DNA of 64,000 nucleotides, from the NCBI RefSeq assembly GCF_017901155.1, contig NZ_CP072800.1, forward strand, positions 310,001 to 374,000, given 5' to 3'. The notes under the pieces are model-generated. The model was given only the letters and a program-made list of their open reading frames with translations, had not been told where the DNA came from and did no database searches. The stretch's first letter is position 1. Each line of letters opens with the position of its first letter. This stretch comes from Candidatus Thiothrix anitrata (lineage in GTDB: Bacteria > Pseudomonadota > Gammaproteobacteria > Thiotrichales > Thiotrichaceae). Made by a program: the position numbers and the translations under genes. This document shows, piece by piece, positions 1-64,000 of the stretch.

Positions 1-395
1 ACTGACAACTCACCTGTTTGCGTTTTAAACAGTGTGCCGCTTGCCCACACAATGTCGCCCAAATCCCAGTGGGTATAAGCCTCAAACACCGCATCGCCCA
101 ACACGTTTTTCTGGGTGTAAAGCTGGATGCGCCCCGACGTATCGGAAAGTGTTGCAAAACTGGCTTTACCCATCACCCGCTTGAGCATCATGCGCCCTGC
201 AACGGTGACTTCAACCGGGTTTTCTTCAAACCAGGGCTTCTCGTATTCACCGTATTGCGTCTGTAAATCGGCGGCTTTATGCTCACGCACAACGTCGTTA
301 GGGAATGGCACACCCTGTTCACGCAACACGGCGAGTTTTTCGCGGCGTTGCGTAATCAGTTTGTTATCGTCGTGATGAAGTTCATGTTCGCTCAT
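1..395 (-). CDS. lysS: Lysine--tRNA ligase, N-terminal part (cut by window edge)
   Basis: Class II lysyl-tRNA synthetase, which charges tRNA-Lys in the cytoplasm. Only about 131 N-terminal residues are present; the catalytic domain lies beyond the left edge. Reading leftward from the ATG at 393-395, the protein begins MSEHELHHDDNKLI and runs into the OB-fold anticodon-binding domain (visible: VEVTVAGRMMLKRVMGKASF, then an SGRIQLYTQKN strand), typical of LysS. It starts 2 nt after the prfB stop, so the two are cotranscribed in the prfB-lysS order known from enterobacteria. Identification rests on the N-terminal domain plus this synteny. Confidence 0.93.
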   Translation of the reverse strand, partial: MSEHELHHDDNKLITQRREKLAVLREQGVPFPNDVVREHKAADLQTQYGEYEKPWFEENPVEVTVAGRMMLKRVMGKASFATLSDTSGRIQLYTQKNVLGDAVFEAYTHWDLGDIVWASGTLFKTQTGELS

Positions 396-397
396 AA

Positions 398-1493
398 TTA
401 CAGTCCGCTTTTTAAGCTTGCTTCGATAAATCGATCTAAATTGCCGTCGAGTACCGCTTGCGTGTTCGAGGTTTCCACGCCGGTACGCAAATCCTTGATA
501 CGCGACTGATCCAGCACGTAAGAACGGATCTGGCTGCCCCAACCCACGTCGGATTTGCTGTCTTCCATCGCCTGCTTTTCCGCATTGCGCTTGAGCATTT
601 CCAACTCATACAATTTCGCACGCAATTGCTTCATCGCGGTGTCTTTGTTTTGATGCTGGGAACGTCCGCTTTGGCACTGCACCACGGTATTGGTCGGTAA
701 ATGGGTAATCCGCACTGCCGATTCGGTTTTATTGATGTGCTGCCCACCCGCACCGGATGCACGATAAACGTCAATGCGCAAATCTGCCGGATTAATGTCA
801 ATTTCGATATTATCGTCAACTTCGGGGGAAACAAACACGCCTGCAAACGAGGTATGCCGCGCCCCGGCTGAACTGAATGGCGATTTACGCACCAACCGAT
901 GCACGCCCGTTTCCGTGCGCAACCAGCCAAAAGCGTAGGGGCCTTCAAAGCCAATCGTGGCACTTTTCACCCCAGCAACATCACCGGGTGACGCTTCAAT
1001 CAGCTCCACTTTAAAGCCTTTGGCCTCACCCCAACGCAAATACATGCGCAGCAAGATTTCTGTCCAGTCCTGTGCTTCCGTACCGCCCGCGCCGGATTGA
1101 ATATCCAAGAAAGCGTTATTCGCATCCATTGGCCCGGAAAACATCCGCTGGAATTCGAGTTTGGCGACATCCGCTTCAATACCTTCCACGTCGGCAATCA
1201 CCGCGTCGGCACTTTCCTCGTCATCTTCCATTTCGGCGAGTTCGAGTAATTCCTTGGCATCGGCAAGTCCGGCAGTCATGCGGTCAAGGCCGCCGACAAT
1301 ATTATCCAGCAAGACCCGTTCTTTACCGAGGTCTTGGGCGCGTTGCGGGTTGTCCCACACTTTGGGGTCTTCGAGTTCGCGACTGACTTCTTCTAGGCGT
1401 TCGTGTTTGGTTTCATAGTCAAAGATACCCCCTCAGAGCGTCCACGCGCCCTTGAAGGTCTTTGATCTTGGTGTAGGTGGGGTTGAGTTCCAT
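398..1493 (-). CDS. prfB: Peptide chain release factor 2, with programmed +1 frameshift
   Basis: RF2 terminates translation at UGA and UAA. The gene is in two frames. Codons 1-24 run from the ATG at 1491-1493 ([14 protein letters not shown]...) and meet an in-frame UGA at 1419-1421. A +1 shift there joins the long frame and gives a 364-residue protein, against 365 in E. coli. The tripeptide anticodon SPF sits near residues 204-206, and the catalytic GGQ (in GAGGQHIN) near 249-251. A gene caller that ignores recoding would start it at 1360 and lose the N-terminus. lysS follows with a 2-nt gap. Confidence 0.97.
1413..1433 (-). promoter_or_regulatory. prfB autoregulatory +1 frameshift site
   Basis: On the minus strand the sequence is AGGGGG-TAT-CTT-TGA-C. 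The Shine-Dalgarno-like AGGGGG lies three bases before the slippery CUU, followed by the UGA stop and a C. This is the canonical RF2 recoding element: low RF2 slows termination at UGA, and the ribosome slips +1. The order, spacing and C after UGA match the well-studied E. coli site. Confidence 0.97.
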
Positions 1494-1515
1494 GATAATC
1501 TGCTAATACTGCGAA

Positions 1516-1541
1516 AAGCGGGGATGATACCAACCCCGCTT
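1516..1541 (-). terminator. Probable terminator of the MBL-fold hydrolase gene
   Basis: An 8-bp perfect stem (AAGCGGGG with CCCCGCTT) and a 10-nt loop lie just past the stop of the 1561-2532 gene. On the minus strand the stem is followed by a short T-rich stretch (TTTTCGC). It lies between that gene and the prfB start, so it may also separate the two transcription units. Confidence 0.55.
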
Positions 1542-1560
1542 CGAGTATAAAAGGATTGGA

Positions 1561-2532
1561 TCAGAAATCTTCCTGTTCGGCTTCCAGTACTGCCAGACTG
1601 ATGTGCTTGCCGAGGGTTTCCTCCATGCTGTGCCAGTCTTTGTAGGCTGTCAGTTGCTCAGCAATTTTCGGTTTCATTTCGTGCGCTTCCATATCATCGC
1701 GTAAGGTTTTAACACCTTCATAGACTTTGCTCATGTAATCGCCATAAGCCGTAACAATGCTGTTATCGCCGGTTGCCCCGTGACCAGGAACAATGGTTTT
1801 CATCCCCATCGCCACAATGCGTTCAGCGTTTTTAGCACTGCCGGGGAAGCTGCCTTCATCCATCAGAATCAAACGTTTGTTGCTAATGGTATCGCCAGTG
1901 AACAACACTTTATCTTCAACCACTTCAAACATGACTTCGTTAGACGTGTGTGCTTTGCCCTCGACCAAATGCGCCTTGACTGTCAGGTTGCCGACTTTGA
2001 CTTCCTGATCTTGGGTTACAACTTCCGTTGGAATCACCAATTGCGTACCAGCCGTTGCGTTTTCGGTCATGGTATTCATGGTTTCAATCCAGCTATCGCC
2101 CGCACCGTTTTTCGCCTCTTCAATCATGCCCGCACTGGCATAAAACTTAGCACCCGCATTGGATTCTTTCATGGCGTTATTGCCCAACCAATGGTCGCCG
2201 TGAGCATGGGTAATAAACACTTTGGTAACAGGTTTGTCGGTAACTTTGCGGATATGCGCCAAGATCGCCCGTCCAATCGCATCACTGGAGCCGGGGTCAA
2301 CCACCGCCACTTCGCTATCGCTCACAATAAAACCGGGATTATTGATGAATCCTTGATTCTCCTTGTCGGGCAACCCAGCGGGGCCATGAATCACGTAAAC
2401 ATGATCCGAGACTTTTTCAGCCTTGTAGTTGTCAACCATGCCTTGATGGATCGGCTTATCGGCTGCCCAAGTGTTCAAACTCAATGCCAGTAGCGCGATA
2501 CCGCCCAGCCAATGCAGTACGGGTTGTTTCAT
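1561..2532 (-). CDS. Exported metallo-beta-lactamase-fold hydrolase
   Basis: A 323-residue protein with an N-terminal signal peptide (hydrophobic LLALSLNTWA, probable cleavage before ADK), so likely periplasmic. The zinc-binding signature THAHGDH is at about 108-114. Further metal-ligand regions are EGKAHTSN, TGDTISN and, near the C-terminus, PGHG. These define the MBL superfamily. The substrate is not evident: the family includes beta-lactamases, glyoxalase II-like enzymes and quinoprotein-associated hydrolases of the SoxH type. A dedicated SoxH role would be attractive in a sulfur oxidizer, but the sequence alone does not show it. It is divergent from rfbA. Confidence 0.85.
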   Translation of the reverse strand: MKQPVLHWLGGIALLALSLNTWAADKPIHQGMVDNYKAEKVSDHVYVIHGPAGLPDKENQGFINNPGFIVSDSEVAVVDPGSSDAIGRAILAHIRKVTDKPVTKVFITHAHGDHWLGNNAMKESNAGAKFYASAGMIEEAKNGAGDSWIETMNTMTENATAGTQLVIPTEVVTQDQEVKVGNLTVKAHLVEGKAHTSNEVMFEVVEDKVLFTGDTISNKRLILMDEGSFPGSAKNAERIVAMGMKTIVPGHGATGDNSIVTAYGDYMSKVYEGVKTLRDDMEAHEMKPKIAEQLTAYKDWHSMEETLGKHISLAVLEAEQEDF

Positions 2533-2587
2533 GTTGATTCCTCCTCATTCGGTGTTATAAGACTGACAGTCTAACTGATGCAGGAGG

Positions 2588-2621
2588 TCAGGAAAAAATT
2601 CCCGTTTCCTGAACCTTTTTT
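2588..2621 (+). terminator. Intrinsic terminator-like hairpin ahead of the exopolysaccharide operon
   Basis: TCAGGAAA pairs perfectly with TTTCCTGA (9-nt loop), and six Ts follow closely at 2616-2621. No plus-strand gene lies upstream, so it does not end a known gene. It may insulate rfbA from read-through or attenuate a transcript that starts further upstream. Confidence 0.5.
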
Positions 2622-2731
2622 GATGATGCTGCGTGTAGGCATAGCCGATTACCGGAATTAGCTGACTTTTTCGTAAGTTTGTCTACAATTGGTAACTTCA
2701 CAAGCCAACGCAGCAAAGAAAGTAACCAATC

Positions 2732-3613
2732 ATGCAAAATAACCAGAACCGTAAAGGCATTATCCTCGCTGGTGGTAGCGGCACACGCCTGTACCCCCTG
2801 ACTCGCGCAGTCAGCAAGCAGTTGATGCCCGTTTATGACAAGCCCATGATTTATTACCCACTAACGGTACTCATGCTGGCTGGTATCCGTGACATTTTAA
2901 TCATTACCACCCCGGAAGACGCGCCGCAATTCCAGCATTTGTTGGGCGACGGTTCGCATTGGGGCATTAACATTCAATACGCGGTACAACCCAAGCCGGA
3001 AGGATTAGCCCAAGCCTTTTTAATCGGCGCGGAATTTGTCGGCAATGCGCCTTGCACCTTGATTCTCGGCGACAATATTTACTACGGTGAAGGGCTTTCC
3101 TCACGCCTGCAAGCCGTTGCCCAACAAACCAGTGGTGCAACGGTATTCGCGTATTACGTGCGTGACCCGGAACGTTACGGCGTGGTGGAATTTGACGCAC
3201 ATGGCAAAGCTTTAACCATTGAAGAAAAGCCAGCAGAACCCCGTTCTAATTACGCGGTCACTGGCTTGTATTTCTACGATAATAATGTGGTGGCAATGGC
3301 GCGGGAAGTGCGCCCGTCCCCGCGTGGTGAGTTGGAAATTACCACACTCAATCAGATGTACCTCGCCAGCGGGCAATTACAGGTGGAAATGCTCAAACGC
3401 GGCACCGCATGGCTGGATACCGGCACGCACGCTTCATTGCTGGATGCCTCCAATTACATTCGCGTGATTGAGGAACGTCAGGGTTTGAAGATTGCCTGCC
3501 CCGAAGAAGTGGCGTGGCGCATGGGCTATATTGATGCCGAACAATTGCTGCGTTTAGCCGAGCCGTTGATGAAAAGCGGTTACGGACTCTATTTGACGGG
3601 GTTGCTGGCATGA
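2732..3613 (+). CDS. rfbA: Glucose-1-phosphate thymidylyltransferase
   Basis: RmlA/RfbA, 293 residues, makes dTDP-glucose from glucose-1-phosphate and dTTP, the first step of dTDP-L-rhamnose synthesis in the cytoplasm. The nucleotidyltransferase signature [11 protein letters not shown] is at about 15-25. EEKP (near 165) and the LGDNIYYG motif (near 112) are also diagnostic. Length is normal. It is the first gene of a run of overlapping reading frames reaching to about 12.7 kb. The stop overlaps the rfbC start by 4 nt (ATGA). A possible promoter is the TACAAT at 2684-2689 with a weak -35. Confidence 0.97.
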
Positions 3614-4158
3614 AAATTATCGCTACCCGCATCCCTGATGTGAAAATCATTGAACCGGCGGTGTTTGGTGATCCGCGTGGCTTTTTTATGGAAAGCTGGC
3701 ATTCGCAAAAATTTGCTGAACTCGGTCTGGATTTGCACTTTGTGCAAGACAATCACAGCCGTTCACGCCAAGGTATTTTACGCGGTTTGCATTACCAAAT
3801 GTTACAAACCCAAGGCAAACTGGTGCGCGTTACCAGCGGGTGCGTGTTTGATGTAGCGGTGGATGTACGCCGCAGCTCCCCTAGTTTCGGGCAATGGGTA
3901 GGGGTGGAATTATCCGATGAAAATCACCGGATGTTGTGGGTTCCGCCCGGCTTTGCGCACGGCTTTTATGTGATGAGCGAGTCCGCTGATTTCTTGTATA
4001 AATGCACCGACTTTTATAACCCCGCTCACGAAACTTGCATCCGTTGGAATGACCCGGCGCTGGCGATTGATTGGCCTTTAGTCGATGGGCAAGCACCCTT
4101 AGTATCCGTGAAAGATGCGGCAGGCAATTTGTGGCAGGACGCGGAGACTTTTGCATGA
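3610..4158 (+). CDS. rfbC: dTDP-4-dehydrorhamnose 3,5-epimerase
   Basis: RmlC, 182 residues, a small cupin that epimerizes dTDP-4-keto-6-deoxyglucose at C3 and C5. The family motifs are present: [10 protein letters not shown] near the N-terminus, QDNHSRS followed by LRGLHYQ (catalytic His region), and VPPGFAHGF. Overlaps of 4 nt on both sides indicate translational coupling with rfbA and rfbD. The gene order A-C-D-B differs from the B-D-A-C order common in enterobacterial O-antigen loci. Confidence 0.97.
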
Positions 4159-5030
4159 AAATCTTACTGACAGGTGCAAACGGGCAACTGGGTTCGGAAT
4201 TGCAAGCCACCTGCCCTGCACACATAACGCTAGTTGCCACGGATTATAGCAGCTTGGACATTACCCAAACTGCGCAAATTCAAGCTGCACTGGATCAATA
4301 TCAACCCAGCGTCATTATTAACGCGGCGGCTTACACCGCAGTGGATAAAGCCGAAACTGACGTGGAACGCGCTTACGCCATCAATCATCACGCCGCAGCA
4401 CACTTAGCGCAAGCTGCACAGCAACGCGGGTTGTATTTACTGCACGTTTCCACCGATTTTGTGTTTGACGGGCAGCAAAGCACCCCGTATATGCCCACCA
4501 ATGTCGCGCAACCGTTAGGAGTTTACGGCGCAAGTAAACTCGCAGGCGATAACACGGTGCAACAGATTTGCCCAACGGCGGCGATTGTGCGGACTTCTTG
4601 GCTGTATTCGGCTTACGGTAATAACTTCGTCAAAACCATGCTGCGCTTAATGGCAGAGCGCGAATCGCTGGGGGTAGTCGCGGATCAAATCGGCACACCC
4701 ACTTGGACACGCACCTTGAGCGATACGCTATGGTCATTCGTCGTCCAAAAACCGCAGGGTATCTTTCATTGCTCGGATAACGGGGTGGCAAGCTGGTACG
4801 ATTTCGCCATTGCCATTCAGGAAGAAGCACTTGCCTTGGGGTTACTCAGCAAGGCAATCCCGGTCAAACCGTTGCGTACAGAGGAATACCCTACCCCTGC
4901 ACGCCGTCCGGCTTATAGCGTGATGGATAAACGCGCAACAGAAACCCTTATGGATTGCACCTTCGCACACTGGCGACCACGCCTGCGGGAGATGCTGATC
5001 CAATTACAACAACAGGCTATCTTGAAATGA
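4155..5030 (+). CDS. rfbD: dTDP-4-dehydrorhamnose reductase
   Basis: RmlD, 291 residues, reduces dTDP-4-keto-L-rhamnose to dTDP-L-rhamnose. The start is the ATG inside the ATGA overlap with rfbC, which places the Rossmann motif GANGQLGSEL at residues 7-16 as in the family. The longer open frame upstream (from 4071) only shadows rfbC. The catalytic YxxxK appears as YGASK, and the conserved HVSTDFVFDG strand precedes it. The gene ends in another ATGA overlap with rfbB. Confidence 0.97.
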   Translation: MKILLTGANGQLGSELQATCPAHITLVATDYSSLDITQTAQIQAALDQYQPSVIINAAAYTAVDKAETDVERAYAINHHAAAHLAQAAQQRGLYLLHVSTDFVFDGQQSTPYMPTNVAQPLGVYGASKLAGDNTVQQICPTAAIVRTSWLYSAYGNNFVKTMLRLMAERESLGVVADQIGTPTWTRTLSDTLWSFVVQKPQGIFHCSDNGVASWYDFAIAIQEEALALGLLSKAIPVKPLRTEEYPTPARRPAYSVMDKRATETLMDCTFAHWRPRLREMLIQLQQQAILK

Positions 5031-6094
5031 CAACAACTTACCAACCTAAACAGCTTTTGGTAACGGGCGGCGCGGGCTTTATCGGCACAAACTTTGTGCA
5101 TTACTGGCTGGCAAGCTACCCCGACACCCGCATTGTGGTGCTGGACGCGCTCACTTACGCCGGACGTTGCGAAAACCTGCAAATCCTTGAAGGGCAAACC
5201 AATTTCCGTTTTGTACACGGTGATATTCTGGATCAACCGCTGGTTGAGCAGTTATTGCGTGAAGAAAACATCGACACCATCGTGCATTTCGCGGCGGAAT
5301 CCCATGTTGACCGCTCGATTTACGGCCCCGATGCGTTTTTGCGCACCAACATTGACGGCACGCATAGCTTGCTGAAAGCCGCGAAAATCGTGTGGCTGGA
5401 TGAAAAACCGGGGTTTGCGCACCGTTTCCACCACGTTTCCACCGACGAAGTGTACGGCACGCTCTCGGCGACTGACCCAGCATTTACTGAAACCACACCG
5501 TATGCACCGAACTCGCCGTATGCTGCGAGTAAAGCTTCATCGGATCATATTGTGCGTGCTTATCAGCATACTTACGGGCTGCAAACCACGACCAGCAATT
5601 GCTCCAACAATTACGGGCCTTACCAATACCCGGAAAAATTGATTCCGTTAGCGATTTCACGCTTGTTGCAAGGCCAAGCCGTGCCGATTTACGGCGATGG
5701 GCAACAAATCCGCGACTGGTTATACGTGGACGATCACAACCGGGGCATTGATCTAATTATGCGCAACGGGCGCGTCGGTGAAACCTACAATATTGGCGGC
5801 AATAATGAACAGGCCAATTTAAGCCTGATCCATGAATTGTGCGATTTATTGGATGCGCGGTTTCCGGATTCCCCGCACGTGCCGCACCGTCAGCACATTA
5901 CTTACGTGCAAGACCGCCCAGGACACGACCGCCGTTACGCCATCGACAACAGCAAGATTTGCCGCGAGTTGGGCTATGTGCCTGCAGAAACCTTCCAAAG
6001 TGGTTTGGCAAAAACCTTGGACTGGTATCTGGCTCGCCCTGAGTTTTGGCAAGACGGTGTTTCCCTGTTTGGCTCGCATGGGGAAAAAGCCTGA
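5027..6094 (+). CDS. rfbB: dTDP-glucose 4,6-dehydratase
   Basis: RmlB, 355 residues, an extended SDR enzyme converting dTDP-glucose to dTDP-4-keto-6-deoxyglucose. Visible are the NAD-binding TGGAGFIGTNFV, the HVSTDEVYG strand, catalytic YAASK, and the C-terminal DRPGHDRRYAID motif characteristic of RmlB. The start at 5027 overlaps the rfbD stop (ATGA); an in-frame upstream extension into rfbD is not needed. With rfbA, rfbC and rfbD it completes the rhamnose donor pathway. Confidence 0.97.
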   Translation: MTTTYQPKQLLVTGGAGFIGTNFVHYWLASYPDTRIVVLDALTYAGRCENLQILEGQTNFRFVHGDILDQPLVEQLLREENIDTIVHFAAESHVDRSIYGPDAFLRTNIDGTHSLLKAAKIVWLDEKPGFAHRFHHVSTDEVYGTLSATDPAFTETTPYAPNSPYAASKASSDHIVRAYQHTYGLQTTTSNCSNNYGPYQYPEKLIPLAISRLLQGQAVPIYGDGQQIRDWLYVDDHNRGIDLIMRNGRVGETYNIGGNNEQANLSLIHELCDLLDARFPDSPHVPHRQHITYVQDRPGHDRRYAIDNSKICRELGYVPAETFQSGLAKTLDWYLARPEFWQDGVSLFGSHGEKA

Positions 6095-7050
6095 TGGAAT
6101 GTCGCATTTGTGGCGCGATTGACGAACACCGCACTTATACCGCCAAAGAAATGATGCTCGGAATGCGTGATGAACACCGTTATTTCGAGTGTAAACAGTG
6201 CGGCTGCCTGCAAATTGTGACGATTCCGCCCGATCTGGCGCGTTATTATCCGGCAGATTATTATTCCTACAGCGATGCGGAAAAATCCGTGAATCCGCTG
6301 AAAAAAGCCCTGATCCGAATGCGTGATACTTGGGCTGCAACGCGGCAGTGCCAAATTGGACGTTTGCTGCATTTTGCCAGCCCCAATGACAAACTCACCA
6401 GCTTACGTCCGCTCAATCTCACCAAAGGTATGCGGGTGCTGGACGTAGGTTGCGGCGCAGGACACCTATTACTGTCGCTGTATGAAGCGGGCTTTACCCA
6501 AGTGCTGGGCATTGACCCGTTTAACCGTGAAGACATTGCCTACCGCAACGGTTTACGCATTGAAAAGCGCGATATTTTCAGTGAAACCGCGCAGTGGGAC
6601 GTGGTGATGTTCCACCACTCGTTTGAGCATTTGGTAGAGCAACAAGCCACCTTGCAGCAGGCTTACGACATCCTCAAACCGGGTGGGGTGGTGTTATTGC
6701 GCGTGCCTACGGTATCGTCGTTTGCTTGGCAGCATTACGGGGTGCATTGGGTGCAACTGGACGCGCCGCGCCATTTATACCTGCATTCCCTGCAAAGTAT
6801 TCAGACGTTGGCGAAACAAACCGGATTTACGCTGGAACAAACACTTTACGATTCCAATGCCTTCCAGTTTTGGGGAAGTGAGCAGTACGAGCAAAATATT
6901 CCGCTGCAAGACCCGCGTTCTTACGCCGTCGCACCGCAAAACGCACCGTTTGATGCGCAACGGATCCGCGATTTCGCCACCCGTGCCAATGAATTAAACG
7001 CCGCACAACAAGGCGACCAAGCTGCATTTTATTTAAGGAAACCGGGATGA
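6094..7050 (+). CDS. SAM-dependent methyltransferase with N-terminal zinc finger
   Basis: A 318-residue class I methyltransferase. Residues 1-40 hold two CxxC pairs (CRIC and CKQC), a probable structural zinc site. The SAM-binding motif LDVGCGAGHLLL is near 127, with an FHHSFEHL acceptor loop and LKPGGVVLLRVPT after it. This two-part architecture is common for methyltransferases that modify surface sugars. It starts at the ATG in TGATG at the rfbB stop. Its likely job is O- or C-methylation of a sugar in the polysaccharide; the target is unknown. Confidence 0.88.
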   Translation: MECRICGAIDEHRTYTAKEMMLGMRDEHRYFECKQCGCLQIVTIPPDLARYYPADYYSYSDAEKSVNPLKKALIRMRDTWAATRQCQIGRLLHFASPNDKLTSLRPLNLTKGMRVLDVGCGAGHLLLSLYEAGFTQVLGIDPFNREDIAYRNGLRIEKRDIFSETAQWDVVMFHHSFEHLVEQQATLQQAYDILKPGGVVLLRVPTVSSFAWQHYGVHWVQLDAPRHLYLHSLQSIQTLAKQTGFTLEQTLYDSNAFQFWGSEQYEQNIPLQDPRSYAVAPQNAPFDAQRIRDFATRANELNAAQQGDQAAFYLRKPG

Positions 7051-7511
7051 ACGCCAAGCCCAAACTCTTGGCAATTTCTTCACCCGGTGGGCATTGGATT
7101 CAGCTCACCCGCGTGTGCGCGCGGTTGGAAGACCGTTACCAACTGGTCTACGCGATGCCCAGCACCCGCTTTAATGCCGCCGCTACCCACCAAGGGCATA
7201 AACTGTATTCGATTACCGATGTCAGTGCTGATGATAAATGGCGGTTGATTCCGTGTGCGCTGCAAGTGTTGTGGATTTTGTTAAAAGAGCGGCCGGCGGC
7301 AATTATTTCCACGGGGGCAGCACCGGGTGCGGTGGCGATTGGTTTAGGCAAACTGTTACGGATTCGCACCATTTGGGTCGATAGCATTGCCAATGTGCGC
7401 CAAATCTCACGGGCAGGGCGTTTAATTCAACGCCAAGCAGATGTGTTTTTAACGCAATGGGAACACTTGAGCGATGGGCAACAGGTATTGTTTAAGGGGG
7501 CGGTGTTGTGA
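7047..7511 (+). CDS. PssD/Alg14-like glycosyltransferase subunit
   Basis: 154 residues. The N-terminal AISSPGGHWIQL loop and the later ISTGAAPGAVAIGLGKLL region match the Alg14/PssD/EpsE family. These proteins form the acceptor-binding, membrane-anchoring half of a bipartite GT28-type transferase. The next gene supplies the catalytic half (Alg13/PssE). The start overlaps the methyltransferase stop by 4 nt and the stop overlaps the partner by 4 nt. In known systems the pair adds a sugar to an undecaprenyl-diphosphate-linked primer on the cytoplasmic face; the sugar here is unknown. Confidence 0.87.
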   Translation: MNAKPKLLAISSPGGHWIQLTRVCARLEDRYQLVYAMPSTRFNAAATHQGHKLYSITDVSADDKWRLIPCALQVLWILLKERPAAIISTGAAPGAVAIGLGKLLRIRTIWVDSIANVRQISRAGRLIQRQADVFLTQWEHLSDGQQVLFKGAVL

Positions 7512-7981
7512 TTTTTGTGACCGTCGGCACCCAGTTTCCGTTTGACCGCCTCGTGCGTTACGTGGACGAATGGGTCGGGCAACACGCTGCTACTGGCATT
7601 GCACAAACTGCTGAAGGTGACTATCAACCGCAACATTTACGCTGGGAAGCTTTCATGCCAGCGGTCACGTTTAACCAACACCTGCAAGCTGCCAGCCTGA
7701 TTATTTCTCATGCTGGTATGGGCAATATCATTACCGCATTGGAAAATCGCAAGCCGATCATTGTGATGAACCGCCAGTACGCACTGGGTGAACACCGTAA
7801 TGACCACCAATTAGACGGTTTAGCTTGGATGGGTAAATTACCCGGCGTTTATACCGCTACGGATCAGGCCGAATTGTATGCGCTACTGGCACAACGACAT
7901 CATCTCGCACCACCGGACGCAACCCCTGACTCCCGGCGGCAACCTTTAGCGGATTTCATTGATCAGGCAATCCGCCGATGA
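7508..7981 (+). CDS. PssE/Alg13-like glycosyltransferase catalytic subunit
   Basis: 157 residues resembling the C-terminal half of GT28 enzymes: IFVTVGTQFPFDRL at the N-terminus, then SHAGMGNIITALENRKPIIV, the nucleotide-sugar binding loop typical of MurG/Alg13. It is encoded directly after its PssD-like partner with a 4-nt overlap. The 4-nt overlap with the flippase gene places both in the same polysaccharide operon. Confidence 0.87.
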   Translation: MIFVTVGTQFPFDRLVRYVDEWVGQHAATGIAQTAEGDYQPQHLRWEAFMPAVTFNQHLQAASLIISHAGMGNIITALENRKPIIVMNRQYALGEHRNDHQLDGLAWMGKLPGVYTATDQAELYALLAQRHHLAPPDATPDSRRQPLADFIDQAIRR

Positions 7982-9276
7982 ATCATAAGTCCCGCTCCGT
8001 ACTCATCATTGGCCTACTCTCAACCATCGCCCGCTTTGTGGGAGTGGGCTTAAATTTTGCAGTGGCAATCGTTCTGACCCGGAACTTGTCGATGGCGGAA
8101 GCGGGAATGGTTTTCATGCTAATGACGCTGGTTAGCGGGGTATCATTATTCAGCCGCCTTGGGGTGGAACAATGGTTAGTGCGTGATGTGGCACGCTTAC
8201 CGCCGGAGCAAAAGGCAGAACAGGCACAACATTTACGCGACGCTTACCGCATGGTACTGGTCAGCAGCGGGATTTTTATGCTGGGTTGGGCGTTGCTTAT
8301 CCCACTCGTACAGCAATGGTTATTTGATGATTTAATTAATAGCACAGCCTTATTACTGGCTGGCTCAGGTATTATTACTTTTAATCTGATAATGATGAAT
8401 GCAGCCTTTCTGAAGGCCGTGCAATACACTTCACCCTCCATTTTGGTACAAAACTCATTACCAGCCATCAGCTATATGCTATTGCTGTTGGTATTTTGGC
8501 AATCATTTTCGCATGAACAGCACTATTTATGGCTGTATACCGTGTCATTAGCGTTAGCGGGTATTGTCTCATTTTACTGGTTGCGTCCTTGGTGGCAAAA
8601 CCTTAGCACACCACACCCGCTGAGTTTCAGTATTCGTGAAGTCTTGCAGCAATCGCTACCACTGGCTCCAGTATCGTTTTTCTCGTTTTTGATGTTATGG
8701 GCAGACACCCTAATGACTGGCTGGTTGCTAAGCAACGAAGATGTGGCGTTATTTACAGTCGCGGCACGTTTATCATTTGTCAGTTTGTTCTTTCTTGGTG
8801 CGCTGGATGCCACGCTTTACCCGCGTTTATTGGCGATCCAAAAACATCAGCCTGCACGCTTAACGCGCTTTTTCTGGAAAGCCACCTTATTGGTTGCGGG
8901 TGTATTAGGCATAGTGACCTTGGGACTCATCTTAATGGGCGAAACCTTATTGGGAATATTCAGCCCGGAATACCGTCAAGCTGCGGCAACCCTAGCGTTA
9001 TTATTGGTGGCACAATTGGTGCGTGCCTTGAGTTTAACGTTCTCGTTTATGTTTATAATTCGAGCGCAGGTTAGATTTTTGAACAGCCTGCTAATGCTGG
9101 CGTTGCTGGTTAATATCATCGCGAATCTGTTATTGATTCCGCGTTACGGGATTGAAGGTGCGGCAATCGCTACCTTGGTGGCAAATCTATTGATGACGGG
9201 AGCGGTCGCCTTGCTATTTTTCCATAAACGCTTATTGCGCGAACCGGAACAGGCTGCACAAGGAACACCATGCTAA
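7978..9276 (+). CDS. Wzx-like polysaccharide flippase
   Basis: A 432-residue integral membrane protein of the MATE-like MOP superfamily (polysaccharide biosynthesis/oligosaccharide flippase). It is hydrophobic along its length, with about 12-14 predicted helices judged by eye. An N-terminal positively charged end precedes a TIARFVGVGLNFAVAIVLTR first helix. It should move lipid-linked repeat units to the outer face of the inner membrane. It sits between glycosyltransferase and polymerase genes, with overlaps on both sides. Confidence 0.87.
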   Translation: MNHKSRSVLIIGLLSTIARFVGVGLNFAVAIVLTRNLSMAEAGMVFMLMTLVSGVSLFSRLGVEQWLVRDVARLPPEQKAEQAQHLRDAYRMVLVSSGIFMLGWALLIPLVQQWLFDDLINSTALLLAGSGIITFNLIMMNAAFLKAVQYTSPSILVQNSLPAISYMLLLLVFWQSFSHEQHYLWLYTVSLALAGIVSFYWLRPWWQNLSTPHPLSFSIREVLQQSLPLAPVSFFSFLMLWADTLMTGWLLSNEDVALFTVAARLSFVSLFFLGALDATLYPRLLAIQKHQPARLTRFFWKATLLVAGVLGIVTLGLILMGETLLGIFSPEYRQAAATLALLLVAQLVRALSLTFSFMFIIRAQVRFLNSLLMLALLVNIIANLLLIPRYGIEGAAIATLVANLLMTGAVALLFFHKRLLREPEQAAQGTPC

Positions 9277-10523
9277 GACTACTGACCATTTTGTTCGTAA
9301 TTGCGGTGTTCATCCCTGTAGAATTTTACCTTATGGTAGGGTCGGTACGCATTGAACCCTATCGGATAGTGTTAGCTGTGGCCTTGGTATATGCCATACT
9401 GAACATTAAAACCGTGTTAATGCGTGCGGATATTGTTGATATATTACTCGTGAGCTTGTTAGCGTTTGTGTTCGCCAGTATTTGGAACAACCACGATCTG
9501 CAACAAGCGATTGAATCAACCGGTATTTACGCGATTGAAACCCTTGGCGCGTTTTATCTAGCACGCATGTATCTCAACAACCCTGTCAATTTTTTCCAAA
9601 TCAATCGGTTATTTGTCATTATTTTAGCAAGCCTAACGCTGTTTAGTGCTTACGAAGCCTTTGCCCAACACCGTTTCCTGCATGAAATTGCCAAAAACAT
9701 AACAGGGCATGATTCTTTGGATTTTCGCCTGTACATGCATTATTACATCCGTAATGGGGTCATGCGGGCAGCCAGTTTGTTTGAACACCCGATTTTGTAC
9801 GGCTCTTTATTGGCCTTATTCTTCCCATTTGCGATGTTGTGGTTCATACGGGTACGCAGCATTGGCACAGGCAGCAATGTCGTGGCCTTGATTGTTTCTA
9901 TGTTATTGACGCTATCTTCAGCACCATTGCTGTCACTAATTTTCCAAGGAGGTATCGCGATCTTGGTGAAATTCTGGGATAGTGCACGCCGCTTGTGGGT
10001 TTCACTCATGTTTGCGGGTTTAGCAGGGGCATTATTCATCAATGCATTCTCTGATCGTGGTTTCTTCGGTATTTTGATTTCTTACCTGACATTTAACCCC
10101 AATACTGGCTATTTCCGTATGCTGCAATGGGAACACAGCATGGATGACATTGCCGCAAGCCCGATTCTTGGCATCGGCGTGATTGGGCCAGGATTGCACG
10201 ATTGGACACGCCCTTATTGGATTTCCAGTTGGTTTGGCAACAGCATTGACAGCTTCTGGCTATTACTAGCATTGCAACACGGCCTGTTTGCCGCCGGATT
10301 ATTACTGTTAGCAAGCCTATATGCCTGTTTTAATACACTGAATTTATTGCATAAACATGATGATGAAACGCATTGGATGGTGACCGCTTGGCTACTGGCG
10401 TTTTTCTCACTCATATTGATAGGCTTTACCGTTGATTATTTCGGTAAATTACAACCCATGTTCTTTTTTACCCTAGGTGCAATCAGTTGGGCGCGGGATT
10501 ACTCGCGATGGAATAAATCATGA
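9270..10523 (+). CDS. Wzy-like O-antigen/exopolysaccharide polymerase
   Basis: A 417-residue multi-pass membrane protein, with about ten hydrophobic segments and a large loop in the second half (around HSMDDIAASPILGIGVIGPG). That GIG-type loop is characteristic of O-antigen ligase/polymerase families. Sequence conservation in Wzy proteins is poor, so the call rests on topology, this loop and position next to the flippase. It overlaps the flippase by 7 nt and the acyltransferase by 4 nt. Confidence 0.8.
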   Translation: MLRLLTILFVIAVFIPVEFYLMVGSVRIEPYRIVLAVALVYAILNIKTVLMRADIVDILLVSLLAFVFASIWNNHDLQQAIESTGIYAIETLGAFYLARMYLNNPVNFFQINRLFVIILASLTLFSAYEAFAQHRFLHEIAKNITGHDSLDFRLYMHYYIRNGVMRAASLFEHPILYGSLLALFFPFAMLWFIRVRSIGTGSNVVALIVSMLLTLSSAPLLSLIFQGGIAILVKFWDSARRLWVSLMFAGLAGALFINAFSDRGFFGILISYLTFNPNTGYFRMLQWEHSMDDIAASPILGIGVIGPGLHDWTRPYWISSWFGNSIDSFWLLLALQHGLFAAGLLLLASLYACFNTLNLLHKHDDETHWMVTAWLLAFFSLILIGFTVDYFGKLQPMFFFTLGAISWARDYSRWNKS

Positions 10524-10978
10524 GACTACGATTCGTTAACCAGCGCGTCTTTATGTGGTTAGTATGGCTGCGTGACAGCCTGTTGTGGCTACGCACTTGG
10601 TATTTTCGCAGCGTGTATGGGATGAAAATCGCCCCCGATGTGCGCATCTCGTTTAAAGCTAGGCTGGACAAAACCAACCCGCGCTGTCTGGAAATCGGTG
10701 AAAAAACTTACGTGGCGTTCGATGCGATTATCCTTGCCCACGATTATGCCACGCGGCGGCACGGCGGTGGTTTTGAGCAGGTCACGCGTATTGGGGCAAA
10801 TTGTTTTATCGGTTGCGGCTCAATTATTTTACCGGGTATAACCATTGGCGATCAGGTGATTGTCGGTGCAGGCAGCGTTGTTACCAAAGATGTGCCAGCA
10901 GGTAGCATTGTCGGCGGTAATCCAGCCAAAATATTACGCAGTGGAATTCAAACCATTGCTTACGGGAGATTGGTATGA
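10520..10978 (+). CDS. Left-handed beta-helix (hexapeptide-repeat) acyltransferase
   Basis: 152 residues. The C-terminal two thirds carry hexapeptide repeats typical of LbH acetyltransferases (for example IGANCFIGCGSIILPGITI and IVGAGSVVTKDVPAGSIVGG). The ending GNPAKILR is the family hallmark. It probably O-acetylates a sugar of the exopolysaccharide, using acetyl-CoA. The N-terminus (WLRDSLLWLRTWYF) is amphipathic and may hold it at the membrane. Substrate unknown. Confidence 0.87.
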   Translation: MRLRFVNQRVFMWLVWLRDSLLWLRTWYFRSVYGMKIAPDVRISFKARLDKTNPRCLEIGEKTYVAFDAIILAHDYATRRHGGGFEQVTRIGANCFIGCGSIILPGITIGDQVIVGAGSVVTKDVPAGSIVGGNPAKILRSGIQTIAYGRLV

Positions 10979-11898
10979 ATACGCTTGATCTCAGTATTAT
11001 TTTAGTTTCCTACAATACCGCCGCTTATATCCGGCGTGCGCTGGAATCGGTGATTCATGAAACCCGTGTAACCCGCTATGAAATCATTGTGGTCGATAAT
11101 GCCTCCAGCGATAATTCGGTGGCGATGCTTCGCACCCATTTCCCACAAGTGCAGTTGATTGTCTCCAATAAAAACAGCGGATTTGCCGGTGGTGTGCAAC
11201 AAGGTGTAGCAGTTGCACGGGGTAAATACCTGTTGTTACTCAACCCCGACACCGTGATTTTGAATGCTGCAATTGACCGTTTGCTACATTTTGCGCAATT
11301 ACACCCTGACAATGGCATTTGGGGCGGGGTGACACTCAACAACGATCTTACCTTGAACAGCCAGCACGCTTGGGCAAAACCCAGCTTCCTCGATTTATTA
11401 TTCAGCACATTGGGTTTGAGTAAACTGTTTAAAGGTTCCTGCTGGTTTAACCACGCCAATTACGGTTGCTGGCAGCGCGACACCATTAAAGCGGTTGATA
11501 TTACTTCCGGCTGCTTTTTCCTCACCACCCGTAAATTGTGGGATCAACTTGGCGGCTTAGATACCGGCTTTTTTATGTATGCCGAAGAAGCTGATTACTG
11601 CCTCCGCGCCCAAGCTCTCGGCTATCAACCGTTGGTCACGCCTGATGCCCGGATTATTCATCACGGCGGTGTTAGCCATAATCGTCTTGCCGCAAAAATG
11701 GTGAAACTGTTAACCGGCAAAGTGGAACTGATCAATCGCCACATTGCCCCTTGGCAGCGTGGAGCGTGCAAAGCCTTGCTCTACGGTTACGTGCTGAATA
11801 AATACCTGATGCATTCACTGATTCCAAACTCACCACAACGTAGCGAATGGCGCGAAGTTTTTCAGCAACGTACCCGTTGGTTACAAGGATACCACTGA
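10975..11898 (+). CDS. Glycosyltransferase family 2, WbbL-like
   Basis: 307 residues. The GT-A fold starts with LSIILVSYNTAAYIRRALES; DNASSDNS and the metal-binding region LLLNPDTV follow. The C-terminal ITSGCFFLTTRKLWDQLGGLDTGFFMYAEEADYCLRA block is typical of rhamnosyltransferases of the WbbL type. A rhamnose donor is made by the first four genes of the operon, so rhamnosyl transfer is a reasonable inference. The 4-nt overlap with the preceding gene and the TGATG at its end show coupling. Confidence 0.9.
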   Translation: MNTLDLSIILVSYNTAAYIRRALESVIHETRVTRYEIIVVDNASSDNSVAMLRTHFPQVQLIVSNKNSGFAGGVQQGVAVARGKYLLLLNPDTVILNAAIDRLLHFAQLHPDNGIWGGVTLNNDLTLNSQHAWAKPSFLDLLFSTLGLSKLFKGSCWFNHANYGCWQRDTIKAVDITSGCFFLTTRKLWDQLGGLDTGFFMYAEEADYCLRAQALGYQPLVTPDARIIHHGGVSHNRLAAKMVKLLTGKVELINRHIAPWQRGACKALLYGYVLNKYLMHSLIPNSPQRSEWREVFQQRTRWLQGYH

Positions 11899-12731
11899 TG
11901 GCAACAGTCATTGTTCCCGCACATAACGAAGCCACGGTTATCCGCCAGTGTTTAGACAGTTTGGTTAATCAAGCCGGTTTGGATACCCTGATCGTTGCTT
12001 GTAATGGTTGCACCGACGACACCGCGCTGCTGGTGCGCACCCATTACCCGCAAGCTATTTGTCTGGATATTGCCACACCATCCAAAGTCAACGCACTCAA
12101 TGAAGCCGAGCAATACATCACCAGTTGGCCAGTGTTTTACATTGATGCCGACACCCGCTTATCTCCCGACGCGATTCAGGTGATTAGCACTGCAATGCAG
12201 GATGGTAAAACCTTACTCGCCGCTCCCGAACCGGTGATTGATACGCGCTTGTCGTCCTGGAGCGTGCGCCAGTTTTACCGGGTTTGGCTGCAATTACCCT
12301 ATATCCGCGATGGCGTGGTAGCGACATGCAGCTACGTGATTAGCCAAGCCGGACATCAGCGTTTTACCCACTTCCCCAGTGTCATTAATGATGACGGATT
12401 TGTGCGCTGCCAATTTCATCGCGATGAACGACGTAATATTCCAAGAGCGCAAATTTTTATTAGCGCACCACGCAACCTAGCATCGCTGATCAAGATTAAG
12501 ACACGCGCTCGCTTAGGCAATCAACAACTCGCCGCTGCCAAACTCTGCCCTTGCGTAGAAAAAAAACCCTATTCACGAATTTTACGTGAAAAACTATTCA
12601 GCAAAGAGGCGATTCCTGTACTAACATATCTGGCGATTACGCTGGTTATCCGTGTGAGGGCCGCATGGCAATACCGCAATGTGCAAACCTACCAATGGGA
12701 GAAAGATCAAACATCTCGCATCGCACCGTAG
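11898..12731 (+). CDS. Glycosyltransferase family 2
   Basis: 277 residues from the ATG in TGATG at the end of the preceding gene; the frame is open further upstream but only inside that gene. The GT-A elements ATVIVPAHNEATVIRQCLDSL, CNGCTDD and YIDADTRLSPDA (DxD-type metal site) are visible. A C-terminal hydrophobic stretch (IPVLTYLAITLVIRV) may be a membrane anchor. It is the last gene of the overlapping block; a 311-bp gap follows. The acceptor and donor are unknown. Confidence 0.88.
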   Translation: MATVIVPAHNEATVIRQCLDSLVNQAGLDTLIVACNGCTDDTALLVRTHYPQAICLDIATPSKVNALNEAEQYITSWPVFYIDADTRLSPDAIQVISTAMQDGKTLLAAPEPVIDTRLSSWSVRQFYRVWLQLPYIRDGVVATCSYVISQAGHQRFTHFPSVINDDGFVRCQFHRDERRNIPRAQIFISAPRNLASLIKIKTRARLGNQQLAAAKLCPCVEKKPYSRILREKLFSKEAIPVLTYLAITLVIRVRAAWQYRNVQTYQWEKDQTSRIAP

Positions 12732-13042
12732 TGGGCGAGTGATTATTTTGACTGATCCAGAAAATCCGACCGTTTGTGTGTTTTTAGCTACATACAACGC
12801 GTAAATAGTCTATATTTTAGAGGCAACAGTGCGGTCATCGAGTGTCATGAAACGACCGCACCCTTGCTTTATTATGAAAAACAACGGGATGAAGCGTCCC
12901 GTAATAAAGTAGTCAGGCGAGTGTAATGCTGACCCAATGCTGTTGCATCCCCACAACAGTCTAGTATTATGCACGCACTGAAAAACTGACAATAAAATCC
13001 ATGATGGCTAAGGCGCAGCCACCAGCAGAGGATAACGGTTGA
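12732..13042. other. Intergenic region between the two exopolysaccharide units
   Basis: No coding frame is convincing here. It holds two hairpins: GTGCGGTC/GACCGCAC at 12829-12861 with a 17-nt loop, and ACGGGA/TCCCGT at 12884-12902. Both are candidates for ending the upstream operon, though neither has a strong T-run. A promoter-like site with an overlapping inverted repeat lies at 12940-12970. The region reads as a regulatory boundary. Confidence 0.6.
12940..12970 (+). promoter_or_regulatory. Promoter-like site with overlapping inverted repeat before the glycosylphosphotransferase gene
   Basis: TTGCAT (12943-12948) is followed after 16 nt by TATTAT (12965-12970), a plausible sigma70 promoter. 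A perfect inverted repeat CTGTTG-N8-CAACAG (12940-12959) covers the -35 element and could be an operator. This is sequence inspection only. Confidence 0.4.
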
Positions 13043-14443
13043 ATGGAACACATTAAGGTAGACAACAAAATCAGTTCAGAGTTCATCTACCGCATTGCGG
13101 ATACGCTTGTTATTCTGGGTATCCTGATCCTTGCTTCCTTGTACTCCAAAGCATACAACATTGATGGCTACTGGACGGCCGGTCTCGGTGCTGCTTTGTT
13201 GTTCGGTTTCTTAGGGCGTTTCACCGAAATCTACACCTCTTGGAGCGGGCGTCCCTTCCTGCGTGATGAAGTCATCCGTATTTTGGTGACATGGCTAACC
13301 ACTTTTTTCATCCTGATCTTCATCATTTTCACCGTAAAAACTTCCGCAGAATATTCGCGCTTTGTATTGATCAGTTGGCTCGTATTGACACCTGTACTGC
13401 TGATCCTCAACCGCTACACCTTACGAGCCGTACTCGCCAGCCTAAAACGGGTGGGTATCAACAACCGCACCATTGCCATTGCCGGAATTACCGAACAAGG
13501 CATTCGCTTTGCACAATCACTGGAAAACCAACCTGATTCCGGCTTCCAAATCGCAGGATTTTACGATTTAGAAGAAAATACTAGCAACACCAGACTACCC
13601 GATACTTTCGCCTGTATTGGCAATCAAGCAGCCATGATCGAAGCCGCACGCAATGGTGAATGGGATCAGATTTACCTCGCGCCTGATGCCACCCAACAAA
13701 GCACTTCGTTGGGTTTAATCAATAAACTCTCCGAAAGCATTACCCCTATCCGCCTAATTCCTGATAATTTCGTCAACACATTGATACATACCCGCTATCT
13801 GGAAATCGCCGATACGCCGATACTGTGTATCTACGACTCACCATTATCGGCACAGCACGCGTTCATGAAACGCATTGAAGACTTACTGATCGGCCTAGTA
13901 ATTTTGGCATTAGTTGCACCACTCATGCTGCTCATTGCAGTCATTATTAAACTAACTTCGCCTGGCCCAGTATTATTCAAGCAAACGCGCCACGGATTAC
14001 GCGGGGAAAAGTTCCAAGTGCTCAAATTCCGCACCATGACCGTCTGCGAGAATGGCAATGACATTAAACAAGCCACTCGCAACGACCACCGCATTACCCG
14101 CATTGGAGCATTCTTACGCAAAACCTCACTGGATGAACTGCCACAATTTTTAAATGTATTACAAGGCAACATGTCGATTGTCGGCCCACGACCTCACGCC
14201 GTTTCCCATAATGAGGAATACCGCCAACTGATTCCGGGCTATATGCTGCGCCACTTGGTCAAGCCGGGAATTACCGGATTGGCACAAGTCAACGGCTGGC
14301 GTGGAGAAACCGACACGCTGTTCAAAATGCAAAAACGCGTCGAATATGACATGGAATACATTCACCGCTGGAGTTTAGGACTGGACATCAAAATCATTTT
14401 TGTGACCGCCTTCAAAACCCTGTACGACAAAAATGCCTACTAA
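13043..14443 (+). CDS. Undecaprenyl-phosphate glucose (hexose-1-P) phosphotransferase, WcaJ family
   Basis: 466 residues. Four N-terminal membrane helices are followed by a CoA-binding-like Rossmann domain (IAIAGITEQGIRFAQSL). One more helix (LLIGLVILALVAPLMLLIAVII) precedes the C-terminal bacterial sugar transferase domain, which shows KFRTM, RKTSLDELPQFLNVL and SIVGPRPHA. That layout defines the polyprenyl glycosylphosphotransferases (PHPT type). It loads the first sugar phosphate onto undecaprenyl phosphate and so starts the repeat unit. Glucose is the usual donor in WcaJ-like members, but this is not provable here. Confidence 0.92.
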   Translation: MEHIKVDNKISSEFIYRIADTLVILGILILASLYSKAYNIDGYWTAGLGAALLFGFLGRFTEIYTSWSGRPFLRDEVIRILVTWLTTFFILIFIIFTVKTSAEYSRFVLISWLVLTPVLLILNRYTLRAVLASLKRVGINNRTIAIAGITEQGIRFAQSLENQPDSGFQIAGFYDLEENTSNTRLPDTFACIGNQAAMIEAARNGEWDQIYLAPDATQQSTSLGLINKLSESITPIRLIPDNFVNTLIHTRYLEIADTPILCIYDSPLSAQHAFMKRIEDLLIGLVILALVAPLMLLIAVIIKLTSPGPVLFKQTRHGLRGEKFQVLKFRTMTVCENGNDIKQATRNDHRITRIGAFLRKTSLDELPQFLNVLQGNMSIVGPRPHAVSHNEEYRQLIPGYMLRHLVKPGITGLAQVNGWRGETDTLFKMQKRVEYDMEYIHRWSLGLDIKIIFVTAFKTLYDKNAY

Positions 14444-14458
14444 CCCACGGGTGTCGCC

Positions 14459-15583
14459 GTGAAACTGGATCAACTCACTTTTACCCGCTACATTGCGGCG
14501 TTGAGCGTGGTTTTTTTTCACTACGGTGCACACGTTTTCCCAGCTAATATCCCTTGGCTGAATCTCATCCTCGCTGCTGGCCCCATTGCCGTCAGTTACT
14601 TTTACGTCTTGTCCGGGTTCATTATGGCAATTGCCTACTACCGCCCGGACAATACCGCACCGTTTAAATCGGGACGCTACTGGCTGGCACGTTTTGCGCG
14701 TATTTACCCCATTTACTTCCTCGCATTGCTGCTCATGATTGGCGCGAAAATTCATGATGCAGGCAGCGACCCTCTCACGGTCACCCTAAGCCTGAGCATG
14801 TTACAGGCATGGGTTCCCGGCTACCCACTGACGTTGAATGCGCCCGGCTGGTCGATTTCCGTGGAAATGTTTTTCTACCTGTGTTTTCCGCTGCTCATGC
14901 TGATGGTTAAACGCCACCACCTACCGTGGTTAACCTTAGGCATGGCAAGCCTGTGGCTAAGCACACAAATGTTACACACCTACCTACTCAACACGACGGA
15001 TTACAAAGCCTTCAACGCCCTGCATGATTTCATTTACTACCACCCTATCATGCACCTCAACACGTTTTTAATGGGCTTTGTTGCCGGTGTATGGCTACAC
15101 CTTGGCAAATTCCAGTATTTCACGTTGCCCCGCGTCAACACCATCAGCCTCCTCGCGGTATTGAGCCTTACCCTGCTCTTGCTAGGGCTACGCGAAACCT
15201 TTATTGCCGATACCGGTATTGCTATTGATTACACCAACGGCTTGATTGCACCGCTCTTCATTGGCCTCATTATTTTGCTGGCACTGAACACCTCCAAGCT
15301 GAGTGACTGGCTCAGCCACAAATGGTTGGTGCTGCTGGGTGAGGCGAGTTTTTCGCTGTATATTCTGCAAAAACCACTCTATGGCATTTATAACAGCATC
15401 TTTAGCCGCTGGCTGGATACTGCCAGTGCTGGCTATTTTTATCTCTTCCTCATCCTACTCACTGCGGTCGCCATCCTCTCTTTTCAGTGGATAGAAACCC
15501 CATTCAGACGCTTTATCAATGCATTTGGCAGTTCATCCGATAAATCTGGAGAGAAAGATCATGAACGAGGCAGACTTACCTAA
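14459..15583 (+). CDS. Acyltransferase family 3 membrane protein
   Basis: 374 residues, about ten transmembrane helices. The N-terminal QLTFTRYIAALSVVFFHYGAH holds the conserved R and H of acyltransferase-3 (OafA/NodX type) enzymes. WSISVEMFFYLCFPLL is a second signature. It starts at GTG 14459, 15 nt after the previous stop, with a poor ribosome site. It probably adds an acetyl or other acyl group to the polysaccharide from the membrane. Confidence 0.9.
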   Translation: MKLDQLTFTRYIAALSVVFFHYGAHVFPANIPWLNLILAAGPIAVSYFYVLSGFIMAIAYYRPDNTAPFKSGRYWLARFARIYPIYFLALLLMIGAKIHDAGSDPLTVTLSLSMLQAWVPGYPLTLNAPGWSISVEMFFYLCFPLLMLMVKRHHLPWLTLGMASLWLSTQMLHTYLLNTTDYKAFNALHDFIYYHPIMHLNTFLMGFVAGVWLHLGKFQYFTLPRVNTISLLAVLSLTLLLLGLRETFIADTGIAIDYTNGLIAPLFIGLIILLALNTSKLSDWLSHKWLVLLGEASFSLYILQKPLYGIYNSIFSRWLDTASAGYFYLFLILLTAVAILSFQWIETPFRRFINAFGSSSDKSGEKDHERGRLT

Positions 15584-15710
15584 ACAAACTCAGGAACAAC
15601 CTAAGAGTGAAGCAATGAAATATTCAGCCTATATTCATCAACAAGTTTGTCTGCCAAAAGGCATAATACTTGCTACAATCCTGATTAATGCAACGTTGTT
15701 AACTGATTAA
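15561..15710 (+). CDS. Small hypothetical protein
   Basis: 49 residues starting at ATG 15561, 8 nt after a GGAGAG ribosome-binding site, and overlapping the end of the acyltransferase gene. The N-terminal half is polar (ADLPKQTQEQPKSEAMK) and the C-terminal half is hydrophobic (GIILATILINATLL). It could be a small one-helix membrane protein. No family is recognised. The good ribosome site is the main support; chance is possible. Confidence 0.4.
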   Translation: MNEADLPKQTQEQPKSEAMKYSAYIHQQVCLPKGIILATILINATLLTD

Positions 15711-15767
15711 ATGCTGCTGTGCTGCGTTAATACCGAAACTTTACCAAATATTTAGACGTACCTGACC

Positions 15768-17966
15768 ATGCAACAAGACAAACACACTACTTCACATCAT
15801 CGTGGCCACCTGCCTCAGCGTCCAGAAGTGAAACATCAGGATACGCTTGATCTCCGTGAGTTCTGGAAAACACTGGTGCGACACAAACGCATGATTTTCA
15901 TCATGAGTGGCGCGACCCTAGCCTTAGCCCTATTGTTCACTTTAGGGTCTAAGAACGTCTACCGCGCCACTGCCACTCTGCAAATCGAACGCGAATCCAC
16001 CAACATCCTCAACTTCGATTTTCTCGAGCTCAGTGGTGACATCCGCGATACCCGCGATTTTTATCAAACGCAATACGAACTCATCCGTAGCCGCACTCTA
16101 GCCGCCCAAGTCATTAAAGACCTCAAGTTGGACGATAAATTATCCGAAACCTCGCCCCTGACATCGATAAAACAATGGCTAGGGATTAGCAACAAAGCAA
16201 CGGAAGCCACTGCTTTGGAAAATGCCTTTTTGGCAAATCTCCGGGTTGAGCCGGTCAAAACCTCACGCCTAGTATTGGTTCACTATGACTCATCCAACCC
16301 TGAACAGGCAGCACAAATCGCCAACGCGGTTGTCGCCACCTTCCAGAAAATGAATACCGAACGCCGCATCAACACCACCAATGATGCAAAAACTTACTTA
16401 GAAACCAGCGTCAAAGAATCCAAGGCCAAGCTAGATGAGTCTGTAGAGCGACTGGATAGCTACTCCAGAGACAATGGTATTATCATCGTTAACGGTAAAA
16501 TTGAAACCAGCACCTCCATAACGCTCAATAAACTCGCTGAAGAGCTACTCAAGGTTGAAAAAGAACTTGCCGAAAAAGAAAGCGTTCATGCCATCCTCAC
16601 CGACGCAAACAGACCGATGGCAGAACGCGTTGGCGCATTGCAAGGAAATGTATCCTACCTGCAAACCATGCTAAAGCGACTGGATGATCTCAAGGCTAAA
16701 AACGCCATTGAATCCAATACCAATCTGCGCAAAGAAATCCGCCAGATGGAAGCTGCCGTTAAGATGGAGATCGACGTTAAAAGCCGTGCGTTACCCGGTG
16801 AAATTGAGAATCTAAAAAACAGTAAACGTGCCATCCACGACAGTATTGCCAAAGCCAAAACGGAAGCCATCAAGGAACAAGACAAGTTCATTGCACATGG
16901 CACATTACGCCGCCAAGTGGAAACCAACCAAGAGCTATATCAAGACCTGTTCAGACGACTCAACGAAGTTAGCATTGCAGGTGGCATAGCAGCTAACAAT
17001 GTCGCGATCATTGATGCAGCCCAAGTGCCATTGAAAAAATTCAAACCTAATATGCTTACCAACCTGTCGTTTGGCGCATTGATGGGGTTGTTGCTAGGCA
17101 TTTCAGCCGCGTTCCTACGTGAGTTCATGGATGACACCGTGAAAAGTGCCAACGAACTGGAGCGGGTTTCACAACTGGCGATTTTGGGTGTTGTACCTGA
17201 AGTACTGAACAATACACCTAGTCAGTTAGCGCAACTCACCATTAAAGAACCCAAATCCAGCGTTGCTGAAGCATTCCGCTCACTGCGTACAGCCATGCGC
17301 TTTGTGCTGCGTAATGACAACAACATTACGTTTGTGACCAGTGCGTGCGCGGGTGAAGGCAAAAGCACCACTGCAACCAACCTCGCCTGCGCCTACGCCA
17401 ATGCAGGCGGGCGGGTGTTACTAATTGATGCTGATTTACGCAATCCGTCACTGCACCGTACCTTAGATATTGTTGCTGCCGCTGGATTGGCTGATTACCT
17501 GCAAGGCAATATCGACACCAACGAATTGGTACAGGCCACAGCATTTAGCAACTTAAGCCTGATTCCTGCCGGAAAACTACCGGAAGACCCTTCCGAGTTG
17601 CTCTCATCGCCCGGTATGAAAACCTTGTTGGAAGCGGCACGTACTGAATACGACCAAATTGTCATTGATGGCCCGCCGGTATTGGGTTTAGCTGATGCCT
17701 TAGTCTTGGCTTCGCTGGCAGACACCACCTTGATTGCAGTCCGCGCTGAAAACACCCGCATGGCTGCCATTACCAATGCATTGAAACGTTTGCGCCAAGC
17801 CAATGTCAACCTGTCAGGGTTATTATTGAACCGGGTGGCACTGCATCGCGGCAATAGCTATGGCTATGACTACGCCAATTACTACTACAATGACGATAAA
17901 CAAACAGAAACCGGAACAGCGAAAAAAGGGGTAGTCACCACCCTACGCAGCCTCAAGTTAATGTAA
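15768..17966 (+). CDS. Wzc-type polysaccharide biosynthesis tyrosine autokinase
   Basis: 732 residues. A Wzz-like N-terminal half has one membrane helix near 45-65 (MIFIMSGATLALALLFTL) and a second near 430-450, with a long coiled-coil-rich periplasmic region between. A cytoplasmic BY-kinase domain follows, with Walker A SACAGEGKSTTATNLA, Walker A' LLIDADLRNP and Walker B IVIDGPP. The tail carries a tyrosine cluster (YGYDYANYYYND) for autophosphorylation. Such proteins set chain length and export in Wzx/Wzy systems. No separate Wza or Wzb gene is seen in this window. Confidence 0.94.
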   Translation: MQQDKHTTSHHRGHLPQRPEVKHQDTLDLREFWKTLVRHKRMIFIMSGATLALALLFTLGSKNVYRATATLQIERESTNILNFDFLELSGDIRDTRDFYQTQYELIRSRTLAAQVIKDLKLDDKLSETSPLTSIKQWLGISNKATEATALENAFLANLRVEPVKTSRLVLVHYDSSNPEQAAQIANAVVATFQKMNTERRINTTNDAKTYLETSVKESKAKLDESVERLDSYSRDNGIIIVNGKIETSTSITLNKLAEELLKVEKELAEKESVHAILTDANRPMAERVGALQGNVSYLQTMLKRLDDLKAKNAIESNTNLRKEIRQMEAAVKMEIDVKSRALPGEIENLKNSKRAIHDSIAKAKTEAIKEQDKFIAHGTLRRQVETNQELYQDLFRRLNEVSIAGGIAANNVAIIDAAQVPLKKFKPNMLTNLSFGALMGLLLGISAAFLREFMDDTVKSANELERVSQLAILGVVPEVLNNTPSQLAQLTIKEPKSSVAEAFRSLRTAMRFVLRNDNNITFVTSACAGEGKSTTATNLACAYANAGGRVLLIDADLRNPSLHRTLDIVAAAGLADYLQGNIDTNELVQATAFSNLSLIPAGKLPEDPSELLSSPGMKTLLEAARTEYDQIVIDGPPVLGLADALVLASLADTTLIAVRAENTRMAAITNALKRLRQANVNLSGLLLNRVALHRGNSYGYDYANYYYNDDKQTETGTAKKGVVTTLRSLKLM

Positions 17967-18019
17967 TCATTCACTGATACGCGTAGAATGGCGCGATTGA
18001 AAATTACAGGGAAACACCC

Positions 18020-18478
18020 ATGTCAATCGCGCTTACTCTCCATCTCCTTGCCGTCGTCATTTGGGTTGGCGGCATGTTCTTCGCTTACATGGCCTTGCGT
18101 CCAGCCGCAGCTACAGTATTGGAACCGCAACAACGCCTCACCCTATGGTCGGCAACCTTTGCCCGCTTCTTCCCTTGGGTATGGTTAGCTATCATCAATA
18201 TTCTCGCTTCTGGTTACTGGATGTTATTAGGCCCGTTTGGCGGCATGGCTAACGCGCCGCTATACGTTCACGTCATGAACGGTTTAGGCTTACTCATGAT
18301 GCTCATTTTCGCCCACGTTTACTTCGCACCGTATCGCCAATTACGTAATGCTGTGCTCGGAATGCGCTGGCAAGAAGGCGGCAAAGCCCTTTCCACCATC
18401 CGTACCCTCATTGGCATCAACCTACTCATTGGCCTGATTACCATTGCTATTGGCGCAGGTGGCAAATACCTGATATGA
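18020..18478 (+). CDS. CopD-like membrane protein
   Basis: 152 residues with four predicted helices and conserved His residues (LHLLAVVIWVGGMFFAYMAL at the N-terminus, HVMNG in the middle, HVYF before the last third). This pattern matches the CopD/PcoD-related domain found in copper-resistance and heme-containing membrane proteins. The function of stand-alone members is not established. A purine-rich AGGGA precedes the ATG. The stop overlaps the next gene by 4 nt. Confidence 0.75.
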   Translation: MSIALTLHLLAVVIWVGGMFFAYMALRPAAATVLEPQQRLTLWSATFARFFPWVWLAIINILASGYWMLLGPFGGMANAPLYVHVMNGLGLLMMLIFAHVYFAPYRQLRNAVLGMRWQEGGKALSTIRTLIGINLLIGLITIAIGAGGKYLI

Positions 18479-18966
18479 GCGACGTATTGCGCTTACAAGA
18501 TACCGGTGTCGCACCTGTTGCGGCACTGCTCGCCCGCTATGGCTTGCAACTGGAACTAGTTCCCGCTGCAACCGCCATTCCCGGCAGTTACTGGCACGAA
18601 GAAGAAGCCGGAATCATCGGCTTGAAAGTGTTGGCGAGACTCGATACCCCGCTGCACTCGATACTCCACGAAGGCTGCCACACCATCTGTATGGATGACG
18701 CACGCCGCGCCACCTTACACACCGATGCGGGTGGCGAAACCGATGAAGAAGACGCGGTTTGCTACTTACAGATACTGTTAGCTGCGCACATCCCCGCGAT
18801 GGGCAGTGCGCGAATGCTGCAAGACATGGATACGTGGGGCTACACTTTCCGGCTCGGTTCGGCGGCAAACTGGTTCAACCAAGATGCCGATGATGCGCGT
18901 CAATGGCTGATTCAACAGGGCTTACTCAGCGCGGATAATCACATCCACTTCACCTTACGCCACTAA
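18475..18966 (+). CDS. Conserved hypothetical protein with HExxH motif
   Basis: 163 residues. The central LHSILHEGCHTICMD contains an HExxH (HEGCH) zinc-metalloprotease-type motif. GGETDEEDAVCYLQ, about 25 residues later, could supply an acidic third ligand. There is no signal peptide or membrane segment, so it is probably cytoplasmic. It overlaps the CopD-like gene by 4 nt, suggesting cotranscription. Zinc-dependent peptidase activity is inference; no substrate can be named. Confidence 0.6.
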   Translation: MSDVLRLQDTGVAPVAALLARYGLQLELVPAATAIPGSYWHEEEAGIIGLKVLARLDTPLHSILHEGCHTICMDDARRATLHTDAGGETDEEDAVCYLQILLAAHIPAMGSARMLQDMDTWGYTFRLGSAANWFNQDADDARQWLIQQGLLSADNHIHFTLRH

Positions 18967-19004
18967 CCATTCAGCCACACCCCGCAACCGTTTGACGGAA
19001 CTGC

Positions 19005-19033
19005 ATGACAATAACCGTGTCGAAGCATATAAT
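19005..19033 (+). promoter_or_regulatory. Promoter of ssrA
   Basis: ATGACA at 19005-19010 and a perfect TATAAT at 19028-19033 are separated by 17 nt. This is a strong sigma70 promoter about 30 nt ahead of the mature tmRNA 5' end. Confidence 0.75.
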
Positions 19034-19065
19034 CGCGCATTCAACAGCTTTTGCTACACAGTTTC

Positions 19066-19430
19066 GGGGGCGACTTGGCTTCGACGTGGATCACAAAGTC
19101 TGGGGAGCATGTAGTGGATGTGGTGACCACTTAAACACTAGTCACAAACAATAGTCGCAAACGACGACTCTTACGCTCTCGCCGCTTAATAACCGGTAGA
19201 TAGCTGTCTGATCGCTACTGTGCTTATGCAGTACGAATATTCAGGCATCATCCAATCATAAGATCGTGCGGGAGGCTCGCCCAAGGCCAAACCACTAAAC
19301 AGTATTGGGAAAGCTCGTGAGCAGCCTGTCAGTTGGCGGCAATCGGGTTAAATAAACGACTGACTAAACATGTAGTAGCCTTCAGATGGAGGGTTTGCGG
19401 ACGCGGGTTCAATTCCCGCCGCCTCCACCA
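19066..19430 (+). ncRNA. ssrA: Transfer-messenger RNA (tmRNA)
   Basis: tmRNA rescues stalled ribosomes by trans-translation. The 5' end GGGGGCG pairs with CGCCTCC at the 3' end to form the acceptor stem, followed by ACCA (encoded CCA at 19428-19430). A T-arm-like GGGTTCAATTCCC precedes it. The resume codon GCA at 19157 begins a 10-codon tag encoding ANDDSYALAA followed by TAA TAA. It differs from the E. coli tag (ANDENYALAA) at two positions. At about 365 nt, the length is typical. Confidence 0.97.
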
Positions 19431-19433
19431 AAT

Positions 19434-19472
19434 AAAGCCTTCTAAGCAAACACTTAGAGGGCTTTTTCATAT
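19434..19472 (+). terminator. Terminator of ssrA
   Basis: AAGCCTTCTAAG and CTTAGAGGGCTT form a stem (one G-U, hexanucleotide loop region), directly followed by a T-run. It lies 4 nt after the CCA end of the tmRNA. Confidence 0.85.
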
Positions 19473-19505
19473 CCAAACCTGTCGCGCAAATTTATCACTA
19501 AACAA
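19473..19505 (+). repeat. Imperfect direct repeat, copy 1
   Basis: About 33 bp beginning CCAAACCTG and ending TTTATCACTAAACAA, just past the ssrA terminator. It matches the copy at 20624-20656 with a few differences. The last 18 bp, from ATTTATC on, are nearly identical. The two copies flank the FemAB-like gene. Confidence 0.7.
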
Positions 19506-19557
19506 GGATTTTCCTAGAACCTCATTATCATTTACCACCCACGGAACATGACAATTA

Positions 19558-20676
19558 ATGCAGTATGTGTGTTATTCCAACTGGAACCAGCTCCCAAAGC
19601 GCGTTGATGCGCTGTTTGCACGAGGGGAACAAGACAGTATCTTTTTCTCGCGCTGGTGGTTTGAGTGTCTGACAGCCGCCGCGCTGGATGATGACTACAC
19701 ACTGTTATTGGCCTGCGTGGTGTCCGGGGATGATGTGCTGGCGATGTTGCCGCTGATGACTGATGCCAGGGGTAAAAATGGGTACGCGCTTAGACACGGG
19801 TTCACACCGCGTTATGGTTTGTTACTAGCGGATGACGATCAAGCAGCGATTCTCACTTGTTTGGCTCAGGGCTTGAGTCAGTCTGCAATGGGTGGGCTGC
19901 TGTTGGAGCCGATTGCTGACAACGATAGTCAATTAGCCCAATTGCAAGAATGCTTTGAGGCCGCCGGGTTTGGTTGTGAGCGTATTTTTCGCCACTATAA
20001 CTGGGTTTGCCAGTTACACGGGCAGTCGTATGCAGCCTACATGGCAGACCGCCCGACCCAACTGCGTAATACGATCGCCCGTAAACAACGCAAACTTGAA
20101 CGTGAGCACGGGTACGAGATTCGCCTGTTCCTCGGTGAGGATGTGCCGCAGCACATGCACGATTATTATGCGGTTTACCATGCAAGCTGGAAGCAGGATG
20201 AAATCAAAAATGCAGGCTTTCAGGATTGTTTCGTAGAGAAATTTTCGCGGGCGGGTTGGTCAAGACTTGCGGTTTTGTATGTCAAGGAACAACCCGTTGC
20301 GGCACAACTTTGGTTCGTGCACCAAGCCAAGGCGAGTATCTTCAGGCTGGCGTATGACAAAGCTTGGGCGCAATATTCGACGGGTTCGATACTGACCCGT
20401 TTCCTGATGGAATACGTGATTGATACCGACAAGGTAAACGAGATCGACTTTTTGACCGGTAATGAAGCTTACAAACAGGACTGGATGTCTGAACGCAGGG
20501 AGTGCGTGCTGCTATGTTGTGTGAAACCAACGACCACGAAAAGCCGTTATCAACAGTTTGCTGAATCCCTGAAACAGATGTTGGGCAAACGCTCCAGCAT
20601 CGCCTTACCCTCAACCAATTCCGCCAAACCCTGCCACGCACATTTATCACTAAACAATCGAATTAACTTGTGCTAA
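19558..20676 (+). CDS. FemAB/BioF2-like GNAT acetyltransferase
   Basis: 372 residues. The central and C-terminal part (TQLRNTIARKQRKLEREHG ... VAAQLWFVHQAKASIFRLAYDKAWAQYSTGSILTRFLMEYVID) fits the FemAB-like GNAT family (BioF2-type acetyltransferase domain). Its members are often linked to exopolysaccharide or cell-envelope modification. IDFLTGNEAYKQDWM near 300 is a conserved family segment. The last ~45 residues, encoded partly by the second direct repeat, look unrelated to the domain and may be a read-out tail. It lies alone between ssrA and a degenerate integrase. Donor and acceptor are unknown. Confidence 0.8.
   Translation: MQYVCYSNWNQLPKRVDALFARGEQDSIFFSRWWFECLTAAALDDDYTLLLACVVSGDDVLAMLPLMTDARGKNGYALRHGFTPRYGLLLADDDQAAILTCLAQGLSQSAMGGLLLEPIADNDSQLAQLQECFEAAGFGCERIFRHYNWVCQLHGQSYAAYMADRPTQLRNTIARKQRKLEREHGYEIRLFLGEDVPQHMHDYYAVYHASWKQDEIKNAGFQDCFVEKFSRAGWSRLAVLYVKEQPVAAQLWFVHQAKASIFRLAYDKAWAQYSTGSILTRFLMEYVIDTDKVNEIDFLTGNEAYKQDWMSERRECVLLCCVKPTTTKSRYQQFAESLKQMLGKRSSIALPSTNSAKPCHAHLSLNNRINLC
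20624..20656 (+). repeat. Imperfect direct repeat, copy 2
   Basis: CCAAACCCTGCCACGCAC followed by ATTTATCACTAAACAA. It matches the copy at 19473-19505 apart from one insertion and about three substitutions. It overlaps the last codons of the FemAB-like gene. Confidence 0.7.
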
Positions 20677-20796
20677 ATTTCCGATTAGTCGTCAATCTTT
20701 GACCACACCCCACAACAGCACACCAATCATAACAAAGCGCACCCGACCCTATGCTGGTCTCGCTATGACACGGTAGGGCGGTAGCGTGTTTAGGAT

Positions 20797-21849
20797 TTAG
20801 ATCATATCGGCGGGACTACGTACACTGATACCGGGCGTATTCAAGACATGGGTATAAATAAGCACTTCTTTGAAACGTTCGGGCAATGGCACAATCCGAT
20901 CTTTAAAACCTTTGGCATTGCGGATCAGCAATTGGTTGTAATCGAAATCCACATCCAGAATCCGTAAAGTCACGCATTCCATGAGACGTAGCCCGCCACC
21001 GTAGAGCAAGCCCGTCATTAAGTGATGCGTCCCTTTGAGGTACTGGAAGACGCGGCGCACTTCATCGCGGGACAGCACCACTGGCAGTTTACGCGGGCGT
21101 TTTGAACCGATAAAGTCACCCAAATCATCCAGCGGTCGTTTCCACACTTGATTAAACAAGAACGCTATCGCATTTAATGCCTGCTTTTGGGTGGAAACTG
21201 ACACATTGCGTTTAAGCACAAGGTATTCGAGGTATTGTTTAACTTCTTTACCCCCTAAATCATGCACGTCATTGGGTTTGTGGAAATAGAAAAAGCGGGC
21301 AATCCAACTACGATAGGTTTGCTCGGTGCGCATCGCATAATTTTTGAGACGCACCGTTTTGACCACTTCCGCTAATGCAGGTTGGTAACGTTGGTAAAGC
21401 TCATTGGAACAACGCTCTTCACCCTCAAGCATTTCCAGACCTTCGAGTGCATCGGTGTAATCACGAGCGACCGTAGCATGATTGGCATCTAACTTTTTCG
21501 CCGACGCTGACCAATATTCCCAATCGAAGTCGTTTGCCCAAGTTTTTTTCAATGCCAGACAAAACAGAATCCGTATAGCATCAACGACTTGCCCAAATTG
21601 CCAGGCTTTCAAGTTGACTTCACGCCCCACTTTGTTGAGAAATTCCTCTACTTGTTGGGCTGTATGGGTGCGGATGTGATCGTCGGGAAAATAGGCGATG
21701 TACTGCTTGGTACGCAACACATACCACGTTACATACTTCTGAGTAACACCTTGTTTAACAAGAAAAAGTGTGTAATTTTCCCAGAACTCATGGGAATACG
21801 TAGTTGCTGGTTCTACGGGGCTTCGTGTATGCTTCTTATCCATTAACAT
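20797..21849 (-). pseudogene. Integron-type tyrosine recombinase with internal deletion
   Basis: A 350-residue frame. A ~150-residue N-terminal extension precedes a typical IntI core-binding domain (TVRLKNYAMRTEQTYRSWIARFF). The catalytic part begins normally: LLYGGGLRLMECVTLRILDVDF holds box I Arg, and IVPLPERF follows. It then jumps from PERFKEVL straight to IYTHVLNTPGISVRSP, the region of the catalytic Tyr at the protein's end. About 100 residues normally between these points, including HTLRHSFATHLLE and the LLGHK box, are absent. Arg II and two His are therefore missing while frame is kept. Recombinase activity is very unlikely. Integron identity rests on motif recognition. Confidence 0.82.
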
Positions 21850-21912
21850 TAGCTGAATTTTGGGGATACGACTTATGATAATGCCAGACTATGCGGAATT
21901 CTCGACGAACCA

Positions 21913-21978
21913 GATAGGCGGCGCGTGTTCAGCGATTGAGCGCAGGCTTCCTATCCTGATATTCCAGAACGCCGCCTA
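21913..21978. repeat. Inverted repeat beside the integrase, possible integron-site remnant
   Basis: AGGCGGCG (near 21916) and CGCCGCCT (near 21970) are inverted 8-bp arms upstream of the integrase start, where attI and the first cassette would lie. CGCCTAATAAACTGTTGGC follows, which recalls attC-type R/L boxes but does not meet the GTTRRRY rule strictly. Called only as an inverted repeat. Confidence 0.35.
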
Positions 21979-22084
21979 ATAAACTGTTGGCGTGGGGCAA
22001 AAACAAACGGTGTCGCCGATTGAAGGCGTTTAAAAAGATGAGGTTTTCTTTGGTGACGACAAGTGGTGACTATGTTCACTTGCC

Positions 22085-22609
22085 TCAACTAGTCATCTGT
22101 TTGATAAAGGGTAATCTTGCCATCAATCCGAAGCCTAAGCTAGGAATCCCAATGAGCGGGATGGCGTAGCTCATTTCACGCCCTAAACAAGCCAACGTGT
22201 TCGCACTACACCAATTATTGTAGGGATAGATGTAAATAAATCCAGACCATAATAGGATGATTGCACCCATTATAAACAGGATATTCATCAGGGTGGCTTG
22301 CCCATATCGAGCTAACAATATGAATGAGGGTATGCCCATAAAAATGCTGACCACCCAAGTGATTGGAATTAATATTATGGATAAATAAATGATGTTTCCG
22401 AGGTCAAACTCGCCTAAAAATATAATTGACAACAAAGTCCCCAGCGTTGCACCGCTAATCGCCAATACACAGCGACGTACACTGACGTGATTGGAAGCGG
22501 GGGGAAAGCTCTGCCAAGGTTTACCAATCCAAAGAAAGCTAACGAGCAGTAAAAGACATAAAATTAGAACGGGAATACTCAGCTTATAAATTAGATAATC
22601 CAGCCCCAT
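22085..22609 (-). CDS. Multi-pass membrane protein, possible immunity partner
   Basis: 174 residues with about five hydrophobic segments (for example VLILCLLLLVSFLWI, LGTLLSIIFLGEF, IIYLSIILIPITWVV and the segment around MNILFIMGAIILLW). No family is recognised. Its ATG begins immediately after the stop of the upstream gene at 22610, so the two are almost certainly cotranscribed. A secreted-effector-like protein followed directly by a small polytopic membrane protein is the layout of effector-immunity pairs. That role is inference from position and topology only. Confidence 0.55.
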   Translation of the reverse strand: MGLDYLIYKLSIPVLILCLLLLVSFLWIGKPWQSFPPASNHVSVRRCVLAISGATLGTLLSIIFLGEFDLGNIIYLSIILIPITWVVSIFMGIPSFILLARYGQATLMNILFIMGAIILLWSGFIYIYPYNNWCSANTLACLGREMSYAIPLIGIPSLGFGLMARLPFIKQMTS

Positions 22610-23287
22610 TTATTTATCTCTTGATTGGTTGCGCATATAATCGAAAATATTGCTATCGACTTTTTTCCATAATGAATCAGACAGCCAATTATTCAGGGTT
22701 CCCATGTTGCCAGTGCCCTCACCAAAGGTATTGATGCTAATACTGTCCTGAGATTCACTGACCCAGCGTTTAACAATGCCGGGATCAAGTAGATGTTTTC
22801 CTTCTTGTGTAATGTTATAAACTTTTGTCCCATTGTCATAGACTTCATGTCGTACATAACCAACAGGGGTAGCGAAACCAGTTTGCTCGTCTTTGATGGG
22901 TTCGCCTGATGCACCCGGTGCAGGGTAGCGTAGCAATCCCTGTACGGCAGTATCGTGGATACACCAGGATTCAGTTTTAGAGCAAGAGTTAGCGGTTACA
23001 TAATGATGATAGGCTGGGTGTTGGTCATCAAAGGATGGGACACCATCATTATCGAAGCCCAAGACACCATTATTGGTTTCGCCTGCCTCAGCATTGTTTA
23101 TGCCGAAAACATTTGTAGCTAATGTGTCAAGCATTTTTGCCAGCGATGTTTGTTCTGTTTTTAGTGGGTGACTTTGTTCACTCAAAAGTGTATCAAAGCT
23201 GATATTTTTTGCACGGTTAGTTATTTTTTCAGAACTATTCTTAATGGCATCTAGTCCATTGTTTTGGAAAGTGCGTATGGTATTCAT
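22610..23287 (-). CDS. Hypothetical protein, candidate toxin/effector
   Basis: 225 residues if started at the ATG at 23285-23287, which has an AAAGGA ribosome site; an earlier in-frame ATG at 23344 lacks one. The N-terminal ~70 residues are polar and helix-forming. The rest contains HPAYHHYVTANSCSKTESWC and a C-terminal segment with VGYVRHEVYDNGTKVYNITQ ... NTFGEGTGNMGTLNNWLSD. The second stretch resembles C-terminal modules of polymorphic secreted proteins (Gly-rich GEGTGN turn, Asn, then SNIFDYM). No signal peptide is present. No enzymatic motif is identified, and toxicity is not shown. Confidence 0.5.
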   Translation of the reverse strand: MNTIRTFQNNGLDAIKNSSEKITNRAKNISFDTLLSEQSHPLKTEQTSLAKMLDTLATNVFGINNAEAGETNNGVLGFDNDGVPSFDDQHPAYHHYVTANSCSKTESWCIHDTAVQGLLRYPAPGASGEPIKDEQTGFATPVGYVRHEVYDNGTKVYNITQEGKHLLDPGIVKRWVSESQDSISINTFGEGTGNMGTLNNWLSDSLWKKVDSNIFDYMRNQSRDK

Positions 23288-23864
23288 AATCCTTTCTTTT
23301 TGTCTATTCCTAAGCGATGATTTATAGTTCAAGTTGCCGTCCACCTGTATTTTTGGTGATGAGTGGCAGTTATAAAAGGATAATCGGTGCTGGTTTCCAT
23401 TACCGCCTCAACGCCTGCAATCGTTTTCACCACATCACGGCTCAACACCTCGTTATCATCGGCGGTAATCAGCGCATCATTTCAATGCGGATGCCAGTAT
23501 TTCAACACTCAGGGTCAACATCCTCGGTAGGGGAAATGGATTCATCTTGTGACTGAGACCAACCCAAGTGCCAACGAGAACATCGACGACGGACGCGGTA
23601 ACAGCCCGCGATTTTACCCAATTTACTCCCCGCCGCGCCCGTCACAACATGGCGTTGGCTTTATAAAATGACGATAAGCAGCACCAGATTCAAGCACCAA
23701 ATAAAGATGATTTCATCATGCGCTAACGCGAGAAAAAACGTGCCCGATTCAAACACCAAAAAGATTGGGTTCGTGCGCTGCGCTGATGCTCAGGAAAGTT
23801 CGCGCCACCCTGCTGCACAAATCATACGCTTGCCACAATATAACATATTTGTTATGTTTGACTC
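23288..23864. other. Gene-poor stretch with degraded coding traces
   Basis: No intact gene is seen. On the minus strand two short frames have coding-like composition. One, around 23650-23512, ends HLGWSQSQDESISPTEDVD; the other, around 23480-23340, reads DNEVLSRDVVKTIAGVEAV. They look like ends of decayed genes, but no family is recognised. At 23680-23795 the motif GATTCAARCACCAAA recurs about 60 bp apart in degenerate direct repeats. The stretch ends in the promoter of the first toxin-antitoxin module. Confidence 0.45.
23830..23858 (+). promoter_or_regulatory. Promoter/operator of the RelE-Xre module
   Basis: TTGCCA (23830-23835) and TATGTT (23853-23858) are 17 nt apart. A perfect inverted repeat AACATA-N5-TATGTT (23842-23858) overlaps the -10 element. 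That is a natural site for autorepression by the helix-turn-helix antitoxin. Confidence 0.55.
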
Positions 23865-24197
23865 ATGGACTACACGATCACTTACTACAGCGAGGATGTT
23901 CAACAACAGATCCTCGAACTACCGGACACACTTGCTGCCCGCTACGTCGTGTTGACCCGCCGCATGGTTGCCCTTGGTCCCAATTTGGGTGAACCACATA
24001 CTAAGCCGTTTGGTGGCGGATTATTTGAGCTTCGGCTCAAAGGTGCTGAGGGCATAGCCCGCGTTTTTTATTGCACCCTCGTCGGACGGAAAATAGTGAT
24101 GCTCCATAGCTTTATTAAAAAATCCGACAAGACACCACCCCGCGAGCGCGAAACCGCCGAAGCACGAATGAAGGAAGTCAAAAATGAGAACACATGA
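23865..24197 (+). CDS. RelE/ParE (HigB, Gp49-like) toxin
   Basis: 110 residues of the phage-derived Gp49-like HigB toxin group in the RelE/ParE superfamily. The motifs are LPDTLAARYVVLTRRM, the central PHTKPFGGGLFELRLKG and the C-terminal RVFYCTLVGRKIVMLHSFIKKSDKTP. Members are usually ribosome-dependent mRNA interferases. The toxin gene comes first, as in higBA-type modules, and overlaps the antitoxin by 14 nt. The ATG lies only a few bases after the predicted transcription start, so the mRNA may be nearly leaderless. Confidence 0.9.
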   Translation: MDYTITYYSEDVQQQILELPDTLAARYVVLTRRMVALGPNLGEPHTKPFGGGLFELRLKGAEGIARVFYCTLVGRKIVMLHSFIKKSDKTPPRERETAEARMKEVKNENT

Positions 24198-24471
24198 CCA
24201 GCTAGTGGATCAATTGATGTCCCGCCCCGGTGTTCGTGCCGAGGTTGAGCGCATTGAACAAGAAGAGACGGAATTACTCGATCAGTTGCTTAAGACGCGA
24301 CTTGATGCAGGTCTTACTCAAGCACAGCTTGCAGAACGCATGGGCACACAGGCTTCTGCTATTGCAAGGTTAGAGCGGTCTTTGGCGACAGGCAAACATT
24401 CCCCTTCCGTTGCCACATTACGTCGATATATCAGAGCTTGCGGCAAACATCTTATTTTACGGGTTGCTTGA
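24184..24471 (+). CDS. XRE-family antitoxin (HigA-like)
   Basis: 95 residues. The C-terminal half is a helix-turn-helix: LDAGLTQAQLAERMGTQASAIARLE at about 42-66, followed by HSPSVATLRRYIRACG. It should neutralise the RelE-like toxin and repress the operon through the inverted repeat at 23842-23858. Cotranscribed with the toxin (14-nt overlap). Confidence 0.9.
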   Translation: MRTHDQLVDQLMSRPGVRAEVERIEQEETELLDQLLKTRLDAGLTQAQLAERMGTQASAIARLERSLATGKHSPSVATLRRYIRACGKHLILRVA

Positions 24472-24520
24472 TAAAAAGAAAGCCAACATGGCGTTGTCTG
24501 CACATAGACTCCTCACACGC

Positions 24521-24549
24521 TTGACAAAATTCAGAAAAGAAAATACTGT
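24521..24549 (+). promoter_or_regulatory. Promoter of the Phd-PIN module
   Basis: A perfect TTGACA at 24521-24526 and TACTGT at 24544-24549, spaced 17 nt, lie 34 nt ahead of the antitoxin ATG. Confidence 0.6.
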
Positions 24550-24582
24550 CCAGTCTGTCTAGTTTAAGTTGAGATTAGAGCT

Positions 24583-24837
24583 ATGGAACAGAACGTATGG
24601 CAACTCCAAGATGCAAAAAGCAAATTCAGCCAGTTAGTCGATAGTGCAATACACCACAGACCTCAGTTTGTCACTAAGCATGGGAGCAACGCTGTCGTTA
24701 TCATTTCATTTGAAGACTATGTAAGATTTATTAAGCCAAAAGATGATCTGGTGTCATTCTTCAGAAACTCGCCTCTGGCAGAAGTTGAGCTTGATTTCTC
24801 AAGAAATAAAGATATGCCCAGAGATATTGAACTATGA
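24583..24837 (+). CDS. Phd/YefM-family antitoxin
   Basis: 84 residues. The N-terminus WQLQDAKSKFSQLVDSAIHHRPQFVTKHGSNAVVIISFEDY is a classic Phd/YefM DNA-binding domain. The acidic C-terminal tail (AEVELDFSRNKDMPRDIEL) would wrap the toxin. It overlaps the PIN toxin gene by 4 nt. Base composition is more AT-rich than the surrounding housekeeping genes, which suggests transfer. Confidence 0.92.
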   Translation: MEQNVWQLQDAKSKFSQLVDSAIHHRPQFVTKHGSNAVVIISFEDYVRFIKPKDDLVSFFRNSPLAEVELDFSRNKDMPRDIEL

Positions 24838-25262
24838 AGTACCTGCTAGATACCTGTGTTATCTCTGAGGTAATAAAGCGAGAACCCAATAAAAATGTTA
24901 TCTCATGGTTACAAGCCCAAAATGAAGATGATTTATTTTTAAGCATATTGACGTTCGGTGAGATACAAAAAGGGATTCAAAAAGATCCCGATCAAACTAG
25001 AAAGAAGAAGTTAAAAATATGGGTTGAAGAAGATTTAAAAAAACGCTTTGAAAATCGAATTATCCCCATTGACTTGAAAGTTGTGACTAACTGGGGTTCT
25101 ATTCAAGGTTTAGCGGAACTAGCTGGAAGAACAATGCCAACCCTGGATGGGCTTATAGCCGTCTCAGGATTAACTTATAATTGTATTGTCGCCACAAGAA
25201 ACACCTCCGGCATGGAACAAAGCACAGCAGAGCTATTCAATCCTTGGGAATACAAGGAATAG
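24834..25262 (+). CDS. PIN-domain toxin (VapC/FitB-like)
   Basis: 142 residues of the PIN nuclease fold. Acidic residues at the expected places are Asp6 (YLLDTCVISE), Glu near 42 (TFGEIQKGI), Asp near 104 (PTLDGLIAVSG) and the terminal VATRNTSGMEQSTAELFNPW. The last differs from the usual TRNxxDF because the fourth acidic position is not clear. VapC-type toxins cleave specific RNAs with Mg2+. AT-rich like its antitoxin. Confidence 0.92.
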   Translation: MKYLLDTCVISEVIKREPNKNVISWLQAQNEDDLFLSILTFGEIQKGIQKDPDQTRKKKLKIWVEEDLKKRFENRIIPIDLKVVTNWGSIQGLAELAGRTMPTLDGLIAVSGLTYNCIVATRNTSGMEQSTAELFNPWEYKE

Positions 25263-25297
25263 AATTGCTCGACAACAGCCGCACCATAACAACACTC

Positions 25298-26452
25298 TCA
25301 ACGAATCCCCGCCAAATCAAATAACTGCCCGTATTCGCGCATCGCGTAGCGGTCGGTCATTCCCGCAATAAAGTCCGCTATCGCACGCGCACGCCCCACT
25401 TCCCCTTCCTGCATTTCGTACTGCTTGGCGAACGCCTGATATTTGGGTGTCAGCAAGCGCGTATCCTGCCAATAAGCTTCAAATAACGCCCGAATCACTT
25501 TCCGCGCCCGCCATGTCATGCGGTAGACCGTGGGGTGAAAATACAAATTTTCGCGTAAAAACTTTTTCAGCACGTTTTTTTGCTGGCGCATATCATCGCC
25601 ATAACGCATCAACGCCAGCGGTTGCGCCCGCACATCCGCCACGCTTTGCACCCCAGAAGCACGAATCGCAGCCTGACTGCTTTCGATTAAATCGACCACC
25701 ATATTGCCAATCATGCGCCGCAACGTTTCCCGGATCAGGCGACGACCTTGCAGCGCGGGGTAAGCCTGCGTCACTTGTTGGTATTCGCTGGCGAACACTG
25801 GCACATCCTGCAATTGCGCTAAGGTGATCAGCCCCGAACGCAAGCCGTCTTCAATGTCGTGGTTGTTGTAGGCGATTTCGTCGGCAAGATTGGTGAGTTG
25901 CGCTTCTAACGTCGGCTGGGTTTTGTTGAGGAATCGCTCACCCACGTCGCCCAACGCTTGCGCGTGTTTTACTGCGCAATGTTTGAGGATGCCTTCACGG
26001 GTTTCAAAGGTGAGGTTGATGCCGCTGAACTCGGCGTAACTGTCTTCCAGCACATCCACCACCCGCAATGATTGCAGGTTGTGTTCAAAGCCGCCATAAG
26101 CACTCATGCACGCATTCAGCTCATCCTGCCCTGCGTGCCCAAACGGGGTGTGGCCTAAATCGTGCGCCAGTGCAATCGCTTCGGTGAGGTCTTCGTTCAA
26201 ACCCATACTACGCGCTACGGAACGCGCAATTTGCGCCACTTCCAGCGAGTGGGTTAAGCGGGTGCGGTATAAGTCGCCCTCGTGATTGACGAATACTTGG
26301 GTTTTGTATTCCAGCCGCCGGAACGCTTTGGAATGGATAATGCGGTCACGGTCACGCTGAAATTCCGTGCGGTATTGCGGCGCAGGTTCGGGCGCACGCC
26401 GCCCTAAACTCTGCTCAGGGTTGGCGGCATACGTCGCAGGTATTTGATTCAT
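25298..26452 (-). CDS. dgt: Deoxyguanosinetriphosphate triphosphohydrolase-like protein
   Basis: 384 residues, an HD-domain dNTP triphosphohydrolase that cleaves dNTPs to deoxynucleoside and PPPi. Visible are [11 protein letters not shown] near 40-55, [11 protein letters not shown], the metal site [12 protein letters not shown] and [10 protein letters not shown]. The length fits the type 2 dGTPase-like subfamily (about 380 residues) rather than E. coli Dgt (about 505), so the strict substrate may not be dGTP. It overlaps the upstream protease gene by 4 nt. Confidence 0.92.
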
Positions 26453-27564
26453 CGCATCACATCCAGCACCAAGGTTACGTCTTGGCGGGTTTTGCCATCG
26501 CGTAACAGACTCACCACTACATTACTGCGGGGTGCGTATTGATCCAGCAGCATGGTTAATTCATCCGCACTGGTGACGGGTTTACCATCAATCGCTTGGA
26601 TAATATCGCCGAGCAGTAATTCACCCCGCGCATCGACTTGCGTACCACGAACCCCCGCCACCGCTGCCGGAGTAGCGGGAGCCACCTCCAACACCAGAAC
26701 CCCTTGGGTATCCAGCTTTTGGTTAATCGCACGGCTCACGCTGTCGTCAAGGGTAATGCCCAACACCGGACGGGTATAACGCCCGTCTTTCACCAAACGC
26801 GGCACGACGCGGTTCACCACATCCACCGGAATCGCGAAACCAATCCCCGCCGATGCCCCGGATGGGCTATAAATCGCCACATTCACCCCAATCACGCGCC
26901 CTGCACTATCCAGCAATGGCCCGCCGGAGTTACCGGGGTTAATTGCCGCATCGGTTTGAATTAAACCTGCCATACGGCTTCCGTCTTCGTCACTGTCAAT
27001 GCTGCGCCCCAGTGCGGAAATAATCCCCGATGTAAGGGTATGATCCAAGCCAAATGGGTTGCCGATAGCGAAAACTTTTTGCCCCACCTGTAAATCCGCA
27101 CTCGTGCCGATAGTCACTGGCGGTGGCGCGTCATCGGTGTTTTGCAATTTCAGCACCGCCAGATCGTGTTCTGCACTCACCCCCGCTACCACTGCATCAA
27201 ACACACGCTGATCCGAGAGGCGCACTTTCGCGGTTTTTTTACCTTCGATCACGTGATTATTGGTGACGATATGCCCGGACTCATCCCATACGAAGCCGGT
27301 TCCGGTTCCGCTGGGGATTTCGCTGACATCGCGTGTCCAGATGTTTAACACCTGATCCACCGTGGTAATGTAAACCACCGACGGGCTGTTTTGGTTGAAA
27401 ATATCAATCGTGGCTTGTTCGTCGTCGGCTAAATCCCCGCGTGCGGCAATGGGGCGCGACTTGCCTTCGTCACTGCTTTGCCACAACGGTTGCGCTAATA
27501 ACACCAGCAACACCGCACCCAACCCAAACCAGATCAGTGATTTCACCAACACTTTGCCATTCAT
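26449..27564 (-). CDS. HtrA/DegS-like periplasmic serine protease
   Basis: 371 residues from the ATG at 27562-27564, which has a GAGGTAA ribosome site; a TTG start at 27582 is possible but weaker. One N-terminal membrane helix ([20 protein letters not shown]) anchors it, with the rest periplasmic. The trypsin-like triad is visible: His in TNNHVIEG, Asp in [10 protein letters not shown], Ser in [10 protein letters not shown] single PDZ domain follows ([19 protein letters not shown] ... [14 protein letters not shown]). One anchor plus one PDZ is the DegS architecture, which in E. coli starts the sigma-E response; that role is inference. Confidence 0.92.
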
Positions 27565-27574
27565 GTTTACCTCA

Positions 27575-28495
27575 TTACTCAAGGGTAAAAGCCCTTAACA
27601 CGGTACTTTGCCAATCACCGCCGCCATCATCACTAATCATCAGATAACGGTTACCATCAACGTGAGTCAAACCTTCAAAATTATCCAAGGCGAAGTGACT
27701 GGAAAACACCTTGATATCATGCATCGGACACACACCTTTTTTAGGGCATTGCTTAAAATTCAGATAACGCAGACTGACCACTAAGGGATTCGGAAACCCT
27801 GACCAAGCGCGTTCCAGCACTAACATATTGCCATCGGGTAAGGTTTCGAGCGCGGTAATGCTGCTGTTTTCCGCCGGGTATGCGTTAAATGACCAGCTTT
27901 TGCTTAACCCGTATAAGGTGTGTAAGGTGCGCGGCTTACCTTTCAAAGAGCTTTCCGGCGCAGTCAATAACCCATAACGCGGGTGAAAGGCTACCGATTC
28001 CAGCCCGTCATTGGGTTTGCGTAACTGACGCACATCACGCAACGAGCGCGGTAATTTCATGTTTTTGATAGCGCGTCCTGCGGGAGTGAAGCGGATAATG
28101 CGCGGTTCACCTTCAAACGAAATTAGCAATTGGCTATCACCAGCTTTACCGTTATTGGCGTTGAGGACTGCTAAACCTTCGGAATCACGGCGGCCTTTAC
28201 GCACCCGCGAACCTTTGCTGTCCAGCAAATTCGCAGCATAAACAGGTTGCACTGCACGGATACGGTTACCCTCCCAAGTAAGCTGGAAATGGAATACTGC
28301 ACCACGATCCGACACTGCGTACAACAATTGTTCATCAGTATCCCAAACGATCCCGGACATCTCGGTGATTTTCACATCCATCAGCGTCGTCATGGGAATA
28401 ACAACATCACCCTGCCACTGCCAACGCGGGGCAGCAGCACTTAACAAGGGGAAACACAGCAACCCCACGCCTAAGCAGGTGCGCCACCACCTCAT
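27575..28495 (-). CDS. Esterase-like activity of phytase family protein
   Basis: 306 residues with a signal peptide (CLGVGLLCFPLLSAAAP), so exported. The body has the beta-propeller-like pattern of the phytase-like esterase family: EMSGIVWDTDEQLLYAVSDRG, DSEGLAVL, NDGLESVAFHP, NFEGLTHVDGNRYLMISDDGG. The DNFEGL and SDDGGG segments are typical. Biochemical activity in the family is poorly defined. It is the first gene of a three-gene unit with the HtrA-like protease and dgt. Confidence 0.82.
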   Translation of the reverse strand: MRWWRTCLGVGLLCFPLLSAAAPRWQWQGDVVIPMTTLMDVKITEMSGIVWDTDEQLLYAVSDRGAVFHFQLTWEGNRIRAVQPVYAANLLDSKGSRVRKGRRDSEGLAVLNANNGKAGDSQLLISFEGEPRIIRFTPAGRAIKNMKLPRSLRDVRQLRKPNDGLESVAFHPRYGLLTAPESSLKGKPRTLHTLYGLSKSWSFNAYPAENSSITALETLPDGNMLVLERAWSGFPNPLVVSLRYLNFKQCPKKGVCPMHDIKVFSSHFALDNFEGLTHVDGNRYLMISDDGGGDWQSTVLRAFTLE

Positions 28496-28682
28496 AGCAT
28501 TGTTACAACGACTGTTTATAATTTACTCCAACTTTGGCTTAGTTTATTCAGGTAGGTAAAATGATAGACGCGATTTTGCAGCAAGTGAACTTCTTAATTT
28601 AACCACCTAAGCAAACCTTTCTTTATTATCGTGTTGCCAGCCGTTATCCTGCACAACATTCACCAAAAACGGAACTAAAACC

Positions 28683-28799
28683 ATGATGCAAAAATGGCTG
28701 GGATTGGCTATCGTACTCGCTTTGCTGGCAGGCTGTGGTAACAAAGGCCCGCTGTACTTGCCAGATGACGCTCGCGCAAAACAGGAACAGGCAAAATAA
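28683..28799 (+). CDS. lptM: LptM (YifL-like) small lipoprotein
   Basis: 38 residues. The signal peptide ends in the lipobox LLAGC (Cys18), followed by GNKGPLYLPDD, the conserved KGPLYxP motif of LptM. In E. coli LptM assists oxidative maturation of the LptDE lipopolysaccharide translocon in the outer membrane. It lies 2 nt ahead of lysA, a common arrangement (lptM-lysA-dapF) in gammaproteobacteria. Start chosen at the first of two adjacent ATGs. Confidence 0.93.
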   Translation: MMQKWLGLAIVLALLAGCGNKGPLYLPDDARAKQEQAK

Positions 28800-28801
28800 A
28801 C

Positions 28802-30052
28802 ATGGATCATTTTGAATACCGCAACGGGCAACTTCACGCCGAAAACGTCGCCATCGCCGACATTGCCCGCACCCAGGGCACGCCGTGCTACGTTTATTCC
28901 CGCGCCACGCTGGAACGCCACTGGCACGCTTTCAACGATGCCTTCGGCGCACAACCACATTTGGTGTGTTACGCGGTCAAAGCCAACTCCAACCTTGCCA
29001 TTCTCAACCTGTTTGCGCGTTTGGGTTCGGGCTTTGACATCGTGTCAGCGGGGGAATTGGAGCGGGTATTACGTGCAGGCGGCGACCCCGGCAAGGTGGT
29101 ATTTTCCGGCGTTGGCAAAAAAGCCGCAGAAATCCGTAAGGCGTTGGAAGTCGGTATCCGCTGTTTCAACGTCGAATCGGAAGCCGAGCTTGACCGTATC
29201 AACGCGGTAGCGGGCGACATGGGCAAAATCGCGCCGATTTCCTTGCGCGTCAACCCCGACGTGGATGCACAAACCCACCCCTACATTTCCACTGGCTTGA
29301 AAGAAAACAAGTTCGGGATTGAAATCAGTCGTGCCGAAGAAATTTACCTGAAAGCCGCTGCCATGCCACACCTGAACGTAGTCGGGATTGACTGCCACAT
29401 CGGTTCGCAACTGCTGACACTTTCACCGTTCATGGACGCGCTGCAACGGGTGCTGGCACTGGCGGAACGCCTCGCCGCGCAGGGCATTAAAGTGCATCAC
29501 CTCGACATCGGCGGCGGCTTGGGCGTGCGTTACCGCGAAGGTCAAGAAGCCCCCAGCCCAGCGGATTACATGGCACAACTGTTCACCGACGAACGCCTGC
29601 GTCAATACGAAATTTTCGTTGAGCCGGGTCGAGCAATCGCTGCCAACGCCGGGATTTTGGTGACAGAAGTCGAATTTCTGAAACTCGCGGAATACAAAAA
29701 TTTCGCCGTCGTCGATGCCGCGATGAACGACCTGATCCGCCCTGCTCTGTACAGTGCTTGGCAAGAAATCATCCCCGTGATACCGCGTGAAGGCGAAACT
29801 GCCACTTACGACATCGTAGGGCCGGTGTGCGAAACGGGCGACTTTTTGGGCAAAGAACGTGACTTAAACATCCAAGCGGGCGACTTACTGGCGGTGCGTT
29901 CATCCGGTGCGTATGGTTTCACGATGGCTTCCAACTACAACACTCGCCCACGTGCTGCGGAAATCATGGTCGATGGCGATGCTGTGCATGTGGTACGCCA
30001 GCGCGAAACGCTGGATGATCTGTTACGCGGGGAAAGTGTGCTACCCGCATGA
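28802..30052 (+). CDS. lysA: Diaminopimelate decarboxylase
   Basis: 416 residues. A PLP-dependent fold III enzyme making L-lysine from meso-diaminopimelate. The PLP lysine lies in CYAVKANSNLAIL (near 60). HIGSQ, DIGGGLGVRY, EPGRAIAANAG and the C-terminal GPVCETGDFLG ... SSGAYGFTMASNYN complete the alanine racemase/decarboxylase signature. Normal length. lptM is directly upstream and a DOMON-like gene overlaps its end by 4 nt. Confidence 0.97.
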   Translation: MDHFEYRNGQLHAENVAIADIARTQGTPCYVYSRATLERHWHAFNDAFGAQPHLVCYAVKANSNLAILNLFARLGSGFDIVSAGELERVLRAGGDPGKVVFSGVGKKAAEIRKALEVGIRCFNVESEAELDRINAVAGDMGKIAPISLRVNPDVDAQTHPYISTGLKENKFGIEISRAEEIYLKAAAMPHLNVVGIDCHIGSQLLTLSPFMDALQRVLALAERLAAQGIKVHHLDIGGGLGVRYREGQEAPSPADYMAQLFTDERLRQYEIFVEPGRAIAANAGILVTEVEFLKLAEYKNFAVVDAAMNDLIRPALYSAWQEIIPVIPREGETATYDIVGPVCETGDFLGKERDLNIQAGDLLAVRSSGAYGFTMASNYNTRPRAAEIMVDGDAVHVVRQRETLDDLLRGESVLPA

Positions 30053-30621
30053 TCTGGGAACTCGCGTTACAGTCGCACCCCGCCACACCCTGCCCCGCTA
30101 TCCACACATTAAATGCCAAGGTGGAACGGCTGGCAGATGGTAGCCTGCACCTGCAATACACCTTACGCGGCGACATCACGCAAGTACGCATCCCCGCACC
30201 ACAACCGCCCGTTTTTACTGACGGCTTGTGGCAACACACCTGCTTCGAGGCATTCGTCGCTGTCAAAGGTGAAACCGCCTACCGCGAGTTCAACTTTTCC
30301 CCCTCCAGCCAGTGGGCAGCCTACGCCTTCAGCGACTACCGCCAGCCAGTTGAATCACCTCTCCTTCTTGCCCCCTCCCCCCCCTGCGGGGGAAGGGCTG
30401 GGGATGGGGGGGAATGTTCGGAGCAAGATAGCCAATCCACCTATCAACTGGATGCCAGCATCCCATCCTCCGCCCTGCCCGCCGCCGCACCGCTACAACT
30501 CGCCCTCACCGCTGTCATCGAACTCACCGACGGCAGCAAATCCTACTGGGCGTTAAAACACCCCAGCGAACGCCCCGACTTCCATCACCGTGACGGATTT
30601 ATGCATGAAATTTGGTCTTGA
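30049..30621 (+). CDS. DOMON-like domain protein with low-complexity insert
   Basis: 190 residues resembling the cytoplasmic DOMON-like/CBM9-related family: LHLQYTLRGDITQVRIP, DGLWQHTCFEAFV, YREFNFSPSSQWAAYAF and the terminal WALKHPSERPDFHHRDGF. Function of this family is not established. Residues about 104-123 (APSPPCGGRAGDGGE region) are encoded by a C-rich/G-rich half-palindrome at 30370-30412. They interrupt the fold between two conserved strands and are probably an in-frame repeat insertion. Confidence 0.78.
   Translation: MIWELALQSHPATPCPAIHTLNAKVERLADGSLHLQYTLRGDITQVRIPAPQPPVFTDGLWQHTCFEAFVAVKGETAYREFNFSPSSQWAAYAFSDYRQPVESPLLLAPSPPCGGRAGDGGECSEQDSQSTYQLDASIPSSALPAAAPLQLALTAVIELTDGSKSYWALKHPSERPDFHHRDGFMHEIWS
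30370..30414. repeat. GC-rich half-palindrome in the DOMON-like gene
   Basis: CCCCCTCCCCCCCC then GCGGGGGAAGGGCTGGGGATGGGG. The arms CCCTCCCCC/GGGGGAAGGG are imperfectly complementary. Composition and encoded peptide (PSPPCGGRAGDGG) resemble a decayed copy of the type of element found in cydD. The match is by pattern, not alignment. Confidence 0.6.
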
Positions 30622-31807
30622 TCGCCTCCTCGAAGACGCAACCCTGCGCACTCCGTTAATCGGCAAGCGCGTGGCATTGCTGGCACACCCCGCGTCGGTC
30701 ACGCCCGACCTGACGCACGCGCTCGACGCACTCGCCACCTTGCCGGAAATTACCCTGACTGCTGCGTTTGGCCCGCAACACGGCATCAAAGGCGACAAGC
30801 AAGACAATATGATGGAATCGCCCGATTTCATTGACCCACAACATGGCATCCCGATTTTCAGTTTGTACGGGGAAGTGCGCCGCCCTACCGACGCGATGAT
30901 GGCGACATTCGACGTGCTGCTGGTGGATTTGCAGGATTTGGGTTGCCGCATTTACACCTTTATTACCACCTTGCGCTACGTGCTGGAAGCGGCGGCGCAA
31001 CACGGTAAAGCGGTGTGGGTACTCGATCGCCCCAATCCGGCAGGTCGTCCGGTGGAGGGTTTGACCTTGCGTGACGGTTGGGAAAGTTTCGTCGGTGCGG
31101 GTGCAATGCCGATGCGTCACGGCATGACGATGGGGGAGCTGGGCTTATGGTTTATCCACGAACTCAAGCTGGACATGGATTACCGCGTCATTGAAATGCA
31201 AGGCTGGCAACCGGACGCAGCCCCCGGCTACGGCTGGCACATCGGTGAGCGCGAATGGATTAACCCCAGCCCCAACGCCCCCAACCTGTCGATGGCACGC
31301 TGCTACGCCGGAACGGTAATGCTGGAAGGCGCAACCCTATCCGAAGGGCGCGGCACAACCCGCCCATTGGAACTGTTCGGCGCACCCGATCTTGATGCAC
31401 GCGCCATCATTAACACCATGCAAACCCTTGCGCCGCACTGGTTAAAGGGGTGTTTATTGCGCGAATGCTGGTTCGAGCCAACTTTCCACAAACACGCGGG
31501 TAAGTTATGTGCAGGCGTGCAAATTCACGTTGAAGCCCCACATTACGACCACCCCGCCTTCCAACCTTGGCGGGTGCAAGCATTGGCGTTCAAAGCCATT
31601 CGTCAGCTTTACCCCGATTACGAACTGTGGCACGACTTCCCGTATGAATACGCTTTCGGGAAACTGCCCATCGACGTGATTAACGGCTCGCCACTGTTGC
31701 GCGAATGGGTGGATGACCCGCAAGCCACGCCCAGCGATTTGGACGCGCTGACCTTACCCGACGAACAAGCGTGGGAAGTAACCCGCGCCCCCTTTTTGTT
31801 GTATTGA
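30605..31807 (+). CDS. DUF1343 protein, NamZ-like exo-beta-N-acetylmuramidase
   Basis: 400 residues from ATG 30605 (MKFGLDRLLED); an in-frame ATG at 30590 is less likely. The family core is present: GKRVALLAHPASVTPD, AAFGPQHGIKGD, PIFSLYGEVRRP, DLQDLGCRIYTFITTLRYVLEA, DRPNPAGR and EGRGTTRPLELFGAP. Characterised members (B. subtilis NamZ) release terminal MurNAc from peptidoglycan fragments. No signal peptide is visible, so it would act in the cytoplasm on recycled muropeptide sugars unless exported another way. amgK and murU in the same window would use the MurNAc. Confidence 0.88.
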   Translation: MKFGLDRLLEDATLRTPLIGKRVALLAHPASVTPDLTHALDALATLPEITLTAAFGPQHGIKGDKQDNMMESPDFIDPQHGIPIFSLYGEVRRPTDAMMATFDVLLVDLQDLGCRIYTFITTLRYVLEAAAQHGKAVWVLDRPNPAGRPVEGLTLRDGWESFVGAGAMPMRHGMTMGELGLWFIHELKLDMDYRVIEMQGWQPDAAPGYGWHIGEREWINPSPNAPNLSMARCYAGTVMLEGATLSEGRGTTRPLELFGAPDLDARAIINTMQTLAPHWLKGCLLRECWFEPTFHKHAGKLCAGVQIHVEAPHYDHPAFQPWRVQALAFKAIRQLYPDYELWHDFPYEYAFGKLPIDVINGSPLLREWVDDPQATPSDLDALTLPDEQAWEVTRAPFLLY

Positions 31808-31811
31808 GCTA

Positions 31812-32648
31812 ATGAACCCCATCCTCTGGCGTTGTCCCTTATGTCACGACCCGCTTAACCAAACGGGGCGCACCTTTACCTGCGTGAACCGCCACAGTTT
31901 TGACCAAGCCAAAGAAGGTTACGTCAATCTGTTGCTGGTTAACCGCAAGCATTCCACCGACCCCGGCGATAATAAAGCGATGTTGGAAAGCCGTCGGCAA
32001 TTCCTGCAACAAGGCTTTTACGCACCACTGGCAGCGGCGTTGGGCACAACGATTCGTGAGCATTTTCCTGATTCCACCCAAGCATTAACGCTGTTGGATG
32101 CCGGTTGCGGCGAAGGTTATTACCTCAACCAATTGGCGCAAATCCTCGGTGCAAACGTGCAATATTACGGCACAGATATTTCCCGTGCGGCGATGCGGAT
32201 GGCGGCAAAGCAATACCCGACGATGCAATTTGCGGTAGCGTCAAGCTTTGAATTACCGTTGCCGGATGCTTCGGTGGATGTATTGGTGCGGGTGTTCGCG
32301 CCTGCCTCAGAGGCGGAAATTACCCGTGTATTAAAACCGGGCGGCCTGTATTTGTGGGCATATCCGGCGGCACAGCATTTGTTCGAGCTGCGCCAGTTGA
32401 TTTATGATGCGCCCCAACCGCACAGCGTTGAAGTGTTGCCGCCACTGGAAGCAATGCAGCAATGCCCCGCGCTGGCAGTCAACTACCGTGCCACGTTGCC
32501 GGATCAGGCGAGTATTAGCGCGTTGTTACACATGACCCCGTATTACTGGTCAGCCAGCGCGGAAAAACAAGCGCATTGCCAACAATTACCCCAGTTGGAT
32601 TTAACCGTGGATTTTGCGGTGACTGTGATGAAAAAAGAGAGCCTGTAA
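31812..32648 (+). CDS. rlmA: 23S rRNA (guanine-N1)-methyltransferase RlmA type
   Basis: 278 residues. The N-terminal zinc finger has CPLC near 10 and then C/H ligands (FTCVNRHSFDQAKEGYVNLL), the RlmA signature. The SAM fold follows with LLDAGCGEGYYL near 95 and VFAPASEAEITRVLKPGG. E. coli RlmA methylates G745 of 23S rRNA. It starts 4 nt after the NamZ-like stop. The stop overlaps the tatD-like start (TAATG). Confidence 0.9.
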   Translation: MNPILWRCPLCHDPLNQTGRTFTCVNRHSFDQAKEGYVNLLLVNRKHSTDPGDNKAMLESRRQFLQQGFYAPLAAALGTTIREHFPDSTQALTLLDAGCGEGYYLNQLAQILGANVQYYGTDISRAAMRMAAKQYPTMQFAVASSFELPLPDASVDVLVRVFAPASEAEITRVLKPGGLYLWAYPAAQHLFELRQLIYDAPQPHSVEVLPPLEAMQQCPALAVNYRATLPDQASISALLHMTPYYWSASAEKQAHCQQLPQLDLTVDFAVTVMKKESL

Positions 32649-33454
32649 TGTCCAAAAAACGTGAAATCCCCGTCTTTGCACACCCGCTGATTGAAACCCA
32701 CTGCCACTTGGACTACCTCGAAGGTGATATGCTGGAAGCCGCATTACAAGCCGCACACGCCGCACGGGTTGAGCGGATTATCACCATCGCGGTTTCCCCC
32801 GATAATCTCGACAAAGTGATGGCACTGGCACAGCAGTACCCACAAGTATGGGGCACGCAAGGCATTCACCCGCACGATGCCAACGATTACAGCGACACAG
32901 TGGATGCGCAAATCCGCGTCAATGCCTTGCATGAAAAAATCCTCGCGATTGGTGAAATCGGGTTGGATTACCACTACGACTATTCGGATCGAGCGAAACA
33001 GCGTGACGCTTTCGAGCGACAGTTACAAATTGCGATTGATCTGGCATTGCCGATTGTGGTGCATACCCGCGAATCCGACGACGATATGGAAGCGATTTTA
33101 CGCAACTTCGTCGGGCAAATGCCCAAGCGTGGGGTAATTCACAGCTTCACTTCCGGGCAAGCATTGGCGGAATATTGCCTTGGGGAAGGTTTCTGTCTAG
33201 GCTTTAACGGCATTAGCACTTTTAAGGCAGCGGACAATGTACGCGAAATTATTGCGATAACCCCAGTTGAACAAATTTTGTTTGAAACCGACGCGCCGTA
33301 TTTGACCCCAATTCCCTACCGTGGGCATAAAAACGAGCCGAAATACCTGCCGTTTATTGCCGAACACGTCGCTTTGGTGAAAAACGTACCGCTGGAAACA
33401 CTATTACCGCAAGTGTGGAAAAACAGCGTGGACTTATTTTTTGCAGGTGCGTAA
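32648..33454 (+). CDS. TatD-family metal-dependent hydrolase
   Basis: 268 residues starting at the ATG in TAATG; the longer open frame to 32576 shadows rlmA. TIM-barrel amidohydrolase of the TatD/YcfH group: metal ligands HCHLDY near 20, GEIGLDYHY near 100, VVHTRESDDD, HSFTSG and the final ETDAPYLTP. Family members act as 3'-5' DNA exonucleases, and some as D-aminoacyl-tRNA deacylases. The exact paralog (TatD or YcfH) is not resolved. Confidence 0.93.
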   Translation: MSKKREIPVFAHPLIETHCHLDYLEGDMLEAALQAAHAARVERIITIAVSPDNLDKVMALAQQYPQVWGTQGIHPHDANDYSDTVDAQIRVNALHEKILAIGEIGLDYHYDYSDRAKQRDAFERQLQIAIDLALPIVVHTRESDDDMEAILRNFVGQMPKRGVIHSFTSGQALAEYCLGEGFCLGFNGISTFKAADNVREIIAITPVEQILFETDAPYLTPIPYRGHKNEPKYLPFIAEHVALVKNVPLETLLPQVWKNSVDLFFAGA

Positions 33455-33528
33455 CACACTCATCACGGAAATTTGCATTCCTGCCCTGCTGTGCTCTAAT
33501 CCCCGTTTAGCCTAATCAGGAGCTGCCC

Positions 33529-35127
33529 GTGTACCGTTTGTTGGAACAACGCCTACGTGAAATTGACACCCACCGCCTGCACCCTTACCTGCGTAACGCC
33601 CGCACCGGTTTGGAAAAAGAAAGCTTGCGCGTCAATGACAGTGGGCGACTGTCGCAACGTGATCACCCCACGATCTTCGGTTCCGCCCTCACCCACCCGT
33701 GGATTACCACCGATTACGCCGAATCGCTGCTGGAGTTAATCACCCCACCACAAGCTCGTGCCCATCACGCGCTGGATTTCCTGCTCAATATTGAAACCTT
33801 TGTCTATCAGCAACTCGATAATGAATTGCTGTGGACAACCAGTATGCCGTGCGTATTAGCCGGTGAAGCCGACATTCGCATTGCCGAATACGGCACTTCC
33901 AACGCCGGGCGGATGAAACACGTTTACCGCCAAGGGTTGGCTTGGCGTTACGGCAAAGCCATGCAAGTGATTGCCGGGATTCACTTTAACTACTCAATTG
34001 ACGAAGCGTTTTGGCAACCTTGGCAAGCCTTGCAAGGCGATACCCGCGAATTACGCCAATTCCGTGACGACGCTTATATGGGGATGGTGCGTAACTTACA
34101 ACGTTACGGCTGGTTAATTATTTACCTATTCGGCACATCACCCGCCATCTGCAAAAGCTTTTTAGCCGGTCGCGCCGCGCCGCCGGGGATGGAAACCTTT
34201 AACGAACACAGCTTGTACGAGCCATTCGGCACATCCTTGCGCATGGGTAACATTGGTTACACCAACAGCAAAGAAAACAAAACCGGCGTAAAAGTAAGCT
34301 ATGACAGCCTTGATACTTACGTTGCCAGCTTACGACGTGCGATTGCCACGCCCTGCCCGCATTACGCCGACATTGGGGTAAACGTCGCAGGCGAATACCG
34401 CCAATTGAACGCCAATATTTTGCAAATCGAAAACGAATACTACAGCACAGTGCGCCCCAAGCAGCCGCTCAATCGTTTCGAGAAACCCACCGACGCGCTG
34501 GAACAACGCGGCATTGCTTACGTGGAATTGCGCTCTGTTGATGTTAACGCTTTTCACCCGGCTGGCATTACCCGCAAACAACTGGCGTTTTTAGAAATCT
34601 TCATGCACTTTTGCTTGTTGCAAGACAGCCCTGCAATCTCCGATGCGGAATTTAACGCTATCAATAGCAATCAAATGTTAACCGCGCACCGGGGACGTGA
34701 CCCGCAAGTGATGCTGGATTGCCAAGGTAAAGCATTGCCACTGCGCGAATACGCCAACGATTTATTGCAAGCCATGCGCCCGGTAGCGGAATTGCTGGAT
34801 ACCGTTCACGGCGAACAGTCCTACAGCGCGTGCCTCGATAAGCAATTACAGTTAGCCGTACAACCCGATAGCACGCCTTCCGCACGGATGTTGGAAGAAA
34901 TGCAGCAAAATCACGAAAGCTTTTTTGATTTCGCTCAGCGTAAATCTTTGGAACATCGGGATTATTTTCTCCAACGCAGTTTAGAACCCACGATTAAACA
35001 AAGTTTTGAAGACATGGCGCGTGATTCACTCCAGCAACAATACACCCTGGAACAAGCGGAACAACTACCGTTCGCACAGTTCCTTGAAGCTTATTTTTCT
35101 GGCGATTTTCACGCCAATAAAAATTAA
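33529..35127 (+). CDS. gshA: Glutamate--cysteine ligase
   Basis: 532 residues starting at GTG 33529, 8 nt after a CAGGAG ribosome site. It catalyses the first step of glutathione synthesis. The GshA type 1 signature is visible: RTGLEKESLRV near 25, DYAESLLELITPP, a GIHFNYSIDEAFW substrate loop, and IENEYYSTVRPK. Length matches gammaproteobacterial GshA (about 520). gshB is not in the window. Confidence 0.96.
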   Translation: MYRLLEQRLREIDTHRLHPYLRNARTGLEKESLRVNDSGRLSQRDHPTIFGSALTHPWITTDYAESLLELITPPQARAHHALDFLLNIETFVYQQLDNELLWTTSMPCVLAGEADIRIAEYGTSNAGRMKHVYRQGLAWRYGKAMQVIAGIHFNYSIDEAFWQPWQALQGDTRELRQFRDDAYMGMVRNLQRYGWLIIYLFGTSPAICKSFLAGRAAPPGMETFNEHSLYEPFGTSLRMGNIGYTNSKENKTGVKVSYDSLDTYVASLRRAIATPCPHYADIGVNVAGEYRQLNANILQIENEYYSTVRPKQPLNRFEKPTDALEQRGIAYVELRSVDVNAFHPAGITRKQLAFLEIFMHFCLLQDSPAISDAEFNAINSNQMLTAHRGRDPQVMLDCQGKALPLREYANDLLQAMRPVAELLDTVHGEQSYSACLDKQLQLAVQPDSTPSARMLEEMQQNHESFFDFAQRKSLEHRDYFLQRSLEPTIKQSFEDMARDSLQQQYTLEQAEQLPFAQFLEAYFSGDFHANKN

Positions 35128-35149
35128 CAACATAATCAAGCGATTTTAG

Positions 35150-35178
35150 TTACCAGCGAGAAGAAACTGGGGTACACT
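35150..35178 (+). promoter_or_regulatory. Promoter candidate for the RRM protein gene
   Basis: TTACCA (35150-35155) and TACACT (35173-35178) with a 17-nt spacer. Transcription from here would give a leader of about 185 nt. Confidence 0.4.
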
Positions 35179-35187
35179 GCAACTAAC

Positions 35188-35323
35188 TTGCCTGATACTT
35201 GAAAGTTTTAGTGCGCTGTAAGATGAGACATCATTAGCCACCATTTACTCCAAGTCTCAAAGCGCGTAACAAATCGGGTCAGTTGGCCGATCGTTATCAG
35301 GTAATTCGTGTGACTGGTTACCT
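35188..35323 (+). promoter_or_regulatory. Structured 5' leader of the RRM protein gene
   Basis: TTGCCTGATA (35188-35197) pairs over 10 bp with TATCAGGTAA (35295-35304). Inside it GTGCGCT (35211-35217) pairs with AGCGCGT (35261-35267), and TGAGAC (35224-35229) with GTCTCA (35254-35259). AGGTAA (35299-35304), part of the closing helix, can instead pair with TTACCT (35318-35323). Two mutually exclusive folds near a start codon suggest an RNA switch or cold-responsive leader. This was judged by eye and not folded by software. Confidence 0.45.
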
Positions 35324-35370
35324 CTTAATGTATTTTTCAGACAGCACATGATTTTACGAGACGATAAACA

Positions 35371-35802
35371 GTGAATATCTACGTTGGCAACCTGCCCTAC
35401 AAAATCACCGATACTGACATGCGCGAACTGTTCGCAGCTTATGGCGAAGTATCAAGCGTTAGCATGGTTAAGGATAAAATGACAGGGCAATCTAAAGGCT
35501 TTGGCTTTGTCGAAATGCCTAATGATGCTGAAGCTGCTGCTGCCATTCAGGGGTTGAATGAAAAAGCGGTTCAAGGCCGCAACATTAAAGTTAACGAAGC
35601 AAAACCACGCGAAGATCGCCCACGCACAGGCGGCGGTGATCGCGGCGGCTTCCGTCCACGCAGCAATGACGGCGGTGGTTACGGTGGCGGCGGCGGTTAC
35701 GGCGGTGGTCGTGACGGCGGCGGCTTCGGTGGCGGTCGCGGTGGTGATCGTGGCGGCGACCGTGGTGGTGATCGCGGCGGTTTCCGTAAGCGCGAATTCT
35801 AA
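35371..35802 (+). CDS. Glycine-rich RRM RNA-binding protein
   Basis: 143 residues from GTG 35371. One RNA recognition motif occupies residues 1-80: RNP2 IYVGNL at 3-8 and RNP1 KGFGFVEM near 43-50. A disordered Gly/Arg/Asp-rich tail with RGG-like repeats follows (GGDRGGFRPR, GGDRGGDRGGFRK). Such proteins in bacteria are often cold-induced RNA chaperones. The long structured leader upstream fits post-transcriptional control, which is inference. A strong terminator follows. Confidence 0.93.
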   Translation: MNIYVGNLPYKITDTDMRELFAAYGEVSSVSMVKDKMTGQSKGFGFVEMPNDAEAAAAIQGLNEKAVQGRNIKVNEAKPREDRPRTGGGDRGGFRPRSNDGGGYGGGGGYGGGRDGGGFGGGRGGDRGGDRGGDRGGFRKREF

Positions 35803-35810
35803 TTCGCCTA

Positions 35811-35841
35811 GGCTGACAGGTTTTCCTGTCAGCCTGCTTTC
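35811..35841 (+). terminator. Terminator of the RRM protein gene
   Basis: A perfect 10-bp stem GGCTGACAGG / CCTGTCAGCC with a TTTT loop, followed by TGCTTTC. It lies 8 nt after the stop codon and is probably used in both directions, since the minus-strand gene starting at 36404 converges on it. Confidence 0.85.
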
Positions 35842-35855
35842 ACACTTCTACAGGC

Positions 35856-36404
35856 TTACAACCCGTAAGACTGGAATACGATCAGCACTACATAAAGCAG
35901 CAAGATAGCTACCAACGGTGCAAGATCGACCATACCAATCACTGGTACAAAACTACGGATTGGGCGCAATAACGGTTCAGTCAAACTATTCAGCAAGTCT
36001 GCCAGCGGATTCCCGTAAGTATTTCCCACCCAACTCAGCACTGCCTGCACCACCAACGCAAAGATGTAGATATGAATAACGGTACGAATTACTTCCAGCA
36101 CCGAGAACACCACAATCCCGAATAAATCCGCGCCGCCACCTTTTAAACCTAATAGCAACAAGACTTTAATTACCGTCAAACCCACTGCCAACACCACCGC
36201 TGCGGTGTCGATCTTACCCATTGCCGGAATCATCCGCCGCATCGGAACCAATACTGGGTTGGTAATTTTCACCAAAAACTGCGATAACGGGTTGTAAAAA
36301 TTAGCCCGTGCTAACGCCAACAATAAACGCAGCAATACCGCGCCGATATACAACGAAAACAACGTGTCTACCAAAAAAATACCGACATTTTGCAAAGCAC
36401 TCAT
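35856..36404 (-). CDS. YggT-family membrane protein
   Basis: 182 residues with two copies of the YggT domain: a first half with FLVDTLFSLYIGAVLLRLLLALAR and FLVKITNPVLVPMRRMIP, and a second with IFALVVQAVLSWVG and LNSLTEPLLRPIRSFVP. Each has paired helices. Function is not settled; links to cell division, osmotic tolerance and chromosome distribution have been reported in the family. It sits 11 nt downstream of proC, the usual proC-yggT order. Confidence 0.93.
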   Translation of the reverse strand: MSALQNVGIFLVDTLFSLYIGAVLLRLLLALARANFYNPLSQFLVKITNPVLVPMRRMIPAMGKIDTAAVVLAVGLTVIKVLLLLGLKGGGADLFGIVVFSVLEVIRTVIHIYIFALVVQAVLSWVGNTYGNPLADLLNSLTEPLLRPIRSFVPVIGMVDLAPLVAILLLYVVLIVFQSYGL

Positions 36405-36415
36405 GGGAAATCCTC

Positions 36416-37258
36416 TTAGCTATTCGCCGCTGCTAGTTCACAAGAACGCTTTTCAGCCGCTTGCAACGCTTTACCAAACAACACCGTCAACTCGCCATCG
36501 TTTAACACGTGCAGCGCGGCTTCAGTCGTACCACCTTTGGAAGTCACTTTACGACGCAATTCCGCAGGCGGGTCTTGGCTTTCCAAGGCCAATTTAGCAG
36601 CACCAAACGCCGTTTGCACCACCAATAAATGCGCATCTTCTGCGCGGATACCCAACTGTTCCGCTGCCGCTTGCATTGCTTCCATCACGAGGAAAAAGTA
36701 CGCGGGGCCACTGCCTGAAACTGCCGTCACTGCATCCAGCTTACCTTCATCTGCAAACCACAAGGTAATTCCTACCGCACGCAAAATACTTTCAGCGGTA
36801 CTGCGTTGTAATTCAGATACTTGCGGGTTAGCGTATAAACCCGTGGCTCCGGCTTGCACCAAAGCTGGCGTATTCGGCATACAACGCACAATCGGCATAT
36901 TACCGCCCAACCAAGCATTCAGCGCTTGCTCACGAATCCCTGCCGCGACAGAAATAATCAACGGGCGACCGCGCTGCGCTTGTTCTGCCAAGGTTTTTAC
37001 AACGTCCCCCATTACCTGTGGTTTCACTGCTAATACCACCACATCTGCGCCTTGCATGGCTTCACTATTGTCGGTGCTGGTGAAAACCGTAGGCCAGTGC
37101 TGGCGAATTGCGTCCAGTTGACGTTGATCAGGGTCAGCCACGCGCAAGCTGACATTCGCTTGATCTTGCAACAACCCAACAATCAAGCTACGCGCCATAT
37201 TGCCCGCACCGATGAACGTAATTGTGGTCGGCTTTTGTGCCAATTTTGGTGTTTCCAT
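36416..37258 (-). CDS. proC: Pyrroline-5-carboxylate reductase
   Basis: 280 residues from the ATG at 37256-37258; the longer open frame to 37444 runs into the neighbouring gene and is not needed. It catalyses the last step of proline synthesis with NAD(P)H. The N-terminal ITFIGAGNMARSLI is the dinucleotide-binding loop. VLAVKPQ, RCMPNTPALVQAG, AVSGSGPAYFF and VTSKGGTTEAAL are diagnostic of ProC. yggT follows. Confidence 0.96.
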   Translation of the reverse strand: METPKLAQKPTTITFIGAGNMARSLIVGLLQDQANVSLRVADPDQRQLDAIRQHWPTVFTSTDNSEAMQGADVVVLAVKPQVMGDVVKTLAEQAQRGRPLIISVAAGIREQALNAWLGGNMPIVRCMPNTPALVQAGATGLYANPQVSELQRSTAESILRAVGITLWFADEGKLDAVTAVSGSGPAYFFLVMEAMQAAAEQLGIRAEDAHLLVVQTAFGAAKLALESQDPPAELRRKVTSKGGTTEAALHVLNDGELTVLFGKALQAAEKRSCELAAANS

Positions 37259-37328
37259 AGTCGTTTTGTGCCTGTCCAGTGAATTTCGTAGGATAATGGG
37301 TGCTAGTTTACAACCTCCAAGGGTCATA

Positions 37329-37655
37329 ATGGAAAATTTGCTGTTAATTGCCATACTCGGCGCGGGCGTGTGGTTCTGGATCGACTCAATGAACGCCCGC
37401 GAACGCGCCATCGCAGCGGCAGCACGCGCCTGCCAGTCCATCAATGTGCAACTGCTGGATCAAACGGTTTCGCTGGAAAGCCTAAAACCGGCACGAAATA
37501 ATGCTGGGCACTTAGTGTGGCGACGCACTTACGGATTTGAATACAGCATACAAGGTGTGGAACGCCGGAGCGGACGGGCGATTTTGCGTGGGCGTGTGCT
37601 GGAACAAGTGCAATTGGATAGCGACAGCGGCACAACGATTGAGCAGCATGAGTGA
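37329..37655 (+). CDS. DUF3301 protein
   Basis: 108 residues starting at ATG 37329; the open frame further upstream overlaps the divergent proC. An N-terminal membrane helix (LLLIAILGAGVWFWIDSM) is followed by a soluble domain with ARACQSINVQLLDQTVSLESLKPAR and YGFEYSIQGVERRSGRAILRG. This matches the DUF3301 family, widespread in gammaproteobacteria and of unknown function. Confidence 0.88.
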   Translation: MENLLLIAILGAGVWFWIDSMNARERAIAAAARACQSINVQLLDQTVSLESLKPARNNAGHLVWRRTYGFEYSIQGVERRSGRAILRGRVLEQVQLDSDSGTTIEQHE

Positions 37656-37656
37656 A

Positions 37657-37692
37657 GAAAACCCGGCAAGTGCGAGGAGTAGCACTTGCCGG
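37657..37692 (-). terminator. Terminator of the NHL/FN3 repeat gene
   Basis: A perfect 11-bp stem CCGGCAAGTGC / GCACTTGCCGG (37663-37692), followed on the minus strand by GTTTTCTT. It lies 40 nt past the stop at 37733. Confidence 0.8.
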
Positions 37693-37732
37693 AAGTTAGA
37701 TCATGCCAAAAATAGTATTCGAGCAGCAATCA

Positions 37733-38452
37733 TTAGGGAGTCTTCACTGTGGCGATGTTGGAAGCAGCGGAGACACCCGTACCTCTGACTGCCCGTACCC
37801 GGTAACGGTAGGCTGTTTTACCGGCAACGGTTGTATCACTGAAGGAAATGGCATTCGCCGCTGTGGTACGGATGCGGGCGAAGTTGGTGCAGGTTGTTCC
37901 CTTGCAACGCTCTACGGCAAACCCACTTTCATCCTTACTATTGTCTTTCCATGTCAGATTGACTTTAGTACTGGTGGCAGCTTTTGCGACGAGACTGCTA
38001 GGGCTGGCCGGTAACGTCATCGCTGTCACAACATTACTGTAACCGGACCGTTCTGAGCCACGAACTGCCCTGACTTTGTAGCGGTATGCCGTGCTGGCTG
38101 CCAATCCGGTGTTGGTGTAGGTAGTGGCATTCGCCGCCAAGGTAGTCAGCTTGGTAAAGGTGGTGCAACTAGAGCCGACACAACGCCACACTTCATAGCC
38201 CGTTTCGGTGCTGTTGCCATCCACCCATGTCAGTTTGAGGCTGGTACTGGTCAGCACCGTGCCAGTGACATTGCTGGGCGTTTTTAATGGCGGCAAGGTG
38301 GTGGCAGTGGCAATACCGCTGTAACCGGACCGTTCTGAGCCACGCACTGCCCTGACTTTGTAGCGGTACGCCGTGCTGGCTGCCAATCCGGTGTTGGTGT
38401 AGTTAGTGGCATTCGCCGCCAAGGTAGTCAGCTTGGTGAAGCTGCTGCAACT
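37733..38452 (-). CDS. C-terminal segment: FN3 domains 7 (part) to 9
   Basis: The frame resumes at SCSSFTKLTTLAANATNYTNTGL and carries the end of domain 7, all of domain 8 and a diverged domain 9 (LVAKAATSTKVNLTWKDNSKDESGFAVERC). It ends at NIATVKTP with stop 37733-37735. There is no sorting signal, PEP-CTERM-like motif or membrane anchor at the end. Confidence 0.65.
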   Translation of the reverse strand, partial: SCSSFTKLTTLAANATNYTNTGLAASTAYRYKVRAVRGSERSGYSGIATATTLPPLKTPSNVTGTVLTSTSLKLTWVDGNSTETGYEVWRCVGSSCTTFTKLTTLAANATTYTNTGLAASTAYRYKVRAVRGSERSGYSNVVTAMTLPASPSSLVAKAATSTKVNLTWKDNSKDESGFAVERCKGTTCTNFARIRTTAANAISFSDTTVAGKTAYRYRVRAVRGTGVSAASNIATVKTP

Positions 38453-39170
38453 GAGAGCCGACACAACGCCACACTTCATAGCCCGTTTCGGTGCTGTTGC
38501 CATCCACCCATGTCAGCCTGAGGCTGGTACTGGTCAGCACCGTGCCAGTGACATTGCTGGGCGTTTTTAATGGCGGCAAGGTGGTGGCAGTGGCAATACC
38601 GCTATAACCGGACCGTTCTGAGCCACGCACTGCCCTGACTTTGTAGCGGTATGCCGTGCTGGCTGCCAATCCGGTGTTGGTGTAGGTAGTGGCATTCGCC
38701 GCCAAGGTAGTCAGCTTGGTAAAGGTGGTGCAACTAGAGCCGACACAACGCCACACTTCATAGCCCGTTTCGGTGCTGTTGCCATCCACCCATGTCAGCC
38801 TGAGGCTGGTACTGGTCAGCACCGTGCCAGTGACATTGCTGGGCGTTTTTAATGGCGGCAAGGTGGTGGCTGTGGCAATACCGCTATAACCGGACCGTTC
38901 TGAGCCACGCACTGCCCTGACTTTGTAGCGGTACGCCGTGCTGGCTGCCAATCCGGTGTTGGTGTAGGTAGTGGCATTCGCCGCCAAGGTAGTCAGCTTG
39001 GTAAAGGTGGTGCAACTAGAGCCGACACAACGCCACACTTCATAGCCCGTTTCGGTGCTGTTGCCATCCACCCATGTCAGCCTGAGGCTGGTACTGCTCA
39101 GCACCGTGCCAGTGACGTTGCTGGGGATGCTCAATAGTGGCAGGGTCGTGCCGGTCACAATGTTACTGTA
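37990..39170 (-). repeat. Tandem 282-bp repeats within the FN3 array
   Basis: Four nearly identical copies of a 94-codon FN3 unit. The landmark AACCGGACCGTTCTGAGCCACG occurs at 38041, 38323, 38606 and 38888, giving intervals of 282, 283 and 282 bp. The 283 reflects the extra base near 38453. Flanking FN3 units are more diverged, which indicates recent expansion or gene conversion. Confidence 0.9.
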
Positions 39171-41360
39171 ACCGGAGGTGTCCTGATCCCGGATTGCCCG
39201 CACTTGGTAACGGTATACAGTACTCGCCGTCAACCCCGTGTTGGTGTAGCTGGAGAGATTGGCTGCCACGGTCGTCAGTTTGGTGAAGGACGTGCAGCCA
39301 GAGCCTACACAACGCCAGATTTCAAAGCCGGTTTCGTCACTGCTGTTATCCGTCCACGACAGATTCATCTTGGTGCTGCCGTTGACGGCTGCGCTCAAGG
39401 CTGAGGGTGCGACTGGCAACGCCAGCGTACTACTTTCGGCGATGTCACTGTAAGCGGAAACGTCCTCACCACGCACTGCCCGTATCCGATAACGGTACAG
39501 GGTATTGGCCTGCAAACTGCTGTCGGCATAGCTGCTAGCATCTGCCGCCACGTCGGCAAGCTTGCTGAAATCACTGCAACCACCGCCGCTGCAACGCTCC
39601 AGTTCAAACCCGGTTTCATCATCGCTGCTGTCTGTCCACGACAGATTCATCTTGGTGGTGCTGTTGGCGGCTGCAACCAAGGCAGAAGGTGCGACTGGTA
39701 ATACCAGCGTGCTGGTCGAGGCGATGTCGCTGTAAGCGGAAACGTCTACGCTACGTACTGCCCGTATCCGATAACTATATTCTGTCCCTGACTGTAAACC
39801 AGCCTCAATATAGCTTGTCTCATTTGCCGTTACCTCAGCCACTTTGGCAAAACCGCTGCATCCGTTACCGCTGCAACGCTCCAACTCAAAACCGGTTTCG
39901 TCGTCGCTGTTGTCTGTCCAAGAGATATTTATCCTAGTACCACTAAGCGTAGAAACACTCAAGTCACTGGGGGTAACCGGAGTAAATAAAGTAACAACAG
40001 ATAACGCATCAGTGTAACCTGAGTATAAACCACGACGAACGACTCGTACTCGATAACTATATGCAGTGTTAGGTTGTACAACCGTGTCAACATAGTTAGT
40101 TATACCCGTACTTATATTCGCAATTTTGCTGAAATCATTACAGCCAACATTTCCACAGCGTTCTAATTCAAAGCTAGCTAAACTTCCTGAATTACTACCC
40201 CACTCCAACGCCACCTGACTACTCTGGATACTTGTAGCATTAAGGTCAGTTGGAGCATCTGGAGAATATGCAAACAACTGAATGCGATAGTTTTCAGCAT
40301 CCACCACATAAATACTACCATCACTACTTATACCTATTCCTTTAGGAGAAATAAACTGACCATCATCATTACCCATGCCTCCCCATTTACTAAGAAATAT
40401 GCCATCAGAAGTGAATTTCTGAATGCGATTACTACTTCCATCTACAACATAAACGTTATCATTATTATCAATAGCAACATGAAAAGCCCCAATAAATTGA
40501 CTATCACCACTACCATATTCACCCCATTTACTAATAAACACCCCATCGCTAGAAAACTTCTGAATACGGCGATTATTCAAGTCTGTAATATAAACACTAT
40601 CATCATTACCAATAGCAATACCCCGAGGCTCATTAAACTGACCATCGTCACTGCCAGCACCTCCCCATTTTTGGAGGAATAGACCATCACTTGTGAATTT
40701 TTGAATACGATTATTGTAGCTATCCACCACATAAACACTATTATCACTACCAATAGCAATGCCCTCGGCTCTATTAAATTGACCATCACCAGCCCCTGCC
40801 TCTCCCCATTGGTTAATTAATTCACCACTGCTGGTGAATACCTTGACACTATTACTGTCTGTCACATAAACACGTTCATAACCATCAATTGCAAGTCCCA
40901 ATATGCCACTAGAAATTTTATCACTTTCACTGCCGTAGCCCCCCCACTTACTCACGAACTCCCCTTCCTCTGTAAACCTTCTGACATAGCCGTCGCTATC
41001 ATCACTCACATAAAAACCACCACCATGTTTACTTAGCCCAATATTATCTGGAGTAAGGAAATGCTGATCTTTATTCTCAGGAGCACCCCATTTGCCAACA
41101 AATAAACCATTACCAGAAAGCTTCTGAATACGATTATTGCCACTATCTGATACATAAATATAATTATTATCAACAAAAAAATCTGATGGCGAAGAAAACT
41201 GACCATCTCCACTACCACTTCTACTACCCTCCCATATACTAACAAATACGCCGTCTGTGGTAAACTTTTGAACACGATTATAATTATCTATTACATAAAC
41301 ATCTCCAGCATTATTGATTGATATGCTTCGTGGATATACGAACTCTCCATCTCCCATTCC
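38454..41360 (-). CDS. Central segment: remaining NHL repeats and FN3 domains 1-7
   Basis: This is the longest open part (open frame 38403-41372). Eight or nine NHL repeats come first, ending FISPKGIGISSDGSIYVVDAENYRIQ. FN3 domains follow from APTDLNATSIQSSQVALEW. Domains 2-4 share NLSWTD.SDDETGFELERCSG; domains 5-7 share the LTWVDGNSTETGYEVWRCVG form. The frame breaks inside domain 7 after WRCVGS because of one extra base near 38453. Confidence 0.7.
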
Positions 41361-41375
41361 ACCCCACCCCACCCC
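41361..41375 (-). repeat. Pentanucleotide tract (ACCCC)x3 causing a frameshift
   Basis: On the coding strand the tract is GGGGT x3, where other repeats of the protein would have W-G-G-M-G (one unit). The two extra units add 10 bp and shift the frame. One or four units would keep the NHL repeats in frame. Confidence 0.8.
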
Positions 41376-42041
41376 ATTTATTTAAGAATATGCCGTCACC
41401 TGTGAATTTCTGAATGCGGTTATTTCCCTGATCTGCCACATAAACATTACTATCACTATCAATGCTAATATCTGATAGATAAGAAAATTGTCCATCTCCG
41501 CTACCAACTACACCCCACTTTCCAATGTAAGCACCCTCACTCGAAAAGTACTGAATGCGGTCATTTCCTTTATCGGCTACATAAACATCTCCATTACTAT
41601 TAACAGCAATGCCTCGCGGACTAAGGAACTGACCGTCACCACTCCCGCGACTTCCCCATTTACTGATAAATGTACCATCACTTGCGAAGTGTTGAATACG
41701 GGCATTATTATAGTCAAGCACATAAACGTCACCATTATTACCAATAGCAATGCTTTGAGGACTAGAAAATTGACCATCACCCGAACCGTATCGCCCCCAA
41801 CTACCCAGTAACACACCATCATCGGTGAATTTTTGGATGCGACTGTGACCACTATCCGCTACATAAACAACTCCAGTATTACTATTTACGACCACTCCTC
41901 CTGGTGCACGTAACCAGTTCCCCAAGCTACTTATAAACGACGGCGAATCCTCCGCCCATACATTAAAAGGAAAGACTGAAAACAAGAATAAAAAAACAAT
42001 GAAACAACACTGCCATGAACCGAACGTATACGGGAATTCAT
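41376..42041 (-). CDS. N-terminal segment: signal peptide and first NHL repeats
   Basis: The open frame covering 41311-42144 encodes the mature N-terminus (EDSPSFISSLGNWLRAPGG) and the first four NHL repeats, such as GDVYVADKGNDRIQYF. Started at the ATG at 42041 in the other frame, with one T added at 41990-41996, the leader becomes MNSRIRSVHGSVVSLFF followed by LFLFSVFPFNVWA, a good signal peptide. The in-frame upstream ATG at 42144 lacks a ribosome site and gives an implausible leader. The frame is lost at the ACCCC repeat. Confidence 0.6.
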
Positions 42042-42456
42042 AATAATCTCCCCCAGAACTGATTCTGGAAATCACAAGCTCTATTAAAAATGCATACAAC
42101 AGAGATGCACATTCATACCTAATTGTGAAAATATGAATACACACAAAACCAAAACTTTCCCTAATTAACAGGGAAATCCAAAAATAGCGAAGGTCACAAA
42201 AACCCCTCTACATCCTTCATTTACAAGCCTACGACTTAACCGTAGCAAAGTGTTTTCTATATAACAAAAGTTATCGAACATTTTATTGACGTAATGATCA
42301 AAAAATCGGGATAACGTTTTAAGGTTCATTTCGAAAGTTACCGAGATCGGTTAGATGTCACCGCCACGTTAGCCTAATAAAACACTTGGAAACGAACCAG
42401 CCCCGTTAAAACAAAAGTGTGGGAGCTGCTGCTCCCACAACCGCTAGATTTCGCAA
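42042..42456. other. Intergenic region upstream of the NHL/FN3 gene
   Basis: AT-rich, no convincing gene. It should hold the promoter of the NHL/FN3 gene on the minus strand; the TATATAAC around 42256-42264 is a candidate -10 region. The inverted repeat ATAACTTTTGTTAT lies next to it. The right end carries the terminator of the Ig-like gene. Confidence 0.4.
42411..42438 (-). terminator. Terminator of the Ig-like exported protein gene
   Basis: A perfect 8-bp stem GTGGGAGC / GCTCCCAC (42419-42438) with a tetraloop. On the minus strand it is followed by ACTTTTGTTTT. It lies 18 nt past the stop at 42457. Confidence 0.85.
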
Positions 42457-43279
42457 TCACTGGACATAGAAGCCAGGCCACTTAGCTAACACCTTACCAG
42501 TGCTATCTCTTGCTTCCATTGTTAACGTCCCCTTATAGCCCAAACTCATCGTGGTCGGCACTTTATAAGCAGCAGACCACGTCCCGTCTTTATCTGGGTC
42601 AGTCAAAACCGCCACCTGCGCCGTCCCCAACTTCGCTACTACTTTGCTCACCTTTGATGTCGGGGCCAGACACTTCCGCAAACAGGTTCACATACCCTCC
42701 CCGCTTAACACGTACTGGGGAAACCCAACCCCTATCGATAGAAACCGTAGTAGCCTTGCTGAGACTGATCATTCCCCAATCAATGTTGGTCGCCCAATTT
42801 CCTTTATTCTTTACGTCAATATCAACCCTGACTTTATTTTTGCCAGTTTTAAGAACTCCGCTAGGAATATCAAAGATATTAACTCCCCATATACCATCAC
42901 GACCATTCAACGTTCCAACATACTTGCCATTAACATATACCTTGTCAATCTCCCCTTGTGCTGCATCAATATCGTAAACATCCATGCGAAGAGTGCCATT
43001 CCTTCCCGCAACAGAAACCGGAATGTTGATATTAAATTCAACAGGATGATTAGAACTGGTATTGTACAAATAGGTATCCATGTCCCCATCTGCCACGCCC
43101 GTTCCTGCGTTATTTTCATTATCAAGATTAGTCAGATACTCACCGACTCCCGGAATTGGGGCTGCCGCCACGCCAATACTCGAATAAGCCTGCGAGCCAT
43201 CGTCACCCGCATAAGCAGCATTCGCAATTGCAAACATAATCAAAGAAGCCAAGCTCAATTTTACAAATTTACGTTTCAT
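42457..43279 (-). pseudogene. Exported Ig-like protein, frameshifted
   Basis: The first frame (43279 to about 42665) encodes a signal peptide (KLSLASLIMFAIANAAYA) and a mature domain with VEFNINIPVSVAG and LRMDVYDIDAAQGEIDKVYVNG, then WVSPVRVKRGGYVNLFAEVSGP. The second frame completes an Ig-like fold: SKVSKVVAKLGTAQVAVLTD, DGTWSAAYKVP and a terminal KWPGFYVQ. The two join smoothly if the G4 run at 42662-42665 (C4 on the coding strand) is read as three, giving about 273 residues. Function unknown; probably secreted or surface-exposed, perhaps with the neighbouring NHL/FN3 protein. Confidence 0.75.
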
Positions 43280-43399
43280 CTCAAACTTCTCCCTATTAAC
43301 TGAAGGTAACTAAAGTATACGTCCAGCAATGACAGTAGAAATTTAAATTCACTTAAAAATTGATGTAAATCACCATAATAATATGGGGGGGGGAATATT

Positions 43400-43642
43400 C
43401 TACTGCTGAATTTCTAACGCAGCCAATCGCTTTTCCAACGCTTCGAGCTTTTCGCGAGTGCGTAGTAACACGGCTGATTGAATATCAAACTCTTCGTGTG
43501 TCACCAGATTCATTTTTTGCAAACCGCCTTCGAGCAAACCACGCATGTTTTTTTCCACGTCTTCTTGCATGTGGCGCACAGGTTCGGGCAGAAGCGCGGA
43601 AAGCTTTTTTGCTAAATCATCAAGGTTGCCAAAGTTTTGCAT
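43400..43642 (-). CDS. ubiK: Ubiquinone biosynthesis accessory factor UbiK
   Basis: 80 residues from the ATG at 43640-43642, which follows an AGGAGA ribosome site; the longer open frame is not needed. It matches the UbiK/YqiC family (BMFP type): LAKKLSALLPEPV, MRGLLEGGLQKMNLVTHEEFDIQ and a C-terminal coiled coil REKLEALEKRLAALE. UbiK helps the Ubi enzyme complex and binds membranes. Typical length is 80-100. Confidence 0.93.
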   Translation of the reverse strand: MQNFGNLDDLAKKLSALLPEPVRHMQEDVEKNMRGLLEGGLQKMNLVTHEEFDIQSAVLLRTREKLEALEKRLAALEIQQ

Positions 43643-43738
43643 GGGGAATCTCCTCGTGTCGTTAGATGAGCCGAATTGTAGCATTACCACACACAAATGA
43701 GAGGCTGATCTTTGCATTGGTGCATCAGGTAACACTAA

Positions 43739-43755
43739 TGCACTTATATCGTGCA
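43739..43755 (+). promoter_or_regulatory. NtrC-binding site
   Basis: TGCAC-N7-GTGCA, an exact fit to the dyad frame of the NtrC enhancer consensus (TGCACCANNNTGGTGCA), centred about 130 bp upstream of the predicted sigma54 start. A half site TGGTGCA at 43718-43724 lies just upstream. Confidence 0.7.
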
Positions 43756-43851
43756 TCCTGGTGTGCGTAAGGGGGCTTGTAATGATGCGAAAGTGATGTG
43801 TTTTTACCACATTGTCTGTATTTACCACGTCCTCATTGGTTTTTTCAGGGT

Positions 43852-43867
43852 TGGCACGGCAATTGCT
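43852..43867 (+). promoter_or_regulatory. Sigma54 (RpoN) promoter
   Basis: TGGCACG-N4-TTGCT: GG at 43853-43854 and GC at 43865-43866, with the required 10 nt between. It matches the -24/-12 consensus perfectly. Initiation is expected near 43878, about 40 nt before the porin ATG. Confidence 0.88.
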
Positions 43868-43917
43868 TTGTAATCATCGTTAAACAATTTTGGTTTTCTT
43901 AAACAGGAGATAGTGAG

Positions 43918-44571
43918 ATGAAAAACGGCGTATTGTTAACTGCAACATTATTGGGTTCTTTGTTGATCAGCGCACAAGCTGTTGCAGGTGCGTCTGCTAA
44001 CATCGGTGCTACTAGCAACTACATCTGGCGTGGCGCAACACAAACCGGTGATGAAGCTGCCATTTCCGGCGGTTTAGATTACGAAGCAGCAAACGGTTGG
44101 TATGCAGGCACATGGACTTCGAGCTTAGGCGGTGGTGGTCAATATGAACTGGATATCTATGGCGGTTATGCTGGAAAAACAGCATCAGACGTAGAATATG
44201 ACGTAGGTGCGATTCACTATGCTTATCCAGTAGGTAAAGTAGATTTAGATTTCACCGAAGTCTACGGAAAAGTAGGTTACAAGGGCGTAGGTGCTGAAAT
44301 TGCTTATACCGTTGATAAAGAAGACAAAACCATTAAAGACAAGAACGATCTTTACTACTCGCTTGGTTATGAAGGAAGCATTAAAGAGGACTTGGGTTAC
44401 GCTGTTAAAGTTGGCAAATATGACTTTGATGGGGGTAAAGCCGGTGACTATTCCCACGTTGATGCATCTCTGACAAAAGGCGAGTTTACTTTCGGCGTTT
44501 CTAAGCGTGATCTGAAAGGCGACAAAAGTCCGAAAGTTTACGTATCTTGGAGCAAAGCCCTCGATTTCTAA
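43918..44571 (+). CDS. TorF-family outer membrane porin-like protein
   Basis: 217 residues. The signal peptide (LLTATLLGSLLISAQAVAG) is followed by SANIGATSNYIWRGATQTGDEAAISGGLDY, the N-terminal signature of the TorF family of putative porins. Alternating amphipathic strands end with an aromatic C-terminus (WSKALDF), as outer membrane beta-barrels do. It sits with glnK-amtB behind a nitrogen-type promoter, so it may carry a nitrogen compound across the outer membrane; that is inference. Good AGGAG ribosome site. Confidence 0.88.
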   Translation: MKNGVLLTATLLGSLLISAQAVAGASANIGATSNYIWRGATQTGDEAAISGGLDYEAANGWYAGTWTSSLGGGGQYELDIYGGYAGKTASDVEYDVGAIHYAYPVGKVDLDFTEVYGKVGYKGVGAEIAYTVDKEDKTIKDKNDLYYSLGYEGSIKEDLGYAVKVGKYDFDGGKAGDYSHVDASLTKGEFTFGVSKRDLKGDKSPKVYVSWSKALDF

Positions 44572-44585
44572 GTCTGTCCTGTTCG

Positions 44586-44612
44586 CCCCGCCTGTCACGG
44601 GTGGGGTTTTTA
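44586..44612 (+). terminator. Terminator-like hairpin between the porin gene and glnK
   Basis: CCCCGCC / GGTGGGG (one G-U type pair) with a 7-nt loop and TTTTTATT after it. It may terminate most porin transcripts while some read through to glnK. Confidence 0.7.
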
Positions 44613-44625
44613 TTGCAAGGAGTGA

Positions 44626-44970
<345 letters not shown>

Positions 44971-44979
44971 GGGGGATTT

Positions 44980-46314
44980 ATGATGAACTTACGTTTTGGT
45001 TGGATGTTGCTGGTCGCCCTGCTGGGGTTTTCCGGCATTGCGTTAGCTGATCCTGATCCGGCAGCAGCTGTTCCTGTTCCGGATAAAGGTGATACTGCGT
45101 GGATGATGCTATCGACGATATTGGTTATTTTGATGATCATACCGGGCGTGGCGTTATTTTACGGCGGCTTGGTTCGCGCTAAAAACATGTTGTCTGTACT
45201 AACTCAAGTGCTGGCGATTTTCTGCATGATTTCGCTGTTGTGGGCGATTTACGGTTATTCACTGGCATTCGGCGATGGTGGCAGCCTGAACTGGATGATT
45301 GGGGATTTCTCCAAGCTATTCCTCGCTGGCATTACGGCTGACAGTACTGCGGCTACCTTTACTGATGGCGTGGTGATTCCTGAGTTGGTATTTGTTTCCT
45401 TCCAGTTGACGTTTGCGGCAATTACCGTGGCACTGATTGTGGGCGGTTTGGCTGAACGTGTTAAGTTTTCTGCACTGATGATTTTTGGCGCACTGTGGTT
45501 CACCTTCTCTTACCTGCCAATCACACACATGGTTTGGGCAACAGGTGGTTACCTGTTTGAAGCAGGTGATTTGGACTTCGCAGGTGGTACAGTCGTACAC
45601 ATTAATGCGGGTATCGCTGCTTTAGTTGGCGCAATGGTACTGGGTAAACGTGTTGGTTTCGGACGTGATCCGATGCAGCCACACAGCCTGCCAATGACTA
45701 TGATTGGTGCTTCATTACTGTGGGTTGGTTGGTTTGGCTTTAACGCAGGTTCTAATCTAGAAGCCACCGGCGGCGCAGGTCTGGCTTTCATTAACACGAT
45801 TCTGGCAACGGCTGCGGGCGGTATGGCGTGGATGTTGGTTGAATGGATGTTCCGTGGTAAGCCCTCCATGTTGGGTGTTGCATCCGGTGTGGTTGCAGGT
45901 TTGGTTGCGGTTACTCCGGCGGCTGGCTTGGTTGGTCCGATGGGTGCAATCGTCCTCGGAGCTATTGCTGGTGCAGCGTGCTTGTGGGGTGTTACCGGCC
46001 TGAAGAAAATGCTGGGCTATGACGATAGCTTGGATGTATTCGGTATCCACGGTTTAGGCGGTATCATCGGCGCAATCGGCACAGGTATCTTCGTATCTCC
46101 GGCATTAGGCGGCGTTGGTGTTGATGACTATGCCATGATGGGACAGGTCATTACACAGGCGAAAGGCGTGTTGATTACTATCGTTTGGTCTGGTGTGGTG
46201 AGCTTTGTCTTGTTCAAACTGATCGACATGACCATGGGGCTGCGAGTTTCCGAAGAAGAAGAACGCCAAGGTTTGGATACCTCTTCACACGGCGAACGTG
46301 CTTATACCCTATAA
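44980..46314 (+). CDS. amtB: Ammonium transporter
   Basis: 444 residues. A cleavable signal peptide (LLVALLGFSGIALA) precedes 11 membrane helices. Landmarks are AWMMLSTILVILMIIPGVALFYGGLVRAKN, FGALWFTFSYLPITHMVW (first pore His) and FGIHGLGGIIGAIGTG (second pore His). It moves ammonium across the inner membrane and is controlled by GlnK. It starts 9 nt after glnK with a GGGGGA ribosome site. Confidence 0.96.
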   Translation: MMNLRFGWMLLVALLGFSGIALADPDPAAAVPVPDKGDTAWMMLSTILVILMIIPGVALFYGGLVRAKNMLSVLTQVLAIFCMISLLWAIYGYSLAFGDGGSLNWMIGDFSKLFLAGITADSTAATFTDGVVIPELVFVSFQLTFAAITVALIVGGLAERVKFSALMIFGALWFTFSYLPITHMVWATGGYLFEAGDLDFAGGTVVHINAGIAALVGAMVLGKRVGFGRDPMQPHSLPMTMIGASLLWVGWFGFNAGSNLEATGGAGLAFINTILATAAGGMAWMLVEWMFRGKPSMLGVASGVVAGLVAVTPAAGLVGPMGAIVLGAIAGAACLWGVTGLKKMLGYDDSLDVFGIHGLGGIIGAIGTGIFVSPALGGVGVDDYAMMGQVITQAKGVLITIVWSGVVSFVLFKLIDMTMGLRVSEEEERQGLDTSSHGERAYTL

Positions 46315-46343
46315 ATGAGCAACTGACTTCTCCGAGTCGACTT

Positions 46344-46371
46344 GAGGCGGGTAATTCCCGCCTCTTTTCTT
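46344..46371 (+). terminator. Terminator of the porin-glnK-amtB operon
   Basis: A perfect 8-bp stem GAGGCGGG / CCCGCCTC with a 5-nt loop, followed by TTTTCTT. Confidence 0.88.
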
Positions 46372-46480
46372 GGTGAAGTACTTTTAAAACTCCTCACTGA
46401 CCCACATCAAATTAAGCTTCTGTCTTGCTTAACAACGTCACAATAGGCCTAAGCATATTGGGGTAGACTGGCTTAATACG

Positions 46481-48010
46481 ATGCAAAAAATAATCTGGCT
46501 TCTGTTGGGCGGCTTGGTCATGGTTATTGGACTGGGCTTGGCTCCACTACATCAAACCGCGAAACTTGAAGCAGCCGTTGCCAAGACTCTACCGAATGGT
46601 GCGCAATTCGTGCCTGACGCGTGCTGGTTCACTAACACCACCAAACTATCCGTATCTTGTGGCTGGTTGCACACTGCCCCAGCGAAACCGGGCGCACCTT
46701 CCGCATTTAGACTACCCGTGATTATTATGCGCCATGCCGGGTTAGGGCATCAGCCTGATCCTTTGGTGTATTTAGCCGGTGGCCCCGGTTCTGCTGCATG
46801 GCTAGATAAAGACGGGGTAGAACAGCATTGGCTGGCGTGGTTTGAACAAAAATATGCAATGAAACGTGATCTCATCTTGTTTGACCAACGCGGCACAGGC
46901 ATGAGCGAACCGGCGTTAGGTTGCCAAGCATACCGCGAGTTGAGCGCGAGTGTGTTAGCCAACCCCGGCACACCAACAGAAAACGCCCAACGTTACCTTG
47001 AAGTCAGTCAACAATGCCAACAACAGTTAACCCAAGCCGGACAACCACTGGATCAACTGGGCACACATCTCAGTGCGCAAGATGTCAACGATCTCTTGAC
47101 TCTGTTGGATTATCAGCAAAGCAATTTACTCGGCGTGTCTTACGGTACACGTTTGGCACTCGAAATCCAGCGACTGTTTCCAGAGCGGGTGCGCAGTTTA
47201 ACCCTCGACTCACTGTATCCACCGGGTGAACACCTGTTACGCGATTGGCCGGAATTATTGGATAACAGCCTGCAACGACTATTCCACTATTGCAGGACAG
47301 ATGAACGCTGCTTGTTGGAAAATGGTGATATTGAAACCCGCTATAACACTCTCATGATTCAATTACGCACGACACCCCTGCGAATTCCGGTCGCGGATTT
47401 GCACCTAGGTAATCTGCAAGAACTGCAACTCAATGATGAAATTCTGCTAGCTATGCTGTTTGATGCGCAATACAACAGTTATCAATTAAAGGAGTTACCG
47501 AGCTTTATCCGCCATTTACAAGAAGGTCGTATCGACTTGGCGCGAGCATACATCGACACTTACCTTTACCATCAGTTTGATGCAGCATTCCGGGAACCGG
47601 TATTTTGGGCGGTAGAATGCCGCGACAACCCCTCGATTTCAGCCGCTAGCCGCATGGCAAAAGTCAATGCTTACCCACACCTGAGTTATTATTTACCCGT
47701 CGATTACGATATGTGTAGCGTATGGAATAAAAATCCGCAAAACCTTGGTTTATCCACCAACAAGGAACGCATCAACACCCCTAGCTTGATTTTATCGGGT
47801 GAAGACGACCCGATTACCCCTACCGCTTGGGCAGTCAAGGCAGCGAAAACACAATTTGCCGATGAAACAGCCTATTTATTCAGCTTCAGAGGTATTGCGC
47901 ACAGTGTCCTTGATAGTAAACCATGTGCTAGTGATTTATTTATCGGCTTTATCAATGACCCGACACAACGCCCGCGTGCAGATTGTCGACTGGATAAACC
48001 ACGGAAGTAA
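46481..48010 (+). CDS. Alpha/beta hydrolase, TAP-like (S33 peptidase-type)
   Basis: 509 residues with an N-terminal signal or anchor (IIWLLLGGLVMVIGLGLAP), so exported or membrane-bound. The alpha/beta hydrolase fold shows LVYLAGGPGSAAW (oxyanion region), LILFDQRGTGMSEP and the nucleophile elbow GVSYGTRLALE. The TAP-like C-terminal region has SGEDDPITP (Asp) and GIAHSVLDSKPC (His, disulfide Cys). Family members include tripeptidyl aminopeptidases and proline iminopeptidases. Substrate unknown. Confidence 0.88.
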   Translation: MQKIIWLLLGGLVMVIGLGLAPLHQTAKLEAAVAKTLPNGAQFVPDACWFTNTTKLSVSCGWLHTAPAKPGAPSAFRLPVIIMRHAGLGHQPDPLVYLAGGPGSAAWLDKDGVEQHWLAWFEQKYAMKRDLILFDQRGTGMSEPALGCQAYRELSASVLANPGTPTENAQRYLEVSQQCQQQLTQAGQPLDQLGTHLSAQDVNDLLTLLDYQQSNLLGVSYGTRLALEIQRLFPERVRSLTLDSLYPPGEHLLRDWPELLDNSLQRLFHYCRTDERCLLENGDIETRYNTLMIQLRTTPLRIPVADLHLGNLQELQLNDEILLAMLFDAQYNSYQLKELPSFIRHLQEGRIDLARAYIDTYLYHQFDAAFREPVFWAVECRDNPSISAASRMAKVNAYPHLSYYLPVDYDMCSVWNKNPQNLGLSTNKERINTPSLILSGEDDPITPTAWAVKAAKTQFADETAYLFSFRGIAHSVLDSKPCASDLFIGFINDPTQRPRADCRLDKPRK

Positions 48011-48100
48011 TAATCCGTAGTTCCACTTATCGCGATTTGCTTGAGCTAGGCTGGCAGACACCGCAAAATCGGGGAATTATCACCACGAAAAATACCAATA

Positions 48101-49609
48101 ATGAGTCTTGCCGTCGTTTATAGCCGCACTAATAGCGGGTTAGATGCTCCCTTGGTGAGTGTTGAAGTCCACCTTGCCAACGGTTTGCCGAGCTTTTCCA
48201 TTGTCGGTTTACCAGAAACGGCAGTGAAAGAAAGTCGTGACCGGGTACGGGCAGCATTGACGAATTCCGGGTTCAATTTTCCGGTGCGGCGCATTACCGT
48301 CAATCTCGCGCCCGCCGACATTCCCAAAGATGGCGGACGCTTTGACCTGCCTATCGCGATTGGAATGCTCGCATCCAGCGAACAAGTCGCCACCGAAACC
48401 CTGCAAAACTACGAGTTCATTGGGGAATTATCCCTAGGCGGACACTTGCGCCCGGTACGCGGCGTGTTACCTACGGCATTTGCAGCGTTGCAAGCCGGAC
48501 GTGCTTTGATCGTGCCGCAGGAAAATGCCGCCGAAGCCAGTTTAATCCGGGGCTTAAAAGTATTTGCGGCGCAACACCTCAGTGAAGTGGTCGAACACTT
48601 GTACGGTTCACAACCGCTGGTGCGCTGGGAACAAGCGATTGAAACCCGCGAAATCCATTACCCGTTTGATTTAAGCGATGTTAAAGGCCAATTCATGGCA
48701 CGTCGCGCCCTCGAAATTGCAGCAGCGGGCGGGCATAACTTGCTCATGGTCGGGCCACCGGGAACCGGCAAAACCATGTTAGCCAATCGCCTCGCAACCA
48801 TTTTGCCGCCACTCAATGAGACCGAAGCGTTGGAATCGGCGGCGATTGCCTCGATCAGCCATCACGGTTTTGATGCCTGCAACTGGGGGCAACGCCCGGT
48901 GCGTGAGCCACATCACACTTCATCCGGGGTCGCGTTAGTGGGTGGTGGTTCGCAAGTCAAACCGGGGGAAATTTCTCTGGCGCATCACGGCATTCTATTT
49001 TTAGACGAACTCACCGAGTTTGACCGCAGCGTACTGGACGTACTGCGCGAACCGCTGGAAACCGGCAAAATCACCTTATCGCGTGCCGCACGTCAGGCGA
49101 CTTACCCCGCACGCTTTCAATTGGTTGCCGCAATGAACCCTTGCCCGCAAGGACGCACCTGCGATTTACGCGACAACTGCGAATGCAGCCCCGAACAGCA
49201 ACGCCGTCACCGCAATCGCATTTCCGCACCGTTTCTGGATCGGATTGACCTGCAAATCGAAGTACCACGGGTTAAACAAGACGATCTTCAATCACTTAAA
49301 CAAGGCGAAAGCAGTGCGCAAGTACGTAGCCGGGTCGAAACCGCCCGCCAACGCCAGCAACAACGTCAAGGAAAAATCAATAATGCCCTGAGCGGACGCG
49401 AAGTCGATGTCCATTGCCTGTTGACCGAAAAAGACCAAAAGCTGTTAAACGCGGCAATGGAACGTTTCAAACTATCGGCGCGTGCTTACCACCGTATTCT
49501 CAAAGTCGCCCGCACCATTGCGGATTTGGCGACCAGTGACGAGATCCGCACGGCACATTTAACCGAAGCTTTGAGCTATCGCGCGTTGGATCGTTTAGCC
49601 ACGCTGTAA
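48101..49609 (+). CDS. comM: YifB/ComM AAA+ ATPase (Mg-chelatase-like)
   Basis: 502 residues. An N-terminal Lon-protease-like fold (VEVHLANGLPSFSIVGLPETAVKESRDRVRAAL) is followed by the AAA+ core. Walker A is GPPGTGKTML near 213-222 and Walker B ILFLDELTEF. A zinc-type cluster CPQGRTCDLRDNCEC comes after. ComM is a helicase that promotes branch migration during natural transformation. Normal length for the family. Confidence 0.94.
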   Translation: MSLAVVYSRTNSGLDAPLVSVEVHLANGLPSFSIVGLPETAVKESRDRVRAALTNSGFNFPVRRITVNLAPADIPKDGGRFDLPIAIGMLASSEQVATETLQNYEFIGELSLGGHLRPVRGVLPTAFAALQAGRALIVPQENAAEASLIRGLKVFAAQHLSEVVEHLYGSQPLVRWEQAIETREIHYPFDLSDVKGQFMARRALEIAAAGGHNLLMVGPPGTGKTMLANRLATILPPLNETEALESAAIASISHHGFDACNWGQRPVREPHHTSSGVALVGGGSQVKPGEISLAHHGILFLDELTEFDRSVLDVLREPLETGKITLSRAARQATYPARFQLVAAMNPCPQGRTCDLRDNCECSPEQQRRHRNRISAPFLDRIDLQIEVPRVKQDDLQSLKQGESSAQVRSRVETARQRQQQRQGKINNALSGREVDVHCLLTEKDQKLLNAAMERFKLSARAYHRILKVARTIADLATSDEIRTAHLTEALSYRALDRLATL

Positions 49610-50269
49610 CAACGCATCCAGTTCGGCTAAACGTTGTGGCGTGCCAATATCGCGCCAGTCACCGCTGAACAGTTCACCACTAACGCGCTGTTGCTGCATG
49701 GCTTCGCGCAATAACGGAGCTAACGGGCGTTTACCGTAAGGCAAACCAGCAAACAATGCCGGATGGTAATAACCAATGCCGCTGAAGGTATAACGCACTG
49801 CCCCTTCGCTGGCAACACGCGCTTGCTGCAAAGCAAAATCACCGTGCGGGTTGTGTTCGGGATTATTCACCAGCACCAAATGCGCCAGATCATTGCCCGA
49901 CAATGCACGCGGCAAACACGGGTAATCGCACCACACATCGCCATTCACCACCAAAAATGGCGCGTCGCCCAACAACGGCAACGCTTTCACAATCCCGCCT
50001 GCGGTTTCCAGCGCACCTTCTTGTTGCTCGTCGGAAAAGTGCAAACGCACGCCCCATTGTGCGCCATCGCCTAAGGCTTGCGGCAATTGCCAGCCAAGGT
50101 GCGCGGTATTAATCACAATCTCGTGAAAACCGGCAGCGGCAAGTTTTTCAATATGCCACACAATCAGCGGTTTACCGCCAGCGGGTAATAAAGGTTTAGG
50201 TGTGTGATCGGTCAATGGGCGCATCCGCGTACCCAGACCAGCGGCTAGAATCATCGCTTTCATCGTCAT
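49595..50269 (-). CDS. murU: N-acetylmuramate alpha-1-phosphate uridylyltransferase
   Basis: 224 residues. Nucleotidyltransferase signature MILAAGLGTRMRPLTDHTPKPLLPAGGKPLI at the N-terminus, VVNGDVWCDY for the metal site, and DIGTPQRLAELD at the end. In Pseudomonas MurU makes UDP-MurNAc from MurNAc-1-phosphate, bypassing de novo synthesis and fosfomycin. The kinase gene amgK lies 4 nt upstream, the usual pair. It overlaps the comM end by 15 nt, convergently. Confidence 0.94.
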   Translation of the reverse strand: MTMKAMILAAGLGTRMRPLTDHTPKPLLPAGGKPLIVWHIEKLAAAGFHEIVINTAHLGWQLPQALGDGAQWGVRLHFSDEQQEGALETAGGIVKALPLLGDAPFLVVNGDVWCDYPCLPRALSGNDLAHLVLVNNPEHNPHGDFALQQARVASEGAVRYTFSGIGYYHPALFAGLPYGKRPLAPLLREAMQQQRVSGELFSGDWRDIGTPQRLAELDALLQRG

Positions 50270-50272
50270 TAT

Positions 50273-51301
50273 CTACGCGGGAATATGCACTGTGCCAATC
50301 CGTTGCGGAATACCAGCCTGACGCATCCACTCCACCAACTCGCTGGTTTCGTGGTAACGCGAACCAATTTCCAGCACGTAACTCAATACCAACGGCAAGT
50401 CGTTCAGATACCCGGCTTTGCCATCGCGATGATACAAGCGGGCAAAAATACCCAGCACTTTCAAATGGCGTTGTAACCCCATCAGGTCAAACCAACGCTG
50501 AAAACTTGCCGCATCCACAGGTGGAATAATACCTTGTGAAATCGCCTCTTTGCGGAAACACTCCACCCACCATTCCACCTGATTTTGCGGCCACACCACA
50601 TAACAATCACGCAATAATGAAACCAAATCGTAAGTAGCAGGCCCCAATACAGCATCCTGATAATCAATAATGCCGGGGCTATTTTGCCCAGTAATCATTA
50701 AATTACGCGAATGATAATCACGATGCACAAACGCCACAGGCTGCCCTATCGCCTCTTCCACCAAAGCCTCAATGGTGTGATTAATCAAATCGTGAGGAAT
50801 TTCATCATCCGAGAAACCCAAATGCGTATGCAAAAACCAATCTGGCATTAATTGCATTTCCGCACGCAAGGTACGTTCATTGTAAGCCGGTAAGCGATCA
50901 CAATCAGCTTGCTGTAATTGCAGCAAGGCGTGCAAAGCATCAGCATATAAATTTTTAACTGTTTCCGGGGTTAATGCTTGCAAATAAGGAGTGCTGCCCA
51001 AATCTTCGAGCAATAAAAAGCCATCGAGAAGGTTTTGTGCCAAAATGGAAGGCGCGTGAACTCCTGTCACCTGCAACCGCCCGGTAATATCGACGAAAGG
51101 GCGCACGTCTTCTTTGTCGGGGGGCGCATCCATACAGATTGCAGAGCCATCCACAGTTCGCACCCGGAAATAACGCCGGAAACTAGCATCTGCCGACGCG
51201 ACTTCCAACAAGGCATGTTCCCAACCGGGAAGGCTGTGAACCCATTGGGTTAATTGCTCCAAACGGACATCCTGTGTCATAACGTTGGCGATTACCGACA
51301 T
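50273..51301 (-). CDS. amgK: N-acetylmuramate/N-acetylglucosamine kinase AmgK
   Basis: 342 residues from the ATG at 51299-51301 (GGAG ribosome site); a shorter start at MTQDVRLEQL is also possible. Aminoglycoside-phosphotransferase fold: VAFVHRDYHSRNLMI holds the catalytic Asp, and GIIDYQDAVLGPATYDLVSLLRD the metal-binding Asp. AmgK phosphorylates MurNAc and GlcNAc at the anomeric position. With murU next door, the recycling-pathway assignment is strong. Confidence 0.92.
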   Translation of the reverse strand: MSVIANVMTQDVRLEQLTQWVHSLPGWEHALLEVASADASFRRYFRVRTVDGSAICMDAPPDKEDVRPFVDITGRLQVTGVHAPSILAQNLLDGFLLLEDLGSTPYLQALTPETVKNLYADALHALLQLQQADCDRLPAYNERTLRAEMQLMPDWFLHTHLGFSDDEIPHDLINHTIEALVEEAIGQPVAFVHRDYHSRNLMITGQNSPGIIDYQDAVLGPATYDLVSLLRDCYVVWPQNQVEWWVECFRKEAISQGIIPPVDAASFQRWFDLMGLQRHLKVLGIFARLYHRDGKAGYLNDLPLVLSYVLEIGSRYHETSELVEWMRQAGIPQRIGTVHIPA

Positions 51302-51382
51302 GCGCACTCCGCAACTTTGCTGCAAAGCTTTATCCTAGCACGGGTAGCTTGCTACAGTTTGAACAATAAAGCGTCAATATTT

Positions 51383-51868
51383 ATGGTAGATACACAGAAT
51401 TTATGGCCAACGCCCGAATACCAACAACAAGTAGAATACCTGCGTGCCGCCATCGGACAGCCCTTATACCTCGTTGAAATAGATACCACCGAGATCAATG
51501 CAGGTGTTAAATTCCCACATAAACCACTAATATTACTGGGAGTAGTGGACTTCCCACAACCTGACCCTTACCGCCAATTAAGCCCGCACCTGCTAATCCT
51601 TGATGACGGGCGTGGAATCAACTTAGGACGCATTGCGCGAATCAGTTTCAACACAGCTTATTCACCACCACCACAAGATGTGCTGTTTATCAATAAAGAA
51701 TTTGTAACAAATTTGTTACTCGCGCCGCGCAGTTTAAGTCACGCATCGGTAGCAGCAACCTCACGAGCTTTACTAGCACAGTTATTTGGCGATGTACCGG
51801 GGCAGTTGCTGGCGCAATACGCGGATAAAATGACAACACCAGCCAAACAGGTTGAGAAACCTCAGTAA
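51383..51868 (+). CDS. Hypothetical protein
   Basis: 161 residues starting at ATG 51383; upstream in-frame sequence lies in the divergent promoter region. No signal peptide or membrane segment. Features are PYRQLSPHLLILDDGRGINLGRIARISFNT in the middle and SVAATSRALLAQLFGDVPGQLL near the end. No family is recognised. It is divergent from amgK, and its stop overlaps the convergent gene at 51862 by 7 nt. Confidence 0.65.
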   Translation: MVDTQNLWPTPEYQQQVEYLRAAIGQPLYLVEIDTTEINAGVKFPHKPLILLGVVDFPQPDPYRQLSPHLLILDDGRGINLGRIARISFNTAYSPPPQDVLFINKEFVTNLLLAPRSLSHASVAATSRALLAQLFGDVPGQLLAQYADKMTTPAKQVEKPQ

Positions 51869-52194
51869 AAACTTGTCCCCCACGACACGCCTTTTTTGCT
51901 GAATGCCCACTCTCCGCCTTGAACTCCGACAAAAGCACCTACGGCATCCCACACCAAATCCTTTTCACTAAACCGCCCTCCTTTTTTCTGGCTATCTGCG
52001 ACTTCTTTAAGCACACCTGGAATCATGGCAATACCAAAGGCGGTAGTTTTATCTTCCGTATAGGAATACGCTGCAAACCCAACAGCCGCCGAAATACCAA
52101 AATGCGCGGCTTTATCCTTGCCCAGCCAATCATCCTCAACCGCACTCGCATTGACAGAAAAAAACAACAAAAACATGAGGATATAGTATTTCAT
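51862..52194 (-). CDS. YfiM-like small exported protein
   Basis: 110 residues with a signal peptide (YYILMFLLFFSVNASA). The mature part has DKAAHFGISAAVGFAAYSYTED, IPGVLKEVADSQKKGG and FSEKDLVWDAVGAFVG, the pattern of the YfiM/DUF2279-type periplasmic or lipoprotein family. No lipobox Cys is seen here. Function unknown. Confidence 0.75.
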   Translation of the reverse strand: MKYYILMFLLFFSVNASAVEDDWLGKDKAAHFGISAAVGFAAYSYTEDKTTAFGIAMIPGVLKEVADSQKKGGRFSEKDLVWDAVGAFVGVQGGEWAFSKKGVSWGTSFY

Positions 52195-52318
52195 TCAGAA
52201 CCTTCCTTTGCTTAACTCAGCATTAATGAAGTCCTGATAATAATCTTGGTGGTTGCACAGAAAATATTGATACGCGGTCAACAGGCTGGTGCAAGCTGAC
52301 AAACGGTGAGCGCGGGAA

Positions 52319-53074
52319 TCACTCCAGCCTGAAATTCACCGTTACACTAAACGCCCACTGAGATTTGCGGATTGCTGGCGGAAACGGCAATGCACCCGAA
52401 GCTGAATTGACCGCTTGAAGTGCGGCTTTGTCCAGCCAATCATTGCCGGAACTTTTCGCGACCCGTGCTCCGGTAATCGTGCCATTGGGCATGACCGTAA
52501 ATGCAACCACCACCGAACCTTCCACTTCAGCCCTTTCTGCCATACGCGGATATTGTTTACGCGCCGCAATCAGGTTTTGCAACTTAGCGCGGTAAGCAGC
52601 TTCGGCAGCTTTATTGTCAGCAATCTTTGCCGGTGGTGCGGCCTGAACAACAGGAGCCACAGAGTGCGGTGTCGGCTGGGCAATAACGGGTTGCGGCACT
52701 ACTGGTGCAGCCATTTGCGGTTTCACCACCAGCTTGGGTTCTGATTTAGGCTTCTCGACAGGCTTCGGCTTAGGCTGCTCAAGTGGTTTTGACTCTCGTT
52801 TGGGTTTGGGCTTTGTTAGCGGCTTTGGCTTCGGCTTGGGTTTTTCGACGGGTTGGGGTTTTGGTTTGGGCGGTTTTGCCACTGGCTGCGGTGTCGGTGG
52901 TGCAGCTGGTGGCGGCGGGGGTGCAGGTTGAAACTGCGTCAATGACAAGGTAACAGGTTGCGGAACCGCTGGCTTTTCCAGCAAATCCTGCCACAACAAT
53001 AATGGCAAAGTGATGACGACCAGCGCGGCATGAAACAGTGCTGACGTGACAAAACCCGTAAAATGGTACTTCAC
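52319..53074 (-). CDS. tonB: TonB energy transducer
   Basis: 251 residues. An N-terminal helix (VTSALFHAALVVITLPLLLW) is followed by a long Pro/Lys-rich periplasmic spacer (PKPKPQPVEKPKPKPKP and similar). The C-terminal TonB domain shows YPRMAERAEVEGSVVVAFTVMPNGTI, SSGNDWLDKAALQAV and a final SVTVNFRLE. It transmits ExbBD proton-motive energy to outer membrane receptors. Overlaps exbD by 4 nt. Confidence 0.94.
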   Translation of the reverse strand: MKYHFTGFVTSALFHAALVVITLPLLLWQDLLEKPAVPQPVTLSLTQFQPAPPPPPAAPPTPQPVAKPPKPKPQPVEKPKPKPKPLTKPKPKRESKPLEQPKPKPVEKPKSEPKLVVKPQMAAPVVPQPVIAQPTPHSVAPVVQAAPPAKIADNKAAEAAYRAKLQNLIAARKQYPRMAERAEVEGSVVVAFTVMPNGTITGARVAKSSGNDWLDKAALQAVNSASGALPFPPAIRKSQWAFSVTVNFRLE

Positions 53075-53451
53075 GGGGCTTGCTCAGTTTGGATGGAAAG
53101 CTGCTCAAATTGCTTGGCTTTCAACACATCCACCACGCTGATGAAATGCTCAAACGCCGACACTTTATCCACTCGCAATTGCACTGGTGTTGTGTTGAGA
53201 TGTGCATCCAACTTCCCGCCCAAATCCGCCGCCGTTACCGGATTACCTTCAAAGAAAATCTGGTTCTGCGCATTAATAGCAATTTCCAATACCTGTCCAT
53301 CACTACTCGCCTGCTGACTTTGTTCCGCCTTGGGCAAATTCACCGGGATCAAACCCTGCGAAATAAACGACGCAGTAGTCAGCACAATCGCCAACAGCAC
53401 CAGCATAACGTCAATGAAAGGGATCATGTTAATCTGATCAAAGCGTTTCAT
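53071..53451 (-). CDS. exbD: ExbD biopolymer transport protein
   Basis: 126 residues. One N-terminal helix with the essential Asp (INMIPFIDVMLVLLAIVLTTASF), then a periplasmic domain. The short size and INLPKAEQSQ-type linker (VNLPKAEQSQQ) fit the TonB-system ExbD type 2 group. It works with ExbB as the proton channel that drives TonB. Confidence 0.94.
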   Translation of the reverse strand: MKRFDQINMIPFIDVMLVLLAIVLTTASFISQGLIPVNLPKAEQSQQASSDGQVLEIAINAQNQIFFEGNPVTAADLGGKLDAHLNTTPVQLRVDKVSAFEHFISVVDVLKAKQFEQLSIQTEQAP

Positions 53452-53882
53452 GCGCCTTTACCATCCTGCCACGCCTGCCAGCGGGCGGTCAGCACTTCGA
53501 CTTTGCGTAACAAAGCGTTGTAAAAAATGATCGCCGGAATCGCCACCAACAACCCTGCCGCTGTCGCTTTCAACGCCAACGCCAACCCCAGCATAATGGT
53601 ATGCACCTCGATCTTGCCGCCCTGCCCCATTGTGTAAAACGTCACCAGAATCCCCAGCACCGTTCCCAACAGCCCCACGTAAGGCGCGTTCGAGCCAATG
53701 CTGGAAATGGTGGTGAGGTTACGGGTCAAGTCGATTTTCAGGGTTTCGATATGGTCGAACTGCTGCACCTTAACGCGGTTGAGGTAGAGGTAACGCTCAA
53801 TCACCAACGCAAGCATGATGAAACTCATCAGACCGAGTGTGCCGAGTACCAGATAATCCAAATTGGCTTGTAGAAATTCCAT
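53448..53882 (-). CDS. exbB: ExbB proton channel protein (short type)
   Basis: 144 residues with three helices, the MotA/TolQ/ExbB domain: APYVGLLGTVLGILVTFYTMGQGG and LALALKATAAGLLVAIPAIIFYN. It is shorter than E. coli ExbB (about 244) and matches the compact TonB-system energizer ExbB2 group. First gene of exbB-exbD-tonB, with 4-nt overlaps throughout. Confidence 0.93.
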   Translation of the reverse strand: MEFLQANLDYLVLGTLGLMSFIMLALVIERYLYLNRVKVQQFDHIETLKIDLTRNLTTISSIGSNAPYVGLLGTVLGILVTFYTMGQGGKIEVHTIMLGLALALKATAAGLLVAIPAIIFYNALLRKVEVLTARWQAWQDGKGA

Positions 53883-53998
53883 AATCGCCCTTCATCCAAA
53901 ACACAAAAGGGATTCTAACGCAGCCCTATAAAAACGTAACTGCGTTATTTCACACATCATATGGAGACTTAATCACTCATGAACATTAGTGACAAGGC

Positions 53999-54012
53999 TT
54001 GATAATTATCAT
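53999..54012 (+). promoter_or_regulatory. FNR/ANR box upstream of cydA
   Basis: TTGAT-AATT-ATCAT, nine of ten conserved positions of the FNR consensus TTGATNNNNATCAA. Its centre (54005.5) is about 40 bp ahead of a start predicted from the -10-like CATATC at 54034-54039, the class II activator position. A second -10-like TACAAT is at 54024-54029; with that start the box would overlap the -35 region. Confidence 0.75.
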
Positions 54013-54125
54013 TGCTGCTGCACTACAATAAGACATATCTTGGGGTGTCATTTGTTGAACAAAACGCTCAGGTAAGAAGCGTATTGATTTTTTGATGAAA
54101 ATAGTTAGTTAGCATTGGAGGTAAC

Positions 54126-55727
54126 ATGATTACGGAAGAAGTCGTCGATCTCTCGCGGCTGCAATTTGCAGTCACCGCCCTTTACCATTTCCTGTTTGTT
54201 CCCTTGACGCTTGGCATGACCTTTATGCTGGCGATCATGGAATCGGTCTATGTGATGACCGGCAAACAAATCTACAAGGATATGGTGAAATTCTGGGGCA
54301 AACTGTTTGGTATTAACTTCGCGCTCGGTGTCACCACCGGCCTGACAATGGAATTTCAGTTCGGCACGAACTGGGCATATTACTCACACTACGTCGGTGA
54401 CGTGTTCGGCGCACCGCTGGCTATCGAAGGCTTGATGGCTTTCTTCCTCGAATCGACCTTCGTCGGCTTGTTCTTCTTCGGTTGGGATCGTTTGAGCAAA
54501 GTGCAACATTTGTCGGTCACTTGGTTGATGGCGATTGGCACGAACCTTTCCGCACTGTGGATTTTGATTGCGAATGGCTGGATGCAAAATCCGGTCGGTG
54601 CAATCTTTAGTCATGAAACCATGCGCATGGAAATGGTGGATTTTGCCGCTGTTTTGTTGAATCCGGTTGCGCAAGTGAAGTTCATTCACACGGTGGCAGC
54701 GGGTTATGTCACTGGCGCAATGTTCGTGTTGTCGATCAGTGCTTGGTACATCCTCAAAGGGCGTGATCTTGGGTTTGCGAAACGTTCGTTTGCGGTGGCA
54801 GCGGGTTTCGGTATGGCTTCCATTCTTTCCGTTATCTTGCTGGGTGACGAAAGCGGTTACGAAGCCGGTGACGTGCAGAAAATGAAACTTGCGGCGATTG
54901 AAGCGGAATGGGAAACCCACCCCGCACCGGCAGGTTTCAACCTGATTGCTTTCCCGGATCAGGAAAAGGGCGAGAACAGTTTTGAGGTGAAAATCCCTTA
55001 TGCACTCGGTTTGATTGCCACCCGTTCCCTAACGGAGGAGGTGAAAGGTATCAACGATCTGGTCGAGGAAAACACCCAGCGCATCCGTAACGGGATTTTG
55101 GCTTACGACCTGTTCCTGAAAATGCGGGCAGGCACTGCCAGTGACGTGGACAAGGAAAGTTTCGAGCGACTGCGGGTCGATTTGGGCTACGGTTTGCTGT
55201 TAAAGCGTTACACGCCAAATGTGGTGGATGCGACCGAAGAGCAAATCCAAATGGCGGCTAAAGACACTGTGCCACACGTTGCGCCGTTGTTCTGGACGTT
55301 CCGTATCATGGTGGCTTCCGGTTTCATCATGTTGATCGTGTTCGCGCTGTCGTTCTATTACACCGCGAAAAAGACCGCGTATGAAAAGCGTTGGTTAATG
55401 CGTTTGGCGTTTTTCAGCTTGCCGTTGCCGTGGATTGCGATTGAATCCGGTTGGTTTGTGGCGGAATACGGTCGTCAACCTTGGGCGATTGGTGAGGTGT
55501 TGCCAACCTTTTTGGGGACATCAACGCTGACGGAATGGGATTTGATTGGTTCGATTGCCGGGTTTGTATTCTTCTACACCATTTTGTTGGTGGTGGAAAT
55601 GTACTTGATGATCAAGTTTGCCAAGCAAGGGCCTAGCAGTCTGCATACCGGGCGCTATCACCATGAGAAGCACGGTGGCGGTCACGCGGGTGCAGTTTAC
55701 GCTGATAAAATGAACGATCAGGTCTAA
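54126..55727 (+). CDS. cydA: Cytochrome bd ubiquinol oxidase subunit I
   Basis: 533 residues, polytopic. It reduces O2 with quinol using hemes b558, b595 and d, without pumping protons. The N-terminal [21 protein letters not shown] carries the heme-ligand His near 19. A long Q-loop lies around 230-330 ([21 protein letters not shown]), and [15 protein letters not shown] is diagnostic. The long Q-loop and GRQPW favour the E. coli CydA type over the CIO type. An FNR box and cydB-cydX neighbours support expression under low oxygen. Confidence 0.97.
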
Positions 55728-55737
55728 GGAGCAAACC

Positions 55738-56883
55738 ATGATTTTTGATTACGAAACGTTTAAGTTGATCTGGTGGGTCTTGGTCGGCGTGCTGTTTATT
55801 GGCTTTGCTTTGACCGATGGCTTCGATATGGGCGTTGGCGCATTGTTGCGCATTGTCGGTAAAACCGACGAGGAACGCCGTGTAGCTATCAACGCGATTG
55901 CGCCGCATTGGGATGGCAATCAGGTATGGTTGATTCTGGCGGCGGGGGCGATTTTTGCGGCTTGGCCGATTACCTTTGGTGCGTCGTTTTCGACGTTTTA
56001 TTGGGCGTTGGTGCTGACCTTGTTTTCGCTGTTTTTCCGTCCGGTAGGGTTTGATTACCGCTCCAAGATTGCGGATACGCGCTGGCGCAATACGTGGGAT
56101 TGGGGTCTGGTAGTGGCAGGTGTTGTGCCGCCATTGGTCATCGGTGTGGCGTTCGGCAATTTGTTGCTGGGTGTGCCGTTCGCGTTTGATGAATTTTTGC
56201 GGATTACGACTTACGGTTCATTCTTTAAGCTGTTCCATCCGTTTGCAGTGTTGGTGGGCTTGGTGAGTTTGCTGATGTTTACCATGCAGGGTGCGACGTA
56301 TTTAATGCTGCGTACCGATGACGTGGTGTATGAGCGTTCACGTAAGGCGGCGCAATGGACAGCGGCTGGGGTGATTATCACCTTCGGGCTGGCGGGCATT
56401 TGGTTGTGGGCGGGAATTGATGGCTATGCGATTACCCAAGCACCACCGCATGATTCCTTGCCTAATCCGTTGGCGAAAACGGTTGTGCCAATGGCCGGTG
56501 CGTGGTTGACGAATTACAGCACGTATCCGTTGGCAATTGCCGCACCGTTAGCGGGTTTCGTTGGCGCATTCGGGGTATTGATGCTGGCAGGTGGTAAAGG
56601 TCGCCCGGTATTGAGTTTCTTCCATAGCTCCTTGTGTTTGATTGGGGTGATTATGACTGCGGGTGTGTCCTTGTTCCCGTTCGTGATGCCTTCCAGCTTG
56701 AATCCGAACCACAGTTTGACGATTTGGGATTCGGCTTCCAGCCATTTGACGTTGGCGATTATGTTCTGGGCGGCGATGATTTTTGTGCCATTGATTCTGT
56801 TCTACACCATCTGGTGCTACAAGCAGATGTGGGGCAAGATTACCGTTAAGTTCATCCGTGAAAATGATCACTCAGTCTATTAA
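55738..56883 (+). CDS. cydB: Cytochrome bd ubiquinol oxidase subunit II
   Basis: 381 residues, about eight or nine helices. FALTDGFDMGVGALLRIVGKTDEERRVAINAIAPHWDGNQVWLILAAGA is the hallmark N-terminal region. The C-terminus ends in helices followed by YKQMWGKITVKFIREN. It starts 10 nt after cydA with a good AAGGAG site. Confidence 0.97.
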   Translation: MIFDYETFKLIWWVLVGVLFIGFALTDGFDMGVGALLRIVGKTDEERRVAINAIAPHWDGNQVWLILAAGAIFAAWPITFGASFSTFYWALVLTLFSLFFRPVGFDYRSKIADTRWRNTWDWGLVVAGVVPPLVIGVAFGNLLLGVPFAFDEFLRITTYGSFFKLFHPFAVLVGLVSLLMFTMQGATYLMLRTDDVVYERSRKAAQWTAAGVIITFGLAGIWLWAGIDGYAITQAPPHDSLPNPLAKTVVPMAGAWLTNYSTYPLAIAAPLAGFVGAFGVLMLAGGKGRPVLSFFHSSLCLIGVIMTAGVSLFPFVMPSSLNPNHSLTIWDSASSHLTLAIMFWAAMIFVPLILFYTIWCYKQMWGKITVKFIRENDHSVY

Positions 56884-56895
56884 GGAGATTTTACC

Positions 56896-57006
56896 ATGTG
56901 GTATTTTGCTTGGTTGCTCGGCGTATTGCTGGCGTGTTCCTTCGGTATCATTAACGTGATGTGGCTGGAGTTTCATGGCGGGTTGGACGCGGATGATGAG
57001 AAGTAA
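56896..57006 (+). CDS. cydX: Cytochrome bd small subunit CydX
   Basis: 36 residues: MWYFAWLLGVLLACSFGIIN then VMWLEFHGGLDADDEK, a single helix with the conserved Trp2, Tyr3 and Glu of CydX. It stabilises the heme sites of CydAB. It lies 12 nt after cydB with a strong AAGGAG site. It is easily missed because of its size. Confidence 0.95.
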   Translation: MWYFAWLLGVLLACSFGIINVMWLEFHGGLDADDEK

Positions 57007-57030
57007 GGCGTAAACAGCGTCTGAGTTGAA

Positions 57031-57060
57031 AAAGGGAGTGTTTTTGGCACTCCCTTTGCT
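57031..57060 (+). terminator. Hairpin between cydX and cydD
   Basis: A perfect 10-bp stem AAAGGGAGTG / CACTCCCTTT (57031-57057) with a TTTTTGG loop and a weak T-run (TTTGCTT). It ends 4 nt before the likely cydD ATG and may terminate or attenuate transcription between the oxidase and its assembly factors. Confidence 0.6.
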
Positions 57061-57061
57061 T

Positions 57062-58888
57062 ATGGGAAATCCCGCTTTGAGTAATGAAAATAAATCGAAA
57101 CCACACAAACCCGACCCGGCGATTACTGCCGCGCTGAAAGGCTGGAAAACCCATTCTGGTTTCTGGCTGAAAGCGGCGGTTGCGATTGGGCTTACCTCCG
57201 GTTTGTTGCTGATTGCGCAGGCGTGGTTGCTGGCAAATGTCGTCAATGCCGTAGTATTTGCCGAAGCCGCTTTGGTGGATGTTATGCCCAGTCTGTGGGG
57301 TTTGCTGGCACTGTTTCTGCTGCGGGCAGGTTTGGCATGGGCATCCGAACAAGCCGCGTTTCATGCTGCGGTGCAGGTCAAACTTGCCATTCGTACCCAG
57401 CTTTACCAAAAAGTGCGGCAACTCGGCCCCGCGTGGTTGACGGGGGAGCGCAGTGGCGATTTGCTCAATACCCTCAGCGATGGGGTGGAGGCGCTCGAAG
57501 CCTATTACGCCCGCTACATTCCCGCGATGGCGTTGATGGCACTCGTGCCGCTGGCGATATTGGTGTTCGTGCTTGCTAATGATTGGCTGTCGGCGGTGGT
57601 GATGCTGGTGACAGCCCCGCTGATTCCGGCGTTCATGATCCTGATCGGCAAAGGCACGGAAAAGCGCAACCAGCAGCAATGGCAACAATTGGCGCGGATG
57701 AGTGCGCATTTCCTCGACGTGATTCAAGGTTTAACCACCCTGAAACTCTTCAATGCCAGCCGCCGTGAAGCGCAAGTGGTGGCACAAATTTCTGACCAAT
57801 ACCGCCAAAGCACGATGTCGGTATTGCGGGTCGCGTTCCTGTCCTCGTTCGCACTGGAGTTTTTCGCCACGGTCAGCATTGCCATTATTGCGGTGTTGAT
57901 CGGCTTCCGCTTGTTCTGGGGGGAAATGGATTTTCTGTACGGCTTCTTTGTGCTGCTGCTTGCACCCGAATTTTACCTGCCGCTGCGCAATATGGGGACG
58001 CAATACCATGCGCGGATGGCGGCGATTGGGGCGGCGGAGAAGATGGTGGGGATATTGGGGGAAACCCCTCACCCCAACCCCTCTCCCTCAAGGGGCGAGG
58101 GGCTAAGAGAAGAGTTTCCTACTCCCCCTCGCCCCTTGAGGGAGAGAGGACTGGGGGGTGAGGGGTACTCTTTTCGCTCAATCTCCTTCACCTACCCCGA
58201 CGCTAGAACCGCCCTAAGCAACCTCTCGCTGGACATCCACCCCAACGAAACCCTGGCCATCGTCGGCGCAAGCGGTGCTGGCAAAACCACGCTAATCAAC
58301 CTGCTAATGGGTTTCCTGCAACCCCAAAGCGGGCAAATCCTCATCGGCACTACGCCGCTAACCGCCATTTCCCCCGACGTATGGCGCAAGCAACTGGCAT
58401 GGCTGCCGCAAAAACCGCAACTGTTCCCCGGCACGGTTGCCGACAATATTCGTCTCGGCAATCCCACTGCGACGCTGGCACAAGTGCAAGCCGCTGCTGA
58501 ACAAGCCTACGCCGCCGAATTCATCGTCAAATTGCCGCAAGGTTACGACACATTGATTGGTGAGGCGGGGCAGGGGCTTTCCGGCGGACAAGTGCAACGC
58601 ATCGCCTTGGCACGGGCGTTTCTCAAGGATGCGCCGCTGGTGATTCTCGACGAAGCCACCGCCAACCTTGACCGAGCCAGCGAAACCTTGGTGCAAGCTG
58701 GGGTCGAACGTTTGGCGCAAGGACGCACGCTGGTGATGATTGCGCATCGCTTACGCACCGTGCAAACCGCCGACCGGATTGTGGTGCTGGATCAGGGACA
58801 GGTGAGCGCGATCGGGACGCACGCCGAATTACTGGTCAGTTCCCCGCTCTACCAGCAAATGCAAGCGGCTTACGGGGGTGAAGCATGA
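57062..58888 (+). CDS. cydD: Thiol exporter half-transporter CydD, with palindrome insertion
   Basis: 608 residues from ATG 57062; a TTG at 57026 would lie in the hairpin. An ABC exporter half: six helices in residues 25-330, then the ATPase domain with Walker A IVGASGAGKTTLINLL, signature LSGGQVQRIALARAF and Walker B LVILDEATANLD. CydDC exports cysteine and glutathione and is needed for bd oxidase assembly. Residues about 335-368 (TPHPNPSPSRGEG ... RGLGGEG) between the two domains are encoded by a 101-bp palindrome and are absent from normal CydD linkers. The frame stays open. The stop overlaps cydC by 4 nt. Confidence 0.94.
   Translation: MGNPALSNENKSKPHKPDPAITAALKGWKTHSGFWLKAAVAIGLTSGLLLIAQAWLLANVVNAVVFAEAALVDVMPSLWGLLALFLLRAGLAWASEQAAFHAAVQVKLAIRTQLYQKVRQLGPAWLTGERSGDLLNTLSDGVEALEAYYARYIPAMALMALVPLAILVFVLANDWLSAVVMLVTAPLIPAFMILIGKGTEKRNQQQWQQLARMSAHFLDVIQGLTTLKLFNASRREAQVVAQISDQYRQSTMSVLRVAFLSSFALEFFATVSIAIIAVLIGFRLFWGEMDFLYGFFVLLLAPEFYLPLRNMGTQYHARMAAIGAAEKMVGILGETPHPNPSPSRGEGLREEFPTPPRPLRERGLGGEGYSFRSISFTYPDARTALSNLSLDIHPNETLAIVGASGAGKTTLINLLMGFLQPQSGQILIGTTPLTAISPDVWRKQLAWLPQKPQLFPGTVADNIRLGNPTATLAQVQAAAEQAYAAEFIVKLPQGYDTLIGEAGQGLSGGQVQRIALARAFLKDAPLVILDEATANLDRASETLVQAGVERLAQGRTLVMIAHRLRTVQTADRIVVLDQGQVSAIGTHAELLVSSPLYQQMQAAYGGEA
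58065..58165. repeat. 101-bp palindromic element inserted in cydD
   Basis: The outer arms CCCCTCACCCC / GGGGTGAGGGG and inner 22-bp arms (58081-58102 with 58125-58146) are exact reverse complements around a 22-nt loop. The sequence has the look of the dispersed GC-rich palindromes that encode PHPNPSPRGEG-like peptides in many proteobacteria. It is inserted in frame in the linker of CydD. Confidence 0.92.
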
Positions 58889-60531
58889 ACGATTTACTGC
58901 GATTATTGCGCCTGTTCAAACCGTATTGGGGCTGGGCAGCGTTGGGCATGGGCTTGTCGTTTATCACCTTGCTGGCGAATGTGGGGTTGATGGCTGTGTC
59001 GGGTTGGTTCATTACGGCGATGGCAATGGCTGGGGTGGCAGGCGCGGCGATGAATTATTTCACTCCGGCGGCATTGATTCGGTTGGCAGCGATTGTGCGC
59101 ACGGCGGGACGTTACGGCGAACGTTTGGTCACGCACGAAGCCACGTTTCGCATGTTGGCGGAATTGCGGGTGTGGTTTTATGAGCGCATCGAGCCGCTGG
59201 CTCCTGCGGTGCTGGAGCAATATCGCAGTGGTGATGTATTGAGCCGCATCCGTGCTGACATTGATACGTTGAATAATGTGTACTTGCGTCTGCTAGTGCC
59301 GGTAGTAGTGGCAGCGTTGGCGACGATCGTGTTCGTGGTGGCGTTGCTGTTTTATCACCCGTTGCTGGCACTGCTGGAATTGAGTTTGCTGTTGGTGGCG
59401 GGCGTGCTGATTCCGTGGTTGATGAACCGTTTGGGGCATGAAGCAGGACAGCAATCGGTGGAAACTGCCGCGCAATTGCGCTCGGCTTTGGTGAATGATT
59501 TGCAGGGTATGGGCGAATTGTTGGTGTACGGTGCGGCGGATGCTCATGCTGCGCACGTTCAACAGTTGTCGCAAACTTTGGCAGCGCAACAGCAAACCCT
59601 GAGCCGCTTGAATGGCGTGGCGCAAGGCGCGTTGGGGCTGTGCGCGAATCTGGCAATGTGGGGCATGTTGGTGCTGGCAATTCCGTTGGTGCGTGATCAC
59701 ACGATAGCCCCGCCGGAATTGGCGATGTTGGCATTGTTCGCGCTGGCAAGTTTTGAAGCGGTGTTGCCCTTGCCGCTGGCGTTCCAGTCCTTGGGTGAAA
59801 CCTTGGCAGCGGCGAGGCGTATTTTCAGTCTTGCGGATCAAGTTGCTGCGGTGACAGAACCAGCGCATCCGCAAGCTGTGCCGGAACGTCTGGATTTTGC
59901 GTTGCGGGAACTGGGTTTCCGTTACCAGCCGCAGGGTGATGCGGTATTGGATGGTTTGACGTTGAATTTCCCGCAAGGTCACAAACTCGCCATTGTCGGC
60001 GTAACCGGTGCGGGCAAAAGCACCCTGACCAGTTTGCTGCTGCGTTTCCGCGAACCGAGCAGTGGTGAATTGTTGTTGGCGGGAAAACCGCTTGCCCACT
60101 ATAGCGGCGAAGCCTTGCGCCAGCATATCGCGGTTGTGCCACAGCAAACGCATTTGTTCAACACCACCTTGCGTGAAAACCTGTTGCTGGCAAAGCGTGA
60201 TGCAACGCAGGTGGAACTGGAAGCGGTGTGCCGTACTGCGCTGATTCACGATTTTATTACGCAACAGCCGCAAAGTTATGCAACGTGGGTGGGCGAAACG
60301 GGCGTGCGTTTGTCCGGCGGGCAAGCCAAGCGCGTGGCAATTGCGCGTGCCTTGCTAAAACCCGCACGGCTATTGATTCTCGATGAACCTACCGAAGGCT
60401 TAGACCCGGAAACCGCGACACAAGTAATGACCAATATACTCGCGCATGTGACGCGTAATGGACAAAGCCTGTTGCTGATTACGCACCGTGCGCACGGTTT
60501 AGAAGCCATGAACAGCGTATTGCACTTATAG
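58885..60531 (+). CDS. cydC: Thiol exporter half-transporter CydC
   Basis: 548 residues. Six helices (for example FITLLANVGLMAVSGWFITAMAMAG) and an ATPase domain: Walker A VGVTGAGKSTLTSLLL, signature RLSGGQAKRVAIARALL, Walker B LLILDEPTEGLD. It pairs with CydD, overlapping it by 4 nt. The segment after the last helix (EPAHPQAVPERLDFALRELGFRY) is of ordinary length, unlike the insert-bearing CydD linker. Confidence 0.95.
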   Translation: MNDLLRLLRLFKPYWGWAALGMGLSFITLLANVGLMAVSGWFITAMAMAGVAGAAMNYFTPAALIRLAAIVRTAGRYGERLVTHEATFRMLAELRVWFYERIEPLAPAVLEQYRSGDVLSRIRADIDTLNNVYLRLLVPVVVAALATIVFVVALLFYHPLLALLELSLLLVAGVLIPWLMNRLGHEAGQQSVETAAQLRSALVNDLQGMGELLVYGAADAHAAHVQQLSQTLAAQQQTLSRLNGVAQGALGLCANLAMWGMLVLAIPLVRDHTIAPPELAMLALFALASFEAVLPLPLAFQSLGETLAAARRIFSLADQVAAVTEPAHPQAVPERLDFALRELGFRYQPQGDAVLDGLTLNFPQGHKLAIVGVTGAGKSTLTSLLLRFREPSSGELLLAGKPLAHYSGEALRQHIAVVPQQTHLFNTTLRENLLLAKRDATQVELEAVCRTALIHDFITQQPQSYATWVGETGVRLSGGQAKRVAIARALLKPARLLILDEPTEGLDPETATQVMTNILAHVTRNGQSLLLITHRAHGLEAMNSVLHL

Positions 60532-60560
60532 AACACCCTGCTGTTTGTTTTATCTGACAT

Positions 60561-60590
60561 AAAAAAGGATGTGTCAAAAGACACACCCCA
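60561..60590 (-). terminator. Terminator of the TonB-dependent receptor gene
   Basis: On the minus strand TGTGTC-TTTT-GACACA is followed by TCC and six Ts. It lies between convergent cydC and the receptor gene, and may serve both. Confidence 0.7.
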
Positions 60591-60633
60591 AAAAGAACAA
60601 ACCAGACTGAAGAAAAAATTATCGTGACCTAGA

Positions 60634-62658
60634 TTAAAACTCAGTTTCGAGCTTCAGCCAAGTGCTACGCCCGGCCTCGTTGACACGCAACGCCTGCGGA
60701 TTCGCTACAAGGTCAGCATTTCTACGGCTGACGTGCTCTGCATAGGTTTTATCAAACACGTTATCGACACCAAACCGTACCTTGGTGTTTTTGCTGATAC
60801 TGTAACGACCGTAAGCATCTAACACGCCATAACCGGGTGTTTTACCTGCATCTAAACCACTTAACGTATCAATACGATCTTGATTAGAAGCAAAACGCAC
60901 CCGCGCACCTCCACCCCATTTCGCACCATTGTAATCCAGTTGAACTTTGCCATTATCCGCTGGTGTTTGGGAAATAGCCCGATTATCCGTGGTATTGGTG
61001 CGGCGTACATGGGCAATATCACCTGAGAGCGTGACCTTATCCGTCAGCTTGGCACTTGCACCCAATTCAATACCGGTAATATCAGCGTCAACATTGCGGT
61101 AGTATGTAGTGTTATTTGCTCCCACCATTTTCCGATCGCGCAAGATGAAATCATCCACCTTGTCTGCAAACACCGTACCTGTCCACTTCACTTTACCACG
61201 CTGCTGGCTGATGCCCAGATCAAGCTGGTTGTGCTTTTCTGGCTTGATATTGGGATTACCCGTCCAATTGGTATTGTTGATATAACGTTCGGTTTCATCA
61301 GCAGTACGCACCGTGCGGCTCGCTCCGGCGAAAACGGTGGTGTCCGCATTGAGGGATTTTTCGTAACGCAATAAACCACCGACGTTGGTTTCTTTTTTAT
61401 CAGTTGCACCATAACCGTACACGGTGTTGTAGCGGGCATTCGGAATCATACCCGCTCCCATAGTACCTGCGGTATTGGCTTTGGTAGCTTTAGCCGTCAC
61501 CTGATCAACCCGCACACCATATTTCAGCTTATCTGCCTCGCCTAACGCGGTATCAGCCTCTACAAACACACCGGTTTGATCCGTTTTAGCACCAGGCCAT
61601 GACACGAATAGCTCCGCACCTGTACCATTTTTCATTGAAGCATTGCGAGTACGGTTTTGCACGTTTACGCCGTAAGTCAACTCTGTATTGCCGGTGCGGG
61701 ATTTTAACGCCAACTTACCTCCTGCTGTATCCGATGTGGTTGGCACAGAACGACGGGCTAGCGGCGCAAGATTGGGGTTGCGCAAACTGTAGTTATCCAT
61801 CACGTGTTCTACGTTGCTGACATACACCTCGGCATCGACACTTTCGACTTTGCCGTTAAATTTGTCTTTGTATTTCAGGCGATGAATATCAGCCTTTTCA
61901 AGCGGACTATCCATCATCGCCCCCGGATACCAGGCATCATCGAAATCATTGTTTTCATAGCTATATTCGATAGTACGATCAGCCGTTGGGGTAGCACCTA
62001 ACACAATGCCACCTTGTTTGTGCTTATAAGCACTTTTCACTTCTTTACCATCACCATCTTCATAGTGACCTGCTTCACGATCCTGCGCAAAAACACGCAC
62101 ATAGCCCTTGTCACTACCTTTGGTTACGTCAACGGATAAATCATGCTTGATGCCATTGCTGGAACCTGTCAGGGAAGCTTTACCGCTCAAACCGTCTTCG
62201 GGGTCAATTTGTGAGCGTGTGTCGCGTTCAAACAAAACCGTACCGCCACTGCCACCTGAACCGTGTTGCAGCGTTTGCACCCCTTTCTCAACCGTGACTT
62301 TTTCGTAGGTTTCCAGTGCAGCATAACTGGTCGGTGGATCCATGCGATTCGGGCAACCACCGTGCAGGTACGCGCCGTCCAGTAACACATTCACTTGTGT
62401 TTGTGATTGCCCACGAATAATCGGCTCAATGCCGCGCCCACCAAAACGGCTACCAGAAACGCCATTGAGTTGCTTGAGGAAATCACCACCATCAGCAGGC
62501 AATACCGGGCGACGCTCAGTGCCTAATGGCTTCGCTTCATTGGGGGTCGCTTTTTTGTTGGCTTTAATGTCAACAACCAAAGTGTCCTCTGCGAAAACCG
62601 CGCTGCTCAAAACCAGCATTGAACTCAGCAATACCAGCCGCACTGATACATGTTGCAT
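60634..62658 (-). CDS. TonB-dependent copper receptor, OprC/NosA-like
   Basis: 674 residues from the ATG at 62656-62658 (GAGGAA ribosome site); the in-frame ATG at 62742 gives an unlikely leader. Signal peptide LVLLSSMLVLSSAVFA, a TonB box-like DTLVVD, then the plug domain. GGRGIEPIIRGQSQTQVNVLLDG and the highly specific HGGCPNRMDPPTSYA ... GSGGSGGTVLFERDT identify the OprC/NosA copper receptor family. The C-terminal barrel ends in WLKLETEF. It would bring copper across the outer membrane, energised by ExbBD-TonB. Copper is the family's known ligand; specificity here is inferred. Confidence 0.92.
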   Translation of the reverse strand: MQHVSVRLVLLSSMLVLSSAVFAEDTLVVDIKANKKATPNEAKPLGTERRPVLPADGGDFLKQLNGVSGSRFGGRGIEPIIRGQSQTQVNVLLDGAYLHGGCPNRMDPPTSYAALETYEKVTVEKGVQTLQHGSGGSGGTVLFERDTRSQIDPEDGLSGKASLTGSSNGIKHDLSVDVTKGSDKGYVRVFAQDREAGHYEDGDGKEVKSAYKHKQGGIVLGATPTADRTIEYSYENNDFDDAWYPGAMMDSPLEKADIHRLKYKDKFNGKVESVDAEVYVSNVEHVMDNYSLRNPNLAPLARRSVPTTSDTAGGKLALKSRTGNTELTYGVNVQNRTRNASMKNGTGAELFVSWPGAKTDQTGVFVEADTALGEADKLKYGVRVDQVTAKATKANTAGTMGAGMIPNARYNTVYGYGATDKKETNVGGLLRYEKSLNADTTVFAGASRTVRTADETERYINNTNWTGNPNIKPEKHNQLDLGISQQRGKVKWTGTVFADKVDDFILRDRKMVGANNTTYYRNVDADITGIELGASAKLTDKVTLSGDIAHVRRTNTTDNRAISQTPADNGKVQLDYNGAKWGGGARVRFASNQDRIDTLSGLDAGKTPGYGVLDAYGRYSISKNTKVRFGVDNVFDKTYAEHVSRRNADLVANPQALRVNEAGRSTWLKLETEF

Positions 62659-62716
62659 GTGAAATTCCTCAATAAAGTGTGATACATCACGCTTATCAAA
62701 GCAAAACTCATGCCAA

Positions 62717-62736
62717 AAAAACAACATGTTGTTTTT
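62717..62736. promoter_or_regulatory. Perfect 20-bp palindrome upstream of the copper receptor gene
   Basis: AAAAACAACATGTTGTTTTT, centred about 68 bp ahead of the receptor start. The position fits an operator or a leader hairpin. The regulator is not identified; it does not match the usual CueR/CopY sites by eye. Confidence 0.55.
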
Positions 62737-62819
62737 ACACAACTTTACACATATAAACTGAAGTTAACCCTGCCAAAACCGTGTGAAAAAACACAGTCAG
62801 GCGCGTGAAAACACACAGC

Positions 62820-63194
62820 TCAGTCACCCCCGAAAATACCGTTGCTGGTAATCAAAACCTGATTCACCCACTTTTGTGACAACTTGCCGACACAGGCTTC
62901 CACGCTGCTGCCGTCGGCGAACTGTGCTTCAATACTATAACCTCTGCCCGGCTCATGATTTAGGCTAACGATCCGGGTTTCGCCCGTCCTGATCTGTGTC
63001 AGTAGGATTTTTTCCTGACTCAGATCACTACCGTGTTCAATGGTTAATAGCGGAATGGTGACTCCACGTTGATTGCTGATTTCGACAAACAGCGGTTGCA
63101 TCGGGTAATTGACAGCGTGCCACCACAACACACTCAAGATCCCCAGCACACCACCTGCCAAGCCAAATACTATCGGTTTAAACCAGTTCTGCAT
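62820..63194 (-). CDS. Small membrane-anchored hypothetical protein
   Basis: 124 residues from ATG 63192-63194, with a weak GAGA site. One N-terminal helix (IVFGLAGGVLGILSVLWWH), then a periplasmic domain with SNQRGVTIPLLTIEHGSDLSQEKILLTQ and VEACVGKLSQKWVNQVLI. No family is recognised. It is upstream of, and in the same direction as, the copper receptor, with 160 nt between, and may belong to the same unit. Confidence 0.55.
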   Translation of the reverse strand: MQNWFKPIVFGLAGGVLGILSVLWWHAVNYPMQPLFVEISNQRGVTIPLLTIEHGSDLSQEKILLTQIRTGETRIVSLNHEPGRGYSIEAQFADGSSVEACVGKLSQKWVNQVLITSNGIFGGD

Positions 63195-63336
63195 CGGGAC
63201 ATTCTCACGCATCAACAAAGGCCACATCATCAGTGGCACTGGCATCCAGCGCATTGACAAGACGCAACTAAGAGTACGCTTTGCGCATTTGTGTTTATTT
63301 TGCGGGAGGCACAAAGTTCTGATAGAGTTTCTTACC

Positions 63337-63669
63337 ATGCGTAAACACATTGTCACGTTCATCATCTTGCTCATGATAGCCCTACCAGTCTGGTCGGCTT
63401 CGATGATGTGTTACCACGTACAAATGCCGCCGACCAGCATGAACGCGCAAGACAGTGACCACCATTGTTGCCCGGAAAAACAAAAACAACATCAAGAACA
63501 AGCTGCCGCAGATACTTGCTATTGCGACCAGCTTCAATCCGCACAATTTATTCTGAGCCTACCTGACATCGTTTTTTTTGCGCCAAGTAATACCTCCAGT
63601 CATTACAGTACTGCACCCCATGCTTTCCCTGAGCGAACTGACCTGCTGTACCGCCCCCCCATTGCCTGA
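63337..63669 (+). CDS. Small exported His/Cys-rich protein, probably metal-binding
   Basis: 110 residues starting at ATG 63337. A signal peptide (IVTFIILLMIALPVWSAS) is followed by MMCYHVQMP, DSDHHCCPEKQKQHQEQ and DTCYCDQLQ. These Cys, His and Met clusters are typical of periplasmic metal-handling proteins. They recall the short proteins found beside CusCBA/Czc-type efflux operons. It is followed by a palindrome and an efflux adaptor gene. A metal role is inference. Confidence 0.65.
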   Translation: MRKHIVTFIILLMIALPVWSASMMCYHVQMPPTSMNAQDSDHHCCPEKQKQHQEQAAADTCYCDQLQSAQFILSLPDIVFFAPSNTSSHYSTAPHAFPERTDLLYRPPIA

Positions 63670-63741
63670 ACTGTAGGTCGGACTTCAGCCCGACACCCTC
63701 TCCCAACTTTGTTCTTGTCGGGCTAAAGCTCGATCTACAGT
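63670..63741. repeat. REP-like palindromic doublet
   Basis: CTGTAGGTCGGACTTCAGCCCGAC and its near reverse complement (63717-63740) flank a 22-nt spacer. Each half can also form its own hairpin (GTCGG ... CCCGAC; TCGGGCT ... AGCTCGA). This TGTAGGTCGGGCT-type unit is typical of dispersed extragenic palindromes. Confidence 0.85.
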
Positions 63742-63753
63742 ACCGGAAAAATC

Positions 63754-64000
63754 ATGGAAAAACAAATAGTTGCCTTATTAAGCGGCTGCTTGCTCATGGG
63801 TATGGCAAGCCTCCCTTTACCCGCGCTCGCGCACGGTGGCGAAGACCACAGCCACGACGAGGAACCCCCTACCCCCATCGTCGCCCCCGCCAACAGCGGG
63901 ATACGCTGGGAATTGAATTCACCCGACGTGGAACTGCTCGGCATTGTCAGCGCAGGCCAACTGACACTACACGTCGACAAGTTCGCCACCAACGAACCCA
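63754..64000 (+). CDS. RND efflux periplasmic adaptor, N-terminal part (cut by window edge)
   Basis: 82 residues are visible. A signal peptide (VALLSGCLLMGMASLPLPALA) is followed by HGGEDHSHDEE, a His-rich stretch common at the start of CusB/CzcB-type adaptors. After that come IRWELNSPDVELLGIVSAGQLTLHVDKFATNEP. The adaptor would link an inner membrane RND pump to an outer membrane channel. Context (copper receptor, His/Cys protein) favours heavy-metal efflux. The assignment rests on the N-terminus only. Confidence 0.75.
   Translation, partial: MEKQIVALLSGCLLMGMASLPLPALAHGGEDHSHDEEPPTPIVAPANSGIRWELNSPDVELLGIVSAGQLTLHVDKFATNEP

What the first reader, a model, noticed from the sequence alone, without database searches (positions are those of the whole stretch)
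37733..43279. Four frame breaks in two adjacent exported-protein genes
The NHL/FN3 gene has breaks at a T7 tract, a pentanucleotide repeat and a one-base insertion; the neighbouring Ig-like gene has one at a C4 run. Outside these points both genes are fully open over 5.4 kb. Breaks at slippage-prone tracts in surface proteins suggest contingency loci or very recent inactivation. Assembly errors at homopolymers are a serious alternative.
Basis: partly seen in the sequence, partly recalled or inferred. Interest (0 to 1): 0.65.

Follow-up and report, generated by a model that had tools for sequence, protein, structure and literature searches.

The report
Two broken accessory surface-protein genes
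A sulfur bacterium's genome carries a small extra block of two exported-protein genes whose reading frames are interrupted at about four places; this is most likely ordinary gene decay in a dispensable block, with a sequencing artefact still possible and an on/off switch unlikely.

Summary
The frame breaks are there. Two minus-strand genes (NHL beta-propeller plus FN3 array, 37733-42041; a smaller exported protein, 42457-43279) are open in pieces joined by four frame changes. Break 1 is pinned to about 38453 by sister FN3 units. Break 2 coincides with a pentamer x3, the only one in 744 kb sampled of this genome. Break 3 (T7) is inferred from start codon, ribosome-binding site and signal peptide. 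Break 4 lies anywhere in 42599-42688.

The genes form a 5.77-kb block; the nearest held relative has 43 bp there. The assembly does contain an apparently uncorrected long-read stretch, but its errors are mostly one-base deletions in C/G runs; the block lacks that signature (100 runs, about 6 deletions expected, none assigned). Three independent breaks in one gene, at short or no tracts, argue against contingency loci. Best reading: recent real inactivation of dispensable genes (about 0.6); consensus artefact about 0.33; contingency about 0.06. Read mapping would decide.

The parts
37652..43419 (.). block of 5.77 kb between the small gene ending at 37655 and the ubiK-like gene ending at 43400 (gene name recalled); the nearest held relative, G010, has 43 bp between the matching flanks
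37733..38503 (-). gene 1, last piece: FN3 (2 stretches, Pfam) and end of gene
38403..41372 (-). gene 1, main piece: NHL repeats and FN3 domains (Pfam fn3 2.6e-56, NHL 1.9e-35)
41311..42144 (-). gene 1, front piece: signal-peptide core and NHL repeats; the part above 42041 is probably not translated (inference)
41931..42041 (-). gene 1, start piece: ATG at 42041 in another frame, n-region of the signal peptide
42048..42054 (-). GGGGGAG, likely ribosome-binding site six bases before ATG 42041
   Evidence: read directly
38451..38456 (-). break 1: one extra base against sister FN3 units (+1 class), in a cluster of substitutions; not a homopolymer
41359..41376 (-). break 2: pentamer repeat x3 (+1 class); stops bracket the break to 41311-41382
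41990..41996 (-). break 3 (inferred): T7 on the gene strand (-1 class); stops bracket the break to 41931-42072
42599..42688 (-). break 4: bracket in which the frame changes (+1 class); contains the C4 run 42662-42665 but is not pinned to it
42599..43279 (-). gene 2, front piece: signal peptide by eye, and a beta-sandwich domain resembling carbohydrate-binding modules
42457..42681 (-). gene 2, end piece; no Pfam family above its cut-off
37662..37693 (-). terminator-like hairpin after gene 1
   Evidence: terminator-like sites in the region: 9 found, 6.0 expected
42418..42439 (-). terminator-like hairpin after gene 2
38037..39336 (-). tandem array of FN3 units, period 282 bp, 4.6 copies, 92% matches
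43385..43393 (-). C9 on the gene strand, about 105 bp upstream of the gene 2 ATG; one of four C/G runs of 9 or more in 744 kb sampled

Best explanation
The two genes belong to a small accessory block that is present here and absent from the nearest held relative. Gene 1 encoded an exported NHL beta-propeller followed by an FN3 array; gene 2 an exported protein with a carbohydrate-binding-like beta-sandwich. Both were inactivated recently by small insertions and deletions (a short pentamer expansion, a homopolymer slip, one-base changes) that were tolerated because the block is dispensable, so neither yields its long exported product. Shown: the frame changes, the block's absence in the nearest relative, intact homologues of gene 1's layout in another species of the genus, and a break spectrum unlike the error-rich part of this assembly. 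Inferred: that the indels exist in the cells, that the proteins are not made, and that selection is relaxed.
For: The block is 5.77 kb here and 43 bp in G010, with 94-96% identical flanks. Of 39 other genomes searched with the block's DNA, 2 had a match, of 33 and 75 bp. G003 has two one-frame homologues with the NHL-FN3 layout, 881 and 877 aa. The left flank aligns to G010 without a frame-changing gap over 9.0 kb. In the error-rich duplication, gaps against G010 are mostly one-base deletions at C/G runs, 16 of 281 runs of 3 or more being hit in one copy; the two genes have 100 such runs, where 5.7 to 6.6 deletions would be expected, and none is assigned (P 0.003 pooled, 0.0009 by run length). 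Three of the four breaks are of the +1 class. The C7 at 40939 inside an open frame suggests that short-read correction reached the block (inference). The block is single copy.
Against: No reads were available. The genome appears to be a metagenome-derived Nanopore assembly with two other Thiothrix MAGs in the sample, so a mixed consensus could make such breaks; break 1, in near-identical units and a cluster of substitutions, is what that might look like. Without the 30-bp filter the frame-switch detector calls more events here than in controls even outside the duplication: 21 in 357 kb and 29 in 400 kb, against 16 (G010) and 19 (G003) in 400 kb each (my subtraction). Three further compared stretches (48 kb) that align to G010 show 13 one-base deletions and 7 one-base insertions, coding or not. 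Four frameshifts and no nonsense codon fits indel error slightly better than neutral decay (inference). Break 3 depends on the start codon.
Confidence: 0.6

Rival explanations
1. Consensus artefact: the genes are intact in the cells, and the breaks come from imperfect correction of long reads or from a consensus that mixes alleles of related strains in the metagenome.
For: The assembly route was Flye on Nanopore reads plus two Pilon rounds, in a metagenome with three Thiothrix MAGs (PMC8570282, passages). The same contig holds a 13.5-kb tandem duplication (one match in G010, two here) in which genes are cut in many places. Break 1 lies in repeat units 97-98% alike. Many putative pseudogenes in public genomes are attributed to assembly errors (PMC11017572, abstract). 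The looser detector counts are higher here than in the controls.
Against: The break classes (three +1, one -1) and the untouched C/G runs differ from the error-rich stretch. The block is single copy in the genome, so short reads should map uniquely at breaks 2-4. With the stricter filter there is no clear excess away from the duplication: 10 events in 357 kb (one of them break 1) and 6 in 360 kb here, 7 and 10 in 400 kb each for G010 and G003.
Confidence: 0.33
2. Contingency loci: the tracts slip reversibly and switch the surface proteins on and off.
For: Exported repeat proteins are typical cargo of such switches (established knowledge). The pentamer x3 is the only one in 744 kb sampled, and a C9 run lies about 105 bp upstream of gene 2. 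One sentence in PMC5953494 would admit units of 5 at 3 copies.
Against: T7 and C4 are below that paper's cut-offs and the pentamer is below its stated 5; break 1 is at no tract; gene 1 needs three coincident events; break 4 is not pinned to a tract; runs like T7 and C4 are common here.
Confidence: 0.06
3. One break fewer (compatible with any of the above): gene 1 starts in the frame of the front piece with GTG or TTG, so break 3 does not exist.
For: That frame is open to 42144.
Against: The ATG at 42041 has a well-placed GGGGGAG and a basic n-region, and AEDSPSF after the signal-peptide core resembles AEDPPSL of an intact homologue in G003.
Confidence: 0.12

Closest known systems
NHL-FN3 exported proteins of another species of the genus (G003, 881 and 877 aa)
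   Same: NHL repeats, then FN3 domains; signal peptide by eye
   Different: one open frame each; about 30-37% identical over the long BLAST matches
Frameshifted bacterial pseudogenes
   Same: open pieces in order, short indels, accessory genes
   Different: not confirmed by reads; no nonsense codon
SSR-based phase-variable (contingency) genes, e.g. the Neisseria phasome (PMC5953494, passages)
   Same: exported proteins; two breaks coincide with short repeats
   Different: tracts short, several independent breaks in one gene, no tract variation shown
ScyF (NCBIfam NF035926)
   Same: NHL region of the main piece scores 198 bits
   Different: below the curated cut-off of 350 bits; genomic context of scytonemin genes not examined

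Membership tests
Pseudogene (frameshifted) | frame interrupted relative to intact homologues | tested here: met
   gene 1; gene 2 has only homologues of its front domain, so for it the end piece is joined by coding score and position alone
Pseudogene (frameshifted) | interruption present in the organism's DNA, not only in the consensus | not testable with these tools
   no reads held
SSR contingency locus | tract long enough for frequent slippage (A/T 11+, G/C 9+, pentamer 5+ in PMC5953494) | tested here: not met
   T7, pentamer x3, C4; the paper's wording on pentamers is not consistent; the C9 upstream of gene 2 meets the length but is not a frame break
SSR contingency locus | slippage at one tract restores the frame | tested here: not met
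   gene 1 has three breaks (two if break 3 is dropped), one at no tract
SSR contingency locus | tract length varies among cells or strains | not testable with these tools
   one genome per species held; no long DNA match to the block in 39 other genomes
Uncorrected Nanopore stretch | mostly one-base deletions at C/G runs | tested here: not met
   0 assigned of 100 runs, against 16 of 281 in the error-rich stretch
Uncorrected Nanopore stretch | lies in repeated DNA that short reads cannot correct | tested here: inconclusive
   met for break 1, not for breaks 2-4
ScyF (NF035926) | score above curated cut-off | tested here: not met
   198.2 of 350 bits
Ig-like protein (gene 2) | match to an Ig-type family | tested here: not met
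   no Ig family among Pfam matches of either piece; the modelled front domain resembles carbohydrate-binding beta-sandwiches at low confidence

The most novel reading that the evidence does not exclude
The block is a young contingency cassette in a free-living sulfur bacterium: a pentamer array inside gene 1 and a C9 run upstream of gene 2 slip often enough that the population holds on and off variants, and the consensus happens to show an off state.
Probability: 0.05. Interest if true: 0.5.

Novelty: new member of a known kind. Interest (0 to 1): 0.2.

Why it matters
Mainly as a caution: the breaks are real features of the held sequence but are not evidence of switching. The same contig holds a 13.5-kb duplicated stretch of likely uncorrected errors in housekeeping-type genes, which matters for anyone using this genome. 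If the breaks are real, the spot beside the ubiK-like gene is a place where exported-protein genes differ between close species.

Tried and rejected
A periodicity-based frame-switch detector was first too lenient and called none of the known breaks, because it accepted any start codon near a stop. Tightened it calls break 1, and at its looser setting also break 4; break 1 is the only known break among the listed events. It therefore compares genomes and does not count breaks. Some of its events are false (own 97489 lies in a frame open for 2.3 kb more) or occur alike in G010 (own 170583 and G010 214439), so are probably ordinary neighbours.

A search of plasmid records with the block found nothing; phage records were not searched. 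The structure model of gene 2's front piece has mean pLDDT 51.8, with residues 81-170 at about 67-84; its PDB matches are weak by TM-score (0.27-0.38 on the query) although 36 have E of 0.001 or less. Papers: 0 join Thiothrix and 'phase variation'; 3 join Thiothrix, pseudogene and frameshift, listing seen only; two further searches gave listings of which only PMC11017572 was opened (abstract and outline). PMC9319827 was seen in passages and not used. Promoter-like hits are at chance level (9 found, 10.8 expected), so the C9 could not be tied to a promoter.

Frame classes, counted by hand from the printed alignment of duplication copy B with G010: 22 frame-changing gaps, 4 of the +1 class, which makes three or more +1 among four breaks about a 2% event; two of those gaps lie at the alignment's end, and copy A was not tallied.
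Full report
What is there. The window lies at 310001-374000 of a single 3,546,315-bp contig. That length equals the one given for 'Candidatus Thiothrix anitrata' A52, CP072800, in PMC8570282 (passages seen); the identity is inferred from length alone. That genome was assembled with Flye from Nanopore reads of a spring metagenome, closed by hand and corrected twice with Pilon; three MAGs of the sample, A52 included, were assigned to Thiothrix.

Gene 1 (minus strand, 42041 to 37733) is an exported NHL beta-propeller followed by FN3 domains (Pfam), with a tandem array of 282-bp FN3 units and a terminator-like hairpin after it (such sites are only slightly above chance in the region). Gene 2 (43279 to 42457) begins with a signal peptide by eye. 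Its front domain has matches in 5 of 368 other genomes of the class, three of them over most of residues 47-175 and two over part, and in one Anaerolinea record. Its model is a beta-sandwich that resembles carbohydrate-binding modules, at low confidence. No Ig family was found for either piece, so the label 'Ig-like' is not supported by those searches.

The breaks. Stops bracket break 1 to 38403-38513, break 2 to 41311-41382, break 3 to 41931-42072 and break 4 to 42599-42688. Sister units pin break 1 to about 38453: one extra base within a cluster of substitutions, the unit being otherwise 97-98% like two sisters. Break 2 holds the only pentamer of three or more copies in 744 kb sampled. Break 3 rests on the ATG at 42041 and its upstream GGGGGAG. 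Break 4 could be at C4 or elsewhere in its bracket; homologues do not reach across it, since the end piece found no relative in the seven loci compared. Frame classes are +1, +1, -1, +1 for breaks 1 to 4 (from the frames). Per-bin coding scores follow breaks 1, 2 and 4.

The block. In G010 the flanking genes are adjacent: DNA matches end at window 37651 and resume at 43420, 43 bp apart in G010, with 94-96% identity. In G002 the same spot holds a different gene with YadA stalk and anchor domains. Within the 9.5 kb fetched, the neighbour order is seen in G010 and G002 only, of 15 relatives. So the content of this spot differs between species; whether this lineage gained the block or G010 lost it is not settled. 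Names of the flanking genes (ubiK, proC and others) are recalled from their sequences and come from no call.

Artefact or real. Conserved genes: 185 of 751 relative ORFs gave 173,490 aligned bases and 2 candidate frame splits in this genome, one of them possibly only a gap; the reverse comparison gave 174 of 688, 167,427 bases and 2. Against that rate four in 5.5 kb is far from chance, but accessory genes decay faster than conserved ones. Positive control for error: a tandem 13.5-kb duplication at about genome 514.3-541.3 kb, 99.08% identical between copies, matched twice here and once in G010, has many one-base deletions at C/G runs relative to G010: 16 of 281 runs of three or more in one copy. 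The two genes have 100 such runs; 5.7 to 6.6 deletions would be expected and none is assigned (P 0.003 pooled, 0.0009 by run length). This argues that the block was corrected like the rest, though a mixed-strain consensus is not excluded.

Results that cut the other way. The detector with a 30-bp filter gives 21 events in 384 kb here (11 in the duplication, one being break 1) and 6 in 360 kb elsewhere in this genome, against 7 and 10 in 400 kb for G010 and G003: no clear excess. Without that filter this genome has 42 in 384 kb (21 in the duplication) and 29 in 400 kb, against 16 and 19 in 400 kb: a modest excess outside the duplication too. Three other stretches, 48 kb in all, show 13 one-base deletions and 7 one-base insertions against G010, coding and non-coding together.

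Contingency. Published cut-offs for Neisseria are G/C 9 or more, A/T 11 or more and pentamers 5 or more; one sentence of the same methods also names 3 copies for units of 5 to 9, while the table note says 6 to 9 (PMC5953494, passages). T7 and C4 do not meet them, the pentamer only under that one sentence. The C9 run at 43385-43393, upstream of gene 2, does meet them and is one of four such runs in 744 kb; it is kept as a basis of the novel reading.

Verdict. Two accessory exported-protein genes, most likely recently inactivated; artefact is the main rival; switching is unlikely. Ordinary, low interest.

Noticed in passing
own genome about 514305-541303 (in L121 and L122): Tandem 13.5-kb duplication, 99.08% identical, with housekeeping-type genes (names such as rodA and mrdA recalled from sequence) cut in many frames in both copies; one match in G010. 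Likely uncorrected long-read errors and perhaps a false duplication.
   Followed up: partly
window 43385-43393: C9/G9 run about 105 bp upstream of gene 2, one of four C/G runs of 9 or more in 744 kb sampled.
   Followed up: partly
L130:6320-7537: In G002 the same spot beside the ubiK-like gene holds a 405-aa protein with YadA stalk and anchor domains.
   Followed up: partly
L139:1478-1706: In G004 the ubiK-like gene is split between two overlapping matches, suggesting a frameshift or an assembly error there.
   Followed up: no
own genome about 171278 (L107 about 1278): A homologue of a 5556-aa G010 ORF changes frame here.
   Followed up: no
own genome about 385993 (own string 215993): Detector event in an accessory-looking gene cluster, first frame open 197 bp past the switch; a possible further frameshift.
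   Followed up: no
window 30377-30412: C8 and G7 runs whose starts are 29 bp apart.
   Followed up: no
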